Positions 1-63,170 of a stretch of 63,170 nucleotides of DNA are shown piece after piece. The position numbers and the translations under genes are program-made. Origin of the DNA: Campylobacteraceae bacterium (GTDB taxonomy: Bacteria; Campylobacterota; Campylobacteria; Campylobacterales; Sulfurovaceae); contig JALVTE010000120.1 of NCBI GenBank assembly GCA_027024155.1, positions 1 through 63,170 on the forward strand, read 5' to 3'. Below the pieces are notes generated by a model, which had not been told where the DNA came from, made no database searches, and worked only from the letters and a program-made list of their open reading frames with translations. Within the stretch, counting starts at the first letter, position 1. Every line of letters begins with the position of its first letter.

Positions 1-746
1 GTTTTATAAACAATGCATATGTTAAGTTAATGGGCTTAGATATGAGCAATTTTGCACCTGCAGACTCTTATAAATCGCTAACAAAACTTTTTATAAGAAG
101 CTTAAAAAAAGAGCCAAATATAGATGCACGAATAACAAGTGTTATATCTCCTTGCGATGCAAAAATTATAGCATTTGGTAAAATAGAAGATGGCTTAGCT
201 TATCAGATAAAGGGTATGGAGTATAGTACTAGAGAGTTGATAGGCGAAGAGAATAGTGATAATTTTAGCTTGCTAGATGGTGGAGAGTATATAAACTTTT
301 ATCTATCTCCTAAAGACTACCATCGCTATCATATGCCATTTGATGTAAAGGTATTAAGTGCTTTGCATATTCCTGGTAAGTTATATCCTGTAAATATGCC
401 ACTACTTAAAAATAAGAAAAATCTATATATAGAGAACGAAAGAGTAGTGCTAGAGGTTTTAGATAGATTTGGGCATAAACATTTTATTGTGCTTGTTGGT
501 GCTTTAAATGTAGGTAAAATGGTTGTAACTTTTGAAGATGCTATAAAGACTAATGAAAATGGTAACAATAGAGCTTATTACAGATACGAAGAGCCAAAAA
601 CTTTAAAAAAAGCTGAGCTTTTCGGTTGGTTCGAAATGGGTTCGACAATTGTTATACTGAGCCAAAAAGATGCTATAAAATGGAGTGTAGAGTTGAATCA
701 GAAGGTTTCATACGCTGATGTTTTAGGGGAGTTGAATGAATATTAG
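1..746 (+). CDS. psd: Phosphatidylserine decarboxylase (5' end cut by window)
   Basis: This enzyme decarboxylates phosphatidylserine to phosphatidylethanolamine at the inner membrane. The family self-cleaves at a GST motif to make its pyruvoyl cofactor; here an MGST motif lies about 35 residues from the C terminus (near base 640), with a conserved DYHRYHMP stretch upstream. The reading frame is open from base 3 with no stop (reads FINNAYVKLMGLDMS), and that stretch resembles the usual N-terminal region, so the ATG at 30 is probably internal and the true start lies before the window. The 3' end overlaps the next gene by 11 bases, which suggests one transcript. The function is well supported; only the start is unknown. 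Confidence 0.9.
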   Translation, partial: FINNAYVKLMGLDMSNFAPADSYKSLTKLFIRSLKKEPNIDARITSVISPCDAKIIAFGKIEDGLAYQIKGMEYSTRELIGEENSDNFSLLDGGEYINFYLSPKDYHRYHMPFDVKVLSALHIPGKLYPVNMPLLKNKKNLYIENERVVLEVLDRFGHKHFIVLVGALNVGKMVVTFEDAIKTNENGNNRAYYRYEEPKTLKKAELFGWFEMGSTIVILSQKDAIKWSVELNQKVSYADVLGELNEY

Positions 747-1641
747 AGAGATAGATGAATTTTCACAAATACGCACAAAAGCTAGAGCATATCTATGTTA
801 TATTTTAAGTAGGTCAATGCCAAACAGAGTGCCATCTATTACACTTAGAGATATTAAAATTGGATTAAAAAGCCTTGCCAAAACTCTGAAAAATGCAGAT
901 GCACTATACGTATTAGATTCAAATGGCAATCAACTAATAAATACAATTAGTATGAATCCAAAATATGCAAGAAAAGGGCAAGGTGAGAGCAGAAGTGCTA
1001 GAGCTTACTACTACAAAGTTATAAGAGATAAAAAGTGTGTATTAACCGATCCATACCCATCTATAAAAAGTAATAATTTAGTAGTTACTGTTGCATATCC
1101 AGTATATAACGATAAAGAGGAGTTAGAGTATATTGTATGTGTAGATATTGCTCTAAATAATATGCTTAAAATGGTTAACCCGTCATCTGTAGATGCTTTA
1201 GCAGGTAGAGTTACAAAATATATTTATGGTGCTTTCTCTTTAGCTCTACTTTTTGTGGCACTATTACTATTTGTAAAAGGTGTAGTCAGCTTTACAGGTA
1301 TGGGTGTGCATATAGAAGCCATTGATATAAAAAATGTCTTTGAATCTACCATTTTACTAACACTCTCTCTTGCAATTTTTGATTTAGTAAAAGCAATATT
1401 TGAAGAGGAAGTTTTAGGAGAGCATAAGAAACGCCACGAAGGTGATATACACAAAACAATGGTTAAGTTTTTAGGTTCTATTATTATTGCTTTAGCTATA
1501 GAGTCATTAATGCTGGTATTTAAATTTGCACTTACAGACTCTAGTAAACTTGTATATGCCGGTGGCTTAATTTTAGCCATTACTGCACTTTTGATAGGCT
1601 TATCTATTTACATAAAATCTCTAAATGCAGGTAAACGATAG
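736..1641 (+). CDS. PDC-sensor domain membrane protein
   Basis: A 301-residue protein. Residues ~35-155 look like a PDC/Cache-type sensor fold, with the segments LYVLDSNGNQL and VTVAYPVYND that are typical of such domains. About four hydrophobic segments follow (near residues 160-180, 195-215, 240-265 and 275-292). The usual transmembrane helix before the sensor domain is not evident, so topology is unclear. No kinase, cyclase or methyl-accepting domain is fused to it. It overlaps psd by 11 bases and the HAD gene by one base, so it is probably co-transcribed with both. The exact role is unknown; a membrane-linked small-molecule sensor is an inference from the domain. Confidence 0.65.
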   Translation: MNIREIDEFSQIRTKARAYLCYILSRSMPNRVPSITLRDIKIGLKSLAKTLKNADALYVLDSNGNQLINTISMNPKYARKGQGESRSARAYYYKVIRDKKCVLTDPYPSIKSNNLVVTVAYPVYNDKEELEYIVCVDIALNNMLKMVNPSSVDALAGRVTKYIYGAFSLALLFVALLLFVKGVVSFTGMGVHIEAIDIKNVFESTILLTLSLAIFDLVKAIFEEEVLGEHKKRHEGDIHKTMVKFLGSIIIALAIESLMLVFKFALTDSSKLVYAGGLILAITALLIGLSIYIKSLNAGKR

Positions 1642-2276
1642 TGCTAGCAATATTTGATATGGATGGTACACTTGTAGATAGCTCTGTAACTTTAGTTAAT
1701 TCTATAAATTATGTTAGAGGAAAATTAGGGTTAGAGCCATTAGCTAAGCAAATAATATTAGAGCAGATAAATAATCCAGAGTGTAATTTAGCTAAATTTT
1801 TTTATGAAACAGATGAAATAACAGATAAACACGAAAAGTGGTTTAAGGAGTACTACAGCCGAAACCACGATAAAGAGTTAGTTATATTTGATGGTGTTGA
1901 ATTAATGCTTCAAAATTTAAAGAATAAAGGCATAAAGATAGCACTAGCAACAAATGCATATAGAGACTCTACAATGGAAGCATTAAAGCATTTAAATATA
2001 GAGAACTACTTTAATGATATAATTTGCTACGATGAGGTAGATAATGGCAAGCCAGCACCAGATATGTTACTGGCTTTGTTAAATAGAAATAGAGCTAAAA
2101 GAGCCCTTTTTATTGGTGACAGCGATAGAGATATGCTAGCAGCAAAAGCTGCAAATTTAGAGTTTTTGCGTGTAGCATTAGGGAGTAATGATAGAAAAAC
2201 TATTACAAAAGCAGATATTTTAGAGAGAAAAATAGTTGATTTTTTGTATAATAACAGTAATTTAGAAAAAGGATAA
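1641..2276 (+). CDS. HAD-family phosphatase (Gph-like)
   Basis: Haloacid-dehalogenase superfamily hydrolase of 211 residues. Motif I is FDMDGTLVD at residues 4-12 (Asp nucleophile and Asp+2 acid/base), motif II is the ALATNAY segment near residue 98, and motifs III/IV are the GKPAPD lysine region and the GDSDRDM segment near 159. The helical cap between motifs I and II fits the phosphoglycolate phosphatase-like subfamily. The start is GTG, overlapping the TAG of the previous gene, and hemL begins four bases after the stop. Substrate cannot be assigned; phosphoglycolate phosphatase is possible. Confidence 0.8.
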   Translation: MLAIFDMDGTLVDSSVTLVNSINYVRGKLGLEPLAKQIILEQINNPECNLAKFFYETDEITDKHEKWFKEYYSRNHDKELVIFDGVELMLQNLKNKGIKIALATNAYRDSTMEALKHLNIENYFNDIICYDEVDNGKPAPDMLLALLNRNRAKRALFIGDSDRDMLAAKAANLEFLRVALGSNDRKTITKADILERKIVDFLYNNSNLEKG

Positions 2277-2279
2277 AGT

Positions 2280-3566
2280 ATGTTTGAAAATAGTGAAAAA
2301 GCTTTTAAAGAGGCGTCTAAATATATTCCGGGTGGTGTAGATTCGCCAGTTCGTGCATTTGGTAGCGTTGGTGGTGTACCGCCATTTATAGAAAGAGGTG
2401 AGGGGGCTTATCTTTTTGATATAGATGGCAATAGATATATCGATTATGTTCAAAGTTGGGGTCCACTAATTTTTGGTCATTGCGATAAAGATATAGAAAA
2501 TGCAGTAATCGAAACAGCTAAAAAGGGTTTAAGTTTTGGTGCACCTACGCAACTTGAGACTGAACTTGCAAAAGAGATAGTAACACTATTTGATACAATA
2601 GATAAAGTGCGTTTCGTAAATTCAGGTACCGAAGCAGTTATGAGTGCTTTGCGTTTAGCTCGTGGCTTTACAGGCAAAAATGATTTTATAAAATTTGCAG
2701 GTTGTTACCATGGACATAGCGACTCTTTGCTTGTTCAAGCAGGAAGTGGAGCAGTAACTTTTGGTAGTCCAAGCAGCCCAGGAGTGCCAGCAGATTTAAC
2801 AAAACATACACTATTAGCGACATATAACGATTTAGAGAGTGTTAAAAAATGTTTTGAAGATAGTGACGATATAGCTTGTATTATTATTGAGCCAATCGCA
2901 GGAAATATGGGGCTAGTACCAGCAGACGAAAAGTTTTTAGAAGGCTTAAAAGAGCTTTGCGAACACAATGGAGCACTTCTGATTTTTGATGAGGTTATGA
3001 GTGGCTTTAGAGCAAGCCTAACAGGTGCACAAGGAATTACAGAAGTTAAACCAGACTTGGTAACTTTAGGTAAAGTTATAGGTGGTGGTATGCCTGTTGG
3101 TGCATTTGGCGGTAGAGCAGATATTATGGCTAAGCTATCTCCAGAGGGTCCAGTATATCAAGCAGGAACACTTAGCGGAAATCCAGTTGCAATGGCAGCA
3201 GGACTTGCAAGCTTAAGAAAATTAAAGCACAATCCAGCACTATATGTAGATTTAGGTAAAAAAGCAAAAAGATTAATGAAAGGCTTTAAAGCAGCTGCCC
3301 AAGCAGAAGAGATACCACTTGTAACAGAGGTTCGTGGCTCTATGTTTGGTTTCTTCTTTAACGATAAAGAGGTAAAAAACTTTACAGATGCACAATCTAG
3401 CGATACTGAAACTTTCGCAAAATTTCATAGCAGTATGCTTAAAAAAGGTATTTATCTAGCATGTTCAGCATACGAGACTGGCTTTATAAGTACAGCAATT
3501 ACAGACGATATGATAGAAGAGACCATAATAGCAGCATACGAAGCTATGCGTGAAATAAGAGATTAA
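2280..3566 (+). CDS. hemL: Glutamate-1-semialdehyde 2,1-aminomutase
   Basis: Converts glutamate-1-semialdehyde to 5-aminolevulinate, the first tetrapyrrole precursor in the C5 pathway. The 428-residue length matches the family. The PLP-binding lysine is K265 in TLGKVIGGG, with the cofactor aspartate in [10 protein letters not shown] near residue 235 and NSGTEA near 114. It lies four bases after the HAD gene and one base before the AtpZ-like gene, inside a tight + strand operon. Confidence 0.96.
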
Positions 3567-3567
3567 A

Positions 3568-3858
3568 ATGTCACAAGAAGAACCAAAATTAAAAAAAGTA
3601 GTAGAGGCAGCCGATGGCTTAAGCCTTGGTATATCTATAGTAGTAGCTGTACTTTTAGGCGTAGCTATTGGCTATGGACTTCGTAAACTATTTGGCTACG
3701 AGTGGCTATTTTGGCTAGGTGTATTTTGGGGGATAGGTGCAGCGATTTTAAATGTTTATAAAGCTTACAAGAAACAGAAAAAAGTATTAGACGAATTGGC
3801 AAACGACCCAAAATATGCAAGAAGAAAATACGATGCTAGCGATGAGGATGAATTTTAG
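3568..3858 (+). CDS. AtpZ/AtpI-like small membrane protein
   Basis: A 96-residue protein with two predicted membrane helices (about residues 20-40 and 47-66) joined by a short charged loop, followed by a basic and then acidic C-terminal tail. The glycine-rich first helix (GVAIGYGL) is typical of the AtpZ/AtpI family, which is linked to F-type ATP synthase assembly and Mg2+ handling. Its start is one base after the hemL stop, and no ATP synthase gene is nearby. The family assignment is fairly good; the role here is inference. Confidence 0.7.
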   Translation: MSQEEPKLKKVVEAADGLSLGISIVVAVLLGVAIGYGLRKLFGYEWLFWLGVFWGIGAAILNVYKAYKKQKKVLDELANDPKYARRKYDASDEDEF

Positions 3859-4400
3859 TGTTGTTTGCTAGATTAATACTTCTTTACATTTCTGCACTAT
3901 TAATTGGAGCAGGACTTATATTTATATTTGCCTCTAAAAGTGCACTATATAGCTTTGTTGTGGCTTTTCTTACATCATCTATAGTTGTACTTGCTTCATT
4001 TAAAAACTATAAGAATATGGTTGATAAAAGGTTAGTAGATGCTTCTGGCGAAGAGTTTGATGACAGAGATGAATTAGATAAAATAGAAGACCCATACAAT
4101 CTATATGACGAAATGCAAGCAAATGATGAAGATAAAAGTTTTAAAGATATAATTAAAGAAGAGAAACAGAGATTAAAAGAGCAAAAAAGACCATTAAAAC
4201 AGAGTATAGCAGATAGTGCAAGAGCATTTAACTATATAAGATTAATTGCATATGCTATTTTAGTTGCAGGGTTTTTTATGCTCTTAAAGAGTAAAAATTT
4301 AAATATGGCATTTTATTTAGCCACACTAATTTTACCAAATATTATAGCGATTGTTTTTTTAATGAATTTTAACTCAGGAAAGTATATTGAAAAAAATTAA
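3858..4400 (+). CDS. Hypothetical membrane protein
   Basis: A 180-residue protein not recognised beyond its layout: two helices at the N terminus (about residues 3-25 and 28-47), a ~70-residue highly charged cytoplasmic-type segment with many Asp, Glu and Lys, and two helices near the C terminus (about 128-147 and 150-170). The GTG start overlaps the stop of the AtpZ-like gene, and the 3' end overlaps the next gene. It appears to belong to the hemL transcript and may act with its small membrane neighbours. Confidence 0.6.
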   Translation: MLFARLILLYISALLIGAGLIFIFASKSALYSFVVAFLTSSIVVLASFKNYKNMVDKRLVDASGEEFDDRDELDKIEDPYNLYDEMQANDEDKSFKDIIKEEKQRLKEQKRPLKQSIADSARAFNYIRLIAYAILVAGFFMLLKSKNLNMAFYLATLILPNIIAIVFLMNFNSGKYIEKN

Positions 4401-4833
4401 ACCAGGATATATAATACTTTTACTTATAGGCATTTTTGTAGCTTATAAGTATTTTTTTGACAACTCTAAAGAGGTAAATTACTATACGCAAGAAGTTGGA
4501 AAATCTTTAACAGATATTAGGCATGAAGATTACTTTGCTCTTCAAAATAAATTATCTGATAATTTAAAAAATAGCCTCTCTATTGATGATATAAAGCACT
4601 ATATTGACACTATTAAATTAGGTAGAGAGTATAAATTTGTACTATCAGATTATGATAAAAAACCCGACAGTGTAGTAGTTTCAGGAACTTTAATATATAA
4701 AAACAGTGAAAAGCCACTTAAGGTAATTTATAAAGATAACAATGGCACACTTTTAATAGAATCTCAAAAAATAGGCAATAGCTCTTTAGAGCCTAAAAGT
4801 GTTAAATTCCCTATAAATTCAAAAAGTTTTTAA
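4387..4833 (+). CDS. Hypothetical membrane-anchored protein
   Basis: A 148-residue protein with one N-terminal hydrophobic helix (about residues 7-25) followed by a probably periplasmic domain of mixed helix and strand. It uses a TTG start overlapping the previous gene by 14 bases. Its 3' end overlaps the convergent uracil-DNA glycosylase gene by 23 bases, so the two transcripts share antisense ends. No known domain was recognised. Confidence 0.6.
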   Translation: MKKIKPGYIILLLIGIFVAYKYFFDNSKEVNYYTQEVGKSLTDIRHEDYFALQNKLSDNLKNSLSIDDIKHYIDTIKLGREYKFVLSDYDKKPDSVVVSGTLIYKNSEKPLKVIYKDNNGTLLIESQKIGNSSLEPKSVKFPINSKSF

Positions 4834-5473
4834 CCTTTAGCATATCTTCAAATGCCTCTTTTTTAGCAGAGGGGTTTCTTAATAAATAGCTAGGGTGATA
4901 TGTTGGTATTATACTGTAATCTTTCTCTTCTAAGAGATGTCCTCTAATTTTACTTATAGGTGTATCATCATTACTTAAATAGTGATAAGCGGTTGCACCC
5001 AATGCTACAATTAATTTTGGCTTTATTAACTCTATCTGTTTTAATAGGTAAGGTCTACAAGTTAGAGCCTCTTTTGAACTTGGTGCTCTGTTTTGTGGTG
5101 GTCTACATTTTACTATATTAGCAATATATACACTCTGCCTTGGTATGTGGAGTACATTTTCTATCATTTTAGTTAGTAACTCCCCAGCTCTACCTACAAA
5201 TGGCTTAGCAGTTGCATCTTCATTAGCTCCTGGTCCTTCACCTACAAACATTAATTCTGCATTTGTATTACCCTCTCCAAAGACAACATTTTGTCGTGTT
5301 TTACTAAGTTCACATAAGTGACAATTAAGCGTAATTGCTCTTAACTCATCTATAGAGTTAGGTAGGCTTACTTGCTCCTCTTTAAACTCTTTTATTGGCT
5401 CTATATACTTAATACCTAACTCTTTTTCTATAAGCAGTTTTTTTAACATTAAAGCATTATATAAATTTTTCAT
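4811..5473 (-). CDS. Uracil-DNA glycosylase, family 4 (Fe-S type)
   Basis: Removes uracil from DNA to start base-excision repair. The 220-residue protein has the family 4/5 pattern: the CHLCELSKTRQ start of the domain, GEGPGANED, KPFVGRAGELL, IVKCRPPQNR, TCRPYL and the C-terminal TYHPSYLLR. Cysteines in CHLC, KCRPP and TCRPY are the expected four [4Fe-4S] ligands. About 50 charged residues precede the domain. It starts immediately after the RND gene stop and overlaps the convergent + strand gene at its 3' end. Confidence 0.92.
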   Translation of the reverse strand: MKNLYNALMLKKLLIEKELGIKYIEPIKEFKEEQVSLPNSIDELRAITLNCHLCELSKTRQNVVFGEGNTNAELMFVGEGPGANEDATAKPFVGRAGELLTKMIENVLHIPRQSVYIANIVKCRPPQNRAPSSKEALTCRPYLLKQIELIKPKLIVALGATAYHYLSNDDTPISKIRGHLLEEKDYSIIPTYHPSYLLRNPSAKKEAFEDMLKVKNFLNL

Positions 5474-8400
5474 TATCTATCTTTTACTCTGTAAACTATT
5501 GCATAGATTAATGGTATGTAGATTAAGTTTAAAACTGTTGCCCACGCTACGCCAAAACCTAAAGATATAGCCATAGGCTGAATTATCAAAGCTTGTCCAC
5601 TTGCAAAGAATATTAGCGAAGATAGCCCAAGCACGGTAGTGATAGATGTCAGCATAATTGGTCTAAGTCTTGTTACTGCTTTGTCTACAATTTCAGAACT
5701 ATTTTTTGAACCTTTAATAAAATCTAGCATAATAATTGCATCATTTACAACAACCCCTGCTAAGCCTACTAGACCCATAATACCAGGTAGAGTCATATTT
5801 ATACCCATAAGCTTTGTTCCAACATAAGCACCTAGAATCGATAATGGTATTACACTTACTGTAATTAAAGGTAGAATAAGTGAATTAAACATTAAAACAA
5901 GTGATATGAATATTAAAAATAGTGCAATAATTGCAGCTTGCATCATCTCTATTTTTACCTGCTTTGTTGCTTTTTCTTCACCTTTTACAATAAATTCATA
6001 ACCCTCTTTTTTTAGTTTATCTATTACGGGCTGAACTTTTTGCATAACTTCTGATGCAGTAACTTTGCCTTTAATAGTTTGTGCAGTAATACTCCAAACC
6101 TTTTTACCATTATCTTTATATACAACAAGCGGACTCTTTTTATAAATAAAGTCTACAATATCTTTTAGTTCTACTTTTTGCCTACCATCTGGTGTATAGA
6201 TGTATGTATTTTTTAAATTATAATTATTGTCTTTATTAGCGTCTTGCAGTGTTACTCTAATTACTCCAATAGAGCCAAGCATCTTTCCGTATTCAGCCTC
6301 TAAAAACATTCCTCTTAATGTACTAATTAGATAACTCTCATTAAATCCTAACTTTTGACCATAACTATTTATTTTTAATTTTAACTCCTCGGGTCCATTT
6401 TGTTTGTTTGACATTACATCTTTTAAGCCATCTATTTTTAAGAGAGTATTTTTTATTTTATTAATTGCTTTATCTACATTTTGTCCATCTTTTTGTATAA
6501 CTTCTATCTCCACATCGTTTGCAACTATGCCTGTTTGTGGTACAAAAACAGATAAATCGTAATATATTGGTTTACCATTTTTATCTTTTAAATTCTCTAT
6601 CTTCTTTAATCTTTTTTGAATCTGTTTTAAAATAGTAAAGGCATCTTTTCCTCTTGTCATATTTGAATTATCATACTCAATAGATAGATAGGGGTTTATA
6701 TATTTATCAAAAAAGTTTTGCGGGGCTCTCTCTTTTAAATTTACAAAAATATGAAATAGATGTTCTCCACTTTCAAAAGATTGGTCTGGTAGAAATCTTA
6801 TACCAGCCATAGATGTAATAGAGCCTATATCACTTTTGTTCATATCTTTTAAAAGAGCTTTCTCTATTGGTTCAATCAATTTTTTTGTCTCTTTTAATTT
6901 ACTGTTTACATTTACTTTACCACTAATATATATTTGCTCTGCATCAAATTTTGGAAACATTTCGAATTTTGTATGTTTGGCAATTAGTACAGTTGAGCCA
7001 ATAATAAAAGTTACAAGAAGTAGTGTAGATAGCTCTTTCCACTTTAAAAGAGTTGAAAGTATTTTTCTATAAAAGTTATACAAAAAATCCCAAAAAGGAG
7101 TTGCTTTATGCTCTTTTTTTACTTTACCTATACTAAATAACTCTTTTGCATGTAGAGGAAGAAAGTAGAATGCTTCAAAGAGTGAACTAAGTAGTAAAAC
7201 TGTTATCATTACTGGCAGAATTTTCATAAAAATTCCTAGTTTACCAGACATAATAAGCAGTGGCAAAAATGCAAATACTGTAGTTGCTGTAGCTGTTAAT
7301 ACAGCTGGAAACATCTCTACAGCTCCATCAATAGCTGCTTGCCTTGGGCTTTTGCCCATCTCTAAGTGTCGATATATATTTTCAGCTACAACTATAGCTT
7401 CATCAACTAGCATTCCTAAAGCGAGTAGGGCACCTAGCATCGAGAGCATATTAATACTATAACCTAACTCGTTAGCAGCGATTATAGCTATAAAAAAGCT
7501 TGTTGGAATACCCATTGCGACTACCAAAGATATTTTCCAATTTACACTTAGAAAGATTGATAAAAATACTAAAAACAGACCAAATAAAATGTTAGAACTT
7601 ACAAGGTTTAAACGATTTCTTATCCATAAAGATGTGTCTGTGTATACTTCAAAATTTATATCTTTATACTCTTTTGAAAAATCTTTTAATAGTGCTTTAA
7701 CTTTTTTACTTAACTCTATTGCATTACCACTCTCTAATTTTGTTACATTTAAAGAGATATTCTCTTTGCCATTAAAGCTAGATATTGTATTTGGTGTATT
7801 TAATTCATAAGATATTTTAGCAATATCTCCTAGTATGACTCGTTTGTTGCCAATAGAGAGGATAGTACTTTTTAGTAATTTTACATCTTTCTCTCCATTT
7901 ATAGATGATATATATATTTTTTTACCTCTATTTTTTATGGTACCTGCAGGAAATATAGAACTTAAATTTGAGATACTTTTATAGAGCAGTTGTCTATTTA
8001 AGTCTAATGCTTCTATCTTTTTATCATTAAGTTCTATTTTCATTTCATAATCGGCATCACCTCTAATATCTATTGTGCCTAAATCTTTAAAGCTACTCAG
8101 GCGACTTTTTAGCCTCTTAGCAGCCTTTAGTAATTTATCTTTACTTACATTACCAGATACTGCAATTAAAAGTAGTGGAAACTGATAAACCACTCTCTTA
8201 GCTATTGGTTCATTCATATCACTTGGCAGGTCGCGTTTAGCATTAGCAATAACATCTTTTACATCATTTAAAACTAATTGTAAATTACTTCCCTCTTTAA
8301 TATCTAAACTAATGCTAAACATACCATTTCTAATTAGAGAGCTTATATCACTAATATTATCTACACTTTTTAAATCATCTTCTATACCTTGAACAGCCAT

Positions 8401-8589
8401 TTTATCAAGTATATCAGCACTTGCACCTGGGTATCCACCAGTTATAGATATCTTATCTAAGTTAGATGGCGGAAAAATCTCTTTAGGAATTTCTCTATAT
8501 GCAAATAGTGCCAATATAAGCATTAAAACAAATAGTATATGGTTTAATATAGCTTTATCGACAGCAAATGAAATTATCTTTTTTATCAA
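5473..8589 (-). CDS. RND-family efflux transporter, inner-membrane subunit
   Basis: A 1038-residue resistance-nodulation-division pump with the expected repeat: a first membrane helix at ~10-27, a large periplasmic loop, six helices at ~330-540, a second helix and loop, then six helices at ~860-1030. LGMLVDEAIVVAENI carries the conserved TM4 aspartates. It resembles the AcrB/MexB-like branch rather than the CusA metal branch, but the substrate is unknown. The TTG start overlaps the stop of the FtsL-like gene. No membrane-fusion protein or outer-membrane channel gene is next to it, which is unusual because these are normally co-transcribed. Confidence 0.88.
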   Translation of the reverse strand: MIKKIISFAVDKAILNHILFVLMLILALFAYREIPKEIFPPSNLDKISITGGYPGASADILDKMAVQGIEDDLKSVDNISDISSLIRNGMFSISLDIKEGSNLQLVLNDVKDVIANAKRDLPSDMNEPIAKRVVYQFPLLLIAVSGNVSKDKLLKAAKRLKSRLSSFKDLGTIDIRGDADYEMKIELNDKKIEALDLNRQLLYKSISNLSSIFPAGTIKNRGKKIYISSINGEKDVKLLKSTILSIGNKRVILGDIAKISYELNTPNTISSFNGKENISLNVTKLESGNAIELSKKVKALLKDFSKEYKDINFEVYTDTSLWIRNRLNLVSSNILFGLFLVFLSIFLSVNWKISLVVAMGIPTSFFIAIIAANELGYSINMLSMLGALLALGMLVDEAIVVAENIYRHLEMGKSPRQAAIDGAVEMFPAVLTATATTVFAFLPLLIMSGKLGIFMKILPVMITVLLLSSLFEAFYFLPLHAKELFSIGKVKKEHKATPFWDFLYNFYRKILSTLLKWKELSTLLLVTFIIGSTVLIAKHTKFEMFPKFDAEQIYISGKVNVNSKLKETKKLIEPIEKALLKDMNKSDIGSITSMAGIRFLPDQSFESGEHLFHIFVNLKERAPQNFFDKYINPYLSIEYDNSNMTRGKDAFTILKQIQKRLKKIENLKDKNGKPIYYDLSVFVPQTGIVANDVEIEVIQKDGQNVDKAINKIKNTLLKIDGLKDVMSNKQNGPEELKLKINSYGQKLGFNESYLISTLRGMFLEAEYGKMLGSIGVIRVTLQDANKDNNYNLKNTYIYTPDGRQKVELKDIVDFIYKKSPLVVYKDNGKKVWSITAQTIKGKVTASEVMQKVQPVIDKLKKEGYEFIVKGEEKATKQVKIEMMQAAIIALFLIFISLVLMFNSLILPLITVSVIPLSILGAYVGTKLMGINMTLPGIMGLVGLAGVVVNDAIIMLDFIKGSKNSSEIVDKAVTRLRPIMLTSITTVLGLSSLIFFASGQALIIQPMAISLGFGVAWATVLNLIYIPLIYAIVYRVKDR

Positions 8590-8969
8590 TATATATCCTC
8601 TGTATTTATGTTTTTAAATAACTCTTTTGTATCTTTTTTCTTAGCTTTTATTACTGTTTTAATTTCTCTATTTTTTATAGGCTTATCCTCTTGTTTTACA
8701 CTTTCATTATTTGAAGTAGCTTTTATTATTTCAGGTTGTTTGTATGCAAATAGTGGGTCTGATATAGTATTTTTATATTTTAGTTTCTCTATTTTTAACT
8801 CTAAAATATTTTTCTCTTCTTTAAGTGCACTAATTTTAGTAGATATCTTTTGTATATCTCTACTTGTATAGTATGTCTCATTTGCTAAATAGACTTTAAA
8901 CATTGCAAGAAATGCAACTATAAGCATTATAAAAATTGGTTTTAAGTAACTTTTCTCTTCTCTTTCCAT
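8586..8969 (-). CDS. FtsL-like single-pass coiled-coil protein
   Basis: A 127-residue protein with a short basic cytoplasmic start, one membrane helix (about residues 11-28), a heptad-like coiled coil (about 38-66) and a lysine-rich tail. This architecture, directly downstream of rsmH, is that of the divisome protein FtsL, whose sequence is poorly conserved. The call rests on position and topology, not sequence identity. It starts two bases after the rsmH stop and overlaps the RND gene start by four bases. Confidence 0.6.
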   Translation of the reverse strand: MEREEKSYLKPIFIMLIVAFLAMFKVYLANETYYTSRDIQKISTKISALKEEKNILELKIEKLKYKNTISDPLFAYKQPEIIKATSNNESVKQEDKPIKNREIKTVIKAKKKDTKELFKNINTEDIY

Positions 8970-8971
8970 AC

Positions 8972-9901
8972 TTAATCCTTAAATTTAAATACTCTTAATT
9001 TTGCACTTCTGCTACGAGGATTTACTTTTATCTCATCTTTTGTAGCAATAATAGGTTTTCTATAAAGCTCTTTGCCTAAATTATTATTGTTCCCACACAT
9101 ACAACGCATTGTCTCTGGTGGGCATATACAGCTCTTTGCCCATTTTCTAAAGCGTTGCTTTATAAGCCTATCTTCTAAAGAATGAAATGTAATTAAAGAG
9201 ATAATAGCCCCTTTTGGTCTCTTCTCTTCAAGTATATCTAAAAGCGAAGTAATCTCTTCTAACTCTTGATTTACCTCTATTCTAATTGCCTGAAATACTA
9301 AAGTTGCAGGATGGATTTTGCCCTTATTATAAATAATACTCGATACAATATCTGCTAACTCTATATTGCTCTCTATAGCCTTATTTGCCCTATACTGCAC
9401 GATTTTTTGAGCAACTTTTCTAGCCTCTTTTACCTCTCCATACTCTCTTATAATTTTCTCTAATTTATCTTGTGGATAACTATTTACAACATCTTTTGCA
9501 CTAAAAGGGTTACTCTGATCCATTCTCATATCTAATAGTTTACTATCGAATCGAAAACCTCTATCCTCTTTATCTAACTGCAAAGATGAGACTCCAAAAT
9601 CAGCTAAGAGAGCAGTTACTGTGTTGAAATCTATATCTTTTAATCTATTAGAGAAACTTCCTTTTAAAAGTTGAACTCTATCTTTAAAAGGTTTTAGCCT
9701 CTCTTTGCTAAAGTTTAAAGCTTCATCATCTCTATCTATTCCAATTAAAGATAAATTTTCATATTTTTTTAAAATTTCAAAAGAGTGCCCCGCATAACCT
9801 AGAGTGCAATCTATAAAAGTTCCATCCTTAGCATTATGAAAACTTGCTAAAACTTCATTTAAAAGTACAGGTATATGTGGCGATTTGTCTCTATTTTTCA
9901 C
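8972..9901 (-). CDS. rsmH: 16S rRNA (cytosine1402-N4)-methyltransferase RsmH
   Basis: Methylates N4 of C1402 in the ribosomal decoding centre using S-adenosylmethionine. Features seen: HIPVLLNEV near the N terminus, the SAM-binding DCTLGYAGHS, the LGIDRDDEAL-like segment (here LIGIDRDDEAL), LLADFGVSSLQLD, and FHSLEDRLIKQRF near the C terminus. The frame could extend to an upstream ATG at 9976, but the extra 25 residues are hydrophobic and not family-like. The GTG at 9901, preceded by AAGAGATT, gives the usual ~309 residues. First gene of the leftward rsmH-ftsL-RND-udg run. Confidence 0.93.
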   Translation of the reverse strand: MKNRDKSPHIPVLLNEVLASFHNAKDGTFIDCTLGYAGHSFEILKKYENLSLIGIDRDDEALNFSKERLKPFKDRVQLLKGSFSNRLKDIDFNTVTALLADFGVSSLQLDKEDRGFRFDSKLLDMRMDQSNPFSAKDVVNSYPQDKLEKIIREYGEVKEARKVAQKIVQYRANKAIESNIELADIVSSIIYNKGKIHPATLVFQAIRIEVNQELEEITSLLDILEEKRPKGAIISLITFHSLEDRLIKQRFRKWAKSCICPPETMRCMCGNNNNLGKELYRKPIIATKDEIKVNPRSRSAKLRVFKFKD

Positions 9902-10014
9902 TATAATCTCTTTTTTATTGTTATAATACCAAAAATAGAGTAAGAATATGATATTTGGGTTAAAAATATTAGACATCTTACTAAAGTATTTATTACTCTT
10001 TAGATATGTATCTT

Positions 10015-10067
10015 TAGTTTACAAAAAAAGTTTACAGTTGTCAAAAAAAAGTAAATTTTGTAAACTA
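10015..10067. promoter_or_regulatory. GTTTACAA-type inverted repeat (possible operator)
   Basis: A perfect 12-bp inverted repeat, TAGTTTACAAAA at 10015-10026 and TTTTGTAAACTA at 10056-10067, separated by 29 bases that contain further GTTTAC-like boxes. It lies between the divergent rsmH and Sel1-protein genes. A similar pair with near-equal spacing precedes bioA (13106-13155). The regulator is unknown. Confidence 0.45.
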
Positions 10068-10175
10068 GATATAATATTATAAGATATAAAAGACCTAAGA
10101 TATGTTATTATTATAGGATAAAGTAATATTTTAATTTTACAAAAAGTTGTCGATATTTACAAAAGGCGAAAGAAA

Positions 10176-11537
10176 ATGGATTCAAAAGAGATAAAAAATA
10201 GATTAGAGATTATAAAATTAGCTGCTGCTATTGGAGATTCTGACACCATAGTTTTACAAACATCACACTTAAAATCTTTAGAGAATAAAAAAATTGATGA
10301 AATTATACTTCTTTTAAATAGTAAAAATTATAGACAAGCTATCTATTTAATAAAATCTTTTTTTGAAGATAATGATATTTTAGATAATGATCTTGTAGAT
10401 ATAGACAATGATGGAACTGAAAAGGTTTTAGGAGTTGAAGATATGCTTAGAATGAGCCCGTTAGCTAAAGAAGCTATTAAGGAGTATAAAAGTTCAGCGT
10501 ATACTCAGGATGATTTAGAAGCATTTGCTAAAAATATTGAAGTCCCTATTGCGGATGAGTATGAAATCGCTGATAAAAATAAGAAATCATATGAAGAGAA
10601 ATTTATTGAAATTCAAGAAAAACAGCCAGAAGATGCCCAGCCTATAGAGTTAAAAGAGATTAAAACCGAAGGTGAATCTAAAGAGTTTGATAATGCAATA
10701 GAGAGCGCAAATCAAGATACACCATTAGATGAGATTAGTGCAGAAGTTTTAAATGGTAAAGAGAAAGCTAAAAGAACAAATGTATTTTCAAAATACAAAA
10801 CACTTCGTTCAAAATTTGCAAAAAAAGAGAAGCCACAAGAGAGTAAAAAATTTGCGAATAACAATTTAGAAACAGATATAGAAAAAATAGAAAATTCAAC
10901 ACTTGAGTCAAAAGTTAATGATAATGTTAAAGATAAAGTAAATTATAATATTACTGAAAATACTGAAAAAGAGAGCAAACAAAGTAAAATAAAAAAAGAG
11001 AGTTATGATGATATATATCCACCCATTCCTCATATTGAACAAAAGTTTAGACAAGCATTTGTACTCTATCCACCAAATAAAGAGAGTGAAGTTTGGATAG
11101 AAGAAGTTATAAAATTTTTAAAACATGTGTCATCAAATAGTTATACAGATAACGATGTTAAAAGTTTTTTAGATGAGTATAAATTCTATTTAGATAAAGG
11201 TGATATTGCACGCGCTGCACAAGTACTGTTATTAGCTGCTGCAACAGATTCAAAATATGCAAAATTTATTTTAGCTAGAGAGTTATTTAATGGTAGAGTT
11301 TTAAAAAGAGATTTAAAAAAGTCTTATACAGCTATGAAAAATTTAGCAAGCAAACACTATCCAGATGCATTTTGTGATTTAGCACAGTTTTATGAATATG
11401 GTATTGGTGTACCAAAAGATAGAAAAACAGCCTTAAAACTATATGAAAAGGCTTTTGAATTAGGAGTTAATAGAGCAACTAAACATATAAATAGAATCAA
11501 AGAGTCTGGAGGATTTTTATCATCTTTCTTCAAATAA
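10176..11537 (+). CDS. Sel1-repeat protein with long charged linker
   Basis: A 453-residue protein. The N-terminal ~100 residues are helical, residues ~105-290 form a highly charged, probably disordered linker rich in Glu and Lys, and the C-terminal ~115 residues carry Sel1/TPR-like repeats (AKFILARELFNG, DAFCDLAQFYEYGIGVPKD with the repeat-typical GVPKDxxKAL pattern). No signal peptide or membrane helix is visible. Sel1 repeats usually mediate protein-protein contacts; the partner is unknown. It is a single-gene unit, divergent from rsmH. Confidence 0.7.
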   Translation: MDSKEIKNRLEIIKLAAAIGDSDTIVLQTSHLKSLENKKIDEIILLLNSKNYRQAIYLIKSFFEDNDILDNDLVDIDNDGTEKVLGVEDMLRMSPLAKEAIKEYKSSAYTQDDLEAFAKNIEVPIADEYEIADKNKKSYEEKFIEIQEKQPEDAQPIELKEIKTEGESKEFDNAIESANQDTPLDEISAEVLNGKEKAKRTNVFSKYKTLRSKFAKKEKPQESKKFANNNLETDIEKIENSTLESKVNDNVKDKVNYNITENTEKESKQSKIKKESYDDIYPPIPHIEQKFRQAFVLYPPNKESEVWIEEVIKFLKHVSSNSYTDNDVKSFLDEYKFYLDKGDIARAAQVLLLAAATDSKYAKFILARELFNGRVLKRDLKKSYTAMKNLASKHYPDAFCDLAQFYEYGIGVPKDRKTALKLYEKAFELGVNRATKHINRIKESGGFLSSFFK

Positions 11538-11571
11538 AGAGTTCCAATAAATGGTACCTCTAATGCCATCT

Positions 11572-11694
11572 GAGGGCACTTGACTTTAAATATTTTTTAA
11601 CGCAAGTTAGCTTTGGCTAGCTATTATTAAAAACTATTTACATTAAGCACCCTCTCGTGCTATTAAATCTTGTATATAGTACATAATTTCACTT
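11572..11694. repeat. Truncated copy of the cloverleaf element (copy C)
   Basis: Matches the second hairpin and one terminal arm of the full copies at 39281-39553 and 43047-43317, including the core AACGCAAGTTAGCTTTGGCT and the arm TTGTATATAGTAC. The first hairpin and opposite terminal arm are missing. The terminal arm (about 11663-11694) runs over the last codon and TGA of bioA (11689-11691), so the element supplies that gene's 3' end. Bases 11538-11571, between the Sel1 gene and this copy, hold only a TACCTCTAATGCC motif shared with 41482-41496. Confidence 0.8.
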
Positions 11695-12990
11695 ATTAAG
11701 TCTCTCTATTGCTTCATAGGCTACTTCAAATACTTTATCTATCTCTTTATATGTTATTATGTATGGTGGCATAAAATATATTGTATTACCTAAAGGTCTT
11801 AATAGTACGCCATTTTGTAAAGCATATTTGTAAACTTGTAAACCTATTCTATCACTTGGCTTGTAATCTTTGATTGTTAATGCAGAAACCATTCCTGTTT
11901 GTCTTATATTTTCTATATTTTTTAACTTTTTAAAATTTTCCAATTTTTTTGATATATAGTTTGATTTTTCTCTATTATTTTCAATAATATTATCTTTTTC
12001 AAATATATTTAAAGTTGCAAGTGCCGCACTACATGCTAAAGGGTTACCTGTATAACTGTGTGAGTGTAAAAAAGCTTTATGTTCATTATAGTCACAATAA
12101 AATGCATTATATACTTTATTAGTGGTTAATACTACAGAGAGTGGTAAGTAGCCACCTGTTAATCCTTTTGATAATAGCATAAAATCTGGAGTAATATCTG
12201 CTTGTTCGCATGCAAACATTGTACCACTTCTTCCAAAACCTGTCATAATTTCATCAGCTATTAAATGGACATTATATCTTTTAGTTAATTCTCTAGCACC
12301 TTTTAAGTAATCTGGACTATACATATGCATATTTCCAGCCCCTTGAATTAGTGGTTCAATTATAAAAGCAGATATTTTACTACCATTATTTATTAGTATC
12401 TCTTCTAATGCATTAAGTGCTATTTGTGTGGATTTTTTAGATTTATCTGCTGGTACAGGAGTTTGTAAATTTTTAATAAGAAGAGCTTTATATGTATCTT
12501 TATAAAGTTCAACATCACCAACACTTAATGCCCCAATAGTTTCACCATGATAACTGTTTGTTAAAGATAGAAAAATATCTTTCTCTAATCCAATATTTTT
12601 AAAATAGTGATAACTCATTTTTAAAGCTACTTCTACAGCACTAGAACCATTATCTGCAAAAAATACTTTTTCTAATTTAGTAGGAGAAATTGCAACTAAT
12701 TTATTTGCTAAATCAATGGCAGGCTTATGAGTGAAACCTGCTAATATAACATGCTCTAATGTATCTAACTGCTCTTTTACTTTAGAGTTTATATAATCAT
12801 TTGAATGACCAAATAGATTAACCCACCAACTACTTATAGCATCTATATATTTATTACCATTAAAATCGTATAGATAAATACCTTTTGCACGTTTAATAGG
12901 AATAATAGGTAAAAATTCATGGTCTTTCATTTGTGTGCAAGGATGCCATATAGTTTTTAAATCTAACTCTTCTAAAGTACGGTTTTTCAT
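11689..12990 (-). CDS. bioA: Adenosylmethionine-8-amino-7-oxononanoate aminotransferase
   Basis: Transfers an amino group from S-adenosylmethionine to 8-amino-7-oxononanoate to give 7,8-diaminopelargonate in biotin synthesis. Family signatures: IWHPCTQMKDHE at the N terminus, SSWWVNLFGHS, DNGSSAVEVALKM, the IADEIMTGFGR cofactor aspartate region and LLSKGLTGGYLPLS with the PLP lysine. An in-frame ATG at 13017 would add nine residues; the ATG at 12990 fits the family better, though neither has a strong ribosome-binding site. The 3' end lies inside a truncated palindromic element. A bioF-like gene is at 46792, so biotin genes are scattered. Confidence 0.92.
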   Translation of the reverse strand: MKNRTLEELDLKTIWHPCTQMKDHEFLPIIPIKRAKGIYLYDFNGNKYIDAISSWWVNLFGHSNDYINSKVKEQLDTLEHVILAGFTHKPAIDLANKLVAISPTKLEKVFFADNGSSAVEVALKMSYHYFKNIGLEKDIFLSLTNSYHGETIGALSVGDVELYKDTYKALLIKNLQTPVPADKSKKSTQIALNALEEILINNGSKISAFIIEPLIQGAGNMHMYSPDYLKGARELTKRYNVHLIADEIMTGFGRSGTMFACEQADITPDFMLLSKGLTGGYLPLSVVLTTNKVYNAFYCDYNEHKAFLHSHSYTGNPLACSAALATLNIFEKDNIIENNREKSNYISKKLENFKKLKNIENIRQTGMVSALTIKDYKPSDRIGLQVYKYALQNGVLLRPLGNTIYFMPPYIITYKEIDKVFEVAYEAIERLNK

Positions 12991-13355
12991 AATTACTACT
13001 TTTTTATAATTATACATATAGTTTCATTAAATGACGAAACTAAATTTCATATAGTTATTTTATCAACATATATTTAATCTTTTAATATGTGTAAAAAAGT
13101 AATTAGTTTACAAAAATAAATATTTTAGTAAATTTAATGTAAATTATTTGTAAACACATTTAAATCACATTCCTATTTGATATAGATACATTTTATGGGC
13201 ATTAATTATTAAGTATTTTTTATATAATTTTTTCTTCTATTAAATTAGTAGTAAAAATTAATTAATTTACACTTTACACTAAAACAAGAATTAATATTAA
13301 TTAAGTTAAACTTTTGTTAATAGTTTATTATATTTTAAAATTAAGGTTCAATTAA
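12991..13355. promoter_or_regulatory. AT-rich divergent control region between bioA and the ppiD-like gene
   Basis: A very AT-rich stretch with no gene. It holds a 9-bp inverted repeat, GTTTACAAA at 13106-13114 and TTTGTAAAC at 13147-13155, spaced 32 bases, matching the site upstream of rsmH, and a small palindrome TAGTTTCATTAAATGACGAA near 13018. The boxes resemble biotin-repressor half sites, but their relative orientation is opposite to the classical BirA operator, so no regulator is assigned. Confidence 0.4.
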
Positions 13356-14825
13356 ATGATTTCGTGGATGCAGAAGCATAATAAGTATTTAGTAATTACA
13401 ATATGGGTAGCAACTATAGCTTTTATCGGTGCTGGTTTTGTTGGATGGGGTAGTGTAAAGTTTGGTAGTAAGTCAAGCTCTATCGCAAAAGTAGGAGATA
13501 TTTCTATAAGCAAAGTTAAATATAGCTTTACATACAACAATCTGTATGCTCAATATGCTCAAAAAAATCCTAAATTTGATAAAGAAGCTGCTAAAGAGTT
13601 AGGTTTAGACAAACAAGTATATAGTAGTCTAGTTACCCAAGCATTACTATTGAATATGGCAAAAGAGTATGGAATTATTGCAACTGATGAAGAAGTTGGT
13701 CTTGAAATAGTATCTTACCCCGCATTTAGAGATAATAATGGAAAGTTTGATAAACAAATATATGAGAACTTTTTGAGTGCAAGAGGTTTAAGAGCAAAAG
13801 ATTTTGAATCTATTTTAAAAGATGATTTAATCATAAAAAAATTGACTAAAAAAATTGATATTAAACCACTTAATTATGAAAAAAAGGTAATGGAGTCTAC
13901 ATTTAATATTGCAGATAAGATTAAATATAAAGTTATAAAACTTAGTGATATTAATGTAACTACAGATGAAGCAGGTATTAAAAAGTATTGGGAAAAGAAT
14001 AGACTTAACTATTTAACATCTACAAAATATAATTTAGAATTACTCTGGACTAATAGTAATGATGTAAATGTAAGCGAAGCAAATATAGAAAAATATTATA
14101 AACAACACAATTTTAATTATATTGATAATAGTGGTAAGATAAAAGAGTTAAAAGATGTTAAAAGTGAAGTAACAAAAGATTTAAAATTAGAAAAAATTAA
14201 AATAACAGCAGAAAAAGAGAGAAGTAGATTTAAAAAGGGTAAAATAAAAGCAACAGAAAGTTTAACTTTAAATGAAAATAGTTCTAAACTTACTAAAGAG
14301 CTTTGGAAAAGTATAAAAGAGGCTAAAGATGGTGACTATTTAAAACCAAAAGCTGTTGGTGATAAGTTGGTAACTGTACATATTGTTAAAACAATTAAAC
14401 CCAAAGAGATGACTTTTGGTGAGGCTAAAGAGTTAGTAACAAAAGATTATAAAAAATTCAAGGCAAAAGAAGAGTTAGCTAAACTTACAAAAGAAGCTTT
14501 AAAAAATAGTGATACTTTCAATATAGAACCAAAAGATTATATTAATTTATCTAAGTTTGAAGTATTACCTGAATTAACTCCGCAAGATAGTTTAAAGGTT
14601 ATTAGAGGAATTTTCGCTAGTAGTAAAAAAGTGAATAAGATAACTATTGATGATGGTGCAGTGGTTTATGAAGTTGTAAAACAAAAATTACTTGATAACA
14701 ATAGTACAAATAAATCTTTAGATAAAGAAGTTGCAATTATAAAAAGCAATGAATTAATGAGTAATCTTATTTCTAAACTTTCCAAAAAATATACTATAGA
14801 AAGTTATGTAAAGGAATTCAAGTGA
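13356..14825 (+). CDS. PpiD-like SurA_N-domain periplasmic chaperone
   Basis: A 489-residue inner-membrane-anchored protein: residues ~11-32 form an N-terminal helix, ~35-165 match the SurA_N-type chaperone domain of PpiD, and the middle (~215-370) could hold a degenerate parvulin rotamase segment. Such proteins help newly exported outer-membrane proteins fold in the periplasm. Catalytic parvulin residues were not verified, so isomerase activity is uncertain. The stop overlaps the ftsA GTG by four bases, so it is co-transcribed with ftsA-ftsZ. Confidence 0.8.
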   Translation: MISWMQKHNKYLVITIWVATIAFIGAGFVGWGSVKFGSKSSSIAKVGDISISKVKYSFTYNNLYAQYAQKNPKFDKEAAKELGLDKQVYSSLVTQALLLNMAKEYGIIATDEEVGLEIVSYPAFRDNNGKFDKQIYENFLSARGLRAKDFESILKDDLIIKKLTKKIDIKPLNYEKKVMESTFNIADKIKYKVIKLSDINVTTDEAGIKKYWEKNRLNYLTSTKYNLELLWTNSNDVNVSEANIEKYYKQHNFNYIDNSGKIKELKDVKSEVTKDLKLEKIKITAEKERSRFKKGKIKATESLTLNENSSKLTKELWKSIKEAKDGDYLKPKAVGDKLVTVHIVKTIKPKEMTFGEAKELVTKDYKKFKAKEELAKLTKEALKNSDTFNIEPKDYINLSKFEVLPELTPQDSLKVIRGIFASSKKVNKITIDDGAVVYEVVKQKLLDNNSTNKSLDKEVAIIKSNELMSNLISKLSKKYTIESYVKEFK

Positions 14826-16204
14826 GTAATAAAATTTTAGCTATTGATATTGGCTCAATGAGTGTTAAAGCTGTTATTGCAGAAATAGATGAATTTAATG
14901 AAATAAAAGTTTTAGGGCACGGTTTTGCTAAGTCTCAGGGTGTTAAAAAGGGTATTATAACTAATATTGATTTAGCTTCTAAAGCAATTAGAAAAGCAGT
15001 TAATGACGCTAGAAGAATCGCAGGTAATAACATCTCTTCTGCAGTTGTCTCAATATCTAGTGCATATACAAAAAGTACTAACTCTATTGGTATAGTAAAT
15101 ATTCCACAAAAAGATATTACTATTAAAGAGATTAATAGAGTTATGGAAACAGCTCTTTATAATGCAAATATTCCAAAAGATTATGATATTTTGCATGTAT
15201 TACCATTTAGCTTTAAAGTTGATGACCAAGAGAATATTGAAGATCCATATAATATGAATGCAACTCGTATGGAAGTGGGGGCACATATTGTAATTGCTCA
15301 AAAATCTAGTTTAAGCAATTTGAAAAAGGCTATAGTGTCTGCTGGTTTAGAGGTAGAATCTATAGTTTTAGATAGTTATGCATCTTCTATAGCAACACTA
15401 TCTGATGATGAAAAAGTACTTGGTGTCTCTGTTTTAGATATTGGTGGGCAATCAAGTTCTTTAGCCGTTTTTAAAGGCAACACTCTTAGATATAATCGTT
15501 TCTTACCAGTTGGTTCTAACCATATAACAAACGATATATCTATTGCATTGCACACTCCATTGGATGTAGCAGAAAATGTGAAAAAAGGGCATGGAGATTT
15601 AATAGAAATTACTGATGATATATTAGAATTACCAATTATTGGTGATACAGAAAATAAAAACTCTATACCTTTAAAAGTAGTACAAAATGTAATTTCTGCA
15701 AGAGTAGAAGAGTCTCTATTAATACTTGCTAAGTATTTAGAACAAAGTGGATTAAAAAGTAGTATAGGTGCTGGAATTGTACTGACAGGTGGTATGACAA
15801 AGCTTAAAAATATGAGAGAATTTGCTCAATCAATTTTCCCAGGTTTATCAGTTAGAGTTGGTGTACCACACCATCTTAAAGGTTTGTTTGATGAGCTTAA
15901 AGGTCCAGAGTGTTCTACAGTTGTAGGTTTATTGTTGTATAAAGCAGGAAAAAACACTCAATATGAAATAGATAATAAAAAAAGACTACTACACCAGAAG
16001 GAGGAACATAAACAACAAGATGGTTTAAGTAACATTAAACTTGGTACAGGTACAGAAAAAACTAGTTCAAGCGGAAATGATAACGATGACTTTGGTACAT
16101 CTACAAAACCTGACAACTTTGTCTTTACCGACTTAACTGGTGTAGAAGAGGGTAACGGTGACTTTTTAGTAAAAGTTAAAAATTGGATAAAACAACTATT
16201 TTAA
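14822..16204 (+). CDS. ftsA: Cell division protein FtsA
   Basis: Actin-like ATPase that tethers FtsZ to the membrane and recruits the divisome. Actin-fold signatures seen: ILAIDIGSMSVKA at the N terminus (phosphate 1), VLDIGGQSSSLAV near residue 205 (phosphate 2) and GIVLTGGMTKLKN near 318 (adenosine). The C terminus ends in a short amphipathic basic/hydrophobic helix (VKNWIKQLF), the usual membrane-targeting sequence, after a ~60-residue polar linker. GTG start, four-base overlap with the upstream gene, and 24 bases before ftsZ. Confidence 0.96.
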   Translation: MSNKILAIDIGSMSVKAVIAEIDEFNEIKVLGHGFAKSQGVKKGIITNIDLASKAIRKAVNDARRIAGNNISSAVVSISSAYTKSTNSIGIVNIPQKDITIKEINRVMETALYNANIPKDYDILHVLPFSFKVDDQENIEDPYNMNATRMEVGAHIVIAQKSSLSNLKKAIVSAGLEVESIVLDSYASSIATLSDDEKVLGVSVLDIGGQSSSLAVFKGNTLRYNRFLPVGSNHITNDISIALHTPLDVAENVKKGHGDLIEITDDILELPIIGDTENKNSIPLKVVQNVISARVEESLLILAKYLEQSGLKSSIGAGIVLTGGMTKLKNMREFAQSIFPGLSVRVGVPHHLKGLFDELKGPECSTVVGLLLYKAGKNTQYEIDNKKRLLHQKEEHKQQDGLSNIKLGTGTEKTSSSGNDNDDFGTSTKPDNFVFTDLTGVEEGNGDFLVKVKNWIKQLF

Positions 16205-16228
16205 TAAAATAACAACTAGGAGAAAATA

Positions 16229-17389
16229 ATGGATAATTTTGAAATTGAAATATTAGATAATACAGTAGCTCCAACTGAAGGTGCAGTAATAAAAGCTATC
16301 GGAGTAGGTGGCGGTGGTGGAAATATGATTAACCACATGATAGAAGAGAAAGTATCTGGTATTGACTTAATTGTAGCTAATACTGATGCACAAGCTCTTG
16401 ATAGCTCAAAGGCACCTTACAAGATTCAAATAGGTAAGAATGTTGCGAGAGGTAGAGGTTGCGGTATGGTACCTGATAAAGGTAGAGAAGCTGCAGTTGA
16501 GAGTTTTGAAGAGGTTAAAGAGTCTTTAGTTGGTTCTGATTTAGTATTTATTGCTTCTGGTTTAGGTGGTGGTACAGGTACTGGTGCTGCTCCTGTTGTT
16601 GCACAAGCGGCTAAAGAGATTGGTGCATTAACTGTTGCAGTTGTTACTACACCTTTTAAATTTGAAGGTAGAAAAAGAACTAAGTTAGCAGACCTTGGAT
16701 TAACAGAGCTTAAAAAAGAGAGCGACTCTATTATTGTTATTCCTAATGAAAAATTACTTACAATAGTAGATAAAAATTTAGGTTTAAAAGAGAGTTTTAA
16801 ATTGGTAGATGATATTTTATGTCAAGCTGTATCTGGTATCTCTAATGTTATTATTTCACACTCTCCAAGTGACATTAACTTAGACTTTGCAGATGTTAAA
16901 ACAGTTATGAGTCATAAAGGTTTAGCACTTATGGGTGTAGGACATGCAATAGGACAAAATGCTGCATATGAAGCTGCTACAGAAGCAATTAGCTCTCCAC
17001 TATTAGGAGATATCTCTATAGATGGTGCTAAAGGTATATTGGTACACTTTAAAACTCATCCTGATTATTCTATCATTCAAATTTCTGAAGCAATGAATAC
17101 AATCGAAGAGTTTGCAGATGAAGATGCAAGTGTAATCTTTGGTACAACAACAGATGAAGCTATTGCAGAAGATGAAGTATATATTACAGTAGTAGCAACT
17201 GGTTTTGAAGATGAGGCAACAATAAGTGGTTCTGACTCTAAAGATACTAGAGTTTCTACTCCAACAAGACCTGTTAATACTCCTGAAGCACCGAGTATAA
17301 AGACACCTAATGTTATAAAAGTAGTTGGTGGGGAAGAGAATGAAGCATACTATGATACTCCAACTTTTTTAAGAAAACAAAGAGATTAA
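16229..17389 (+). CDS. ftsZ: Cell division protein FtsZ
   Basis: Tubulin-like GTPase forming the Z ring. The tubulin signature GGGTGTG is at residues 113-119, with the GVGGGGGN phosphate loop near residue 26 and the NTDAQAL loop near 52. The 386-residue length is normal. The C-terminal peptide (YDTPTFLRKQRD) is the expected FtsA/ZipA-binding tail after a variable linker. A strong ribosome-binding site (AGGAG) lies eight bases upstream, and a hairpin terminator follows the gene. Confidence 0.98.
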   Translation: MDNFEIEILDNTVAPTEGAVIKAIGVGGGGGNMINHMIEEKVSGIDLIVANTDAQALDSSKAPYKIQIGKNVARGRGCGMVPDKGREAAVESFEEVKESLVGSDLVFIASGLGGGTGTGAAPVVAQAAKEIGALTVAVVTTPFKFEGRKRTKLADLGLTELKKESDSIIVIPNEKLLTIVDKNLGLKESFKLVDDILCQAVSGISNVIISHSPSDINLDFADVKTVMSHKGLALMGVGHAIGQNAAYEAATEAISSPLLGDISIDGAKGILVHFKTHPDYSIIQISEAMNTIEEFADEDASVIFGTTTDEAIAEDEVYITVVATGFEDEATISGSDSKDTRVSTPTRPVNTPEAPSIKTPNVIKVVGGEENEAYYDTPTFLRKQRD

Positions 17390-17415
17390 TTTTAGCCTAG
17401 TTGTTTATAAATATT

Positions 17416-17435
17416 AAGCCCTATTTGGGCTTTTT
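17416..17435 (+). terminator. Rho-independent terminator after ftsZ
   Basis: Hairpin AAGCCC-TATTT-GGGCTT followed directly by a short T run (TTTTTGG overlaps the arm). It ends the ppiD-ftsA-ftsZ transcript and is followed by ~200 AT-rich bases preceding the next gene. Confidence 0.75.
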
Positions 17436-17639
17436 GGCTTCTATGGCTCCTTCTTTAACTTCAATTTATTAAAATTTTTTTATTATACTTTTGTTGATTA
17501 TTGGCTTAAATTTGATTTTAATTATTATAAATTTGTTATATTAATGCAAGAGTTAATTTTTTTTTATTATAATAGTTGTGGAACTTTCTTAAGTTGATTA
17601 ATCTTATGAAAGTACTAAAAATAACAATAAGGAAATCGT

Positions 17640-18125
17640 ATGAAAAGAACATTAGTTATGTTATCTTTGGGATTTGGTTTACTATTTGGTTTAAACCCAC
17701 AAACTGCATCTAAAGATGATTTAATGAAAATTAAAGGTGTAGGTGAAGCGAAAGCTACAGCAATTATCAAGTATAGAAAATCACATAAACTTAAAACGGC
17801 TGAGGATTTATCTAAAGTAAAAGGTATTGGTGAAGTTATTGCTCAAAATATCTTAAAAGATGTATTAAATGGAGATAAGTCTTCAACAACTAAGAAAAAA
17901 ACGACTAAAAAGAAAACTGCTTCTAAGAAAATAAATTCTAAAATGTCTGCAAAGAAAGCTGAAGTTAAAAAGGAAGAAGCAAAAATTGCTGATAAAAAAG
18001 ATGATTTAAAAGCAAAAAAAGATAAATATAGTAAAAAGTTAGATAGTAAAAAAAGTACTAAAAAGAAAACTAAAAAAATAAAAACTAAAAAAAGTAAAAG
18101 TAAAAAAGAGAAAAAAGCTGCATAA
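17640..18125 (+). CDS. Secreted helix-hairpin-helix (ComEA-like) protein with lysine-rich tail
   Basis: A 161-residue protein. Residues 1-18 look like a signal peptide, residues ~20-80 form a double helix-hairpin-helix DNA-binding unit (LMKIKGVGEAKATAII and LSKVKGIGEVIAQNIL), as in the competence protein ComEA. From about residue 82 to the end the chain is overwhelmingly lysine, with Ser, Thr and Ala, resembling histone H1-type tails. ComEA homologues bind incoming DNA in the periplasm; many family members end right after the HhH. The tail, which should add strong non-specific DNA or polyanion binding, is unusual. Single-gene unit ending in a hairpin. Confidence 0.8.
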   Translation: MKRTLVMLSLGFGLLFGLNPQTASKDDLMKIKGVGEAKATAIIKYRKSHKLKTAEDLSKVKGIGEVIAQNILKDVLNGDKSSTTKKKTTKKKTASKKINSKMSAKKAEVKKEEAKIADKKDDLKAKKDKYSKKLDSKKSTKKKTKKIKTKKSKSKKEKKAA

Positions 18126-18128
18126 TAA

Positions 18129-18151
18129 TTTAGAGCGTATAACGCTCTAAA
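18129..18151 (+). terminator. Hairpin terminator after the HhH gene
   Basis: Perfect 9-bp stem TTTAGAGCG / CGCTCTAAA around a five-base loop, starting four bases after the stop codon. No strong T run follows, so it may work bidirectionally or with Rho. Confidence 0.6.
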
Positions 18152-18215
18152 TGCTACTTAGGTAACAAAATACTTCTTTATTTCTTGATATAATCCTAAA
18201 TAAAAAAGGATTAAT

Positions 18216-18647
18216 ATGAGTAACTTCAATTATGTATGTCCATATTGTAAAAAAATTAACAGATTACCTTTAAAAGAGAGTTATAGTAAAGCAAAATGTG
18301 GTTCTTGCGGAAATTCACTATTAGATGGAAAAGTAATAGAAGCTAATGATAGTGATTTTAATTATATAATTCAAAATTCAACTGCCCCTGTAATTGTAGA
18401 TTTTTGGGCACCATGGTGTGGACCTTGTCGTATGATGGCACCTAATTTTGAACAAGCAAGTAGAACTTTGGCACCAAAAGTTCAGTTTGTAAAAGTAAAT
18501 ACAGAAGATAATCCACAAATTAGTGGACAATTTGGTATTCGTTCTATTCCAACTATGATAGTATTTAAAAATGGAGTAGAGGTTGATAGAATATCTGGTG
18601 CATTACCAACCGAACAAATTATTGCGTTAGCAAGTAAACATATATAG
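18216..18647 (+). CDS. trxC: Thioredoxin 2 (zinc-finger thioredoxin)
   Basis: Cytoplasmic disulfide reductase of 143 residues. The N-terminal zinc-binding module has C8, C11, C28 and C31 (CPYC and CGSC), characteristic of thioredoxin 2, followed by a normal thioredoxin fold with the active site WCGPC at 67-71 and the cis-proline segment SIPTMIVF. Single-gene unit with a ribosome-binding AAGGAT upstream, ended by the hairpin at 18657-18688. Confidence 0.93.
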   Translation: MSNFNYVCPYCKKINRLPLKESYSKAKCGSCGNSLLDGKVIEANDSDFNYIIQNSTAPVIVDFWAPWCGPCRMMAPNFEQASRTLAPKVQFVKVNTEDNPQISGQFGIRSIPTMIVFKNGVEVDRISGALPTEQIIALASKHI

Positions 18648-18903
18648 GATTTAGGATATAGGGCACCTATTATTAGAGATGCCCTATAGAGTTTTTGTGT
18701 TGCCATTCAGTACTATTAATTCAAAGATTTTATATTAATGTATTGGCTTAAAGCTTAAATCCAAAAGCTTAATACATTTTATAGGGTTAAAAATCTTAAC
18801 TTACGATGGCAGTGGATGTATCCTTAAATTTAGGGACTGTATGACACGGTTGTACCTACATCCCATATCCTCCATCCAAAATCCTCCATCCAAAATCCTA
18901 AAT
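18644..18903. repeat. Multi-hairpin intergenic element with 14-bp tandem repeat
   Basis: The gap between trxC and the response-regulator gene is almost entirely palindromic. It has TATAGGGCA / TGCCCTATA (18657-18688, followed by GTTTTT and likely the trxC terminator), a long hairpin from TTGCCAT near 18700 to ATGGCAG near 18810 with AATGTATT / AATACATT inside, and GGATGTA / TACATCC (about 18813-18863). The ends carry ATTTAGGAT / ATCCTAAAT, and two perfect copies of ATCCTCCATCCAAA sit at 18867-18880 and 18881-18894. Its overall size is close to that of the cloverleaf elements, but its sequence is different. Confidence 0.6.
18657..18695 (+). terminator. ATTATT-loop hairpin terminator after trxC
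   Basis: Nine-base stem TATAGGGCA / TGCCCTATA with an inner CCT/AGA pairing and an ATTATT loop, followed by GAGTTTTT. It starts seven bases after the trxC stop and shares its loop with hairpins at 24584-24614 and 25705-25730. Confidence 0.6.
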
Positions 18904-18969
18904 TAGCAAATCCTTTTATAAATTCAATTTTTTTAGTATAATGTTGTAAATTAATTACTGGAGTATATA

Positions 18970-19635
18970 TTGTCAATTAAAATTTTTTTATTAGAAGATG
19001 ACCCTACATTGAATGAAACTTTAGTAGACTTTTTAGAAGATAATGGGTTTAATGTAGATACAGTTATGGATGGTTACGAAGCAGAATCTATGCTCTATGA
19101 AAAACGCTATGATTTAATACTATTAGATGTTAATACTCCTAATTTAGATGGATTTTCTCTACTTAAAAGTATTCGTTCATTTGGTGTAACAACACCTGTA
19201 ATATTTATTACAGCAAGAGATGGTATTGATGATGTAGAAGAGGGCTTTAATGCGGGTGCAGAAGATTATTTAAAAAAACCATTTGCATTAAAAGAGTTAA
19301 AAATAAGAATTGATGCTATACTTAAGCGTTACAATAAGAGAGGTGATAAGATAGAGCTTTGTAACAATATAATATTTATGCCAGCTAGTGGAGAACTTAT
19401 TATAGATGGTGTATCTCATAAACTTAGTAATAAAGAGAGTAAACTGTTAGAGTTATTTGTCTCTAAAAAAGGTGAAGTTCTAAGTCATGAATTTATATTT
19501 AATGAGTTGTGGAGTTATGATGAAACACCAAGTGATAGCTCTTTAAGAACATACATTAAAAATCTTCGTAAAATATTAGGTAAAGAGAGAATAGAGAGTA
19601 TTAAAAAAAGAGGTTATAGATACATTGTTAAATAG
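18970..19635 (+). CDS. OmpR-family response regulator
   Basis: A 221-residue regulator. The receiver domain (residues 1-115) has acidic pocket D10/D11, phosphoacceptor D53 in LLLDVNTP, and the conserved lysine in YLKKPF near 103. The winged-helix output domain (~125-221) is of the OmpR/PhoB type, ending in RKILGKERIESIKKRGYRYIVK-like wing residues. It starts with TTG after GGAG. It overlaps the sensor kinase gene by 11 bases and is the first gene of a set that includes two small cytochromes. Confidence 0.92.
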   Translation: MSIKIFLLEDDPTLNETLVDFLEDNGFNVDTVMDGYEAESMLYEKRYDLILLDVNTPNLDGFSLLKSIRSFGVTTPVIFITARDGIDDVEEGFNAGAEDYLKKPFALKELKIRIDAILKRYNKRGDKIELCNNIIFMPASGELIIDGVSHKLSNKESKLLELFVSKKGEVLSHEFIFNELWSYDETPSDSSLRTYIKNLRKILGKERIESIKKRGYRYIVK

Positions 19636-20779
19636 TGAAAAAAAGACACTAAGAAGATTTTTTGCAATATATACAATTTTAGTTATAACTTTAATTATTG
19701 CAGTCTCTATGATTTACTATAAATCTTCTAGTGAGCGTATGAAGCTTGAGTACAAAACTTTAATGCAAGATTTTGCAATTTTGCAGACAAAAAGACTTAA
19801 ATGGCTACATAATCATTTTCCTAGATATAAAAAATACCCAAGAGATGATAGATACAATAGTGCAATATATGATTTAGAGTATAATGAGATATTCTCTACT
19901 ATGAAGAGTAGAGATATAAATTTTAATAAAAACTTATATTTTACAAAAAATTATGTAATATACTTTACTATATTAAGTGATTACTATTTAGGTGCGAAAT
20001 ATCTATTTATTGAAATACCAAAAAATAGTGCTTTGATTGATATGATTTATAAGAAAATAGCTATTTTCTCTGCTATGGCTCTATTTGTTTTTTTAATAAT
20101 TGGTTATTTTTTAGCAAAACTATTTATAAAACCTATGAGGGAATCGATAAAATTATTAGATAACTTTATAAAAGATACTACGCATGAGATTAATACTCCA
20201 ATAAGTATCATAAACACAAATATAGAAATGTTAGACAGTTCAAAATTTACTAAGAGAGAGAACAGAATTTTAAATAGAGTTAAAATTGCTTCAAGAACAT
20301 TAGAAACTATCTATAAGGATTTAAAATTTACTACATTAGAGAATGGAAATGTTGTAAAAAATGTTAAATTTAATTTAAAAGATTTACTCTTAGAGAGAGT
20401 AGAGTATTTTTCTCTTTTAATTGAGTCTAAAAAAATTAAGATAGTACTAAATTTAGATGATTTTTATATAGAGGCAGATAGTAATTTAATATCAAGATTA
20501 GTTGATAATTTAATATCTAATGCAATTAAATATAATAAAATAAATGGTGAAATTAATATTACAATTAAAGATAAAAAACTTGTTATAAAAGATAGTGGTA
20601 TAGGAATAAAAAAAGAAAATTTAGATAAAATATTTAAACGTTATAGTAGATTTAACAGTAGTGAAGGTGGTTTTGGAATAGGCTTAAATATTGTAAAACA
20701 AATAATAGATATTTATAACTTGAAGGTAGATATTAAATCAGAAGAGAATGTTGGAACAGAGGTTACAATAATATGGTAA
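19625..20779 (+). CDS. Sensor histidine kinase
   Basis: A 384-residue membrane kinase partner of the preceding regulator. Membrane helices are at ~12-32 and ~146-168, enclosing a ~110-residue periplasmic sensor region without a recognised fold. The H-box has H187 in DTTHEINTP, with N box SRLVDNLISNAIKY, G1 DSGIGI and G2 GGFGIGLNIV in the HATPase domain. No HAMP domain is obvious. It starts at a TTG within the end of the regulator gene; a nearby GTG is out of frame. Its stop overlaps the next gene by seven bases. The signal is unknown; haem proteins downstream suggest a redox or respiratory link. Confidence 0.9.
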   Translation: MLNSEKKTLRRFFAIYTILVITLIIAVSMIYYKSSSERMKLEYKTLMQDFAILQTKRLKWLHNHFPRYKKYPRDDRYNSAIYDLEYNEIFSTMKSRDINFNKNLYFTKNYVIYFTILSDYYLGAKYLFIEIPKNSALIDMIYKKIAIFSAMALFVFLIIGYFLAKLFIKPMRESIKLLDNFIKDTTHEINTPISIINTNIEMLDSSKFTKRENRILNRVKIASRTLETIYKDLKFTTLENGNVVKNVKFNLKDLLLERVEYFSLLIESKKIKIVLNLDDFYIEADSNLISRLVDNLISNAIKYNKINGEINITIKDKKLVIKDSGIGIKKENLDKIFKRYSRFNSSEGGFGIGLNIVKQIIDIYNLKVDIKSEENVGTEVTIIW

Positions 20780-21096
20780 AAATTGTAATAGCACTTTTAT
20801 TAACAGTCAGTTTAAATGCCAATTTTAAAAAAGATTGTGTAGCATGTCATAAATCAAAAGGCGTTAGTTTAAGAAAGGCTTTTATGGATGCTCTTTTGGT
20901 TTATGGTGGTAAAAAAAATTTTAAGACAGCTCTTTTTTATTATTGCAAAAACCCAGTAATATTTAATTCGGTTATGGATGAAGATTTAGTTAAAAAATAC
21001 ACGCCACTTAAACCTATAACGATAGATGATGATGAGTTAAAAAAACTGTTAGATGAATATTGGGAAAAATTTAAAGTAATTGGTAATTTAAAATAA
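20773..21096 (+). CDS. Small periplasmic protein with one c-type haem motif
   Basis: A 107-residue protein with an N-terminal signal peptide (cleavage likely after about residue 16) and one CVACH haem c motif soon after. The rest does not look like a standard cytochrome c fold and no clear distal methionine ligand was identified. It overlaps the kinase gene by seven bases, so it is translated from the same message, suggesting a role in the same signalling or electron-transfer pathway. It could be a diverged mono-haem cytochrome. Confidence 0.7.
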   Translation: MVKIVIALLLTVSLNANFKKDCVACHKSKGVSLRKAFMDALLVYGGKKNFKTALFYYCKNPVIFNSVMDEDLVKKYTPLKPITIDDDELKKLLDEYWEKFKVIGNLK

Positions 21097-21164
21097 CTTC
21101 ACTTTAAATTCACAGCTTTAATGGTACAATAAATTATGAGTATGTAGATTAAAGGAATTTATTT

Positions 21165-21479
21165 ATGAGAAAGATAATAATATCAATAGTTTTAATATAT
21201 AGTACTCTTGCTGCAGCAGATAATAATGTTGTAAGAACAAGTTCTGATATATATAAAAAATGTATGAAATGCCATGGTGCTAAGGGTGAAATAGAAGCAT
21301 TAGGTGTATCTAAAAAGATTTCATCTATGAAAGAAAATGAGATAGAAAAAGCCTTAAAAGGATACAAAATGGGTGTAAGAAATGTATATAATTTTGGTGG
21401 CTTAATGAAGGGGCAAGTTTTATCTTTAAGTGATGATGAGATAAAAAAACTTGCAGAGTATATATCTAAATTAAAATAA
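21165..21479 (+). CDS. Mono-haem cytochrome c (c553-like)
   Basis: A 104-residue periplasmic cytochrome: signal peptide (residues ~1-18), haem motif CMKCH near residue 34, and a likely distal methionine in GGLMKGQVLSLSDDEIKKLAEYIS, the class I C-terminal pattern. It lies 68 bases after the previous gene with its own ribosome-binding site AAAGGAA. It is a paralogue of the cytochrome at 32298-32690; both share the GYKxGxRN segment. Confidence 0.88.
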   Translation: MRKIIISIVLIYSTLAAADNNVVRTSSDIYKKCMKCHGAKGEIEALGVSKKISSMKENEIEKALKGYKMGVRNVYNFGGLMKGQVLSLSDDEIKKLAEYISKLK

Positions 21480-21515
21480 CAAAAATGTACAGTCTACTTT
21501 GTGAGTAGATTGTTT

Positions 21516-22163
21516 TTAAAAGTCATAAGTAATACCAGTAGTTATTGCTGATGCTTTTAGTCTTGCTGGTTTTCCATTATAGGTACCCTTACTATCTTTA
21601 CCCAAATAAGTGTAATCAGCAAAAACTTTAAAATTATTTTTTAATTTATAATTTGCTCCAACACCAAGCTGTAGGCTGGCTTTAGACATATTTAATTTAT
21701 CATCATTAATATCTGTTGCACTATTTTTACCTATTCCTACTAAAGAGTATAGATTTAAATCTTTGTATAGTTCATACTTTGGCTTTAGAAAAAGTCCCCA
21801 ACTTTTAAAATCTACATCATTGTCATATGCATTAGAGATTAGTGCTCTGCTTTCTGCTGCTAGGTATTTATTAAAATTATAACCTGCAATTACAGATAAA
21901 TCTACCATATTGTTACTATTTTTGTCTGGTATTGTAGATGAATTAGCAGTTAATGATGATATAGAAATTCCAAGTCCACCATATACGCCACTTTTAAGAT
22001 AATCAGGAGTAATAATTCTAGGCATATAAAGAGATCTATCTTTTGATGATATAGTAGTATTAACATCAGAAGTATCTAAATCTTTACTAGGTTTAATTAT
22101 TCCACCAGCATTAGCTATAGATATTGATAATATTAGGGCAGAAGATAGATTAAGATATTTCAT
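21516..22163 (-). CDS. Outer-membrane beta-barrel protein (OmpA/OmpX-like porin fold)
   Basis: A ~215-residue exported protein: signal peptide MKYLNLSSALILSISIANA, a ~45-residue polar segment, and alternating hydrophobic strands from residue ~50 ending in a terminal phenylalanine (GITYDF), as expected for a small barrel. Motifs such as GVGANYKLKNNFKVFADYTYLG are typical of OmpA-like/OMP_b-brl families. A TTG four codons upstream lies inside the Shine-Dalgarno GGAGAG, so the ATG at 22163 is chosen. Function unknown. Confidence 0.8.
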   Translation of the reverse strand: MKYLNLSSALILSISIANAGGIIKPSKDLDTSDVNTTISSKDRSLYMPRIITPDYLKSGVYGGLGISISSLTANSSTIPDKNSNNMVDLSVIAGYNFNKYLAAESRALISNAYDNDVDFKSWGLFLKPKYELYKDLNLYSLVGIGKNSATDINDDKLNMSKASLQLGVGANYKLKNNFKVFADYTYLGKDSKGTYNGKPARLKASAITTGITYDF

Positions 22164-22266
22164 ATTACTCTCCAAGATTTAACCATTAAATAGGCTTTGT
22201 TTTTAATATTATAACATATAGAGATTATACTTATCTTAATTAATATGAATTAATGTGTTTAGATTC

Positions 22267-23010
22267 TTATTTTCTATTTAGCCAATTTTGAGCTATTCTT
22301 CTTAATCCTTCAACATTATCAGAAGCATAAATAGTAATATTTGAACTATTTTGACTATTTTTATATCCTTTCATATTTAGATATTCAACTATAGCTTCAC
22401 CTGAATGTATAAGAATAGGGTGTTTATTGAAATAATTACTAATTGGTTCTGAAATTAAAGGAAAGTGTGTACAACCTAATATTATAGCATCAGGAGTTTT
22501 AAGATTTTTAAAGTAATAGTGTAGCATTTCATCGAGTACTTTGCCCTCCAAAATTCCCTCTTCTACTATCGGTACTAACATACCCGTTTGAATGGATGTA
22601 ATATTATTATAACCTAAGCTTTTTAACTCATTCTCATATCGTTTAGAATCTACAGTAGCTCTTGTAGCAATTATTAATATATTTGCATTTTTATTCTTTA
22701 TCTTATTACTTAAAGCCCAAATACCTGGCTCTATTACGCCATAAATAGGATATTTAGCTTTATCTCTCATATCATCAAGCGCATATGCACTTACTGTATT
22801 ACAAGCTGTAATTAAGGCATCTACATTAAAATTATTAAAAAACTCTATAGCTTCTAAACCGTATCGAATAATTGTATTTGAATCTTTTGTTCCGTATGGA
22901 ACTCTTGCAGTGTCACCGTAGTATATTATTTCGCTAAAAATAGGGTTTTCTATCAGAGACTTGGCAACTGTTAAGCCACCTGCACCTGAATCGAAAACTC
23001 CTACTTTCAT
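22267..23010 (-). CDS. murI: Glutamate racemase
   Basis: Makes D-glutamate for peptidoglycan. The 247-residue protein has both catalytic cysteines in the expected motifs, ITACNTVSA (near residue 70) and ILGCTHFPL (near 180), plus the N-terminal GVFDSGAGGLTV and the YYGDTARVPYG substrate segment. It follows rho by 19 bases and is probably co-transcribed with it. Confidence 0.96.
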   Translation of the reverse strand: MKVGVFDSGAGGLTVAKSLIENPIFSEIIYYGDTARVPYGTKDSNTIIRYGLEAIEFFNNFNVDALITACNTVSAYALDDMRDKAKYPIYGVIEPGIWALSNKIKNKNANILIIATRATVDSKRYENELKSLGYNNITSIQTGMLVPIVEEGILEGKVLDEMLHYYFKNLKTPDAIILGCTHFPLISEPISNYFNKHPILIHSGEAIVEYLNMKGYKNSQNSSNITIYASDNVEGLRRIAQNWLNRK

Positions 23011-23029
23011 CTATTTTGCTTTATTTGGC

Positions 23030-24403
23030 TTATGCGCCATTATTCATTATAGATAAAAACTCTTCGTTTGTTTTTGTATTTAGCATCTTTTTAAATAGGA
23101 ATTTCAAGCCTTCTACCTCTTCCATTCCTTGCATTGCGTTTCTAATAGCCCAAACTTTTTGCATGGTTTCGCTATCTATTAGAAGTTCCTCTTTTCTTGT
23201 ACCAGATTTTGTAACATTAATTGCTGGGTAGATTCTTCTTTCTGAAATGTGGCGACTTAGTACTACTTCTGAGTTACCAGTACCTTTAAACTCTTCGAAA
23301 ATTACTTCGTCCATTTTAGAGCCTGTATCTACAAGTGCGGTTGCAATAATTGTTAAGCTTCCGCCATTTTCTATATTTCTAGCAGCTCCGAAGAAACGCT
23401 TTGGCTTATGTAGTGCATTTGCATCTACACCACCAGAAAGAACTTTACCAGAACTTGGCGTAACTGTGTTGTAAGCACGAGCCAATCTTGTAATAGAGTC
23501 TAGTAAAATTACAACATCTTGCCCTAACTCTACTCTTCTTTTTGCTCTCTCTATAACCATTTCGGCAGTTCTTACATGGTTGTGTGCTGGTAAATCGAAT
23601 GTAGAGCTGTATACTTCGCCTTTAACTGAGCGTTGCATATCTGTAACCTCTTCTGGACGCTCATCTACAAGCAGTACCATCAGTGTAACATCTGGGCTAT
23701 TGTGCGAAATACCGTGTGCAATCTCTTTTAAAAGCTCTGTTTTACCAGTTCTTGGAGGTGCAACAATTAAAGATCTCTGCCCCTTACCAACAGGTGCAAA
23801 AAGGTCAATTACACGACCAGTTAATTTAACAGGATTGTACTCTAATTTAAGTTGTTCTTGTGGATAAAGTGGAGTTAAGTTATCAAATAGTGGGCGAAGT
23901 TTTGCCTGTTCGACCGGCATATAGTTAATAGCTTCAATTTTTAAGAGTGCATAATATTTTTCTTGGTCTTTTGGTTGCCTTACTTGCCCAGTAATAACAT
24001 CACCATTACGGAGTGCAAATCTTTTAATTTGTGTAGAACTTACGTAAGTATCGTTACTAGAATTTGCAAAGTTGCCATCTATTGAACGTAAAAAACCATA
24101 GCCATCTTGCATAATCTCTAAGATACCGGTGTATAAAATATAACCACCCTGAGATACTTGTGATTTAAGAATTTCAAAAATTAAATCTTTTCTTTGATAC
24201 TCGTTAGGGTTATCTACATTAAGCTCTTGCGCTATCTCTACAAGTCTTTTTAATGGTTCGTTTTGTAAGTCTTCTAGCTTATAACCCTCTACCGGTATAT
24301 GAGTTCTTTGATGTTGTTTTCTTTGATTATTCTGTTTTTGTGTATTACTTTTCGCTGAATTGTTTTTTGTAGAACTGTTTTTTTGCTGTTTTGTGTCGCT
24401 CAT
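23030..24403 (-). CDS. rho: Transcription termination factor Rho
   Basis: Hexameric RNA helicase that terminates transcription. After a ~40-residue Asn/Gln/Lys-rich extension come the N-terminal rho domain ([19 protein letters not shown]), the cold-shock-like RNA-binding domain (GYGFLRS) and the ATPase domain with P-loop [11 protein letters not shown] and [16 protein letters not shown] seven codons upstream also opens the frame, but the ATG at 24403 follows AGAGGAAAA and is preferred. The polar N-terminal extension is longer than in E. coli but common outside the gammaproteobacteria. Confidence 0.96.
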
Positions 24404-24424
24404 TTTTCCTCTTAATTTATACAA

Positions 24425-24664
24425 TCCTAGTTTAATTAAAAGCTAAGGATATGAAGTTATTTGTAGTTTGATTAAGTACCCAGCTGGAGATAATTTAACC
24501 CAAAGTATATAAATAGCTAATAAATTACTTATTAACTTTAATCTAAAACTTTAGTTTGATAAACTATCTTCAGTTAAGTACTTTAAGGGAACCTAATTAT
24601 TAGAGGAACCCTTAATGTAGTAAAGCAATTATAATCTTTTTACTCTTAAGAAATAGCTATCGTT
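24425..24664. repeat. Palindromic region between the Crp/Fnr gene and rho
   Basis: A gene-free stretch holding three inverted repeats: ATCCTAG / CTAAGGAT near 24424-24450, a long imperfect hairpin from AAGTAC (24474) to GTACTT (about 24583) with CTGGAGATA / TATCTTCAG inside, and the compact hairpin TAAGGG-AACCTAATTATTAGAGGAA-CCCTTA at 24584-24614. The last lies ~50 bases after the end of the Crp/Fnr gene on the same strand and may be its terminator. The rest would be the rho leader. Confidence 0.5.
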
Positions 24665-25345
24665 TTAGTAACTTTTTAACATTTCTAAGACTTTTTGAGC
24701 ATTTTTTAGAGATAAAGCTCTTCTTTTATCTTCTAAAACACCTTCTTGTTTAAGCTCTTTGATATGTCTATCTATAATATGGCGTACTGTACCTATTAGA
24801 TTTGCTATCTCTGTATGTGATAATTTATTTAAGATATCTACACCACGCTTATCAATCATTTCAATATTTTTAAGTAATAATTTTAGTAATCTATCTTTTG
24901 TATCATGTAGAGATAAATCTATTGCCAGCTCTTCCATATTACGCATTTGCATAGTTATATACTTAAATATAAGTTGTCTAAAATCAGGAAATTTATCTAC
25001 CCATTCTCTAACCTTATCTATAGGAAACTGAATAGCTACGCCGTTTTCTAATACATCACTTGCTAAATTATGCTCTTCTTTATCAAGTAGAGTTATAACA
25101 TCAAACATATCTCCACGAATCAAGATATATAGGGTTTGTTCGCGATTTGTTTCAAAGTTTATTTCGTAAATTTTTACTTTTCCACTGGTTATAATATAGA
25201 AGTAATTTAAAGTATTATCTGCATAGAATGGATTATTGTCTTTATCAAAATTTATTAAAGTACCATGTTTTGAAAATTCATCTTTTAGATATGGTTGTGT
25301 TGCTTCTAAAATTCCAAAATTTATATTATTACTTGAAGAAATCAA
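24665..25345 (-). CDS. Crp/Fnr-family transcription regulator
   Basis: A 226-residue regulator with a cyclic-nucleotide-binding-type beta-roll (about residues 25-140; GTLINFDKDNNPFYAD, YILIRGDMFDVITLLD) and a C-terminal winged helix (about 150-220; SHTEIANLIGTVRHIIDRHIKEL). There are no Fe-S-binding cysteines as in Fnr, and the cAMP-contact glutamate/arginine pair was not identified, so the effector is unknown. Overlaps the upstream ArsC-family gene by four bases. Confidence 0.85.
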   Translation of the reverse strand: MISSSNNINFGILEATQPYLKDEFSKHGTLINFDKDNNPFYADNTLNYFYIITSGKVKIYEINFETNREQTLYILIRGDMFDVITLLDKEEHNLASDVLENGVAIQFPIDKVREWVDKFPDFRQLIFKYITMQMRNMEELAIDLSLHDTKDRLLKLLLKNIEMIDKRGVDILNKLSHTEIANLIGTVRHIIDRHIKELKQEGVLEDKRRALSLKNAQKVLEMLKSY

Positions 25346-25686
25346 TTTAAAACCTTTTCTATATTTTCTAAAGGTCTTGCAACAATGGCTTTATCTTTAT
25401 TAATTACAATAGGTCTCTCTATCAATTTAGGATTGTTTACCATAGCTTCTAAAAGTTCATCTTCGCTAGCTTCTTTTAAGTTCAATTCTTTATAAGTTTT
25501 CTCTTTAGAGCGAATTAATTCACTAGGTTTCATATTGAGTTTTAATAAAATACTTTTTAACTCTTCTATAGTTGGAGGGGTCTTTAAATACTCATTAACT
25601 TCAAACTCTATATCTTTATCTTTTAAATAGTTAAATGCATTTCTAGATTTAGAGCACCTACTATTATGCCAAATTATTACCGCCAT
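25342..25686 (-). CDS. ArsC/Spx-family thioredoxin-fold protein
   Basis: A 114-residue protein of the glutaredoxin-type arsenate reductase family: one cysteine near the N terminus in HNSRCSKSR, the KTPPTIEELK segment and LIERPIVI with the conserved arginine before the cis-proline. The family includes true arsenate reductases and many YfgD-like proteins of unclear substrate; no other arsenic gene is close. It is translationally coupled (four-base overlap) to the Crp/Fnr gene downstream. Confidence 0.82.
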   Translation of the reverse strand: MAVIIWHNSRCSKSRNAFNYLKDKDIEFEVNEYLKTPPTIEELKSILLKLNMKPSELIRSKEKTYKELNLKEASEDELLEAMVNNPKLIERPIVINKDKAIVARPLENIEKVLN

Positions 25687-25704
25687 TTATAATCCTTAAA
25701 ATTT

Positions 25705-25730
25705 AGGACCTCTATTATTAGAGGCTCCCT
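25705..25730. repeat. ATTATT-loop hairpin
   Basis: CCTCT-ATTATT-AGAGG with flanking AGG / CCT pairing, just upstream of the ArsC-family gene and in the lolA-arsC gap. The same loop occurs in hairpins at 18657-18688 and 24584-24614. Bases 25731-25869 are AT-rich with nothing else recognised. Confidence 0.55.
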
Positions 25731-25869
25731 TTATACTTACCTTGGCAATACTATTTTAATATTCAAAAGAGAGATTAGTGTAAATATTTTACAAAGAGAT
25801 AACTCTTAGTAAAAAATATTTATGATTAGGTACTCTTTTGTTAATTATATTTAGTATGCAGGAAAAATT

Positions 25870-26397
25870 TTAATAGATTGTATCATAATTTTTAGGTCTA
25901 GCGCAAGTAAATATACTATTTGGTAGTAAAGAATTTCTATATTTTATTTTTTTAAATATAATATTTACGGTATTATCGAGATTGTCTTTATAGGCTATTT
26001 GTTGAACTTCTCCTTTGTTATTTAAAACAATAGTATAATATTTACCTTGATATGTTGTTACATATATGTTATCTTTATGCTGCTTTGCTTTTTTTAAGAC
26101 TTTAGATAGGTTAAAACCCTTATTTATACTGTAGTAGCTAACCTGTTCTAAATCGTGGTCTACAACAATTAATTGATGACCTTGTGTGCAAACCTCTTTT
26201 TTAGTAGGAGACTTATATATCCATTTTGTCTGTGATGGTGAGTTATAATATATCTTACCTTGATATTTAATAACTTTACCCTTAGTATTTGTAACTTGCT
26301 GTAAAAAATTAGCCTTAAATGATATAGGTAACTTTATACTTTGTGCATTGAGTGTAACAAAAAGTAGTGTAAAAAGTGCAAAAAACTTCATCTTCAT
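25870..26397 (-). CDS. lolA: Outer-membrane lipoprotein carrier LolA
   Basis: Periplasmic chaperone carrying lipoproteins from the inner to the outer membrane. The 175-residue protein has a signal peptide ending near NAQS (residue ~19) and the LolA pattern: FKANFLQQVTNTKGKVIKYQG followed by GKIYYNSPSQTKWIY and LIVVDHDLEQVSYY. Length fits the family. Divergent from secA; a LolC/E permease gene is at 29121, so lipoprotein transport genes flank secA. Confidence 0.88.
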   Translation of the reverse strand: MKMKFFALFTLLFVTLNAQSIKLPISFKANFLQQVTNTKGKVIKYQGKIYYNSPSQTKWIYKSPTKKEVCTQGHQLIVVDHDLEQVSYYSINKGFNLSKVLKKAKQHKDNIYVTTYQGKYYTIVLNNKGEVQQIAYKDNLDNTVNIIFKKIKYRNSLLPNSIFTCARPKNYDTIY

Positions 26398-26447
26398 CTG
26401 TTTATCCTTTAAAATTTTGTCTAATTTTACAATTTTTTTGTGAAGAG

Positions 26448-26473
26448 ATAGTAAAATTTGTTAAATTTACTAT
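26448..26473. promoter_or_regulatory. Inverted repeat in the lolA-secA divergent promoter region
   Basis: ATAGTAAAATTT and AAATTTACTAT around a GTT spacer, one base short of perfect. Its position between divergent lolA and secA suits an operator or overlapping promoter, but AT-rich palindromes can arise by chance. Confidence 0.3.
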
Positions 26474-26517
26474 TATTTAGGTAAAATAAGCCAAAGTTAT
26501 CTAAAAGGTTAATATTA

Positions 26518-29121
26518 ATGTTAAGTGGAATTACTAAAATTTTTGGAACTGCAAACGATAGAAGAGTTAAGCAGTATATAAAAAGAGCTCAAAAGATAAA
26601 TGCTTTAGAAGAGAAGTATCAAAAATTAAGCGACGAAGAGTTACAGTCTGCTTTTAATGAATTAAAAAAAGATGTTACACAAAATGGTAAAAGTTTAGAT
26701 GATGTATTAAATGACTCTTTTGCTATTACTAGAGAAGCTAGTAAAAGAGTATTGGGTATGAGGCACTATGATGTACAACTTGTTGGTGGTATGGTTCTGC
26801 ACGAAGGAAATATTGCAGAGATGAAAACAGGTGAGGGAAAAACACTTGTTGCAACTTTAGCAATTACTCTAAATGCAATGTTAGGTCGTGGAGTACATTT
26901 GGTTACAGTAAACGATTACCTAGCAAAAAGAGATGCTCAAGATATGGGTAAGTTGTATGAGTTCTTGGGTTATACGACAGGAGTTGTTACTAACGAATTA
27001 TATGATGATGCCCAAAGAAAGGCACAATATGATGCTGATATAACTTATGGTACAAATAACGAATTTGGTTTTGACTATTTAAGAGATAATATGAAGACAA
27101 GTCAGGCAGAAAAAGTACAAAGAGACCATTACTATGCCATTGTTGATGAAGTAGACTCTATTTTAATTGATGAAGCTAGAACCCCTCTTATTATATCTGG
27201 ACCGGCACAAAGAGATTATAATCACTATGCAAAAGCAAACGAAGTTGCACTGCAATTAGAAAAAGGGAAAGAGCTACCAACAAGACCTGGTGAAGATAAA
27301 AAAACTACTGGTGACTTTATAGTAGATGAGAAAAATAAACAAGTTATTCTTACAGAGCAAGGTTTACAAAAAGCCGAAGATTTGTTTGGTGCTGGCAATC
27401 TTTACGATTTAGAAAATGCTATTTTGGCTCACCACTTAGATCAGGCTCTAAAGGCAAACTACCTATTCGAAAAAGATGTAGACTATGTTGTTAAAGATGG
27501 CGAAATTATTATTGTAGATGAGTTTACAGGTCGTTTGAGCGAAGGTAGAAGATATAGCGAAGGCTTACACCAAGCACTAGAGGCAAAAGAGGGTGTAGAA
27601 ATTAAAGAGGAGTCTCAAACTCTAGCAGAAGTTACCTACCAAAACTATTTTAGACTTTATAATAAATTAGCAGGTATGACAGGTACAGCACAGACAGAAG
27701 CTACAGAGTTTTCTGAAATATATGGCTTAGAGGTTATCTCTATTCCTACAAATGTACCTGTTCAAAGAGAAGATAAAAACGACTTAATCTTTAATACTGA
27801 AGAGGAAAAACTAGATGCTATAGTTGCTAAAATTAAAGAGTTTAACCAAAAAGGGCAACCTGTACTTATTGGTACTGCTTCGATAGAGAAGAGTGAGATG
27901 ATTCATGAAAAACTTAAAAAAGAGAAGATTCCTCACAATGTATTAAATGCTAAAAACCATGAGCAAGAGGCAGAGATTATTGTAAATGCTGGTGCAAAAG
28001 GTGCAGTAACAGTTGCAACAAATATGGCGGGTCGTGGTGTTGATATTAAGCTTAGCGATGAAGTAAAAGAGCTTGGTGGTTTGGCAATTATAGGAACAGA
28101 GAGACACGAGAGTAGAAGAATAGATAACCAACTTCGTGGGCGTGCTGGTCGTCAGGGAGACCCAGGCTTTAGCCAATTTTTCCTAAGTTTAGATGATAAC
28201 TTATTAAGAATATTCGGTGGTGATAAAATTAGAAATATTATGAATCGAATAGGTGTAAAAAAAGGCGAATTTATAGATTCTAAACTTGTAACAAAAAGTG
28301 TAGAAAGTGCACAAAAAAAGGTAGAAGGATTACACTACGAATCAAGAAAGCACCTACTAGAGTATGATGATGTAGCAAACTTCCAAAGAAAGGCAATCTA
28401 TAAATTTAGAGATCAATTAATAGACCCAGAGTATGATATTGCTGCAAAAATCAAAGAGAATCGACTAGAAGTAATAGATTTTGTTATGCAAGATTGCGAT
28501 ATTGTAGATGGGCTTCCAAGTGAAGATTTCGATTTAGATTGTTTAATTAATTCTATTGCTGATTTATCAGGTGTAGAGTTTCCTAAAGATATGCTAGAGG
28601 GTAAAGAACCAGAAGAAATTAAAGATGTTTTAATAACAGCATTAGAAGAGATTTATGAACAAAAAATGTCGGTATTTGATGCCGAGCAGAGAAAAGAGAT
28701 AGAGAAGCTTATTTATCTGCAAACATTAGATAATATATGGAGAGACCACTTATATGAAATGGATACTCTAAAAACTGGTATTGGATTAAGAGGCTACAAC
28801 CAAAAAGACCCTTTAACAGAGTATAAACAAGAGAGCTTTAAAATGTTCGAAGATTTAATTAGAAAAGTTAAATTAGAGTCTATTAAGTTTGTGCATAGAG
28901 TAGAGTTCAATATGGAAGAAGAGGATGAACAAGAGACTTCAGAGACAAATGAGATATCGCAAGAGTCAGTTTCTGAAGTATCAAAAGAGGAGCCGAAAGT
29001 AACAGAACCAATAACTGGTGGTAAAAAACCAAAAAGAAATGACCCTTGTCCATGTGGTAGTGGTAAAAAATATAAAAATTGTTGTGGAACAAGTGGACCT
29101 AAAAAAGGACTACTTGCTTAA
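26518..29121 (+). CDS. secA: Preprotein translocase ATPase SecA
   Basis: Drives protein export through SecYEG. The 867-residue protein is full length: [15 protein letters not shown]-loop near residue 100, [20 protein letters not shown]-type box near 206, [10 protein letters not shown], and the helicase motif [11 protein letters not shown] near 540. It ends with an acidic/Ser-rich linker and the SEC-C zinc motif [13 protein letters not shown], which binds SecB or ribosomes. Its stop overlaps the start of the LolC/E gene. Confidence 0.98.
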
Positions 29122-30344
29122 TGGATTCAGCTTATAATAGAAAGTTTATAATTAAATTTATAAAACACTATCTTAAGTATGATAAAGATAACCCGTTTAT
29201 CTTTATATCAGCTATGCTTGCTTTAATAGGTATTGCAATGGGTGTTATGGTTTTAATGATAGGCATAGGTGTAACAAATGGAACACATGATGAGTTTAAA
29301 AAGAGACTTTTTGTTATGAACTATCCATTGACTATAGTCTCTTATGATACAAATGGGGTTAGCCAACCACTTTTAGATAAAATTAAGGCTAAATTTCCTA
29401 GTTTAAAGATTAGCCCATATTATACGACTCAAATAATCTCTAAAAATGCAGATAGTGTACAAGGTGCTATTCTTTATGGTGTAGATTTTAAGAAAGAAGC
29501 AAAAATAAATTCTGTTTTTGCAAAAGCTTATAAAGAGGCAAATAGTACAAATATTAGTAAATTTAGTACAATAATTGGAAAAGATTTAGCATTAACTTTA
29601 GGTCTTAAAGTAGGAGAAAAAATAACACTATTTTTTTCTAAAGAGCAGGCAGCAGGTTTTGGTACTATGCCTTTGCAAAAACGCTTTAAAGTAATTAGTA
29701 CTTTTAGTTCTGGTTTATCTGCTTATGATAAAGGAATAATATATACTACGCATCAAGCATTTGAAAAGATATTAAAAAAAGAGCCCTTAATATATGATGG
29801 TGCACATATTTACTCAAAAGAGCCGATGAAAATTATAAATAAAATAAAACCGCTCCTTCCACAAAATGTAGGAATAGAAGGTTGGTGGGAACAAAATGGT
29901 GGTTTTTTTAAAGCTATGCAGATGGAGAAAAAAGCACTATTTTTAGTCTTACTTTTAATTATATTAGTTGCATCTTTAAATATTATATCATCTCTTCTTA
30001 TGACTGTAATGAGTAGAAGAAGCGAGATTGCTTTAATGAGGACACTTGGTGCTACATCTAAAGAGGTTAGAAGTATATTTTTCTATTTAGGGTTAATAAT
30101 AGGCTTTTTAGGTATGCTTTTAGGAACACTACTTGGACTATTTGGAATATGGCTTTTAACAACTTATAATATTATCTCTTTACCAGCAGATGTATATGCA
30201 ACATCTAAATTGCCGATAGATTTACCATTAAGCGATTTTTCTAAAATTATTTTAGGTACTTCTATAATTGTAATTGTAGCTTCAATTTATCCAGCTATTA
30301 GAGCGTCTAAAACTAATGCATTAACTGTACTTAGAAATGAATAA
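29121..30344 (+). CDS. LolC/LolE-family lipoprotein-releasing permease
   Basis: A 407-residue FtsX/MacB-fold permease: one N-terminal membrane helix (~28-52), a large periplasmic domain (~55-270) and three C-terminal helices (~272-296, 317-347, 373-393), with the conserved MSRRSEIALMRTLGATSKEVR coupling segment. With LolD it would extract lipoproteins from the inner membrane for LolA. No LolD ATPase gene is beside it. The start codon overlaps the secA stop. Confidence 0.88.
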   Translation: MDSAYNRKFIIKFIKHYLKYDKDNPFIFISAMLALIGIAMGVMVLMIGIGVTNGTHDEFKKRLFVMNYPLTIVSYDTNGVSQPLLDKIKAKFPSLKISPYYTTQIISKNADSVQGAILYGVDFKKEAKINSVFAKAYKEANSTNISKFSTIIGKDLALTLGLKVGEKITLFFSKEQAAGFGTMPLQKRFKVISTFSSGLSAYDKGIIYTTHQAFEKILKKEPLIYDGAHIYSKEPMKIINKIKPLLPQNVGIEGWWEQNGGFFKAMQMEKKALFLVLLLIILVASLNIISSLLMTVMSRRSEIALMRTLGATSKEVRSIFFYLGLIIGFLGMLLGTLLGLFGIWLLTTYNIISLPADVYATSKLPIDLPLSDFSKIILGTSIIVIVASIYPAIRASKTNALTVLRNE

Positions 30345-31320
30345 AATAAGTACAGTTTTTTCTGGAATTAGTATGAAAAAGATAAATTACTATATTTTAA
30401 TACCTATGCTATTGATTATTTTAGCTATCTCTATCTATTTTATTTCGCCTATAAAAACAAAGCATAATCTTAATTTACCATCAAATAGTATTGATAAAAT
30501 TATATCTTATTTGCAAAAAGAGAGATATAGTGTAAATATACTTGATAAATTATTTTTAGAGTTTACAACACATCCTATAAAAGGTCGAATATATATTAGT
30601 AGAAAAGAACTCCCTAGATACAAGTTTTTATTAGCTGTTGGTTCCAAAGTAAATCACTATACTCCAATAACAATCATTCCGGGAGAGACAACATACTTTG
30701 TTTTACAGAGTATAAGCCAAAAATTAGATATGAACTCTACTAAATTAAATACTGCATATAAAGAGTTAAAAAAATATAATGAAGGTAACTTTTTAGCAAA
30801 TACATATAATATACCAATCTATTTTAAAGAGAGAGATGTAATAAAATTTATAATTGATAACTCCTTTAAAGAGTATAAAAAAATATCTAAAACATATTTT
30901 AATGAGTTCAATTTAGAAAAATTTAAACGAATTCTAACCATTGCATCTATTATACAAAAAGAGGCAGCAAATAGAGCAGAAATGCCACTTGTATCTTCTG
31001 TTATATTCAATAGGTTAAATAAAAAAATGCGTCTTCAAATGGATGGTACCTTAAATTATGGTATCTACTCACATTCAAAAATTACACCTAAAAGAATAAA
31101 AGGTGATAATAGTAGTTATAATACATATAGACATAAAGGTTTACCAAATAATCCTGTATGTAATGTATCCAAATCAGCAATTTTAGCTGCAATTATGCCC
31201 GCTAAAACTGACTATTTATATTTTATGAAAAGTAGTAAAAATGGACACAATTTCTCTAATAGTTACAAAAAACATATTAAAAATATAAAAAAACGAAAAG
31301 AATATTTAAATAAATTTTAG
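30337..31320 (+). CDS. mltG: Endolytic murein transglycosylase MltG
   Basis: Cleaves nascent glycan strands and limits their length. One N-terminal membrane helix (about residues 18-35) is followed by a LysM-like region and the YceG/MltG domain with ILTIASIIQKEA (catalytic Glu), LNKKMRLQMDGTLNYG and the GLPNNPVCNVSKSAILAAI signature. The start at 30337 overlaps the permease gene; an internal ATG at 30373 with TGGA upstream is an equally good start and gives a shorter cytoplasmic tail. Confidence 0.92.
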   Translation: MNKISTVFSGISMKKINYYILIPMLLIILAISIYFISPIKTKHNLNLPSNSIDKIISYLQKERYSVNILDKLFLEFTTHPIKGRIYISRKELPRYKFLLAVGSKVNHYTPITIIPGETTYFVLQSISQKLDMNSTKLNTAYKELKKYNEGNFLANTYNIPIYFKERDVIKFIIDNSFKEYKKISKTYFNEFNLEKFKRILTIASIIQKEAANRAEMPLVSSVIFNRLNKKMRLQMDGTLNYGIYSHSKITPKRIKGDNSSYNTYRHKGLPNNPVCNVSKSAILAAIMPAKTDYLYFMKSSKNGHNFSNSYKKHIKNIKKRKEYLNKF

Positions 31321-31362
31321 TGTAGTTCTCTCTGAGATGGGTATATATAGGGTAATTTAGTA

Positions 31363-32250
31363 TTATATCTCTTCAATAATTTTATTAAAATCTTTTAATG
31401 TATAAAGTAATAGATTATCTTTTTTTAATTTGATTAGCTCTTGACTAAAGCCACTTTTTGAAAAAAGTGCTATTTTATTATATTTTAGAGAAGATTGTAT
31501 AATCTTGTTTCTTAATTTGCTTAGTTCAGCTTTTGTAACAGGTCTATTTGTATATTTACACTCTCCAATAATATTTCCACTATTACATTGACAATATATA
31601 TCAAACTCACTATATCTGTCCCAGTATGAACCACAATTACATTTATTGTTTATTAGGTTAAAATTTTCAATTAAGAGTTCTAGGCTTAATTGTTCAAAAA
31701 GAAGTGAAGAGAGTCTATATCCATATTTTTTATAACTTTTTATAACTTCAGGTATATCTATCTCTCCATATTTATCTCTATGTGGTTCTACAAATGCGAA
31801 CCAAAAGCGATAAAATGGTTTTTTAAAATATAGTTTAGAGCCTATTGTGTATCTTCTTAACTCTTTTTTTATAAGTTGTTTTGGATATGCTTTAAGAGAA
31901 CTCTCTCTTGAATTTTTAATATATATAATATCTGTATTTATCAACTCTTCTATTAATTCATTACCAAAATTTTCACCTACAGATATTTTATTAAATATAG
32001 AGTCTACTCTAGCATCACCTCTTGCTAATGTTATTAAGAGTTTTCTAAATGGGTCATCTAATATAAAAAATGGGAGAATAGACTCTATATCTAACTTATT
32101 AAGTAAAAGTGTAATAGATTCTTCTATAGTTTCAAATAACTCTAAATCTATATTATCTTCTATGCCCGCGAATACAGAAGAGTAATCTATTAAATCATTA
32201 AGTAAAATATATGGGTATTTTTTGTGAAATTTCTGAATAGTTAGTTTTAT
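31363..32250 (-). CDS. DUF234-type protein, probable non-canonical AUA start
   Basis: A ~295-residue protein of the short form seen in Campylobacterota. The C-terminal DUF234 half has the FYRFWFAFVEPHR segment, CNCGSYWDRYSEFDIYCQC and GECKYTNRPVTKAEL, resembling the nuclease-like end of archaeal-type ATPases, without the P-loop domain. The first in-frame ATG/GTG/TTG is at 31944, which would delete a third of the protein. The frame is open up to a TAA at 32260-32262, and the region translates to family-like sequence (QKFHKKYPYILLNDL). The best initiation site is ATA at 32250, seven bases after TTAAGG; ATT at 32238 is another option. Function unknown. Confidence 0.65.
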   Translation of the reverse strand: MKLTIQKFHKKYPYILLNDLIDYSSVFAGIEDNIDLELFETIEESITLLLNKLDIESILPFFILDDPFRKLLITLARGDARVDSIFNKISVGENFGNELIEELINTDIIYIKNSRESSLKAYPKQLIKKELRRYTIGSKLYFKKPFYRFWFAFVEPHRDKYGEIDIPEVIKSYKKYGYRLSSLLFEQLSLELLIENFNLINNKCNCGSYWDRYSEFDIYCQCNSGNIIGECKYTNRPVTKAELSKLRNKIIQSSLKYNKIALFSKSGFSQELIKLKKDNLLLYTLKDFNKIIEEI

Positions 32251-32266
32251 TGTTAAACCTTAAGTA

Positions 32267-32288
32267 AGCAACGCCAAAGAGGCGTGCT
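32267..32288 (-). terminator. Hairpin after the cytochrome c gene
   Basis: On the minus strand AGCACGCC-TCTTT-GGCGTTGCT forms an eight- to nine-base GC-rich stem, ten bases after the cytochrome stop. No good T run follows, so read-through into the DUF234 gene is possible. Confidence 0.5.
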
Positions 32289-32297
32289 AGAGTTTAA

Positions 32298-32690
32298 TTA
32301 CTTTAAAGTACTGATGTATGCTGCTAAGTTAGCAATATCTGCATCGCTTAATGCTGCTGTTTGAGCTTTCATAGTTGCACCCATACCGTGTTTATTTCTT
32401 TTACCAGTTTTGTAACCTTTAAGTGCTTCTTCAACTTTAGCAGCATCCCAACCAGCGATAACTTCTGATTTACCTAAAGCTTTTCTTTCACCTTTTTGAC
32501 CATGACAACCTGCACAAGCTGCAAATTTAATTTTACCTGCTGCTGCATCACCTTTTGTTGCTGTCGCTGTAGCATTTGTATCTGCTTTAGCTGCTGTTGC
32601 ATTTGCATCTGCTGCTGGAGCTGTTGCATTTGCCTCACCTGCAAATGCTACTGCACCTGCAAAAATTGTTGCTAATAGAACTTTTTTCAT
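32298..32690 (-). CDS. Mono-haem cytochrome c (c553-like) with Ala/Thr/Asn spacer
   Basis: A 130-residue periplasmic cytochrome: signal peptide MKKVLLATIFAGAVAFA, a ~35-residue low-complexity spacer built of imperfect ANATA/DANATAAKAD units, haem motif CAGCH near residue 60, and the distal methionine in MKAQTAALSDADIANLAAYIS. The spacer looks like a tandemly expanded repeat and probably acts as a flexible tether. It is better conserved in codon use (many GCT/GCA) than neighbours, suggesting high expression. Confidence 0.92.
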   Translation of the reverse strand: MKKVLLATIFAGAVAFAGEANATAPAADANATAAKADTNATATATKGDAAAGKIKFAACAGCHGQKGERKALGKSEVIAGWDAAKVEEALKGYKTGKRNKHGMGATMKAQTAALSDADIANLAAYISTLK

Positions 32691-32874
32691 TGTATCTCCT
32701 TGTTTTATTTTACAAGCTTATTATAACAATTAAAATGTGAAATTAAAGTGAAAAATTAAAAAAAAATATTCAAATTATGTTATTGTTAATTAAATACACA
32801 TTAAAATAGTTCTATATAAGTAACATATGTTAAAAAAATATATATAAAGATTAGAGTTTATTATAAAATAAAAT

Positions 32875-33837
32875 TTATATTATCCCCACAGCATCTCTTA
32901 TAATTTCCATCTTTTTAGATGCAATAGCTTTTGCTTTGCTAGCACCCTCGGCTAAAAGCTCTTCTACCTCTTCTTTATGTGCGGTGTAGTACTCTTTTTT
33001 CTCTCTTGCATCTTTAAAGTAATTCCAAATTAATTCTTTAAGGTACTTTTTAAAGTGTCCGTGTCCATACTTGCCACTCTTATAATCTGCTTGAAGTTCT
33101 GCTTTTTGCTCGTCATTTAAGAATAGTGAAGCTAATGCATATACATTATTACCTTCATACTCTAAAGGCTCTCCTAAAGGTGTAGAGTCGGTTATAATCT
33201 TATTACACTTTTTCTGTAGAGGCTTCTCATCCATAAAAATCTCTATTGTGTTTTTATAGCTTTTGCTCATTTTTGCACCATCTGTTCCTGGTACAGTAGC
33301 AACAGAACTCTCTACATAAGCTTCTGGAATTGTAAAAATTTCACCATGCTCATTATTAAATTTAATAGCAATATCTCTTGTCATCTCCAAGTGTTGAATT
33401 TGGTCTTTACCAACTGGAACTTTCTCTACATCATAAAGTAGAATATCTGCAGCCATAAGTACTGGGTAGCTAAATAGTGCATGGTTAGCAGCAATACCTT
33501 TTGCCACTTTATCTTTATAGCTATGTCCTCTCTCTAATAGTCCAACAGGTGTATAGCGAGATAGTATCCAGTATAACTCTAAAACCTCTTTTACATGACT
33601 TTGTACCCAAAAAACCGATTTTTTAGGGTCTATTCCTAAACTTAAAAAATCTATAGCAACATCTATTGTATTATCTTTTAACTCTGCTAAATTAGCTCCA
33701 CCACTTAATGCATGGTAGTTAGCGATAAATGCAAAAAGTTCATTATCATCCTGAAGTTTAAGCATTTGATTAATTGCACCAAAGTAGTTACCAATATGTA
33801 GTTTACCTGATGATTGAATTCCCGATAGTACTCTCAT
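32875..33837 (-). CDS. trpS: Tryptophanyl-tRNA synthetase
   Basis: Charges tRNA-Trp. The 320-residue class I enzyme has the HIGH-type motif in SSGKLHIGNYFGA near residue 10, PVGKDQIQHLEMTRDIA near 140, and KMSKS near 190. Length fits bacterial TrpS. It begins 14 bases after der and probably shares its transcript. The 184-base gap downstream (32691-32874) is AT-rich, with nothing recognised except the cytochrome promoter region. Confidence 0.97.
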   Translation of the reverse strand: MRVLSGIQSSGKLHIGNYFGAINQMLKLQDDNELFAFIANYHALSGGANLAELKDNTIDVAIDFLSLGIDPKKSVFWVQSHVKEVLELYWILSRYTPVGLLERGHSYKDKVAKGIAANHALFSYPVLMAADILLYDVEKVPVGKDQIQHLEMTRDIAIKFNNEHGEIFTIPEAYVESSVATVPGTDGAKMSKSYKNTIEIFMDEKPLQKKCNKIITDSTPLGEPLEYEGNNVYALASLFLNDEQKAELQADYKSGKYGHGHFKKYLKELIWNYFKDAREKKEYYTAHKEEVEELLAEGASKAKAIASKKMEIIRDAVGII

Positions 33838-33851
33838 AAATTTTACTCCTA

Positions 33852-35243
33852 TTATTCGTTATCTGTCTCTTCGCTGTCTGTTCTTTCGCCACGCTTTTGT
33901 GCAATTAACTCTATTGGCACACCTTCAAAATCGAATCTATCTCTTAAAAAGTTTGTAAGGTATCTTTTATAACTAAAGTGTAGTAAGTTTGGTTTATTTA
34001 CAACAAGTGCTATTCTTGGTGGTTTACTTGCGAACTGTGTAGCAAATTTAATCTTTACAACTTGCCCATTATGGCTTGGTACATGGTGTCTTGAAATCGC
34101 CATTTTAATAGCATCGTTAAGTTTAGATGTTGGTATTCTTTGACTATATTTCTTGTAAATATCCACAATTTTATCTAAAATCTTATCTACTCTCTGCCCC
34201 GTTTTTGCCGAAATTGTAATAATTGGTGCATAGTGCAAGAATTTAAGCTCATCTCTAATATCATCAATAGCCTCTTTATACTCTAACTCGCCTCTAATAT
34301 CCCACTTATTTACAACAATTAAGCAACCTAATTTATACTTATCTACAAGTCCGGCAATTCGCTCATCTAACTCTGTTACACCTGCTGTTGCATCTATCAT
34401 TATAAGTGCAATATCTGCATCTTTTAACATATTCTCTGTTCTATTTAGTGCATACTTCTCTATGCCTAAAATTTTACTTCGTCTTCTAATACCTGCTGTA
34501 TCTACAAAAGTTATATTGTAGTCATCATAAGTAATAGTTTCATCTATTGGGTCTATAGTCGTACCTGCAACATCACTGACCACAACTCTATCTTCTTTAA
34601 TTAAAGCATTAAGTAGAGAGCTTTTACCAGTATTTACACGCCCAATAATAGCAACTTTAAACTCTTTAGACTCCTCCTCTTCCTCTTCATGTGCAAATAG
34701 CAACTCTAGCGGAAGCTCGTCATTTTCTATAATAGTATTGCTATTTAAATTTGGAGGTATCTGCCCCTCTAACCACTTATAAAATGGGCTTAAACCTCTA
34801 TTGTGGCTAATAGAAACAGCAAAAATATTCTCTGCCCCAAACTCTGCAAACTCCCAAAACTTCTCTTGTAACTCTTTATCGTTATCTATTTTGTTTACAA
34901 TTAAAGCAAGTGGTTTACCAAGGCTCTGTAGCTCCCAAAAACGCTCTTTATCCTCTTGCTCTGGAATACTCTTACCATCTACCATATAGATAATTATATC
35001 TGCCTCTTTAGCAGCTTGTATCGATTTATCTCCAACTTTACTAAAAAGCTCGCTTGTGTAATCTATTCCGCCTGTATCTAAGAGTTCAAACTCTCTATTC
35101 TCAAGCATTGTAACAACGCCTTTTTTTACATCTCTTGTAGTACCGCTAACATCCGAAGTAATAGCATCTCTACGCTTTAATAGGCGGTTAAAAAATGAGC
35201 TCTTGCCCACATTTGGTCGTCCTATTACTGCAACTTTTTTCAT
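33852..35243 (-). CDS. der: Ribosome-assembly GTPase Der (EngA)
   Basis: Double GTPase needed for 50S subunit maturation. Two G domains are visible: GRPNVGKSSFFN (residue ~7) with DTGG and NKID, and GRVNTGKSSLLN (~200) with DTAG and NKWD, followed by the C-terminal KH-like domain. The inter-domain linker carries an acidic run (HEEEEEESKEF). 463 residues, normal for the family. Confidence 0.97.
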   Translation of the reverse strand: MKKVAVIGRPNVGKSSFFNRLLKRRDAITSDVSGTTRDVKKGVVTMLENREFELLDTGGIDYTSELFSKVGDKSIQAAKEADIIIYMVDGKSIPEQEDKERFWELQSLGKPLALIVNKIDNDKELQEKFWEFAEFGAENIFAVSISHNRGLSPFYKWLEGQIPPNLNSNTIIENDELPLELLFAHEEEEEESKEFKVAIIGRVNTGKSSLLNALIKEDRVVVSDVAGTTIDPIDETITYDDYNITFVDTAGIRRRSKILGIEKYALNRTENMLKDADIALIMIDATAGVTELDERIAGLVDKYKLGCLIVVNKWDIRGELEYKEAIDDIRDELKFLHYAPIITISAKTGQRVDKILDKIVDIYKKYSQRIPTSKLNDAIKMAISRHHVPSHNGQVVKIKFATQFASKPPRIALVVNKPNLLHFSYKRYLTNFLRDRFDFEGVPIELIAQKRGERTDSEETDNE

Positions 35244-35409
35244 ATTTATCCATTTACATTAAATTATTAATGCAATTATACCAAAAAGATATAAGTACCT
35301 TACTACAATAAATGACATTATACTTGTTATCACGATTACTCAACAAAAAAGTAGGTATAATTGTATTAAAAATAGACCTTTAGTATAAGTCTAATAAGGA
35401 TTTTCTATA

Positions 35410-36129
35410 ATGAAATTATTAATAACAACACTTTTTTTATCGGCAAGCGTTTTTGCCCAAACATTAACATATAAAGTAAAAGCTCCTCTGTTTGGTACAG
35501 TCGGAGAGATAAATGTAAACTATACAAGTAGAGTTAGCAGTTATAACATTAGTGCCAATATGCATACATTTGGCTTTGCAAAAAAGATGTCAGGAAATAG
35601 GGTAGAGCACTACAGTGCAAATGGTAGTATTAAACATAATAAATATTATGCTAAACATTTTGTTCAAGACTCAAGCTATAAGAATAAAAAGAGTCACTTA
35701 GAGTATATTTTTAATTACTCTTCCAAAAAGATAACAAAAATAAGAAAAAAATGGAAAAATGGTCAAATTATATCAAATACTAAAAGGTACCTTAGTTATT
35801 TTACATACAATGACCTTTTTAGTGTTTACCACAATATAGTGCAAGATTTAAAAAACAAACCTGCTGGCTGGTATCAAGTGCAAGTTGCTGGATTAGAACA
35901 TACGGGGGGTTACTTAAAGATAAAAGTGCCAACTAAAGCACAACAGATAAAAGAGGCTAAAAGTTTAGGTGTTCAAAATGTATGGATTTTTCATATAATT
36001 ACAAATAAAGCAATTATGAAAAGTAAAAATGGTGAAATTGTTTTTGCAGTAGGTGGTGATGGCATAGCAAAAGCAGTAAGAGTGCTAAATATTCCTTTTG
36101 TTAGTCATTTAGATGGAATTTTGCAATAA
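35410..36129 (+). CDS. DUF3108-type exported protein
   Basis: A 239-residue protein with a signal peptide (about residues 1-16) and a beta-rich body: the opening TLTYKVKAPLFGTVGEINV and the later FTYNDLFSVYHNI and VWIFHIITNKAIMKSKNGEIVF fit the DUF3108 pattern of secreted proteins. It is a single-gene unit convergent with the rhodanese fusion gene, ten bases from its end. Function unknown. Confidence 0.7.
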   Translation: MKLLITTLFLSASVFAQTLTYKVKAPLFGTVGEINVNYTSRVSSYNISANMHTFGFAKKMSGNRVEHYSANGSIKHNKYYAKHFVQDSSYKNKKSHLEYIFNYSSKKITKIRKKWKNGQIISNTKRYLSYFTYNDLFSVYHNIVQDLKNKPAGWYQVQVAGLEHTGGYLKIKVPTKAQQIKEAKSLGVQNVWIFHIITNKAIMKSKNGEIVFAVGGDGIAKAVRVLNIPFVSHLDGILQ

Positions 36130-36138
36130 GGCAAGTTC

Positions 36139-36885
36139 TTAATACTTACCTTGTTCCATCTCTCCTGTGTAGCTTATAATTCCACGGCTAAAGTTTCCAA
36201 CATGTTTAAAACCTTGCTGTTTTAATATCTGTTGAACTTGGAAGCTTCTACTACCTGTATGGCAGTATAGTATTAAATTTTCATCTTTTCTATTTTGAAT
36301 TTTATTGACCCAGTCATAAAATTGTGATGTTGGTAAAAGTTCGTCTGTGCCAACTATGTGTGCCATTTCATACTCCATTGGTTCTCGAACATCTATTAGG
36401 CTAAATTTTACCATACCTAAATCTCTAGCTTCTAGTAGGGCTTCGATTTCATCGCTATCTAGTTGCTCTTTGTTTGTCAGCATTTCTGCCTCTTCTTGGC
36501 TTAAACCTCTTGAATGAGTATGAGCAACCTCTTTAGCACTATTTTCTTTCGCTTTAGCTTCTGCATACTCTGGCGTACAGAAAATTCCACAGTGGCAAAG
36601 ACCATCTTCTGGAATCTCTTTTTCTAATGCAGGCTTACAAGGACAGATTCTGTTATTTGCAGCTTTTCTCTCCTCTTCTGTTTCCCCTTGAACAATAAAG
36701 CATGGGCAGTAACGCTTACCGTACATTAATCGGTTTCTAGCAAGTCCCATTGCTACACCTTCATTTACTTCATCATCTGGATTTTGTACAAATCCAAATT
36801 GTTTATCTACCTTCTCTACAAATCTCCAAGTTTTTTCTAATTCGGCTTGAAATTCATCTGAGTTGATATCTATAGTTTTTGACAT
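36139..36885 (-). CDS. Ferredoxin-thioredoxin reductase-like domain fused to rhodanese
   Basis: A 248-residue two-domain protein. Residues ~10-110 resemble the catalytic chain of ferredoxin-thioredoxin reductase, with CPC at 60-62, CPC at 81-83, CHC at 97-99 and an extra C103, the pattern that holds a [4Fe-4S] cluster next to a redox disulfide. Residues ~130-245 are a rhodanese domain with active-site C208 in LYCHTGSRS and the DVREPMEYE entry motif. The spacing between CxC motifs (18 and 13 residues) is wider than in plant FTR (16 and 8). It may couple Fe-S-based disulfide reduction to sulfane-sulfur transfer. The next gene is a rhodanese paralogous to its C-terminal half. Confidence 0.82.
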   Translation of the reverse strand: MSKTIDINSDEFQAELEKTWRFVEKVDKQFGFVQNPDDEVNEGVAMGLARNRLMYGKRYCPCFIVQGETEEERKAANNRICPCKPALEKEIPEDGLCHCGIFCTPEYAEAKAKENSAKEVAHTHSRGLSQEEAEMLTNKEQLDSDEIEALLEARDLGMVKFSLIDVREPMEYEMAHIVGTDELLPTSQFYDWVNKIQNRKDENLILYCHTGSRSFQVQQILKQQGFKHVGNFSRGIISYTGEMEQGKY

Positions 36886-36971
36886 ATATTATCCTGTTTT
36901 TATAAAATTTTGTGGAATAATATCTTATTTTAATTAAATAATAATGATTCTATCCAAAAAATGGGTTAAAG

Positions 36972-37325
36972 TCAAGAAATAAATTTACCTTTAGCAGTTT
37001 TTCCCGTATAATCTAATATACCTAACTCTAAATTGCCGACTTTCATACCATGTTGTTCTAAAATTTGTTGTACTTGGTAACTACGATTACCACTACGACA
37101 ATAGAGAATTATATTCTCATCTTTTCGTTTTAATAAATCGTGAACCCAATTATTAAATGTAGAGGTAGGAAGAAGTTCATCAGTTTTTACAATATGTTGC
37201 ATTTCATATTCAAATGGTTCTCTTACATCAATTAGAGTAAAATCTATCTCTTTATTCTCTCTTGCTTGGAGTAACTTTTGCAATTCTTTATTGCTAAGCT
37301 GTTCTTTTTTAACCAATTTATGCAT
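36972..37325 (-). CDS. Single-domain rhodanese
   Basis: A ~117-residue sulfurtransferase with DVREPFEYE, the active-site cysteine in LYCRSGNRSYQV, and GILDYTGKTAKGKF at the end. It is closely similar to the C-terminal half of the adjacent fusion protein, including ELLPTSxFxxWV, pointing to a tandem duplication. A GTG at 37334 also opens the frame, but the ATG at 37325 lies eight bases after AAGG and is preferred. No signal peptide, so cytoplasmic. Confidence 0.85.
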   Translation of the reverse strand: MHKLVKKEQLSNKELQKLLQARENKEIDFTLIDVREPFEYEMQHIVKTDELLPTSTFNNWVHDLLKRKDENIILYCRSGNRSYQVQQILEQHGMKVGNLELGILDYTGKTAKGKFIS

Positions 37326-37365
37326 ATAAAGCACCTTAGATAAGTTTTGGTTATTCTATCGTATT

Positions 37366-39189
37366 TTACTTTATATCTTTTAAAGTTTTTACAAATTTTT
37401 CCGGTTTTATGAAGCCTTGTATAAATTTATCATCTAAAGCTTTACCGTGAGAGTCAAAAAGTAAAATATTCGGTGCACCAAATATTTTAAAATTCTTCAT
37501 AATTTTTTTATCTTCATCAGAGTATTTTGTAATATCTAGCTTTATAAATTTAAATCGTTTTAACTCTTTTTTAACTTCTGGATTAGGAAATGTAAATTGT
37601 GCCAACTCTGTACAGGCTGCACAATTCTCTTTTCCAATATCTATAACTACCGGTTTTTTTGCATTTTTAATCTCTTTTAAAAGTGCATTTAATGTATAGC
37701 TTTCACTCTTTTTTTCTGGAACTACAACTTCTGCTACAGATGTACCACCTTTAAATGGCTCTAGTGGGTTTAATATACTTTTTGCACCGCTAATTGCACC
37801 TATAAAGATTAATGAACCATATAGAAGTAAAAAGAAGTTAAATGTTTTAAATACTCCACCAAACCCTTTTGCCTCTTTGCCATCGAATATTCCAAAGAAT
37901 ATTGCAGCACCAATTAAGAGTGCAGATAGTAGGTACATAAATAGGGTAGGGCTAATAACTCCTCTAGCAATATAAAGAGCCATTATTAACATTAAGAAGC
38001 CGAAGAATTTAGATACATTGTCCATCCAGCCACCTGGTTTTGGCACTAGCTTGTTTGCACCTAAACCAACAAGTAGTAGTGGCACTCCTGCACCTAAGCC
38101 CATTACAAATAGTGCTAAACCACCAAGTACTGCATCGCCTGTCATAGATATAAAGATAATAGCACCACTAATTACAGGTGCTGTACATGCCCCAACTATA
38201 AGAGCAGATATCGCACCCATAACAGCTGTTCCCAATAAACCTTTGCCTTTGGCTGAGTTGCTAGCTTTGTTTAGTTTTGTCTGTAAGCTTGCAGGTAGTG
38301 CAATTTCGAAGTAACCAAATAGAGAAAACGCAAGTGCTATAAAGATTAATGCAACCGGTACAATTACCCAAGGGTTATTTAAATTTGCTTGTAAATCAAA
38401 GTCTAAAAGCCCAGCTACAATACCGATAATAGAGTATGTAAATGCCATTGCAACAACATATACGAGCGATATTACAAATGAAGTAGAACGGTTAAGCCCA
38501 CCCTCTTTTTTACCTGCTTGTTGTAGTAGTATAGAGCTTAAAATTGGCACCATTGGTAGAATACAAGGTGTTAAAGCCAGCAGTAAGCCTACTATAAAAA
38601 ATAGCAGTAGTACAAATAGCAAACCTTCATTTTTAAGGGCATTTGCTATCTGCTTGCTGTTTCCATCTTTTGCTAACTTAGATATTTTGCTAAAGAAACC
38701 TTCGTTTGTTTCTGTTGCAGTGTTTTTTGCAGCAGTTGTAGCTTTTTGTATAGTTGCTGTTTTTGGTGCTGTTAAGTTAAAGTCGAACTCTTGTGGTGCA
38801 TAACAAATCCCTGCATCTGAGCATCCAACTACTTGAACATTTAGTGTATAGTTGCCATTTTGTGCAATCTCTCTGTTTGGAATGTGTAGAGTTAAATTGC
38901 CTTCGTAAGCCTCTTCGCCTGTTATAATTTTACCTTTAGGGAGGTCTAGCTTTAGCTCTTTCTCGGTAGGCTTTGTAATTTTAACTTTTAATTTATTTTT
39001 ATATATATGTATTTTGTTGGCAAGGTTAATATTTACATCTACACCATCTTTTACAACTTTTGCATTAACTTTAAAAGCCTCTTCTGGTTTTAAGAATTTT
39101 TCTTGTTTAGGTGTTGCAAAAGAGCCAAATCCCTCTGCATTTATAAGCATTGTGAAGCTTAATAGCAATAATATTAAAATTTTTTTCAT
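37366..39189 (-). CDS. dsbD: Thiol:disulfide interchange protein DsbD
   Basis: Carries electrons from cytoplasmic thioredoxin across the inner membrane to periplasmic thiols. The 607-residue protein shows all three parts: signal peptide plus an N-terminal domain with CSDAGICYAP (residues ~120-130), an eight-helix membrane domain with CILP and CTAP cysteines (about 190-475), and a C-terminal thioredoxin domain with ENCAACTE near 520. The CAAC motif replaces the E. coli CVAC. It probably serves cytochrome c maturation, as several c-type cytochromes are encoded nearby. Confidence 0.94.
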   Translation of the reverse strand: MKKILILLLLSFTMLINAEGFGSFATPKQEKFLKPEEAFKVNAKVVKDGVDVNINLANKIHIYKNKLKVKITKPTEKELKLDLPKGKIITGEEAYEGNLTLHIPNREIAQNGNYTLNVQVVGCSDAGICYAPQEFDFNLTAPKTATIQKATTAAKNTATETNEGFFSKISKLAKDGNSKQIANALKNEGLLFVLLLFFIVGLLLALTPCILPMVPILSSILLQQAGKKEGGLNRSTSFVISLVYVVAMAFTYSIIGIVAGLLDFDLQANLNNPWVIVPVALIFIALAFSLFGYFEIALPASLQTKLNKASNSAKGKGLLGTAVMGAISALIVGACTAPVISGAIIFISMTGDAVLGGLALFVMGLGAGVPLLLVGLGANKLVPKPGGWMDNVSKFFGFLMLIMALYIARGVISPTLFMYLLSALLIGAAIFFGIFDGKEAKGFGGVFKTFNFFLLLYGSLIFIGAISGAKSILNPLEPFKGGTSVAEVVVPEKKSESYTLNALLKEIKNAKKPVVIDIGKENCAACTELAQFTFPNPEVKKELKRFKFIKLDITKYSDEDKKIMKNFKIFGAPNILLFDSHGKALDDKFIQGFIKPEKFVKTLKDIK

Positions 39190-39280
39190 ATTTTACCTTT
39201 GAGTTTAAGTTTTATAATGTATAACATATTTATGTATCTAATGTGCAATTTTATCTAAAACTATAACGAAAAATAATTAA

Positions 39281-39553
39281 AAACTGGAATTGTGCACTAT
39301 ATATAATGTTTAACACAACAAAAAAGTGACAGATATGAAAGAATAAATTTTTACTCCTAGTTAAAACTAAGAGTGAAAATTTTTCTTTTATAGGTGTTGC
39401 TTTTTTGTTTTGCCCTTTAGGGTATAACAAGAAGGCACTTAGTGCAAATATTTTTTAACGCAAGTTAGCTTTGGCTAGCTCTTATTAAAAAATAATCACA
39501 CTAAATACCTTCTTGTTCTATTAAACACTATATATAGTGCACAATTCCAGTTT
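39281..39553. repeat. Cloverleaf palindromic element, full copy A (273 bp)
   Basis: Terminal arms of 33 bases at 39281-39313 and 39521-39553 pair with a single mismatch (left AACTGGAATTGTGCAC...). They enclose two hairpins: 39317-39409 (AACAAAAAAG / CTTTTTTGTT at the base, CTCCTAG / CTAAGAG near the tip) and 39426-39517 (AACAAGAAGG / CCTTCTTGTT at the base, tip in AGTTAGCTTTGGCTAGCT). Its right end is 13 bases before the ATG of the DUF255 gene. Copy B at 43047-43317 is its reverse-complement relative. No clear target-site duplication is seen. It encodes no protein and could be a non-autonomous mobile element, a structured RNA, or both. Confidence 0.85.
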
Positions 39554-39566
39554 GAAAGGTTATCAA

Positions 39567-41468
39567 ATGGCAAACAAACTTTCTAATGAGGAGTCACCTT
39601 ATCTTCAGCAACATGCAAATAATCCAGTAAATTGGCTACCGTGGGGGGATGAAGCTTTTGAATTAGCATTTTCGCAAAATAAGCCTATTTTTCTAAGTAT
39701 TGGCTATAGCAGTTGCCACTGGTGTCACGTGATGGAGCGAGAATCTTTTGAAGATGAAAAGATAGCTAAAATTCTTAACGAAAAATATGTATGTATTAAG
39801 GTAGATAAGGAGGAACGCCCCGATATAGATAAGCATTTTCAAGAGGTTTATATGAGAATGAATAACAAAGCTGGTGGCTGGCCTCTCTCTATATTTATGA
39901 CAAGTGAGAAAATACCAATATATAGTGGAACATATATACCACCTATTGCAAACTATGGGCTTATGGGTTTTAAAGATTTAATAGAGATTATCTCTAAAAC
40001 TTACAATAAAGATTTAGAGATGCTAAAGCAAAAGGGGCAAGAGGTGCTTAATGCACTAAAGCCAAAAAGCAAAATAGAGGCAACAAAAATTGATGAAAAC
40101 TTGCTAAATATTGCAGCAAAGCAGATAAAGCAAGTTTATGAAAGCGAGTATGGTGGTTTTGGAAATACTCCTAAATTCCCGCACTCTTATACTCTTAACT
40201 TAGCAATTAATCTATATAAATTAACTAACGATGAGGAGTTGAAAGATATTGTAGAGCATACGTTAAAAAATATGCTAGTTGGCGGAATATACGATATTGT
40301 AGATGACGGATTTTGCAGATATAGCACCGATAAAACTTGGCTAGTGCCACACTTTGAAAAGATGACATACGATAATGCATTAATGATTACAACTCTGGTA
40401 AATGCATATAAAATGAGTGGAAATAAGTTATACAGAGTAAAAGCAAAAGAGATAGCAGACTTTATGCTAGAGAAAATGAGCAAAGATAATCTTTTCTTTA
40501 GTGCAAGTGATGCAGATACAAATGGCATAGAGGGCGAGTACTTTACATACGACTACAATGAAGTAAAAAGTGCATTTGAAAAGGCGGGAGTAGATAGCAG
40601 TATGCTAAGCAGGCTATCAATTTCGAGAAATGGTAATTTTGATGGTAAATCTATAGCTAGAGTACAAGACTCCAAAGAGCTACTAGATAGTGATGTTCAA
40701 GAAGCTATAGAAGTGCTAAAGAGTTTAAGAAAAAATAGAGAGTACCCATTTATAGATAAAAAAGTAATAACATCTAATAGTGCTATGATGGTAGATGCTC
40801 TGTGTAATTTAGCGACAGTGGAAGCTGAGTACAAAGATATAGCACTAAACGCATTAACTGCTTTAGAAGCAAAAATGAGTGATGGTGTAAAGCTATACCA
40901 TAGCGTACTAATAAGTAATAATCCAAAGGTAGATGGCTTTTTAGAAGATTATGCATGGCTTGTTAAAGCTAATATAAGTGCTTATAGTGTGAGTTTAGAT
41001 GAGTTGTATTTAATAAGAGCAACAAATTTAGCTAACGAAGCTGTTAAACGCTACTTTAAAGATGGTTTGTGGTTAGTTAGCGATGGTGAGTTTAAAGATT
41101 ATGCAGAAGATACAGATGCTTCTACGCCATCTAGTGTAGCTATAATGGTACAAAATTTACTAACACTTCGCTCTTTAGTAGAGCCAATTTATGAAAAATT
41201 TGCATTTAAAACACTAGAGGTAAACTCATATAACATAATGCGACAAGCAATATCTCGCCCAACAATGACAGATGCGGCAATTAGTTATATTAAAGATGAT
41301 AATATTGTAAAGTCTAAAGAGGAAAATTTAAAAGAGTTAGTTGGCTATAATTTTAAATACCCATACACACTATTAAAATTGACATTCGATGATAATATAG
41401 AAGTGTGTAGCAACAGAGCTTGTTTTGCTAGTTTTAAAAGTGTTGATGAGTTGAAAAAAACTTTCTAA
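39567..41468 (+). CDS. DUF255 thioredoxin-domain protein (YyaL/spermatogenesis-associated 20 family)
   Basis: A ~633-residue protein with an N-terminal thioredoxin-like domain holding the family motif [16 protein letters not shown] (residues ~40-56), followed by an (alpha/alpha)-barrel like that of sugar-processing enzymes. The opening [22 protein letters not shown] is diagnostic. Biochemical function is unclear. The GTG at 39537 lies inside the preceding palindromic element, so the ATG at 39567, seven bases after AAAGG, is chosen. Confidence 0.9.
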
Positions 41469-41808
41469 TTGGGTATTAAGGGCACCTCCAATGCCATTAA
41501 GTTAAGGATTCTATATCCATTTATTCGGTTTAAGTTCAAAGCCCGAAGTGATGAAAATATTTATCATCGCAGTCATTCTGAGCGAATGCGAAGAATCTAG
41601 TTTGAACGACAGTTTAAGTTAGATTCTTCGCTCCGCTCAGAATGACGGCGATGGTATTGTTTTATAGCATACCATTTTAGCAATATAAAACCATTAAATT
41701 ACGATAAAGAGATTCTTTGCAAGCGCTTAGAATGATATTGTGTCTAGCTTTTTACTCTGTAACTTTAGTTACAAAGTTACAGAGCTGATAATGGTAATGG
41801 AGATATTC
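41469..41808. repeat. Palindrome-rich gap between the DUF255 gene and pgk
   Basis: No gene here. It contains GGGCACCTCCAATGCC near 41482, a long REP-type hairpin at 41565-41653 (CATTCTGAGCG ... CGCTCAGAATG, with matching outer CATCGC / GCGATG), a degenerate half copy AGATTCTTTGCAAGCGC at 41711-41736, and a perfect 12-bp hairpin CTCTGTAACTTT / AAAGTTACAGAG at 41755-41784. The last lies 25 bases beyond the pgk stop and may end that minus-strand transcript, although it lacks a T run. Confidence 0.75.
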
Positions 41809-43008
41809 TTAAAGAGAAACAGCTTTGATACCTGGTAGAATTTTACCCTCTAATAGTTCTAGTGCTGCTCCGCCTCCTGTTGATACAAAAGTCATATTAT
41901 CTATATCTCCGGCATTGTTTACTACTTCGCCTGTATCACCACCTCCAACTATAGTTGTAGCACTGCTTTTAGCTAAAGTATGACTTAACGAAATACTTCC
42001 TTTACTAAATTTTTCCATTTCAAATACTCCCATTGGACCATTCCAAAAAATCGTTTGGGCATCTCTAATTGCCTCTTTAAAAATTGTAAGAGTTGCTGGA
42101 GCTATATCTAAACCTATCCATTTAGGTGTAATCTCTTGTATTGGTACATATTGTGTTAGAGCATTCTCTTCAAATTTATTAGCAATAACTACATCTACAG
42201 GAAGATAAAATTTAACATTTTTATTTTTTGCTTCTTCTATGATATTCTTTGCATCTTCTATTAAATTTTCTTCTACTAAAGAGTCACCTATTTCATAACC
42301 TAAAGCTTTTAAAAATGTAAATGCCATACCTCCGCCTATAATTAATTTATCTACTTTATTAAGCAAAGAGAGTAAAACATTTAATTTACTGCTTACTTTA
42401 CTTCCGCCGATAATTGCAATATACGGTTTTGTTGGATTTTTAAGTATTTTATCAAAAAAGCTAACTTCTCTTTTTAATAGTAAACCGGCTGCTTTTTTAT
42501 CATTTGAGTATAGCATTGGAAGAGCATATACAGAAGCATGTTCTCTGTGGCAAACTCCAAAGGCATCGTTAATATAGAATTTGGCTAAATTAGAGAGTTG
42601 TTTTGCAAAAGTAGAATCGTTTTTAGTCTCTCCTGGGTTAAAGCGTAAATTTTCTAAAAGTAAAACTTGATTATGTTGTAAGTTTTGAGACATATTTATA
42701 GTTTCGTCATCTATTAAAAAGTTTTGTGGCATTATTACATCTTTTTTTAAAAGTTCTCCAACTCTTTTTTGGATAACTTTTAAAGAGAATTTTTTATCAA
42801 AAACCCCTGCTTTTGGACGACCCAAATGGCTTGCTAAAATAACTTTGGCACCTTTCCCCAAACAGTATCTTATTGTTGCCAAAGCTGCTCTAATTCGTCT
42901 ATCGTCGGCAATTTCACCTTCATCGTTTAGTGGAACATTAAAATCGCAACGGATAAATACTCTATCATTTTTTTTAATTTCAAGTTTGTGTATTGAAAGT
43001 AGTTTCAT
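41809..43008 (-). CDS. pgk: Phosphoglycerate kinase
   Basis: Interconverts 1,3-bisphosphoglycerate and 3-phosphoglycerate in glycolysis, gluconeogenesis and CO2 fixation. The 399-residue protein has RCDFNVPLNDEGEIADDRRIRA near the N terminus, LASHLGRPK, LLLENLRFNPGE, and at the C terminus WNGPMGVFEMEKF and the nucleotide loop VGGGDTGEVV. Single gene, without the gap or fba genes often adjacent in this phylum. Upstream lies palindromic element B. Confidence 0.97.
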   Translation of the reverse strand: MKLLSIHKLEIKKNDRVFIRCDFNVPLNDEGEIADDRRIRAALATIRYCLGKGAKVILASHLGRPKAGVFDKKFSLKVIQKRVGELLKKDVIMPQNFLIDDETINMSQNLQHNQVLLLENLRFNPGETKNDSTFAKQLSNLAKFYINDAFGVCHREHASVYALPMLYSNDKKAAGLLLKREVSFFDKILKNPTKPYIAIIGGSKVSSKLNVLLSLLNKVDKLIIGGGMAFTFLKALGYEIGDSLVEENLIEDAKNIIEEAKNKNVKFYLPVDVVIANKFEENALTQYVPIQEITPKWIGLDIAPATLTIFKEAIRDAQTIFWNGPMGVFEMEKFSKGSISLSHTLAKSSATTIVGGGDTGEVVNNAGDIDNMTFVSTGGGAALELLEGKILPGIKAVSL

Positions 43009-43046
43009 AAAGTATCCTTTTTTAGAATATATTATACTATTTTTTT

Positions 43047-43317
43047 AACTGAAGTTACGCACTATATACATTATTTAATAGCACAAGAGGGTACTTAATG
43101 TGAATAGCTTTTAATAAAAGCTAGCCAAAGCTAACTTGCGTTAAAAACTGTTCAAAGTCAAGTGCCCTCTTGTGCTACCCATAGGGCAAAACAAAAAAGC
43201 AACACCTATAAAAGAAAAATTATCACTCTTAGCTTCGGCTAGGAGAGAGAATTTATTCTTTCATATTTGTCACTTTTTTGATTTGTTAAATATTGTATAT
43301 AGTGCGTAACTTCAGTT
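43047..43317. repeat. Cloverleaf palindromic element, full copy B (271 bp)
   Basis: Reverse-complement relative of copy A. Terminal arms at 43047-43078 and 43286-43317 pair over 32 bases with one mismatch (left AACTGAAGTTACGCAC...). Hairpins: 43080-43176 (12-bp base AGCACAAGAGGG / CCCTCTTGTGCT, tip AGCTAGCCAAAGCTAACTT) and about 43190-43287 (tip AGCTTCGGCT). It sits 39 bases upstream of pgk and in the alaS upstream region. A TTT triplet flanks both ends, possibly a 3-bp target duplication, but in an AT-rich context. Confidence 0.85.
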
Positions 43318-43394
43318 TTTAAGTTGAAGTTCTCGTAATTAGAAAATATTATTGATTTATATTTTTATTCCACAACTACTACACATTTGACTGT

Positions 43395-43639
43395 TATAAT
43401 TGCAGTACCAATCGAGATAAAAGGTTGGCAGAGTTGCTCATATTGAGCTAGTCAGACGGATGTATCATTTCTTCTCCTCCTAATAAAAAGGGCAACATGG
43501 GTTGTCCTGAAAAATAGATACAAAAGTTTTATCCGATTTATTCCTTAAAGTAGTTGCTTTGAGGGATAGCTTCTTATGATTTAATCCCCATTTAACACTT
43601 TTTAGATAAAATAACTTTAATTTTTTTATAGGATTTTTT
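43395..43639 (+). promoter_or_regulatory. Promoter and possible structured leader of alaS
   Basis: A TATAAT box at 43395-43400 is followed by ~235 untranslated bases before alaS. The leader has short stems: CCAATC / GGTTGG (43408-43428), GCTCA / TGAGC (43436-43448), GGGCAAC / GTTGTCC (43490-43507) and a longer CGGAT-GTATC / GATAC...ATCCG pairing enclosing the last. It fits no riboswitch, T-box, SRP RNA or 6S RNA consensus I know. It could be an attenuator, a small RNA, or ordinary untranslated sequence. Confidence 0.3.
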
Positions 43640-46240
43640 ATGGATATCAGAAAGCAGTATTTAGAGTTTTTCGAATCTAAAGGGCATAAGGTTGTGCCGA
43701 GTTCTCCACTTGTTCCGGATGATGATACTTTGCTATTTACAAATGCAGGTATGGTGCAGTTTAAGAGCATTTTTACAGGGCAAGAGCCAGCCCCTACACC
43801 TCCTAGGGCTACAAGTAGCCAAACTTGTATTCGTGCTGGGGGTAAGCATAACGATTTAGATAATGTTGGTTATACGGCAAGACACCATACATTTTTTGAG
43901 ATGCTTGGTAACTTTAGCTTTGGTGATTACTTTAAAAAAGAGGCTATTGCTTATGCTTGGGAGTTTGTAACAAGTAAAGATTATTTAGCTCTTCCTGTAG
44001 ATAAGATGTGGGTTACAGTGCACGATAGCGATGATGAAGCTTACGATTTGTGGAAAGAACACATTAGTGAAGATAGAATTATTCGTTTTGGCGATAAAGA
44101 TAACTTTTGGCAAATGGGTGATACTGGACCTTGTGGACCTTGTAGTGAGATTTTTTATGACCAAGGCGAGGAGCACTTTAACAGCCCAGAGGATGTAATG
44201 GGTGGCGATGGTGACAGATTTTTAGAGATTTGGAACCTTGTATTTATGCAGTACGAGAGAGATGAAGAGGGGAATTTGCACCCACTGCCAAAGCCAAGTA
44301 TCGATACAGGTATGGGGCTAGAGCGTGTTGTTGCGATTAAAGAGGGTAAGTTTAACAATTACGACTCTTCTTTGTTTGCACCACTAATTGCAAAGATTAC
44401 AGAGGTTGTTGGTAAAGAGCCAACGAGTGAAGATATCGCAAGTTACCGTGTAATTGCAGACCATTTGCGTTCTACTACTTTTTTACTTGCTCAAGGTGTA
44501 ACTTTTGATAAAGAGGGGCGTGGTTATGTGCTTCGCCGTATTATGAGAAGAGCAATTCGCCACGGTTACCTGCTAGGACTTAGAGAGCCATTTATGTACA
44601 AGCTTGTTGATACTTTGGCAGAGCAGATGAAAGATGCTTATGATTATTTACCAAAGAGAGCTGAAGCAGTTAAGAGTGCTATGAAACAAGAAGAAGAGCG
44701 TTTCTTTAATACAATCGAAGCTGGTATTAAGCTCTTTGAAGAGGAGCTAAAAAATACTAAAGATACCTTTAGTGGCGAGGTTGCATTTAAACTGTATGAT
44801 ACTTACGGCTTCCCGTTAGATTTAACACAAGATATGCTTAGAGAGAAAGGCATTGCACTAGATGAGGCTGGATTTAATGCTAAAATGGATGAGCAAAAGG
44901 CTAAGTCTAAAGCGAACTGGAAAGGTACAGGCGATAGTGTAGCTAAGGGCGAATTTAAAGAGCTTAAAGAGAAGTTTGGCTTAAATGAGTTTGTAGGTTA
45001 TGATACTACTAAACAAAAAACTAAAGTCTTAGCACTGATGGATGAAGAGTTTAAGTTGGTAGATAGCTTAGATGGCAAAGGTTGGGTATATTTAGAGCAG
45101 ACTCCATTTTATGCAGAAAGTGGTGGACAAGTTGGCGATGAGGGTATATTGGGTCTGACCTCTGATGTTTTGTCTGCACCCGAAGGGTCAGATGAAACAT
45201 CTGCGGGTCTGACCCTAAAAGCTAAAGTCCTTGATACTAAAAAGTTTAATGATATGAACTTAAGCGAAGTAGAGGGCTCTTTAAAAGTTGGTGATGAGGT
45301 AGAGGCTATTGTAAGTAATAAACGTGCAGAGATTGCTAAGCACCACTCGGCTACACACTTGTTGCAAGCTGCACTAAAAGCTGTACTTGGTGAACATATT
45401 GCACAGGCTGGCTCATATAATGATGATAAGCGTTTAAGATTTGACTTTACACACCAAAGTGCAATGAGCAGAGATGAAATTAAAGCAGTAGAGAGTTGGG
45501 TAAACGATAAAGTGCTGAGAGCTTTAGATGTTGTTACTGAAGTTATGGATATAGAAGAGGCAAAAAATAGTGGGGCTATGGCACTATTTGGCGAGAAGTA
45601 TGGCGACAAAGTTCGTGTGGTATCTATGCAAGATGCTTCAGTTGAGCTTTGCGGTGGTACACATGTTAAAAATACAGCTCAAATTGGCACTTTTATTATT
45701 ACAAAAGAGAGTGGCGTAAGTGCAGGGGTAAGAAGAATCGAAGCTATTTGTGGTGCAAGTGCACTAGAGTATATTAATGATACAAGAGAGCTTTTAGATA
45801 ATGTTTCTGCTGAGCTAAAGAGTCAAGAGCCATTAAAAGCTATTGCAAAGTTAAAAGAGCAGATTAAAGAGTTACAAAAAGAGTTAAAAGATGCATTAAA
45901 CTCTAGTAAAAAAGAGTTGCAAGTAAAAGAGATAAATGGCGTAAAAGTTATTATAGATAGTGTAGATGCCGGTGATATAAAAGCTTTAATTGATGAAGCA
46001 AAAAACAAGTATGATAAAGTTGCAATTATGCTACTGCAAAAAAAGGGAGATAAGGTTCTTTTAGCAGCTGGTAGCAAAGGTTGCGATATTAATGCAGGCG
46101 ATTGGATTAAAACGACTGCCCCAGTTGTTGGCGGTGGCGGTGGTGGTAGAGCTGATTTTGCACAAGCTGGCGGAAAAGATGTTAGCAAAATCGATGCCGC
46201 ACTTAAAACTGCAACAGAGTATTTAGAGAGTAAGCTGTAG
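43640..46240 (+). CDS. alaS: Alanyl-tRNA synthetase with in-frame palindromic insert
   Basis: Charges tRNA-Ala and clears mischarged serine. 866 residues. Class II catalytic motifs occur in the first ~250 residues ([22 protein letters not shown]), the editing domain has HHSATHLL and the zinc-ligand CGGTH, and the C-terminal oligomerisation/glycine-rich end is [15 protein letters not shown]. Between QVGDEGIL and KAKVLDTKK, about residues 505-526 ([15 protein letters not shown]...) are encoded by a 66-bp palindrome (45151-45216) that other AlaS proteins lack. Reading is uninterrupted, so the protein is probably functional. maf starts three bases after the stop. Confidence 0.96.
45151..45216. 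repeat. In-frame palindromic element inside alaS
   Basis: A 66-base palindrome within the coding frame: outer arms GGGTCTGACC (45151-45160) and GGGTCTGACCC (45205-45215) pair with one mismatch, then GATGTTTTGTCTG / CAGATGAAACATC, then ACCC-GAA-GGGT at the tip. The length is 22 codons exactly. GGGTCTGACCC palindromes are a widespread bacterial REP-type motif; carrying one inside a gene resembles Rickettsia palindromic elements. Confidence 0.8.
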
Positions 46241-46243
46241 AAA

Positions 46244-46792
46244 ATGTTAAGATTATGCTCATCTTCGGAGACTCGGGCTAAATTGTTAGATAGCTTTGGC
46301 ATAGAGTATATACAATCTAGTGTTGAGTTTGATGAAGAGAGCATAAGAGAGAGTAGCCCAAAATCGTTTGTATATAGCGTTGTTCAAGGTAAACTAAAAA
46401 GTGCAATGGATAGTTACGATTTAGATATGCCACTACTTGTTGCCGATACTGTAATAGAAGCAAATGGCAAGATTCTTCGCAAAGCAAAAAGTAAAGCTGA
46501 GGCAAAAGAGATACTTATAGAGCAGAGTGGTAGCGAAATCTCTATAATAACTGCAACAGCCCTTAAAAAAGAGGGCTTTTTGTTCTTGGATATATCTTCT
46601 ACAAAATACCTATTTAGCACATTTGACATGGATGATTTAAATAGATATTTAGATAGTGGCGAGTGGGCTGGAAAAGCTGGGGCTTGTATGGTCGAGGGCT
46701 TTTGTAAAAAGTATATAAAAGAGGTTGTTGGCTTAGAGAGTACTGCTATGGGTTTACCAGTTGAAAAAATTATTCCTTGGCTGGAGTTTTAA
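46244..46792 (+). CDS. maf: Maf-like nucleotide pyrophosphatase
   Basis: Hydrolyses non-canonical nucleoside triphosphates such as dTTP/UTP or modified derivatives. The 182-residue protein has the conserved SSSETRAKLL start (S/T-x-R-R family motif with the second Arg missing), LLVADTVIEANGKIL with the catalytic Asp, and the C-terminal GKAGACMVEG and GLPVEKI. The position between alaS and PBP1A is conserved in Campylobacter. Its stop overlaps the bioF start. Confidence 0.88.
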   Translation: MLRLCSSSETRAKLLDSFGIEYIQSSVEFDEESIRESSPKSFVYSVVQGKLKSAMDSYDLDMPLLVADTVIEANGKILRKAKSKAEAKEILIEQSGSEISIITATALKKEGFLFLDISSTKYLFSTFDMDDLNRYLDSGEWAGKAGACMVEGFCKKYIKEVVGLESTAMGLPVEKIIPWLEF

Positions 46793-47883
46793 TGTATTTT
46801 GATAATGAATTAAAGGCTCTAAAAAAAGCGAATAGATATAGAGAGATAGAGCGATTTGATAGCAATATTATAGACTTAGCAAGCAATGACTATTTGGGGC
46901 TTGCTAGCAAGAAGAGTAAGCTAAAAAAGGCTTATGAATTAACTTGCCAATACGATACATTTGCTCCAAAGGCTAGCTTGCTGGTAAATGGCTATCATGA
47001 TATACATAAAAAATTTGAAGAGAAGATTGCTAAAGTAAATGGTTTTGAAGCAGGACAAATTGTAGGTAGTGGATTTTTAGCAAATATTTCACTTATAGAG
47101 GCTTTGGTTAGGCAAAAAGATGAACTCTTTATAGATAGTGAATACCATGCTAGCGGAGTTATGGCTAGTAAATTAGTTAAAAATGTAACTATTTTTAAAC
47201 ACAACTGCACAGAAGATTTAGAGCAAAAGTTAAATCAAAGCAGAGCAAAAAGAAAGATTATAGCAATAGAGGGTGTCTACTCGATGAGTGGTGATATTGC
47301 TAAAAGAGATATTTTTGATTTAGCTTCTCGATATAATGCACTACTGATAGTTGATGAAGCTCATAGCAGTGGAACTATTGGAAAAACACTTTTAGGTGTG
47401 TTTGACTATTATGATTTAAAAATTGAGCCAAACTTTATAAAGATGGGAACACTTGGCAAAGCTTATGGCAGTTATGGGGCATATATTTTAAGTAGTTTAG
47501 AGATAAAAGAGTTTTTAGTTAATAGAGCAAAACCAATTATCTACTCTACTGCACCATCGGTGATTGACACAGCTTTAGCATTAGTAAATTTAAAATATAT
47601 TCTTAAAAATTCACCTAAGTTATCTGCTAAGTTGGCTAACCGTAGAGCTTTAGTTAGAGACTTTTTGGGGCTTGATGTTCAATCTCAAATTGTGCCTATT
47701 CCTCAAATTAGCAATCAAGAGACAAAAAGAGTACAAAAAGCTCTGCTAGATAGAGGTTATCTTGTTGGTGCAATTAGGCAACCAACTGTAGAGGTACCAA
47801 TTCTTAGATTAATTCCAAGAGCTAGTGTGCGGGTTAAAGCGTTGCAAAATGTTTTAGAGTTAATAAAGGCTTTTAATGATTAA
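46792..47883 (+). CDS. bioF: 8-amino-7-oxononanoate synthase-like alpha-oxoamine synthase
   Basis: PLP enzyme that condenses pimeloyl thioester with alanine in biotin synthesis. 363 residues: DLASNDYLGLAS at the N terminus, VGSGFLANIS, the cofactor motif VDEAHSSGTIG, and the PLP-lysine segment MGTLGKAYGSYGA. The 2-amino-3-ketobutyrate CoA ligase family is similar, but the presence of bioA in the window favours BioF. The ATG at 46792 follows CTGGAG and overlaps the maf stop; an ATG 15 bases earlier is less likely. Confidence 0.82.
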   Translation: MYFDNELKALKKANRYREIERFDSNIIDLASNDYLGLASKKSKLKKAYELTCQYDTFAPKASLLVNGYHDIHKKFEEKIAKVNGFEAGQIVGSGFLANISLIEALVRQKDELFIDSEYHASGVMASKLVKNVTIFKHNCTEDLEQKLNQSRAKRKIIAIEGVYSMSGDIAKRDIFDLASRYNALLIVDEAHSSGTIGKTLLGVFDYYDLKIEPNFIKMGTLGKAYGSYGAYILSSLEIKEFLVNRAKPIIYSTAPSVIDTALALVNLKYILKNSPKLSAKLANRRALVRDFLGLDVQSQIVPIPQISNQETKRVQKALLDRGYLVGAIRQPTVEVPILRLIPRASVRVKALQNVLELIKAFND

Positions 47884-48571
47884 TATTAACTCTTTACTCA
47901 TAAAAAGTGATAGTAAAATGCTGGTAGATATAGAGAATTTACCAATTAAAAAAGCCACTGCATTGGTAGGGCAGAGTGGTAGTGGAAAGTCGTTAACACT
48001 TAAAGCAATACTAGATATGTTACCATCAAATTTGCAAAAGAGTATAGAGATAGATGCACCATTTAAATTAGAGCGTGGTAAGAGCGTTTCGTTTATTCCA
48101 CAAAACCCTTTTACTGCACTATCTCCACTAACTAAAATATCTAAACAGTTTTTTGCTCCTGAAGCAAAGGCGAAAGAGCTTTTTGAAATGTTAGATTTAG
48201 AGTGGAGAATATTTAATGAGTATCCACCTAATTTAAGTGGTGGGCAGTTACAGAGAGTGATTTTTGCAATAGCACTAGCAAACGAGCCAAAACTTTTGCT
48301 TTTAGATGAGCCAACTACAGCTTTAGATGTGAAATTAAGAGATGAAGTTGTCGAGATTTTAAAGAGATTACAGCAGAAGTTAAACTTTTATATGCTTTTT
48401 GTTACCCACGAGATAAATTTAGCATCAAAATTTTGTGATTATATGGTAGTATTAAAGAGTGGAAAAGTTGTAGAAGCTGGAAGTGTAGAAGATATTATGC
48501 ATTCTCCTAAAGATGCTTATACTAAACTTTTAATAGAGTCAAATTTTGCAAATAGAGAGTTTAGAGTATGA
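47876..48571 (+). CDS. ABC transporter ATP-binding protein (oligopeptide/nickel type), unpartnered
   Basis: A 231-residue ATPase with Walker A GQSGSGKS (residues ~33-40), Q-loop IPQNPFTALSPL, signature LSGGQLQR and Walker B LLLLDEPTTALD. The QNPFTALSPLxKI segment is typical of the Dpp/Opp/Nik ATPases. No permease or binding-protein gene is adjacent, so its partner must lie elsewhere or it has another role. It overlaps bioF by eight bases and the PBP1A gene by four, so it is firmly in the alaS-maf-bioF-pbp operon. Confidence 0.85.
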   Translation: MININSLLIKSDSKMLVDIENLPIKKATALVGQSGSGKSLTLKAILDMLPSNLQKSIEIDAPFKLERGKSVSFIPQNPFTALSPLTKISKQFFAPEAKAKELFEMLDLEWRIFNEYPPNLSGGQLQRVIFAIALANEPKLLLLDEPTTALDVKLRDEVVEILKRLQQKLNFYMLFVTHEINLASKFCDYMVVLKSGKVVEAGSVEDIMHSPKDAYTKLLIESNFANREFRV

Positions 48572-50649
48572 TAAACAAAATTTTTAAATCACTTTTAATT
48601 GCTGCTTTACTTGTAGCTGCACTTCTTGCTGGTATGTTTATCTATGCTTATAACTCTGTAGATACCGATGTTGAAAAACTTGTTAAATATACGCCCGATA
48701 CCTCTACCGAAATTTTAGATAGAAACGGCAAAAGAATTGCTTATATTTTTAAAAAACGCCATCGTCTGTATGCAACATATAATGAAATCCCTGTTTATGT
48801 TGTTGAGGGTTTAATTGCTATGGAAGATACTAAATTTTTTGAACATAATGGTATAAATCCAGATGCAATAGCAAGAGCTGTACTAAAAGATATTAAAGCT
48901 CGCAAATTTGTAGAGGGTGGCAGTACAATTACTCAACAGCTTATAAAAAATATGTTTTTAAGTAGAAAAAAGAAGCTGTCAAGAAAATTAAAAGAGATGA
49001 TACTCGCCCTAAAATTAGAGAAAAAGCTAAGTAAAGAGCAGATTTTAGAGCGATATTTAAATGAAATTGCTTATGGAAATAATTATTTAGGTGTTAAGAC
49101 TGCTGCCGAAGGCTATTTTAGAAAAGATTTAAGCGAATTAACTCTTAAAGAGTCGGTAATGTTAGTTGGTATTCCTAATGCGCCATCTTACTATAATCCT
49201 CTAAGACATTACGAGAGAACAATTAAAAGAGCAAACTTAATACTTAGAAGACTTAGAAATTTAGGCTGGATTACAAAAACAGAGTATGAAGAGGCAAAAA
49301 AAGAGCGTCCGAAGGTTTATAAAACAACTCTAACGCAAAATGTAGCACCATATATTGTAGATGAAGTTGTAAGAAGATTAAGCAAGAAATTTTCAGATTT
49401 AAAAACAGCAGGTTATAAAATATATACAACTATAGATTTAGATAAGCAAAAAATTGCAAGAGAAGCAGTAAGAAAAGGTCGTCAAGCTGTAATAGATAAG
49501 ACTCATGAAGATATAAATAAAAGCGATGTAAATGGTGCTATGGTAGTAGTACAAAATAGTACAGGTGATATTTTAGCCCTTATTGGAGGAGTTGATTATA
49601 AAAAAAGTAGTTTTAATAGAGCAACAATGACTAAACGACAACCAGGTTCTGCTTTTAAACCATTTGTTTACCAAACTGCATTAGATTATGGTTACAATCC
49701 AGCAACAAAACTTACCGATTTGGCTAGAACATTTAGATATAAAAAAGATGGTAAAGTAGTTACTTGGACCCCACAAAATTATGAAAGAAACTTTAAAGGT
49801 TTTATTCCACTTAGAGAAGCTCTTGTAGAGTCGAGAAATTTAGCAACAGTAAACTTAGTTTATGACTTAGGCTTACAGAAAATTCGTAGTCGTCTTGCTC
49901 TTCTTGGTGTAAAAAATATCCCCAACGATTTGTCTATATCTTTGGGGAACTTGGCTTTAAGCCCTCTTAAAATGGCACAAATTTATACTGTATTTTCCAA
50001 CAAAGGGCATATGATAGAGCCACGACTTGTTAGTAAAGTTGTATCTAAATATAACAGTGTAATTTATGAGACAAAACCAAAAGAGATAGCGAATTTTACA
50101 AAACCAGAACAAGCATATTTAATGACAAGCATTTTAGAAGATGTTATAAAACGCGGAACTGGTAGAAATGCAAAAGTAGAAGGTTTAGAGTTAGCAGGAA
50201 AAACAGGTACAACAAATAACTATATAGATGCTTGGTTTTGTGGTTATTCTCCTACTGTTACTACTATTATATGGTATGGAAGAGATAGATATAAAACTAT
50301 ATACAAAGGTGCAACTGGTGGTAGAGTTGCTGCACCTGTATTTGCCGATTTTTATAAAAAGCTTTTAAAACTAAATCCTAAATTAAAAAGAAAATTTACT
50401 ATCCCAGCTGGTGTATTTGTTGGTAAAATTGGTAATAAAACAGAACTATATACTAAAACTTCACCATTACCTAAAACAGACCCAAATGAAGATATGTATG
50501 AAAATGCATCTAATTTACCTAATGAAAATATAAATGATAATAACAGTTCTAAAGATGTTAATAATAGTAATGAGATAAATTATGATGATACAGATAATAG
50601 TAGCAATAACCATATACAAGATAGTGAAGATGTAGAAGTTTTATATTAG
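48568..50649 (+). CDS. Penicillin-binding protein 1A-type (transglycosylase/transpeptidase)
   Basis: Bifunctional peptidoglycan synthase, 693 residues. Membrane anchor at ~7-29, glycosyltransferase domain with MEDTKFFEHNG, GGSTITQQLIKN and NEIAYGNNYLG (residues ~70-230), transpeptidase domain with GSAFKPF (active-site Ser), SRN and KTGTTNN. The last ~60 residues are Asn/Asp-rich and probably disordered. It ends the operon begun at alaS, as in other Campylobacterota. Confidence 0.94.
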   Translation: MINKIFKSLLIAALLVAALLAGMFIYAYNSVDTDVEKLVKYTPDTSTEILDRNGKRIAYIFKKRHRLYATYNEIPVYVVEGLIAMEDTKFFEHNGINPDAIARAVLKDIKARKFVEGGSTITQQLIKNMFLSRKKKLSRKLKEMILALKLEKKLSKEQILERYLNEIAYGNNYLGVKTAAEGYFRKDLSELTLKESVMLVGIPNAPSYYNPLRHYERTIKRANLILRRLRNLGWITKTEYEEAKKERPKVYKTTLTQNVAPYIVDEVVRRLSKKFSDLKTAGYKIYTTIDLDKQKIAREAVRKGRQAVIDKTHEDINKSDVNGAMVVVQNSTGDILALIGGVDYKKSSFNRATMTKRQPGSAFKPFVYQTALDYGYNPATKLTDLARTFRYKKDGKVVTWTPQNYERNFKGFIPLREALVESRNLATVNLVYDLGLQKIRSRLALLGVKNIPNDLSISLGNLALSPLKMAQIYTVFSNKGHMIEPRLVSKVVSKYNSVIYETKPKEIANFTKPEQAYLMTSILEDVIKRGTGRNAKVEGLELAGKTGTTNNYIDAWFCGYSPTVTTIIWYGRDRYKTIYKGATGGRVAAPVFADFYKKLLKLNPKLKRKFTIPAGVFVGKIGNKTELYTKTSPLPKTDPNEDMYENASNLPNENINDNNSSKDVNNSNEINYDDTDNSSNNHIQDSEDVEVLY

Positions 50650-51020
50650 AGGTGCTTTACAATACTATTAAGATAAGAGTTATATAACCATATAATTGAA
50701 TTAACTTATTGTATTAGCTTAAATATTTACCATCTCCGTCATTCCCAACAGAAAAGGGAACCTACGGTTTAAATTGCCGAAAATCACTTTTTCAACTTTT
50801 AGACAGTTACCTAAAGCTATCCTTAATATTTTCTTAAAATAAAATAACATAAATTTCTTTATTTCTATGTGAAATTATTTGTATGAATTTATAAAAAAAG
50901 TATTATAATTCAGTATATTTTTTCTAAATTTGTAAGAGTAGTTTGTTCTTCAAAATTTTTAAAGATTCTAAGTGGGTATTTGTGCTTGAAGATACCCTAA
51001 ACTCATACTAGGATTTATTA
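50650..51020. promoter_or_regulatory. Region upstream of the Ehr-like operon
   Basis: No gene. It holds a REP-like repeat at 50730-50800 (GTCATTCCC ... AGGGAACC, reverse relative of 62939-63014), a likely promoter with TATAAT at 50904-50909 after an A-rich spacer, and a hairpin GGGTAT-TTGTGCTTGAAG-ATACCC at about 50974-50996 just before the first gene. The last could be an attenuator, but it has no T run. Confidence 0.5.
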
Positions 51021-52886
51021 ATGTTAGGTTTCGATTCGTTTTCTTTTGTTTTTTTATTGCTTATATTTTTAGGTGTTTTTCCTAATATATTTTATACTTT
51101 TGGTTATTTACCTCATATAAAAAGAAAGACTTACTTTTTAGTGAACTATTTTGCTTTTATTATTTCGATGGTTGGTGTTGTATTGGCAAAAGAGATATTA
51201 GTATTTCTCTTTTTTTGGGAGTTGATGAGTCTTACTTCTTGGCAACTTATACTGACAGAAAATACGAAAGAGAGTAGAGAAGCTGGAAGATTTTATTTTT
51301 TAATGACTCATTTGGGTTTTGTGTTTGTATTATTATTCTTTTTGATACTTTCGCCAAACGATTTATCTGCTAACTTTAGTGTATTAAAACTTTATGCCCA
51401 GAGCTTTAAGTATCCAACACTTCTATTCTTTTTAATCGCTATTGGATTTTTAAGCAAAGCGGGTGTTGTGCCATTGCATGTTTGGTTGCCTTATGCACAC
51501 CCTGCTGCTCCTAGCCCTGTATCGGCACTTATGAGTGGGGTTATGTTAAAAGTCGCAATTTATGCCTTTTTGCGTTTTATGTTTATTCTGCCAGCTTGGC
51601 AGTTAGAGTGGGGTATTATTGTGCTCTTCTTGGGTGCAATTACAAGTTTGGTTGGTGTACTCTATGCACTTAGCGAGCATGATATTAAAGCCCTTTTGGC
51701 AAACCATTCGGTAGAGAATATTGGTATTATTTTAATTGCGATTGGTTTAGGTATGATATTTCATACTTTAAAGTTAGATACTTTAAGTGCATTTAGCTTT
51801 ATTGCTGGGGTTTATCACTCCTTTAACCATATGAGCTTTAAGTCACTTCTGTTTATGACAGCAGGAAGTGTGCTGCATCAAACTCATACAAAAAATATGG
51901 AAAAGTATGGCGGTTTAATTAAGCTAATGCCTATTACTGCTTTTTTGTTTTTGTTGGCAGCTATATCTATTACAGCTTTGCCACCTACAAATGGCTTTTT
52001 GAGCGAGTGGATGATTTTTCAAAGTATGTTGAGTACAGCTGGAATTTCGGATATTTCGCTTAAACTATCTTTTGGCTTTACTATTTTTGCTTTAGCTTTA
52101 ACTGGAGGCTTAGCGATTGCCTGTTTTGTTAAGGCGTTTGGTATTACATTTTTAGGTCTTGCACGAAGTGAAAATGCAAAGCATGCAAAAGAGGTAAATA
52201 TACTTATGCTTTTAGGGCAAATGTTTATGGGTGCGGTTGTAGTTGGCTTAATGCTCTTTATGCCATCTATTATAAAGGCAATAAATGCATCTATGCCAAT
52301 AAGTAATATTTACGATAAAATGTTTCCAAATTACTTTGTAATGCACTCTGTTGCTAATAACTTTGGTGCGGTATCTCCACTTTTCTTAACGGTTGCATTA
52401 GTTGGTATTACATTAATGGTTTGGCTTGCTTATAAAATAATGAATCCAAAAGTAAGAGAGTATCACACTTGGGCTTGCGGTTATGACACAAATGCAAAAC
52501 TGCAATACTCTACAACAGGTTTTGCCGGACCAATAAGACGCTTTTTTACCTGGCTTTATAAACCAGATGTACATGAACATAAAGAGATACTCTATGGACA
52601 CAAAACTAAATTTAAATCGAGCCTATACGAAGTACATGTAAAACCACTTTTCGAGCGTAGCTTATATGACAGTGTAAAAAAAGCTATTAATTATATAACT
52701 TATATAGTCTATCGAGCATCGCACTTTGAAAAAGAGAGGTACTCGGCACTTATTTTTAACTTGTTAATATTTATTTTATTTAGTATGCGTGTATTTTATC
52801 ACGAAGTTGGCTGGGGTAGTATTCTTTTAGAGGGTGTAGTTGTATCTATATTTGTTAGCATAATTTTATTTGGAGAGCGAAAATGA
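51021..52886 (+). CDS. Ehr/hydrogenase-4 complex membrane subunit, HyfB-like antiporter
   Basis: A 621-residue NuoL/MrpA-type proton- or ion-translocating subunit with about 16 membrane helices. Conserved elements: FFWELMSLTSWQLI with the TM5 glutamate, KAGVVPLHVWLPYAHPAAPSPVSALMSG with the TM7 lysine and histidine, and GVYHSFNHMSFKSLLFM. The C-terminal CGYDTNAKLQYSTTGF is characteristic of HyfB rather than NuoL. First gene of a six-gene operon, coupled by a four-base overlap to the next. Confidence 0.88.
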   Translation: MLGFDSFSFVFLLLIFLGVFPNIFYTFGYLPHIKRKTYFLVNYFAFIISMVGVVLAKEILVFLFFWELMSLTSWQLILTENTKESREAGRFYFLMTHLGFVFVLLFFLILSPNDLSANFSVLKLYAQSFKYPTLLFFLIAIGFLSKAGVVPLHVWLPYAHPAAPSPVSALMSGVMLKVAIYAFLRFMFILPAWQLEWGIIVLFLGAITSLVGVLYALSEHDIKALLANHSVENIGIILIAIGLGMIFHTLKLDTLSAFSFIAGVYHSFNHMSFKSLLFMTAGSVLHQTHTKNMEKYGGLIKLMPITAFLFLLAAISITALPPTNGFLSEWMIFQSMLSTAGISDISLKLSFGFTIFALALTGGLAIACFVKAFGITFLGLARSENAKHAKEVNILMLLGQMFMGAVVVGLMLFMPSIIKAINASMPISNIYDKMFPNYFVMHSVANNFGAVSPLFLTVALVGITLMVWLAYKIMNPKVREYHTWACGYDTNAKLQYSTTGFAGPIRRFFTWLYKPDVHEHKEILYGHKTKFKSSLYEVHVKPLFERSLYDSVKKAINYITYIVYRASHFEKERYSALIFNLLIFILFSMRVFYHEVGWGSILLEGVVVSIFVSIILFGERK

Positions 52887-53809
52887 TTTACTATATAATT
52901 CAAGTTTTGAGCATATTTTTAATAGCTCCATTTTTAGTTGGCGTAATTAAAAGTATAAAAATGTTTATGCTTTATAAAAGACCAATGTCTCCATTCCAGC
53001 CATATTTTGATTTTTATAAATTGCTTTATAAAGAGGTTATCTACTCTAAAGAGAGTAGTGCAGTCTCTAAAATTGCACCAATTTTAATAATTTCGCCGTT
53101 AATTTTGGTTGTTTTTTTACTTCCGCCAATATTTAGTGGCAGTTTTTATGTATCGTTTATGGATGCATTTACGATAACTGGGCTTATTAGCCTTTCGACC
53201 TTTTTCTTAATGCTCTTAGGATTAGATAGTGCCAGTGCATTTGGAGGACTTGGCAGTAGTAGAGAAGCATTTATATCGGCACTTGTTGAGCCTGCAATGA
53301 TTTTAACAATATTTAGTGTTTCGCTTATGGCAAATTCGATTGGTATCTCTAAAGCAGCTCTTAATTTGGCAAGCTCTTTTCCGGCTACCCATGCAGCAAG
53401 TTTTGTATTGGCAGCAATTAGCTTTTTTATTTTGTTAGTTGCAGAGAATGGGAGAATTCCTGTAGATAACCCAGAGACTCACTTAGAACTTACAATGGTG
53501 CACGAAGCGATGATACTCGATGTAAGTGGAGCAGATTTGGCACTTGTAGAGTTGGCAAGTGGTATTAAATATGCAATATTTGCAACTCTGTTTGTAACGC
53601 TGTTTATTCCTTTTGGTACGGAGTTACCGTTTGCTTTAGCTTTTTTAGTATTTATAGCAAAGCTACTTATTGTATCGGTAGTTATAGCATTACTTGAGGT
53701 AAATACTGCAAAACTTCGACTCTTTAAAGTACCAAATCTGTTGGGTATATCTATTATTTTTGGCTTTTTGAGTTTGATAACTTTCTACATTTTAGGAGGT
53801 GTAGCATGA
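52883..53809 (+). CDS. Ehr/hydrogenase-4 complex subunit, HyfC/NuoH-like
   Basis: A 308-residue membrane subunit with eight or so helices, homologous to NuoH, which links the redox module to the ion-pumping arm. The motif AENGRIPVDNPETHLELTMVHEA is highly conserved in HyfC/HycD/NuoH and contains the acidic residues of the quinone-side channel. Overlaps both neighbours by four bases. Confidence 0.92.
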   Translation: MIYYIIQVLSIFLIAPFLVGVIKSIKMFMLYKRPMSPFQPYFDFYKLLYKEVIYSKESSAVSKIAPILIISPLILVVFLLPPIFSGSFYVSFMDAFTITGLISLSTFFLMLLGLDSASAFGGLGSSREAFISALVEPAMILTIFSVSLMANSIGISKAALNLASSFPATHAASFVLAAISFFILLVAENGRIPVDNPETHLELTMVHEAMILDVSGADLALVELASGIKYAIFATLFVTLFIPFGTELPFALAFLVFIAKLLIVSVVIALLEVNTAKLRLFKVPNLLGISIIFGFLSLITFYILGGVA

Positions 53810-54396
53810 TAGATGTTTTAATTGGTTTTTATATAGCTACACTTATTACGGAACTTTTTACCACAAGGCTTTATAGGCTTCTTGGTTGGTATGCATTAAA
53901 TTCTCTCTTTTTGGGGCTTATTGCTATATATATGGGCGCACAAATTGGCGACAATGCTATGATTATTAGTGGTACTATTACTATAATTATTAAATTTATG
54001 CTTATTCCATATGTTTTAAAATATATTGCAACTAAATTCAAGATACCAAGAAATATAAATCCAAATTTAAAAGTGCACTATTCAACAATTATTGTACCTG
54101 TTATTTTGGTTTTTACATACTATTTAGTCAATCCAATCATACATAATATGGCATATAATGCAAACTATGTTGCACTCTCTATTAGTAGTCTCTTTTTGGC
54201 GATGCTTTTAATTATTGAGCATAAAAATATAGCACCAAAAATTGTTGGCTTTTTATCTATAGAGAATGCTCTGTTTCTACTTGCAATTAGTGCTACCAAG
54301 GGTATGCCAATGCTTGTAGAACTTGGTATTTTTGTCGATTTATTAATGCTTATTGTTATTGTAAATATTCTCTTTAAGCACCAAGGAGATTTTTAA
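53806..54396 (+). CDS. Ehr/hydrogenase-4 complex subunit, HyfE-like
   Basis: A 196-residue membrane protein with six or so helices. Its layout and position between HyfC and HyfF match HyfE, a fusion of NuoK-like and additional helices. The NuoK-like glutamate region may be in IENALFLLAIS near residue 150. Overlaps both neighbours by 1-4 bases. Confidence 0.82.
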   Translation: MIDVLIGFYIATLITELFTTRLYRLLGWYALNSLFLGLIAIYMGAQIGDNAMIISGTITIIIKFMLIPYVLKYIATKFKIPRNINPNLKVHYSTIIVPVILVFTYYLVNPIIHNMAYNANYVALSISSLFLAMLLIIEHKNIAPKIVGFLSIENALFLLAISATKGMPMLVELGIFVDLLMLIVIVNILFKHQGDF

Positions 54397-55778
54397 TGCT
54401 TATTATTTTTATACCATCAATTTTACTTGTTATACTTAGCTTCTTTAAAATAAATAGAACTCTTATGGCTGGTGTTTCATCTTTGATAATTGTGCCGGCT
54501 ATCTATATATTTTTGCACCCATTTGTAAATGAGTATTTTTTAGTAGATAAATTAAACTCTTTTGTACTTTTAATCTCTTCTATTGTGGGTGTCGGGGTTA
54601 GTTTAAGTATGATTTCTCTACCCGATAGATTAAACTTAAATGAAGAGGCTATAAAAAGATTTTACCGCTTCTTTGGAATATTTTGGTTTGGGCTTATTAT
54701 CTCTATTTTGGCAAACAATATGGGGATATTTTGGATAGGTTTAGAGTTCGCAACACTCTCGACAGTTTATATGATAAAGGTAAAAGATTCACTCACAGCA
54801 CACAAAGAGGCGTGGAAATATTTAACAGTTGGAGCAATCGCAATTTCGCTTGTACTCTTTGGTATTATACTTATGTATGCCTCTGCCAAAGGTGTGTTGG
54901 GTGAAAATGCTATGAATTTTTATGCTTTGGCAAACAGTGCCGATAAAATAAATAGTTTCCTTTTTGAAATCGGTTTTACTATATCTGTAACAGGTTTTTT
55001 TATAAAGATGGGCTTTTTCCCTATGAACCTATGGTTAGCAGATATTGAGCGAGCAAGTATCTACCCAGTAGCTGCACTCTTTAGCGGAATTTTAGAGAGT
55101 GCAATAATGTTAGGCTTCTTTAGATTAAGTAAAATAGAGATGCTAGTAAATGCTTCGCACTTAGTTACCTTTAGTTATATTTATGCAATCTTTACACTAT
55201 TTATGGTAAGCTTTTTAATATATAGAACTAAAGATTTTGTAACAACTTTTGCCCTCTCTGGAATTGAACATATGGTTTTAATTACTATATTTTGGGTAAG
55301 TGGTGGCTACTTTGCAGCACTTTTACACTTAGCTGCACACGCATTTTTAAAGCCGGCACTATTTTTAAGTTCGAGTATGTTGGAGCAAAAGAGACGATAC
55401 AGTTTTAAGGGTGCACTCAAAGGGTACAAAAACAAATTAGTACCACTTTTAATTAGCCTATTGCTTTTAGGTATTATATCTATACCGCCAAGTCCAATGT
55501 TTTTTAGTGAAATATTTGGTTTTAAAGCAATGTTAGATGTTGCACAAGATTCAGACTACTTTTTAGTAATGATTTTTGCAATATTTATAATTATGATATT
55601 GCTATCCATTATTTTTTACAAATTTATTACGATATATCAAGAGGCTCTTTATGATGGTAAAGATGAACCTAAAAAAGTATATAAGAGTGAAATTGCAATG
55701 TTGCTACTATTTACAATTTCGCTTTTAGCACTCATTTTACCACAAGTATTTGACTACATAGAAGGGATAATCAAATGA
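54396..55778 (+). CDS. Ehr/hydrogenase-4 complex antiporter-like subunit, HyfF-like
   Basis: A 460-residue NuoM/N/HyfF-type subunit with about 14 helices. The TM5 glutamate is in IGLEFATLSTVYMI and the TM7 lysine is in FIKMGFFPMNLWLAD. The usual histidine-rich P-L-H-x-W-L-P motif reads FPMNLWLAD, so part of the canonical channel is altered, as commonly seen in HyfF-like proteins. LAAHAFLKPALFLSS is the TM11/12 lysine region. Four-base overlap with the next gene. Confidence 0.88.
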   Translation: MLIIFIPSILLVILSFFKINRTLMAGVSSLIIVPAIYIFLHPFVNEYFLVDKLNSFVLLISSIVGVGVSLSMISLPDRLNLNEEAIKRFYRFFGIFWFGLIISILANNMGIFWIGLEFATLSTVYMIKVKDSLTAHKEAWKYLTVGAIAISLVLFGIILMYASAKGVLGENAMNFYALANSADKINSFLFEIGFTISVTGFFIKMGFFPMNLWLADIERASIYPVAALFSGILESAIMLGFFRLSKIEMLVNASHLVTFSYIYAIFTLFMVSFLIYRTKDFVTTFALSGIEHMVLITIFWVSGGYFAALLHLAAHAFLKPALFLSSSMLEQKRRYSFKGALKGYKNKLVPLLISLLLLGIISIPPSPMFFSEIFGFKAMLDVAQDSDYFLVMIFAIFIIMILLSIIFYKFITIYQEALYDGKDEPKKVYKSEIAMLLLFTISLLALILPQVFDYIEGIIK

Positions 55779-57139
55779 GACTAATAGCTAGATTTGCCCA
55801 AGAGTTGCAAAATGGTATAGAGATAGTAGATGTTTACGATAAAGAGGTGCAAAAGAGTCTGCTAAGTTTTGAGAGCTTAAAAATAGAAACTCTAACTAAA
55901 AAATATCCATCAGCTATATGGATGGAGCGAAAAATAAATGATGAATTTGGGGTAGAGTTTATCGACTCTTTCGACACACGTCCGCTAATAAAACATGAGC
56001 ATTTTCCAAGTGATATTTATCCACTAAGAAAAGATTTTAATGCGACAGAGATAAACTTTACAGAGTATAAACCCTATGACTACGAAGCGATAGGTGGCGA
56101 TGGGGTTTTCCAAGTAGCAGTTGGTCCGATACATGCAGGTATTATCGAACCGGGGCATTTCCAATTTTCGCAAGCTGGCGAAGAGATTTTGCATTTAGAG
56201 ATACGCCATTTTTATAAATATAGGGCAATCGAGAAGATGTGCGAAGGCAAAGAGCCAATGAATATTAAAAAAATAGTAGAGAGAATTAGCGGAAATGAGA
56301 GTGTGGCATACCAAATAGCTTATGTTGAGATATTAGCACAAGCGAGTAACACAGAGATTCCTAAATCACTAAAGCAAAAATATTCTACTTTATTAGAAGT
56401 AGAGCGAATAATTCACCACTTAACAGATATTGGCTTTATAGCTAACGATGTAGGCTTTGCCCCAGCTTTGGCACTTGGCAGTAAACTGAGCGAAGAGGCA
56501 CGAAGAGTTTTTGCCAAAATTACAGGACACCGTTTTGGTTTTGGAGCTATAAAAGAGGAGATAACTATAGACTTTGGCTCTTTAATAGAGTTTTTAAACT
56601 ACTTAGAAAAAGAGTTAGAGTTTTTTAGAGATTGGATATACGACATACCATCTGTTTGGGATAGATTCGATACAACAGGTAAATTAAGTGTTGAAAAAGC
56701 TATTAAATATGGTGTTGTAGGTGTTGGTGCAAGAGCAAGTGGTGTAAAAGTAGATGCAAGAGATAATGACTTTTACAAAAACTTTGGCTACCAAATGCAG
56801 TTAGGAAAAAAAGGCGAAGTGAGCGATAGGTTTAAATTACGATTTAATGAAATATTTAACTCTATAGAGATGATAAAAAACTTTGAAACTTATGATAACG
56901 AGGGCTTGGAATTTGGAAATTTTAAAGATGGCGAATATAGTGCATTTACAGAGAGCAGTATAGGCGAGTTGTTTATGTATTTAAAAATAGAAAATGGATT
57001 GGTAGATAGATTTTTTGTACGTGACCCATCGTTCATAAATTGGCAAGCATTTCATACGACAATTTATAAAGATATTATCGCAGACTTCCCACTCATAAAC
57101 AAAAGTTTCGATTTAAGCTATGCAGGGAGCGACTTATGA
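55775..57139 (+). CDS. Ehr large subunit (NuoCD/HyfG-like) lacking NiFe ligands
   Basis: A 454-residue fusion of a NuoC-like N-terminal part (IWMERKINDEFG near residue 50) and a NuoD/HyfG-like large subunit (VGPIHAGIIEPGHF near 117, HFYKYRAIEKM near 145). In [NiFe] hydrogenases the metal is held by RxCGxC and DPCxxC. Here these positions read RISGNE (170-175) and DPSFIN (417-422), so C172, C175, C419 and C422 are replaced by Ser, Glu, Ser and Asn. The site cannot bind Ni-Fe, and no C-terminal maturation peptide follows. This matches energy-converting-hydrogenase-related (Ehr) complexes. The electron donor and acceptor are unknown. Confidence 0.9.
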   Translation: MRLIARFAQELQNGIEIVDVYDKEVQKSLLSFESLKIETLTKKYPSAIWMERKINDEFGVEFIDSFDTRPLIKHEHFPSDIYPLRKDFNATEINFTEYKPYDYEAIGGDGVFQVAVGPIHAGIIEPGHFQFSQAGEEILHLEIRHFYKYRAIEKMCEGKEPMNIKKIVERISGNESVAYQIAYVEILAQASNTEIPKSLKQKYSTLLEVERIIHHLTDIGFIANDVGFAPALALGSKLSEEARRVFAKITGHRFGFGAIKEEITIDFGSLIEFLNYLEKELEFFRDWIYDIPSVWDRFDTTGKLSVEKAIKYGVVGVGARASGVKVDARDNDFYKNFGYQMQLGKKGEVSDRFKLRFNEIFNSIEMIKNFETYDNEGLEFGNFKDGEYSAFTESSIGELFMYLKIENGLVDRFFVRDPSFINWQAFHTTIYKDIIADFPLINKSFDLSYAGSDL

Positions 57140-57141
57140 GA

Positions 57142-57411
57142 ATACATGTTCTAACCTTGTATTCTCGATTTTGATGGACTATAAAGCTATTAGATTTAGT
57201 GATTTAAAATCGAAGTCCTACCCATAGGTAAGTCGAGTTTTTAAATTACTAAAGATGACAGTTTTATAGTCCACCAAAATGGCAAGCAAGAAGTCGCCGT
57301 ATATTAAATAAAATAGCTTTGAATTGCAAAAAGCAGTCCTACAGCTATTTTATTCAATCTACAACGACTTCTTGCTAGTCAAAATAGAAAATATAAGGTT
57401 AGAACATGTAT
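57142..57411. repeat. Cloverleaf-type palindromic element D, between the Ehr large and small subunit genes (270 bp)
   Basis: Terminal arms of 33 bases at 57142-57174 and 57379-57411 (ATACATGTTCTAACCTT...) pair with three mismatches. They enclose hairpin 57175-57273 (TGGACTATAAA / TTTATAGTCCA; TTTAGTGATTTAAAA / TTTTAAATTACTAAA; tip CCTA-CCCA-TAGG) and hairpin 57285-57376 (AGCAAGAAGTCG / CGACTTCTTGCT; AAATAGCT / AGCTATTT). Sequence differs from copies A-C, but arm length, hairpin sizes and total size match. The right arm includes the AAGGTT and ATG of the small-subunit gene. The trinucleotide AGA flanks both ends. Confidence 0.8.
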
Positions 57412-57888
57412 AGATATTGGAAAAAGAGATTTGCAACAACATTAGAGCAAGATGAAGAGTTAGAAGCAATTAAAAAAGAGTTAAAAAAGCTAGTCAAAAA
57501 AAAGTTTGGCGGAAGTTTAGCTATAAGAATGGTAGATAGCGGCAGTTGCAACGCTTGTGAAGCAGAATGCAACGCACTCTCGAATCCATACTACAATTTA
57601 GAAGAGTTAGGAATCCATTTTGTAGCCAGCCCAAGACATGCTGATGTTATGTTTCTAAGTGGTGTAATGACCTTTAATATGTACCACCACGCCATAGATT
57701 GCTACAATCAAATACCATCACCAAAATGGGTAATAGCCATAGGCGATTGCGTAAAAGATTTAGGAGTATTTGAAAAAACTTATGCCATTAAAGGCAATAG
57801 TATAGAGGTAACTCATTATATTATAAACTGCCCACCAAGCCCTAAAGATATTATTTATGGCTTGCTGAAGTTCGCTAAGAAAGTTTAA
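57406..57888 (+). CDS. Ehr small subunit (NuoB/HyfI-like)
   Basis: A 160-residue NuoB-type protein. The four ligands of the proximal [4Fe-4S] cluster are present: C48 and C51 (SGSCNACEAE), C115 (IGDC) and C142 (NCPPSP); C55 is extra. The N-terminal ~40 residues are charged and helical. The ATG and ribosome-binding AAGG lie inside the right arm of element D, which separates it from the large-subunit gene, so translation may depend on that structure. No HyfA or HyfH ferredoxin gene follows; the operon ends here. Confidence 0.9.
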   Translation: MYRYWKKRFATTLEQDEELEAIKKELKKLVKKKFGGSLAIRMVDSGSCNACEAECNALSNPYYNLEELGIHFVASPRHADVMFLSGVMTFNMYHHAIDCYNQIPSPKWVIAIGDCVKDLGVFEKTYAIKGNSIEVTHYIINCPPSPKDIIYGLLKFAKKV

Positions 57889-57914
57889 TTTATTGTATAT
57901 TAACAGTAAGTAGT

Positions 57915-60029
57915 CTAACTTTTGTTAGACTCTGCTTCATCATTTTTAAACTTATTAAATATAGTAGTACTTAATTCATTTTTTATCTCTTTCATATTAT
58001 TATAAACTTTTTTTAACTCATTTTCATTTAGTCTATCTTCATCAATTATAGCAATTCTTATATTATTTATTTTTGTGTCATTATCACCTATAGTGTCATA
58101 TTGAATATCTATATCAATAGTGTATTTAATTTTTTTATCTATATCATAATCACTGACAAAAGTAAATTTGTACAGTTTATAAGACCTATATCGTTCTCTT
58201 ATTGTATTATATTTTATACATTTTATTTTTTCTTCCATATTTAATAAAGATGGCATATTGAAAATTGATATTATTGAATCTTCTGAATGGAAAAATTCAA
58301 TTAACTTTGTATAAATACCTTCAATTTTATGGTCAATATCTATATTACTGTTATCAAATACATATAAAGATTTTTCATGATTTTTACTATTATTTGTTCT
58401 TTCTTCTTTGTTATTATAGTCTATTTCTTCATTATTGCTTTGTTTATTATTTGACTTGCTAACTTTAGAATAAATATCTTTTGTAAAGTCTTTAATTGAT
58501 TTTGGAAGTATCTTAGATAAAATACTATTTATTGGTTTTGAAAATATCATATATAAACCAAGTAATAAGAAAAATATTAATAAATATTTTGAATAAGGTT
58601 CTAACTCAGATAATTTATCCCACATCTGTGAAAATGAATTAATATTTTTATCTGTAACTATTGGTGTTAATAAAGCTATCTCAACAGTAACAATAGTTAA
58701 TAAATATACACCTTTATTTAGTGATGCACTATTATCTTCTAATGTTTGTTTAAGCATAGTCTCTATTTTATCACTATTTTTTTGAATAGCTTCAAACATT
58801 TTTTGTGTGTATTGCTCATCTTTTCTTTTTAATACTTCGAGCATCTCTTCTTTTTGCATTTCACTATTTTCTACAGCTAACTGATTACTTATTTCATTAT
58901 TTTTACGCAGTTCAGCTATTTCATAGTGTATATTTTTGGTATTTTCTTCTTCTATTAATTTTTCGATACTATAGAAAAAGTTAGATATTGTTTCTATCCT
59001 TCGATTATATTGTTCTATTGCTTGGGTTAGTGTCTTATGCTTCTTAGGCAGATAAACTTTTTGCAATCCAACAAATAAGCTATTTAAGTATTTTAGATTT
59101 GGTAATTTTTCATACATCATTCCATGATATGATTCTAATCTCATCATTGACGATTTATTTATAATTGATGGAAAGTTATAATTAATACCATCTTCAAAAA
59201 TATCTGTTCTAATAATCCCTATTTCAGTTAAATTTTTTAAACAGTAGTCTAATCCTCTCCTATAATGTTCTAATGAAAAAGTATTAGCTACTCTAATAAA
59301 ATGTTCTATACTAGCAGATAAATAACTTTTTTTATTTCTTATACGATATTTATCTCTTTTGGATAAGGGTTGTAGATTTTTTTTATTAATTTTAACTAAA
59401 ATGATTGAATAAAGAATATTGTATAAAGTAAATTTTTTGTTTATATTTTTATAAGCATTAGAAGTCGGTTGATGAATTTTAAAAAAAACTGATGGTGCAA
59501 TATAAATATTATATAAAACATCCAATAATAGCTCTAATTGAAAGTAATTTAAAATGCCCTTGTATCCTTTAAAAAAAACTTTGTTTATTTCATTTTTTGT
59601 ATCATTTTTTCTTTTGTCTAAATAAACAGTATCAAATAGTATCTCAATATGTTTTAAAAAATTATTTTCGGAAGTTTTATCTTCAAATTGCCATAGGTAT
59701 AACCCATGAGAGAAGATAGTAAAAGTTCCTATTTTTTCATGTTTACTGTTTGTTACTGTATTACTAAATTTCTTATTATTAATTTGAAATGAAACATTCC
59801 TTACTGTAGTATCATTATACTGTTCATTACTATTAATTTTATACTCAAAAGGATAATCTTCAAAAGATATTTTTTCAATAATCTCTTTGCTTCTTAGCAA
59901 AATAGGATGTTCAATATAGTGTGTCTTGTTTATTTCACTAAATATGTTTAAGGGTGCATCCCAATAATTATCAAAACCAAAAAAATCTTTATTTAATGGT
60001 AGCCAAAGAGCAAATACATTAGATTCCAT
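57915..60029 (-). CDS. Unrecognised 704-residue membrane/coiled-coil protein
   Basis: Not assigned to a family. The N-terminal ~400 residues are soluble and start with a conserved-looking FALWLPLNKDFFGF; residues ~355-445 are a charged coiled coil; two membrane helices lie at ~440-465 and ~488-508; a polar Asn/Ser-rich linker (about 535-570) precedes a C-terminal domain of ~130 residues. Base composition is more AT-rich than most neighbours, with long A/T runs and very few GC-ending codons, and it stands alone between the Ehr operon and the PiT gene, so horizontal acquisition is possible. A defence or stress role would be speculation. Confidence 0.6.
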   Translation of the reverse strand: MESNVFALWLPLNKDFFGFDNYWDAPLNIFSEINKTHYIEHPILLRSKEIIEKISFEDYPFEYKINSNEQYNDTTVRNVSFQINNKKFSNTVTNSKHEKIGTFTIFSHGLYLWQFEDKTSENNFLKHIEILFDTVYLDKRKNDTKNEINKVFFKGYKGILNYFQLELLLDVLYNIYIAPSVFFKIHQPTSNAYKNINKKFTLYNILYSIILVKINKKNLQPLSKRDKYRIRNKKSYLSASIEHFIRVANTFSLEHYRRGLDYCLKNLTEIGIIRTDIFEDGINYNFPSIINKSSMMRLESYHGMMYEKLPNLKYLNSLFVGLQKVYLPKKHKTLTQAIEQYNRRIETISNFFYSIEKLIEEENTKNIHYEIAELRKNNEISNQLAVENSEMQKEEMLEVLKRKDEQYTQKMFEAIQKNSDKIETMLKQTLEDNSASLNKGVYLLTIVTVEIALLTPIVTDKNINSFSQMWDKLSELEPYSKYLLIFFLLLGLYMIFSKPINSILSKILPKSIKDFTKDIYSKVSKSNNKQSNNEEIDYNNKEERTNNSKNHEKSLYVFDNSNIDIDHKIEGIYTKLIEFFHSEDSIISIFNMPSLLNMEEKIKCIKYNTIRERYRSYKLYKFTFVSDYDIDKKIKYTIDIDIQYDTIGDNDTKINNIRIAIIDEDRLNENELKKVYNNMKEIKNELSTTIFNKFKNDEAESNKS

Positions 60030-60152
60030 TTTCGATTCCCAATATGTTAGATATTTCCTAATTTTAATACAATTTCATAGTATATTTTACTTTTTAGTAT
60101 AAAAATATTATATTAATAACATAAGTGTAACTTTATGTATTGTATTGGGTGC

Positions 60153-60175
60153 ATATTCAAGCTAAGCTTGAATAT
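60153..60175 (-). terminator. Near-perfect palindrome after the PiT gene
   Basis: ATATTCAAGCT and AGCTTGAATAT around a single A, four bases beyond the PiT stop codon. The 11-bp stem suits an end-of-transcript hairpin. Bases 60030-60152 are AT-rich with a likely promoter for the gene to the left and nothing else recognised. Confidence 0.55.
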
Positions 60176-60179
60176 ATTA

Positions 60180-61718
60180 TTACGCAGCTAAACCTTTTAA
60201 TACAAAGAAGATAATTGCAGATACTGCAGCTGCGGCTGGTACTGTTATGACCCATGCTGCAATGATTTTTTTAACCATTCCTCTTTTTACATAGTTTTCT
60301 CTAAGTGCTTTTTTAATCTTTTTAACCACTTTTTTCTGAGCTTTCTCTCTGTCTATCAAGTCTAATTTTTTAGCTGGGTCTTCGTTTGTGCAGTTTTTAA
60401 GTGCTGTTTTTATCTCTTTTAATTTTTCTACCTCTACATATAGGCTTTGCTGTTTCTCTTTCATATTTTTACTATCTAGCCACTCTCGCAAGAAACCAAC
60501 ACCAAATACTGCACCTACTGCGATATGTGTAGAAGATACAGGTAATCCTAGTTGAGAAGCGATAACAACTGTAATTGCAGCTGCCATCATTACAGAGAAG
60601 GCTCTCATTTGGTCTAGCTCTGTAATTTCGCTACCTACTGTTTTAATAAGTCTTGGTCCAAATAGTGAAAGACCAACTGCAATACCTAATCCACCAACTG
60701 CCATAACCCAGAAAGGAATTGCTGCTTTTTTTGCTACTTCTAAATGAGTTAATGCATCGTTTACAGCAGCCAAAGGACCTACTGCATTTGCAACATCGTT
60801 TGCGCCGTGGGCAAAACTTAAAAGTGCAGCTGCAAAGATTAGTGGAATTGTAAATAGTGTATTTAAATCTTTTCTACTATCTGTTAAGTTAGCAACCTTG
60901 CTAGCAACTCTTGGTTTAACTATTAAGAAAGTAACAATACCGCCAATTAAACCAAATATTAAACCTATACCAATAGTTGGCTTTTTAGTGTGTGGTAAGA
61001 AGCTTAAAATATCTGTAATATCTTTCCAAACATGCTTTAAGCCTTTTAGCGTAATATAAGTAATAAATGCAGCTGACATTATAGCTACCAAGATAGGAAC
61101 AACCTTTTTAGCCGCAGAGATTTTATCGTCTTTTCCAATAATTGTAGTTTTAATAATATAAAGAAATGCTGCGGCAATCATACCACCAAGAAGTGGAGAG
61201 ATAATCCAAGAAGCAACAATTTTCCCCATTGTACCCCAAGCAATAACAGCCATACCACCAGCCGCAACACCGGCACCTAGTACACCACCAACTATAGAGT
61301 GAGTAGTAGAAACTGGTGCTTTAAGCCAAGTTGCAAGATTTAGCCAAAGTGCCGCTGCTAAAAGTGCCGCACTCATTGCATATACAAATATCATAGGGTC
61401 GCCACCAAATGCAGTTGGTGCGATAATACCTTTTTTAATAGTGCCAACAACATCTGCACCCGCAATTAAAGAGCCACTAGCTTCAAATATAGAGGCAATT
61501 ACAACTGCTCCTCCGATTGTTAAAGCCCCAGCTCCAACAGCAGGGCCTACGTTGTTAGCTACATCGTTTGCTCCGATGTTCATTGCCATATAAGCACCAA
61601 ATAGTGCTGCTATTACTAAAAATGTGCCATTAGGGTTGTTACCCATTAATGTATTAGCATAGTATGCCACAGCTATTGCAAATAGTGAACCTAGAATAAC
61701 TTTGAAAATGTTACCCAT
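60180..61718 (-). CDS. pit: Inorganic phosphate transporter, PiT family
   Basis: Low-affinity phosphate symporter, 512 residues and ~11 membrane helices. The two family signatures GANDVANNVGPAVGAG (near residue 50) and GANDVANAVGPL (near 310) are both intact, with VSTTHSIVGGVLGAG and VSSTHIAVGAVFGVG. A ~95-residue charged cytoplasmic loop (about 405-490) precedes the last helix. No Pit accessory (DUF47) gene is adjacent. Divergent from pstS with a phosphate-box-like repeat between. Confidence 0.9.
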   Translation of the reverse strand: MGNIFKVILGSLFAIAVAYYANTLMGNNPNGTFLVIAALFGAYMAMNIGANDVANNVGPAVGAGALTIGGAVVIASIFEASGSLIAGADVVGTIKKGIIAPTAFGGDPMIFVYAMSAALLAAALWLNLATWLKAPVSTTHSIVGGVLGAGVAAGGMAVIAWGTMGKIVASWIISPLLGGMIAAAFLYIIKTTIIGKDDKISAAKKVVPILVAIMSAAFITYITLKGLKHVWKDITDILSFLPHTKKPTIGIGLIFGLIGGIVTFLIVKPRVASKVANLTDSRKDLNTLFTIPLIFAAALLSFAHGANDVANAVGPLAAVNDALTHLEVAKKAAIPFWVMAVGGLGIAVGLSLFGPRLIKTVGSEITELDQMRAFSVMMAAAITVVIASQLGLPVSSTHIAVGAVFGVGFLREWLDSKNMKEKQQSLYVEVEKLKEIKTALKNCTNEDPAKKLDLIDREKAQKKVVKKIKKALRENYVKRGMVKKIIAAWVITVPAAAAVSAIIFFVLKGLAA

Positions 61719-61770
61719 TACTCTCTCCTTTGTTTGTATAAAAGAATTATATCTTTTTTGCCTTGATTTT

Positions 61771-61788
61771 TGTTACCGTTGTGTTACC
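61771..61788. promoter_or_regulatory. Pho-box-like direct repeat between pit and pstS
   Basis: TGTTACC at 61771-61777 and again at 61782-61788, an 11-base period with a four-base spacer. PhoB boxes have this geometry (7-bp direct repeats spaced by four). The 113-base gap separates two divergent phosphate-uptake genes, making phosphate control plausible. No phoB or phoR gene is in the window. Confidence 0.5.
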
Positions 61789-61831
61789 AAATTAGTTTAC
61801 TATTGCATTATTAAAAACTAAAGGAATTAAA

Positions 61832-62830
61832 ATGTTAAAGAAAATTGTATCTAGTGTAGCTGTTTTAGCTCTTGCTTCTACTGTTGTTAATGCAGATGTT
61901 ATAAAAGGTAGAGGTGCTTCGTTTCCTGCTCCTGTTTATAAAGCTTGGACAAGTGCTTACAATAAAGCAACTGGTGTTCAGGTAGATTATACTCCTACTG
62001 GTAGTGGTGATGGTATTAAATCTATAGAGAAAAGAATTGTAGATTTTGCAGGTAGTGATAAGCCACTTAAGCCAAAAAGTTTAAAAAAGCATAAGCTTTA
62101 TATGTTCCCAGCAGTTGTTGGCTCAATCGTACTTGCTTACAATATCGATGGTGTAAAAGATGGAGAGTTAAAACTTTCTCGTGAAGCTATTGCAGCAATT
62201 TTTGATGGCAAAGCTACAAATTGGGATGATGCTGTTATTGCAAAGGATAACAAAGGTTTAAAACTTCCACACGCTCCTATTACTGTATGCGTAAGAGCAG
62301 ATAAATCTGGTACAACTTTTAACTTTACATACTTTTTAAATAAGATAGATAGTAGCTTTAAAGTTAGCAAAAAGCCAAATTGGGCAGCTCCTAAAGTAGT
62401 AGCTGGTAAATCAAACTCTGGTGTTACTGCTAATATTAAACAAATTAAAAACTCTATCGGTTACATTGAATACTCTTATAAATTAAAAGAGAATTTACCT
62501 GCGGCACAAGTTCAAAACAAGGCGGGTAAATTTATTAAAGCTACTGTACCTGCATTCCAAGATGCTGCTAAATATGCAAAATGGAGTAAAGATAGCGATT
62601 TTTATGCTGTAATTGGTGACCCAGATGGTGAAACAAGTTATCCAATAGTTGCTGCTACATTTATTCTTTTACCTGCTGAAAAAGCTGATATGAATAAAAA
62701 TGTTACTAAATTCTTTGACTGGGCATATAAAAATGGCGATAAAGCTGCTGCTGATTTAGGTTATGTGCCACTACCAGCATCTACAAAAGATGAAATTAGA
62801 AAATATTGGGAAGAGAAAGGTATTAAGTAA
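61832..62830 (+). CDS. pstS: Phosphate ABC transporter substrate-binding protein PstS
   Basis: Periplasmic phosphate-binding protein of the high-affinity Pst system. The 332-residue protein has a signal peptide ending near VVNADV (residue ~21), the opening GRGASFPAPVYKAW, the phosphate-contact region TPTGSGDGIKSI and FAGSDKPL, and DKSGTTFNFTYFL. The pstC, pstA and pstB genes do not follow in the remaining 340 bases. Ribosome-binding AAAGGAA precedes the ATG. Confidence 0.94.
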   Translation: MLKKIVSSVAVLALASTVVNADVIKGRGASFPAPVYKAWTSAYNKATGVQVDYTPTGSGDGIKSIEKRIVDFAGSDKPLKPKSLKKHKLYMFPAVVGSIVLAYNIDGVKDGELKLSREAIAAIFDGKATNWDDAVIAKDNKGLKLPHAPITVCVRADKSGTTFNFTYFLNKIDSSFKVSKKPNWAAPKVVAGKSNSGVTANIKQIKNSIGYIEYSYKLKENLPAAQVQNKAGKFIKATVPAFQDAAKYAKWSKDSDFYAVIGDPDGETSYPIVAATFILLPAEKADMNKNVTKFFDWAYKNGDKAAADLGYVPLPASTKDEIRKYWEEKGIK

Positions 62831-63170
62831 CCATAAGTTTTGCCTCTGCACTCGCAGGGGCTAAAGTATTAGCTCGAAGCCGAAAGCCAGCCACTACGTC
62901 ACTCCAACAAAAGTGGGAGTTCACAATTTTAACTACCCAAAAGTTAAAAAAGTATATTTTGGACAATGACAATATGAACCGTGGATTCCCTTTTCAAGGG
63001 AATGACAGCAATGGTAGGCTTTTAGCTTTATGCTTTAAAGTTGCCATCGCAGTCATTCTGAGCGGATGCGAAGAATCTAGTTTAAACGGCTGTAAAGCTA
63101 ATAGTTTATCTCGGCTTTTTAAGTTAGATTCTTCGCATCCGCTCAGAATGTTCTGTCTTAAACTCTCTTA
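62831..63170. repeat. Repeat-rich region after pstS
   Basis: No gene. It begins with a likely pstS terminator, GCCTCTGC-ACTC-GCAGGGGC at about 62842-62861. A long inverted pair around CGTCACTCC (62896) and GGGAATGAC (about 62998-63006) includes the REP-like repeat 62939-63014, related to 50730-50800. It ends with a perfect 26-bp inverted repeat, CATTCTGAGCGGATGCGAAG at 63054 and its partner at 63125-63150, the same family as 41565-41653. Confidence 0.75.

Follow-up and report, generated by a model that had tools for sequence, protein, structure and literature searches.

A six-gene Ehr-type operon with a hydrogenase-like large subunit lacking nickel-iron ligands in Campylobacterota

Gene content of the operon

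The window, that is the whole 63,170 nt stretch analysed, corresponds to contig C120 in a Campylobacterota MAG of 2.15 Mb and 97% completeness, whose nearest named relatives are MAGs of vent type carrying the labels Nitratifractor sp. and Campylobacteraceae. Six intact, tightly packed open reading frames lie on one strand between positions 51021 and 57888 (Table 1), matching, in order, the Pfam and NCBIfam families Proton_antipo_M/HyfB, NADHdh, HyfE-like, Proton_antipo_M/HyfF, Complex1_30kDa with 49kDa, and Oxidored_q6. These are the HyfB-, C-, E-, F-, G- and I-like genes that an earlier note had recognised from the letters of the DNA, and the composition is that of ehrABCDLS. The note had also described HyfA and HyfH as missing, and indeed neither they nor HyfD are found in the window operon; the orthologous operons examined likewise contain no ferredoxin genes. 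An Rfam search of the window returned no matches.

Table 1. Features of the operon, in coordinates of the window
Feature	Position	Strand	Basis or remark
EhrA, HyfB/NuoL-like antiporter subunit, 621 aa	51021..52886	+	ORF call, Pfam, NCBIfam
EhrB, HyfC/NuoH-like membrane subunit, 308 aa	52883..53809	+	ORF call, family match
EhrC, HyfE-like membrane subunit, 196 aa	53806..54396	+	ORF call, family match
EhrD, HyfF-like antiporter subunit, 460 aa	54396..55778	+	ORF call, family match
EhrL, HyfG/NuoCD-like large subunit, 454 aa, Ni-Fe ligands lost	55775..57139	+	family match, alignment, tree
RISGNE, EhrL residues 170-175, counterpart of RxCGxC	56282..56299	+	alignment: Cys to S172, E175
DPSFIN, EhrL residues 417-422, first taken for DPCxxC	57023..57040	+	alignment: falls on HyfG RAATYANW
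DLSYAG, EhrL residues 446-451, actual DPCxxC counterpart	57110..57127	+	alignment: Cys to S448, G451
270-bp insertion, a pair of long hairpins enclosed by an outer stem of 33 nt	57142..57411		between ehrL and ehrS
EhrS, HyfI/NuoB-like small subunit, 160 aa	57406..57888	+	ORF call, family match, alignment

The ion-path residues of both antiporter subunits are retained (E67, K146, H266, H270, K274 and E329 in EhrA; E117, K204 and E372 in EhrD), and were present in 32/32 and 35/35 of the antiporter subunits compared. EhrB keeps the NuoH-type acidic residues E136, D195, E202 and E208, most residues of this type being retained. Compared with HyfB, NuoL and the Ehr of other groups, EhrA is missing around 75 N terminal residues, where the first two transmembrane helices would be expected; a frameshift was considered as the cause and rejected, as the same start site is common to nearly all members of the Campylobacterota clade described below. 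When the operon was compared with that of a relative (G002) having a 95% identical EhrL, dN/dS was 0.025-0.05 for all six genes, indicative of strong purifying selection, and the complex appears functional across the clade.

The palindromic insertion ahead of ehrS is lacking in G002, and its RNA is predicted to fold at -120 kcal/mol (z -18). Both the ATG of ehrS and its presumed ribosome-binding region fall within the outer stem, positions 57393-57408 having a predicted unpaired probability of at most 0.002; because the start region is almost fully paired in this predicted fold, the translation of ehrS may be impaired or regulated in the host genome. G004, another member of the genus, has related hairpin loops at 12 sites.

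The former active site and the position of the family

The alignment of EhrL included E. coli HyfG and HycE together with Ni-Fe and Nuo proteins from other Campylobacterota. The earlier note had held that all four Ni-Fe cysteines are lost, and had paired RISGNE with RxCGxC and DPSFIN with DPCxxC; the loss and the first pairing stand, whereas the second does not. DPSFIN aligns with RAATYANW of HyfG and RAPSFFHT of NuoD, and it is D446-L-S-Y-A-G451, at the very C terminus of EhrL, that aligns with the DPCYSC of HyfG and HycE. The four cysteines are replaced by S172, E175, S448 and G451, and neither the RxCGxC nor the DPCxxC motif of group 4 hydrogenases is present. As the same altered motifs recur in around 35 other Campylobacterota loci, and given the low dN/dS, the missing cysteines are not explained by an assembly error. 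In most members of the Campylobacterota clade, position 175, that of the second cysteine, is occupied by Glu instead of Ser/Thr. The lack of a C terminal maturation tail was also considered as a marker of a non-hydrogenase, HycE and HyfG having around 35 residues beyond DPCxxC, and was rejected, since in N. profundicola large subunits that do bear the cysteines stop directly after the motif.

The active-site loops were defined as EhrL residues 117-129, 170-176 and 437-454, chosen from the hydrogenase ligand positions. Among Ehr of several phyla, 26/38 positions in these loops are near-invariant, against 45/316 elsewhere in the domain (p=5e-12); several near-invariant residues are specific to Ehr, namely A121, I124, S172, F438, N442, K443, S448 and G451. 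Judged by sequence, the former active-site pocket looks to have been rebuilt rather than abandoned. NuoD has a His and a Tyr as ligands at its quinone site, H38 and Y87 in Thermus Nqo4, and the corresponding EhrL residues are I124 and G173; these are Ile and Gly in 45/45 Ehr sequences each, compared with His in 18/20 and Tyr in 18/20 NuoD sequences, and EhrL retains a hydrogenase-like EPGHF loop. The best solved relative of EhrL by sequence is HycE (structure 7Z0S, E 6e-37), and HycE of formate hydrogenlyase is also the best match to the predicted fold (E 4e-18, TM 0.76), with complex I next; the model, in which the pocket loops have pLDDT < 50, was used for fold alone.

The small subunit had been said to keep C48, C51, C115 and C142 for a cluster, and these do align with the [4Fe-4S] ligands of HycG/HyfI, all four being present in 45/45 Ehr small subunits. 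An additional cysteine near the cluster, C55, is found in 35/35 members of the Campylobacterota clade, the residue there being I, L, M or V in other Ehr. In a sister Ehr subtype (L077, L078, Variovorax), an eight-cysteine ferredoxin-type domain is fused to the small subunit, an arrangement that points to electron delivery via EhrS.

A maximum likelihood tree was built from 49 large subunits, 29 of them Ehr-type, leaving out the named Geobacter Ehr. All 29 lie on one side of a branch with 100/99 support, apart from the hydrogenases and NuoD; the Nuo large subunits form one group (100/99), whilst the Campylobacterota Ehr constitute a single clade (100/100) on a long stem. L093-L098, retrieved among the related loci, do not belong to Ehr; the ones included in the tree are NuoD. 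The position within true hydrogenases that would have spoken against the earlier note was not observed, and its proposal of membership in the Ehr group is upheld by the tree. On account of the gene content and the lost motifs, we are highly confident that the complex is Ehr (energy-converting hydrogenase-related) and not a hydrogenase.

The literature relates Ehr to both group 4 hydrogenases and complex I, and describes it as lacking Ni-Fe ligands and having no established function (PMC6349859, PMC10284858, PMC6728331, PMC4378227). In those parts of PMC6688271, PMC6728331 and PMC7894505 that draw on Coppi 2005 and Marreiros 2013, it corresponds to ehrABCDLS, and is attributed to Geobacter sulfurreducens (GSU0739-45) and Methylacidiphilum; the Geobacter subunits were more abundant on formate than under hydrogen-containing conditions (PMC7894505). 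Plasmids from Burkholderia, Rhizobium, Azospirillum, Variovorax, Methylocalor and Rhodococcus also carry the ferredoxin-free six-gene operon; their EhrL identities are 31-36%. The Ehr of other phyla share with the Campylobacterota the six subunits, the large subunit without Ni-Fe ligands and the Ehr-type clade, but the Campylobacterota are distinguished by their shorter HyfB, the extra EhrS cysteine and the Glu in place of Ser/Thr. E. coli Hyf and Hyc have the nearest solved large subunit and common membrane modules; however, they possess both CxxC motifs and ferredoxin subunits, and Hyf additionally HyfD. Complex I has homologous core subunits (NuoB, CD, H, L/M/N) and ion-path residues in common with Ehr, which lacks its NADH and ferredoxin-wire modules as well as the His and Tyr that NuoD has at its quinone site. 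The MBS/Mbx complexes have a subunit set that differs from that of Ehr. Like Ehr, the archaeal sulfane sulfur reductase of this type (6U8Y) is a membrane complex derived from hydrogenases without itself being one; it is more distant from EhrL in sequence (E 5e-6).

Distribution and published hydrogenase assignments

In a survey of 397 Campylobacterota genomes at a match threshold of E<=1e-40, 32 had matches, 30 of them in the clade of the window; G205 and G238 have more distant Ehr only. The carriers in the clade include N. profundicola (G050), Sulfurovum NBC37-1 (G273), Nitratiruptor SB155-2 (G047) and S. autotrophica (G139), the EhrL orthologues of N. profundicola and S. autotrophica having 56-72% identity. 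ATP-citrate lyase is present in 29/30 clade genomes versus 90/367 other Campylobacterota (p=1e-15, a comparison confounded by lineage), and the distribution fits rTCA autotrophs, subject to the same confounder. The Campylobacterota clade of the operon and its distribution across the 397 genomes are new here; our literature search found no paper placing Ehr in Campylobacterota, and the taxonomic profile of Marreiros 2013 may include them.

The earlier note had suggested searching for co-occurring redox partner genes, and this proved unproductive in the operon neighbourhoods, no conserved partner gene adjoining the operon in the window or in the related Ehr loci examined. The only gene to recur, DUF167/YggU, lies inside two Campylobacterota operons and, on a Variovorax plasmid, around 4 kb away from Ehr. 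A PF00346 search of the host genome (G000) matched ehrL alone and hence no nuoD, likely as the result of an assembly gap; the idea that Ehr is the only complex I of the host was dropped, since nuoH is present on contig C80 and nuoD in members of the genus.

In N. profundicola, S. autotrophica and Nautilia PV-1, a 'Hyc' complex has been described as an H2-evolving group 4 hydrogenase (PMC2628731, PMC4584964, PMC7952632, PMC10092268), and has been assigned a role in acid resistance through proton reduction (PMC4584964). By comparison of gene number with position, 'hyc' of N. profundicola (GAmH_0718-0723) coincides with the Ehr operon, whilst the ech and coo operons of this species fit two other PF00346 hits. 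In S. autotrophica the published 'Hyc' is very probably the Ehr operon too, because the PF00346 matches there are NuoD and Ehr and nothing else. Hence the operon published as a hydrogenase appears to be the same as that in the window, yet its sequences lack the Ni-Fe ligands, and the vent Campylobacterota 'Hyc' relatives are almost certainly not hydrogen-evolving hydrogenases. A 2024 paper reported Hyf/Ech-type group 4 enzymes to be absent from Sulfurovum and Nitratifractor (PMC11406935); the conflict between this and the 'Hyc' papers is reconciled if the operon is Ehr.

Possible functions of the complex

The reading we favour, with a probability of roughly 0.45, is that the complex is a cation-translocating oxidoreductase with a soluble low-potential donor, a single [4Fe-4S] cluster and a metal-free EhrL pocket. 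A carrier such as ferredoxin or flavodoxin would dock on EhrS at the HyfH/NuoI site, the cluster would carry electrons towards or away from a substrate in the pocket, and the reaction would be coupled to proton (or Na+) movement in the membrane arm formed by the HyfC-, E-, F- and B-like subunits. Direct access of the donor to the cluster is a fair expectation because the ferredoxin wire is absent from the form in the window; we infer the redox function as a whole, along with donor, direction and ion. In rTCA autotrophs either direction might be possible, ion-motive force being spent, for example, on reduced ferredoxin. Against this mechanism can be set the lack of a donor gene conserved beside the operon, the unreliable model of the pocket and the location of the ehrS start within a strong stem. 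It is possible, though rather unlikely, that the complex is a minimal pump of the complex I type with one [4Fe-4S] cluster, neither metal nor quinone site, and a former hydrogenase pocket, now with invariant Asn, Lys and Ser, put to a new use in converting its substrate, supplying ferredoxin for the rTCA cycle; as part of that doubtful proposal, the shortened HyfB and the extra cluster-side cysteine would mark a functional subtype.

A minimal complex I might instead reduce membrane quinone from a soluble donor, in a cavity between EhrL, EhrS and the HyfC-like subunit, via an N2-like cluster and with proton pumping. In keeping with this, EhrS is homologous to NuoB and the HyfC-like subunit to NuoH, acidic residues are retained, and complex I provides the second-best fold matches, but the quinone His and Tyr positions are the near-invariant I124 and G173 and the loop is of the hydrogenase-like EPGHF type, and we consider it improbable on balance. 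Slightly less plausible again is a device that has no redox function and serves cation/proton antiport or pH homeostasis, with EhrL and EhrS merely gating or assembling the membrane arm. The arm is fully conserved, no donor was found beside the operon, and a role in pH homeostasis has been suggested for the Methylacidiphilum Ehr (PMC6688271); however, plain antiport would have no need of the invariant cluster ligands or of the ferredoxin-type fusion in the sister subtype, which together make a redox role likelier than bare antiport.

That the operon is a decaying remnant in the host genome might be supposed from the palindrome between ehrL and ehrS and the burial of the ehrS start in its stem, but is very unlikely, since all six reading frames are intact, dN/dS is low and the motifs are shared with relatives. 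We give scarcely any credence to a true group 4 hydrogenase, whether with cysteines missing through assembly error or with Ni-Fe bound by other residues: despite the 'Hyc' annotations of published vent genomes, and the true Ni-Fe hydrogenases encoded elsewhere in the host genome, the changes recur in the other loci, the tree places the large subunit outside the hydrogenases, and the Gly at one ligand position has no side chain able to bind metal.

What is chiefly gained is that published hydrogenase assignments can be corrected and the pocket described more sharply. Accounts of hydrogen cycling at vents that count 'Hyc' as H2-evolving need correcting, and work on the cultured carriers, N. profundicola, S. 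autotrophica, Sulfurovum NBC37-1 and Nitratiruptor SB155-2, could settle the role of a metal-free member of the family.

Palindromic insertion and gene order downstream of ehrL

The close relative G002, whose EhrL is 95% identical, lacks the 270-bp palindrome found in the window. The hairpin loop motif of this insertion, AGKMCTACCCATAGGTAAKTC, occurs at 12 places in G004, another member of the genus, whose remaining members have it seldom or not at all; the reversed pattern used as a control gave no matches. The insertion and the related G004 hairpins are a dispersed hairpin element. Gene order beyond ehrS also differs: in G002 a phosphate-transporter-like gene lies directly 3' of ehrS, whereas in the window these are separated by a gene for a 704-aa protein that has no Pfam match.

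Table. Positions of features in and around Ehr operons
Feature	Locus	Position	Strand	Setting
Y-shaped palindromic insertion, 270 bp	window	57142-57411		between ehrL and ehrS
Related hairpins	L144-L147 (G004)			
704-aa protein	window	57915-60029	-	between ehrS and phosphate-transporter-like gene
Fused eight-Cys small subunit	L077	gene 10		
Fused eight-Cys small subunit	L078	gene 12		
Fused eight-Cys small subunit	L105	2478-3227		Variovorax plasmid
DUF167/YggU	L059	4128-4511		inside Ehr operon
DUF167/YggU	L070	14164-14475		inside Ehr operon
DUF167/YggU	L105	17337-17663		Variovorax plasmid, ~4 kb from Ehr

Variant layouts in Campylobacterota

At L070 (G340:C27, 3232-19274), a divergent second Ehr operon, with a full-length HyfB of 663 aa, is nested between ehrL and ehrS of a clade-type operon, as is a permease-like gene. 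Seven other genes separate ehrL and ehrS at L073 (G072), and a tandem pair of HyfB-like genes opens the operon at L058 (G020) and L068 (G139, S. autotrophica). Two Campylobacterota (L059, L070) have a DUF167/YggU gene between the HyfF- and HyfG-like genes.

Cysteines of the small subunit

One Ehr subtype has eight ferredoxin-type cysteines in a domain fused to the N-terminus of its small subunit. EhrS of the window has an additional cysteine, C55 (about 57568-57570), one helical turn past the cluster ligand C51; this position is occupied by I, L, M or V in other Ehr complexes and in hydrogenases, and by cysteine in all small subunits of the Campylobacterota clade (35/35).
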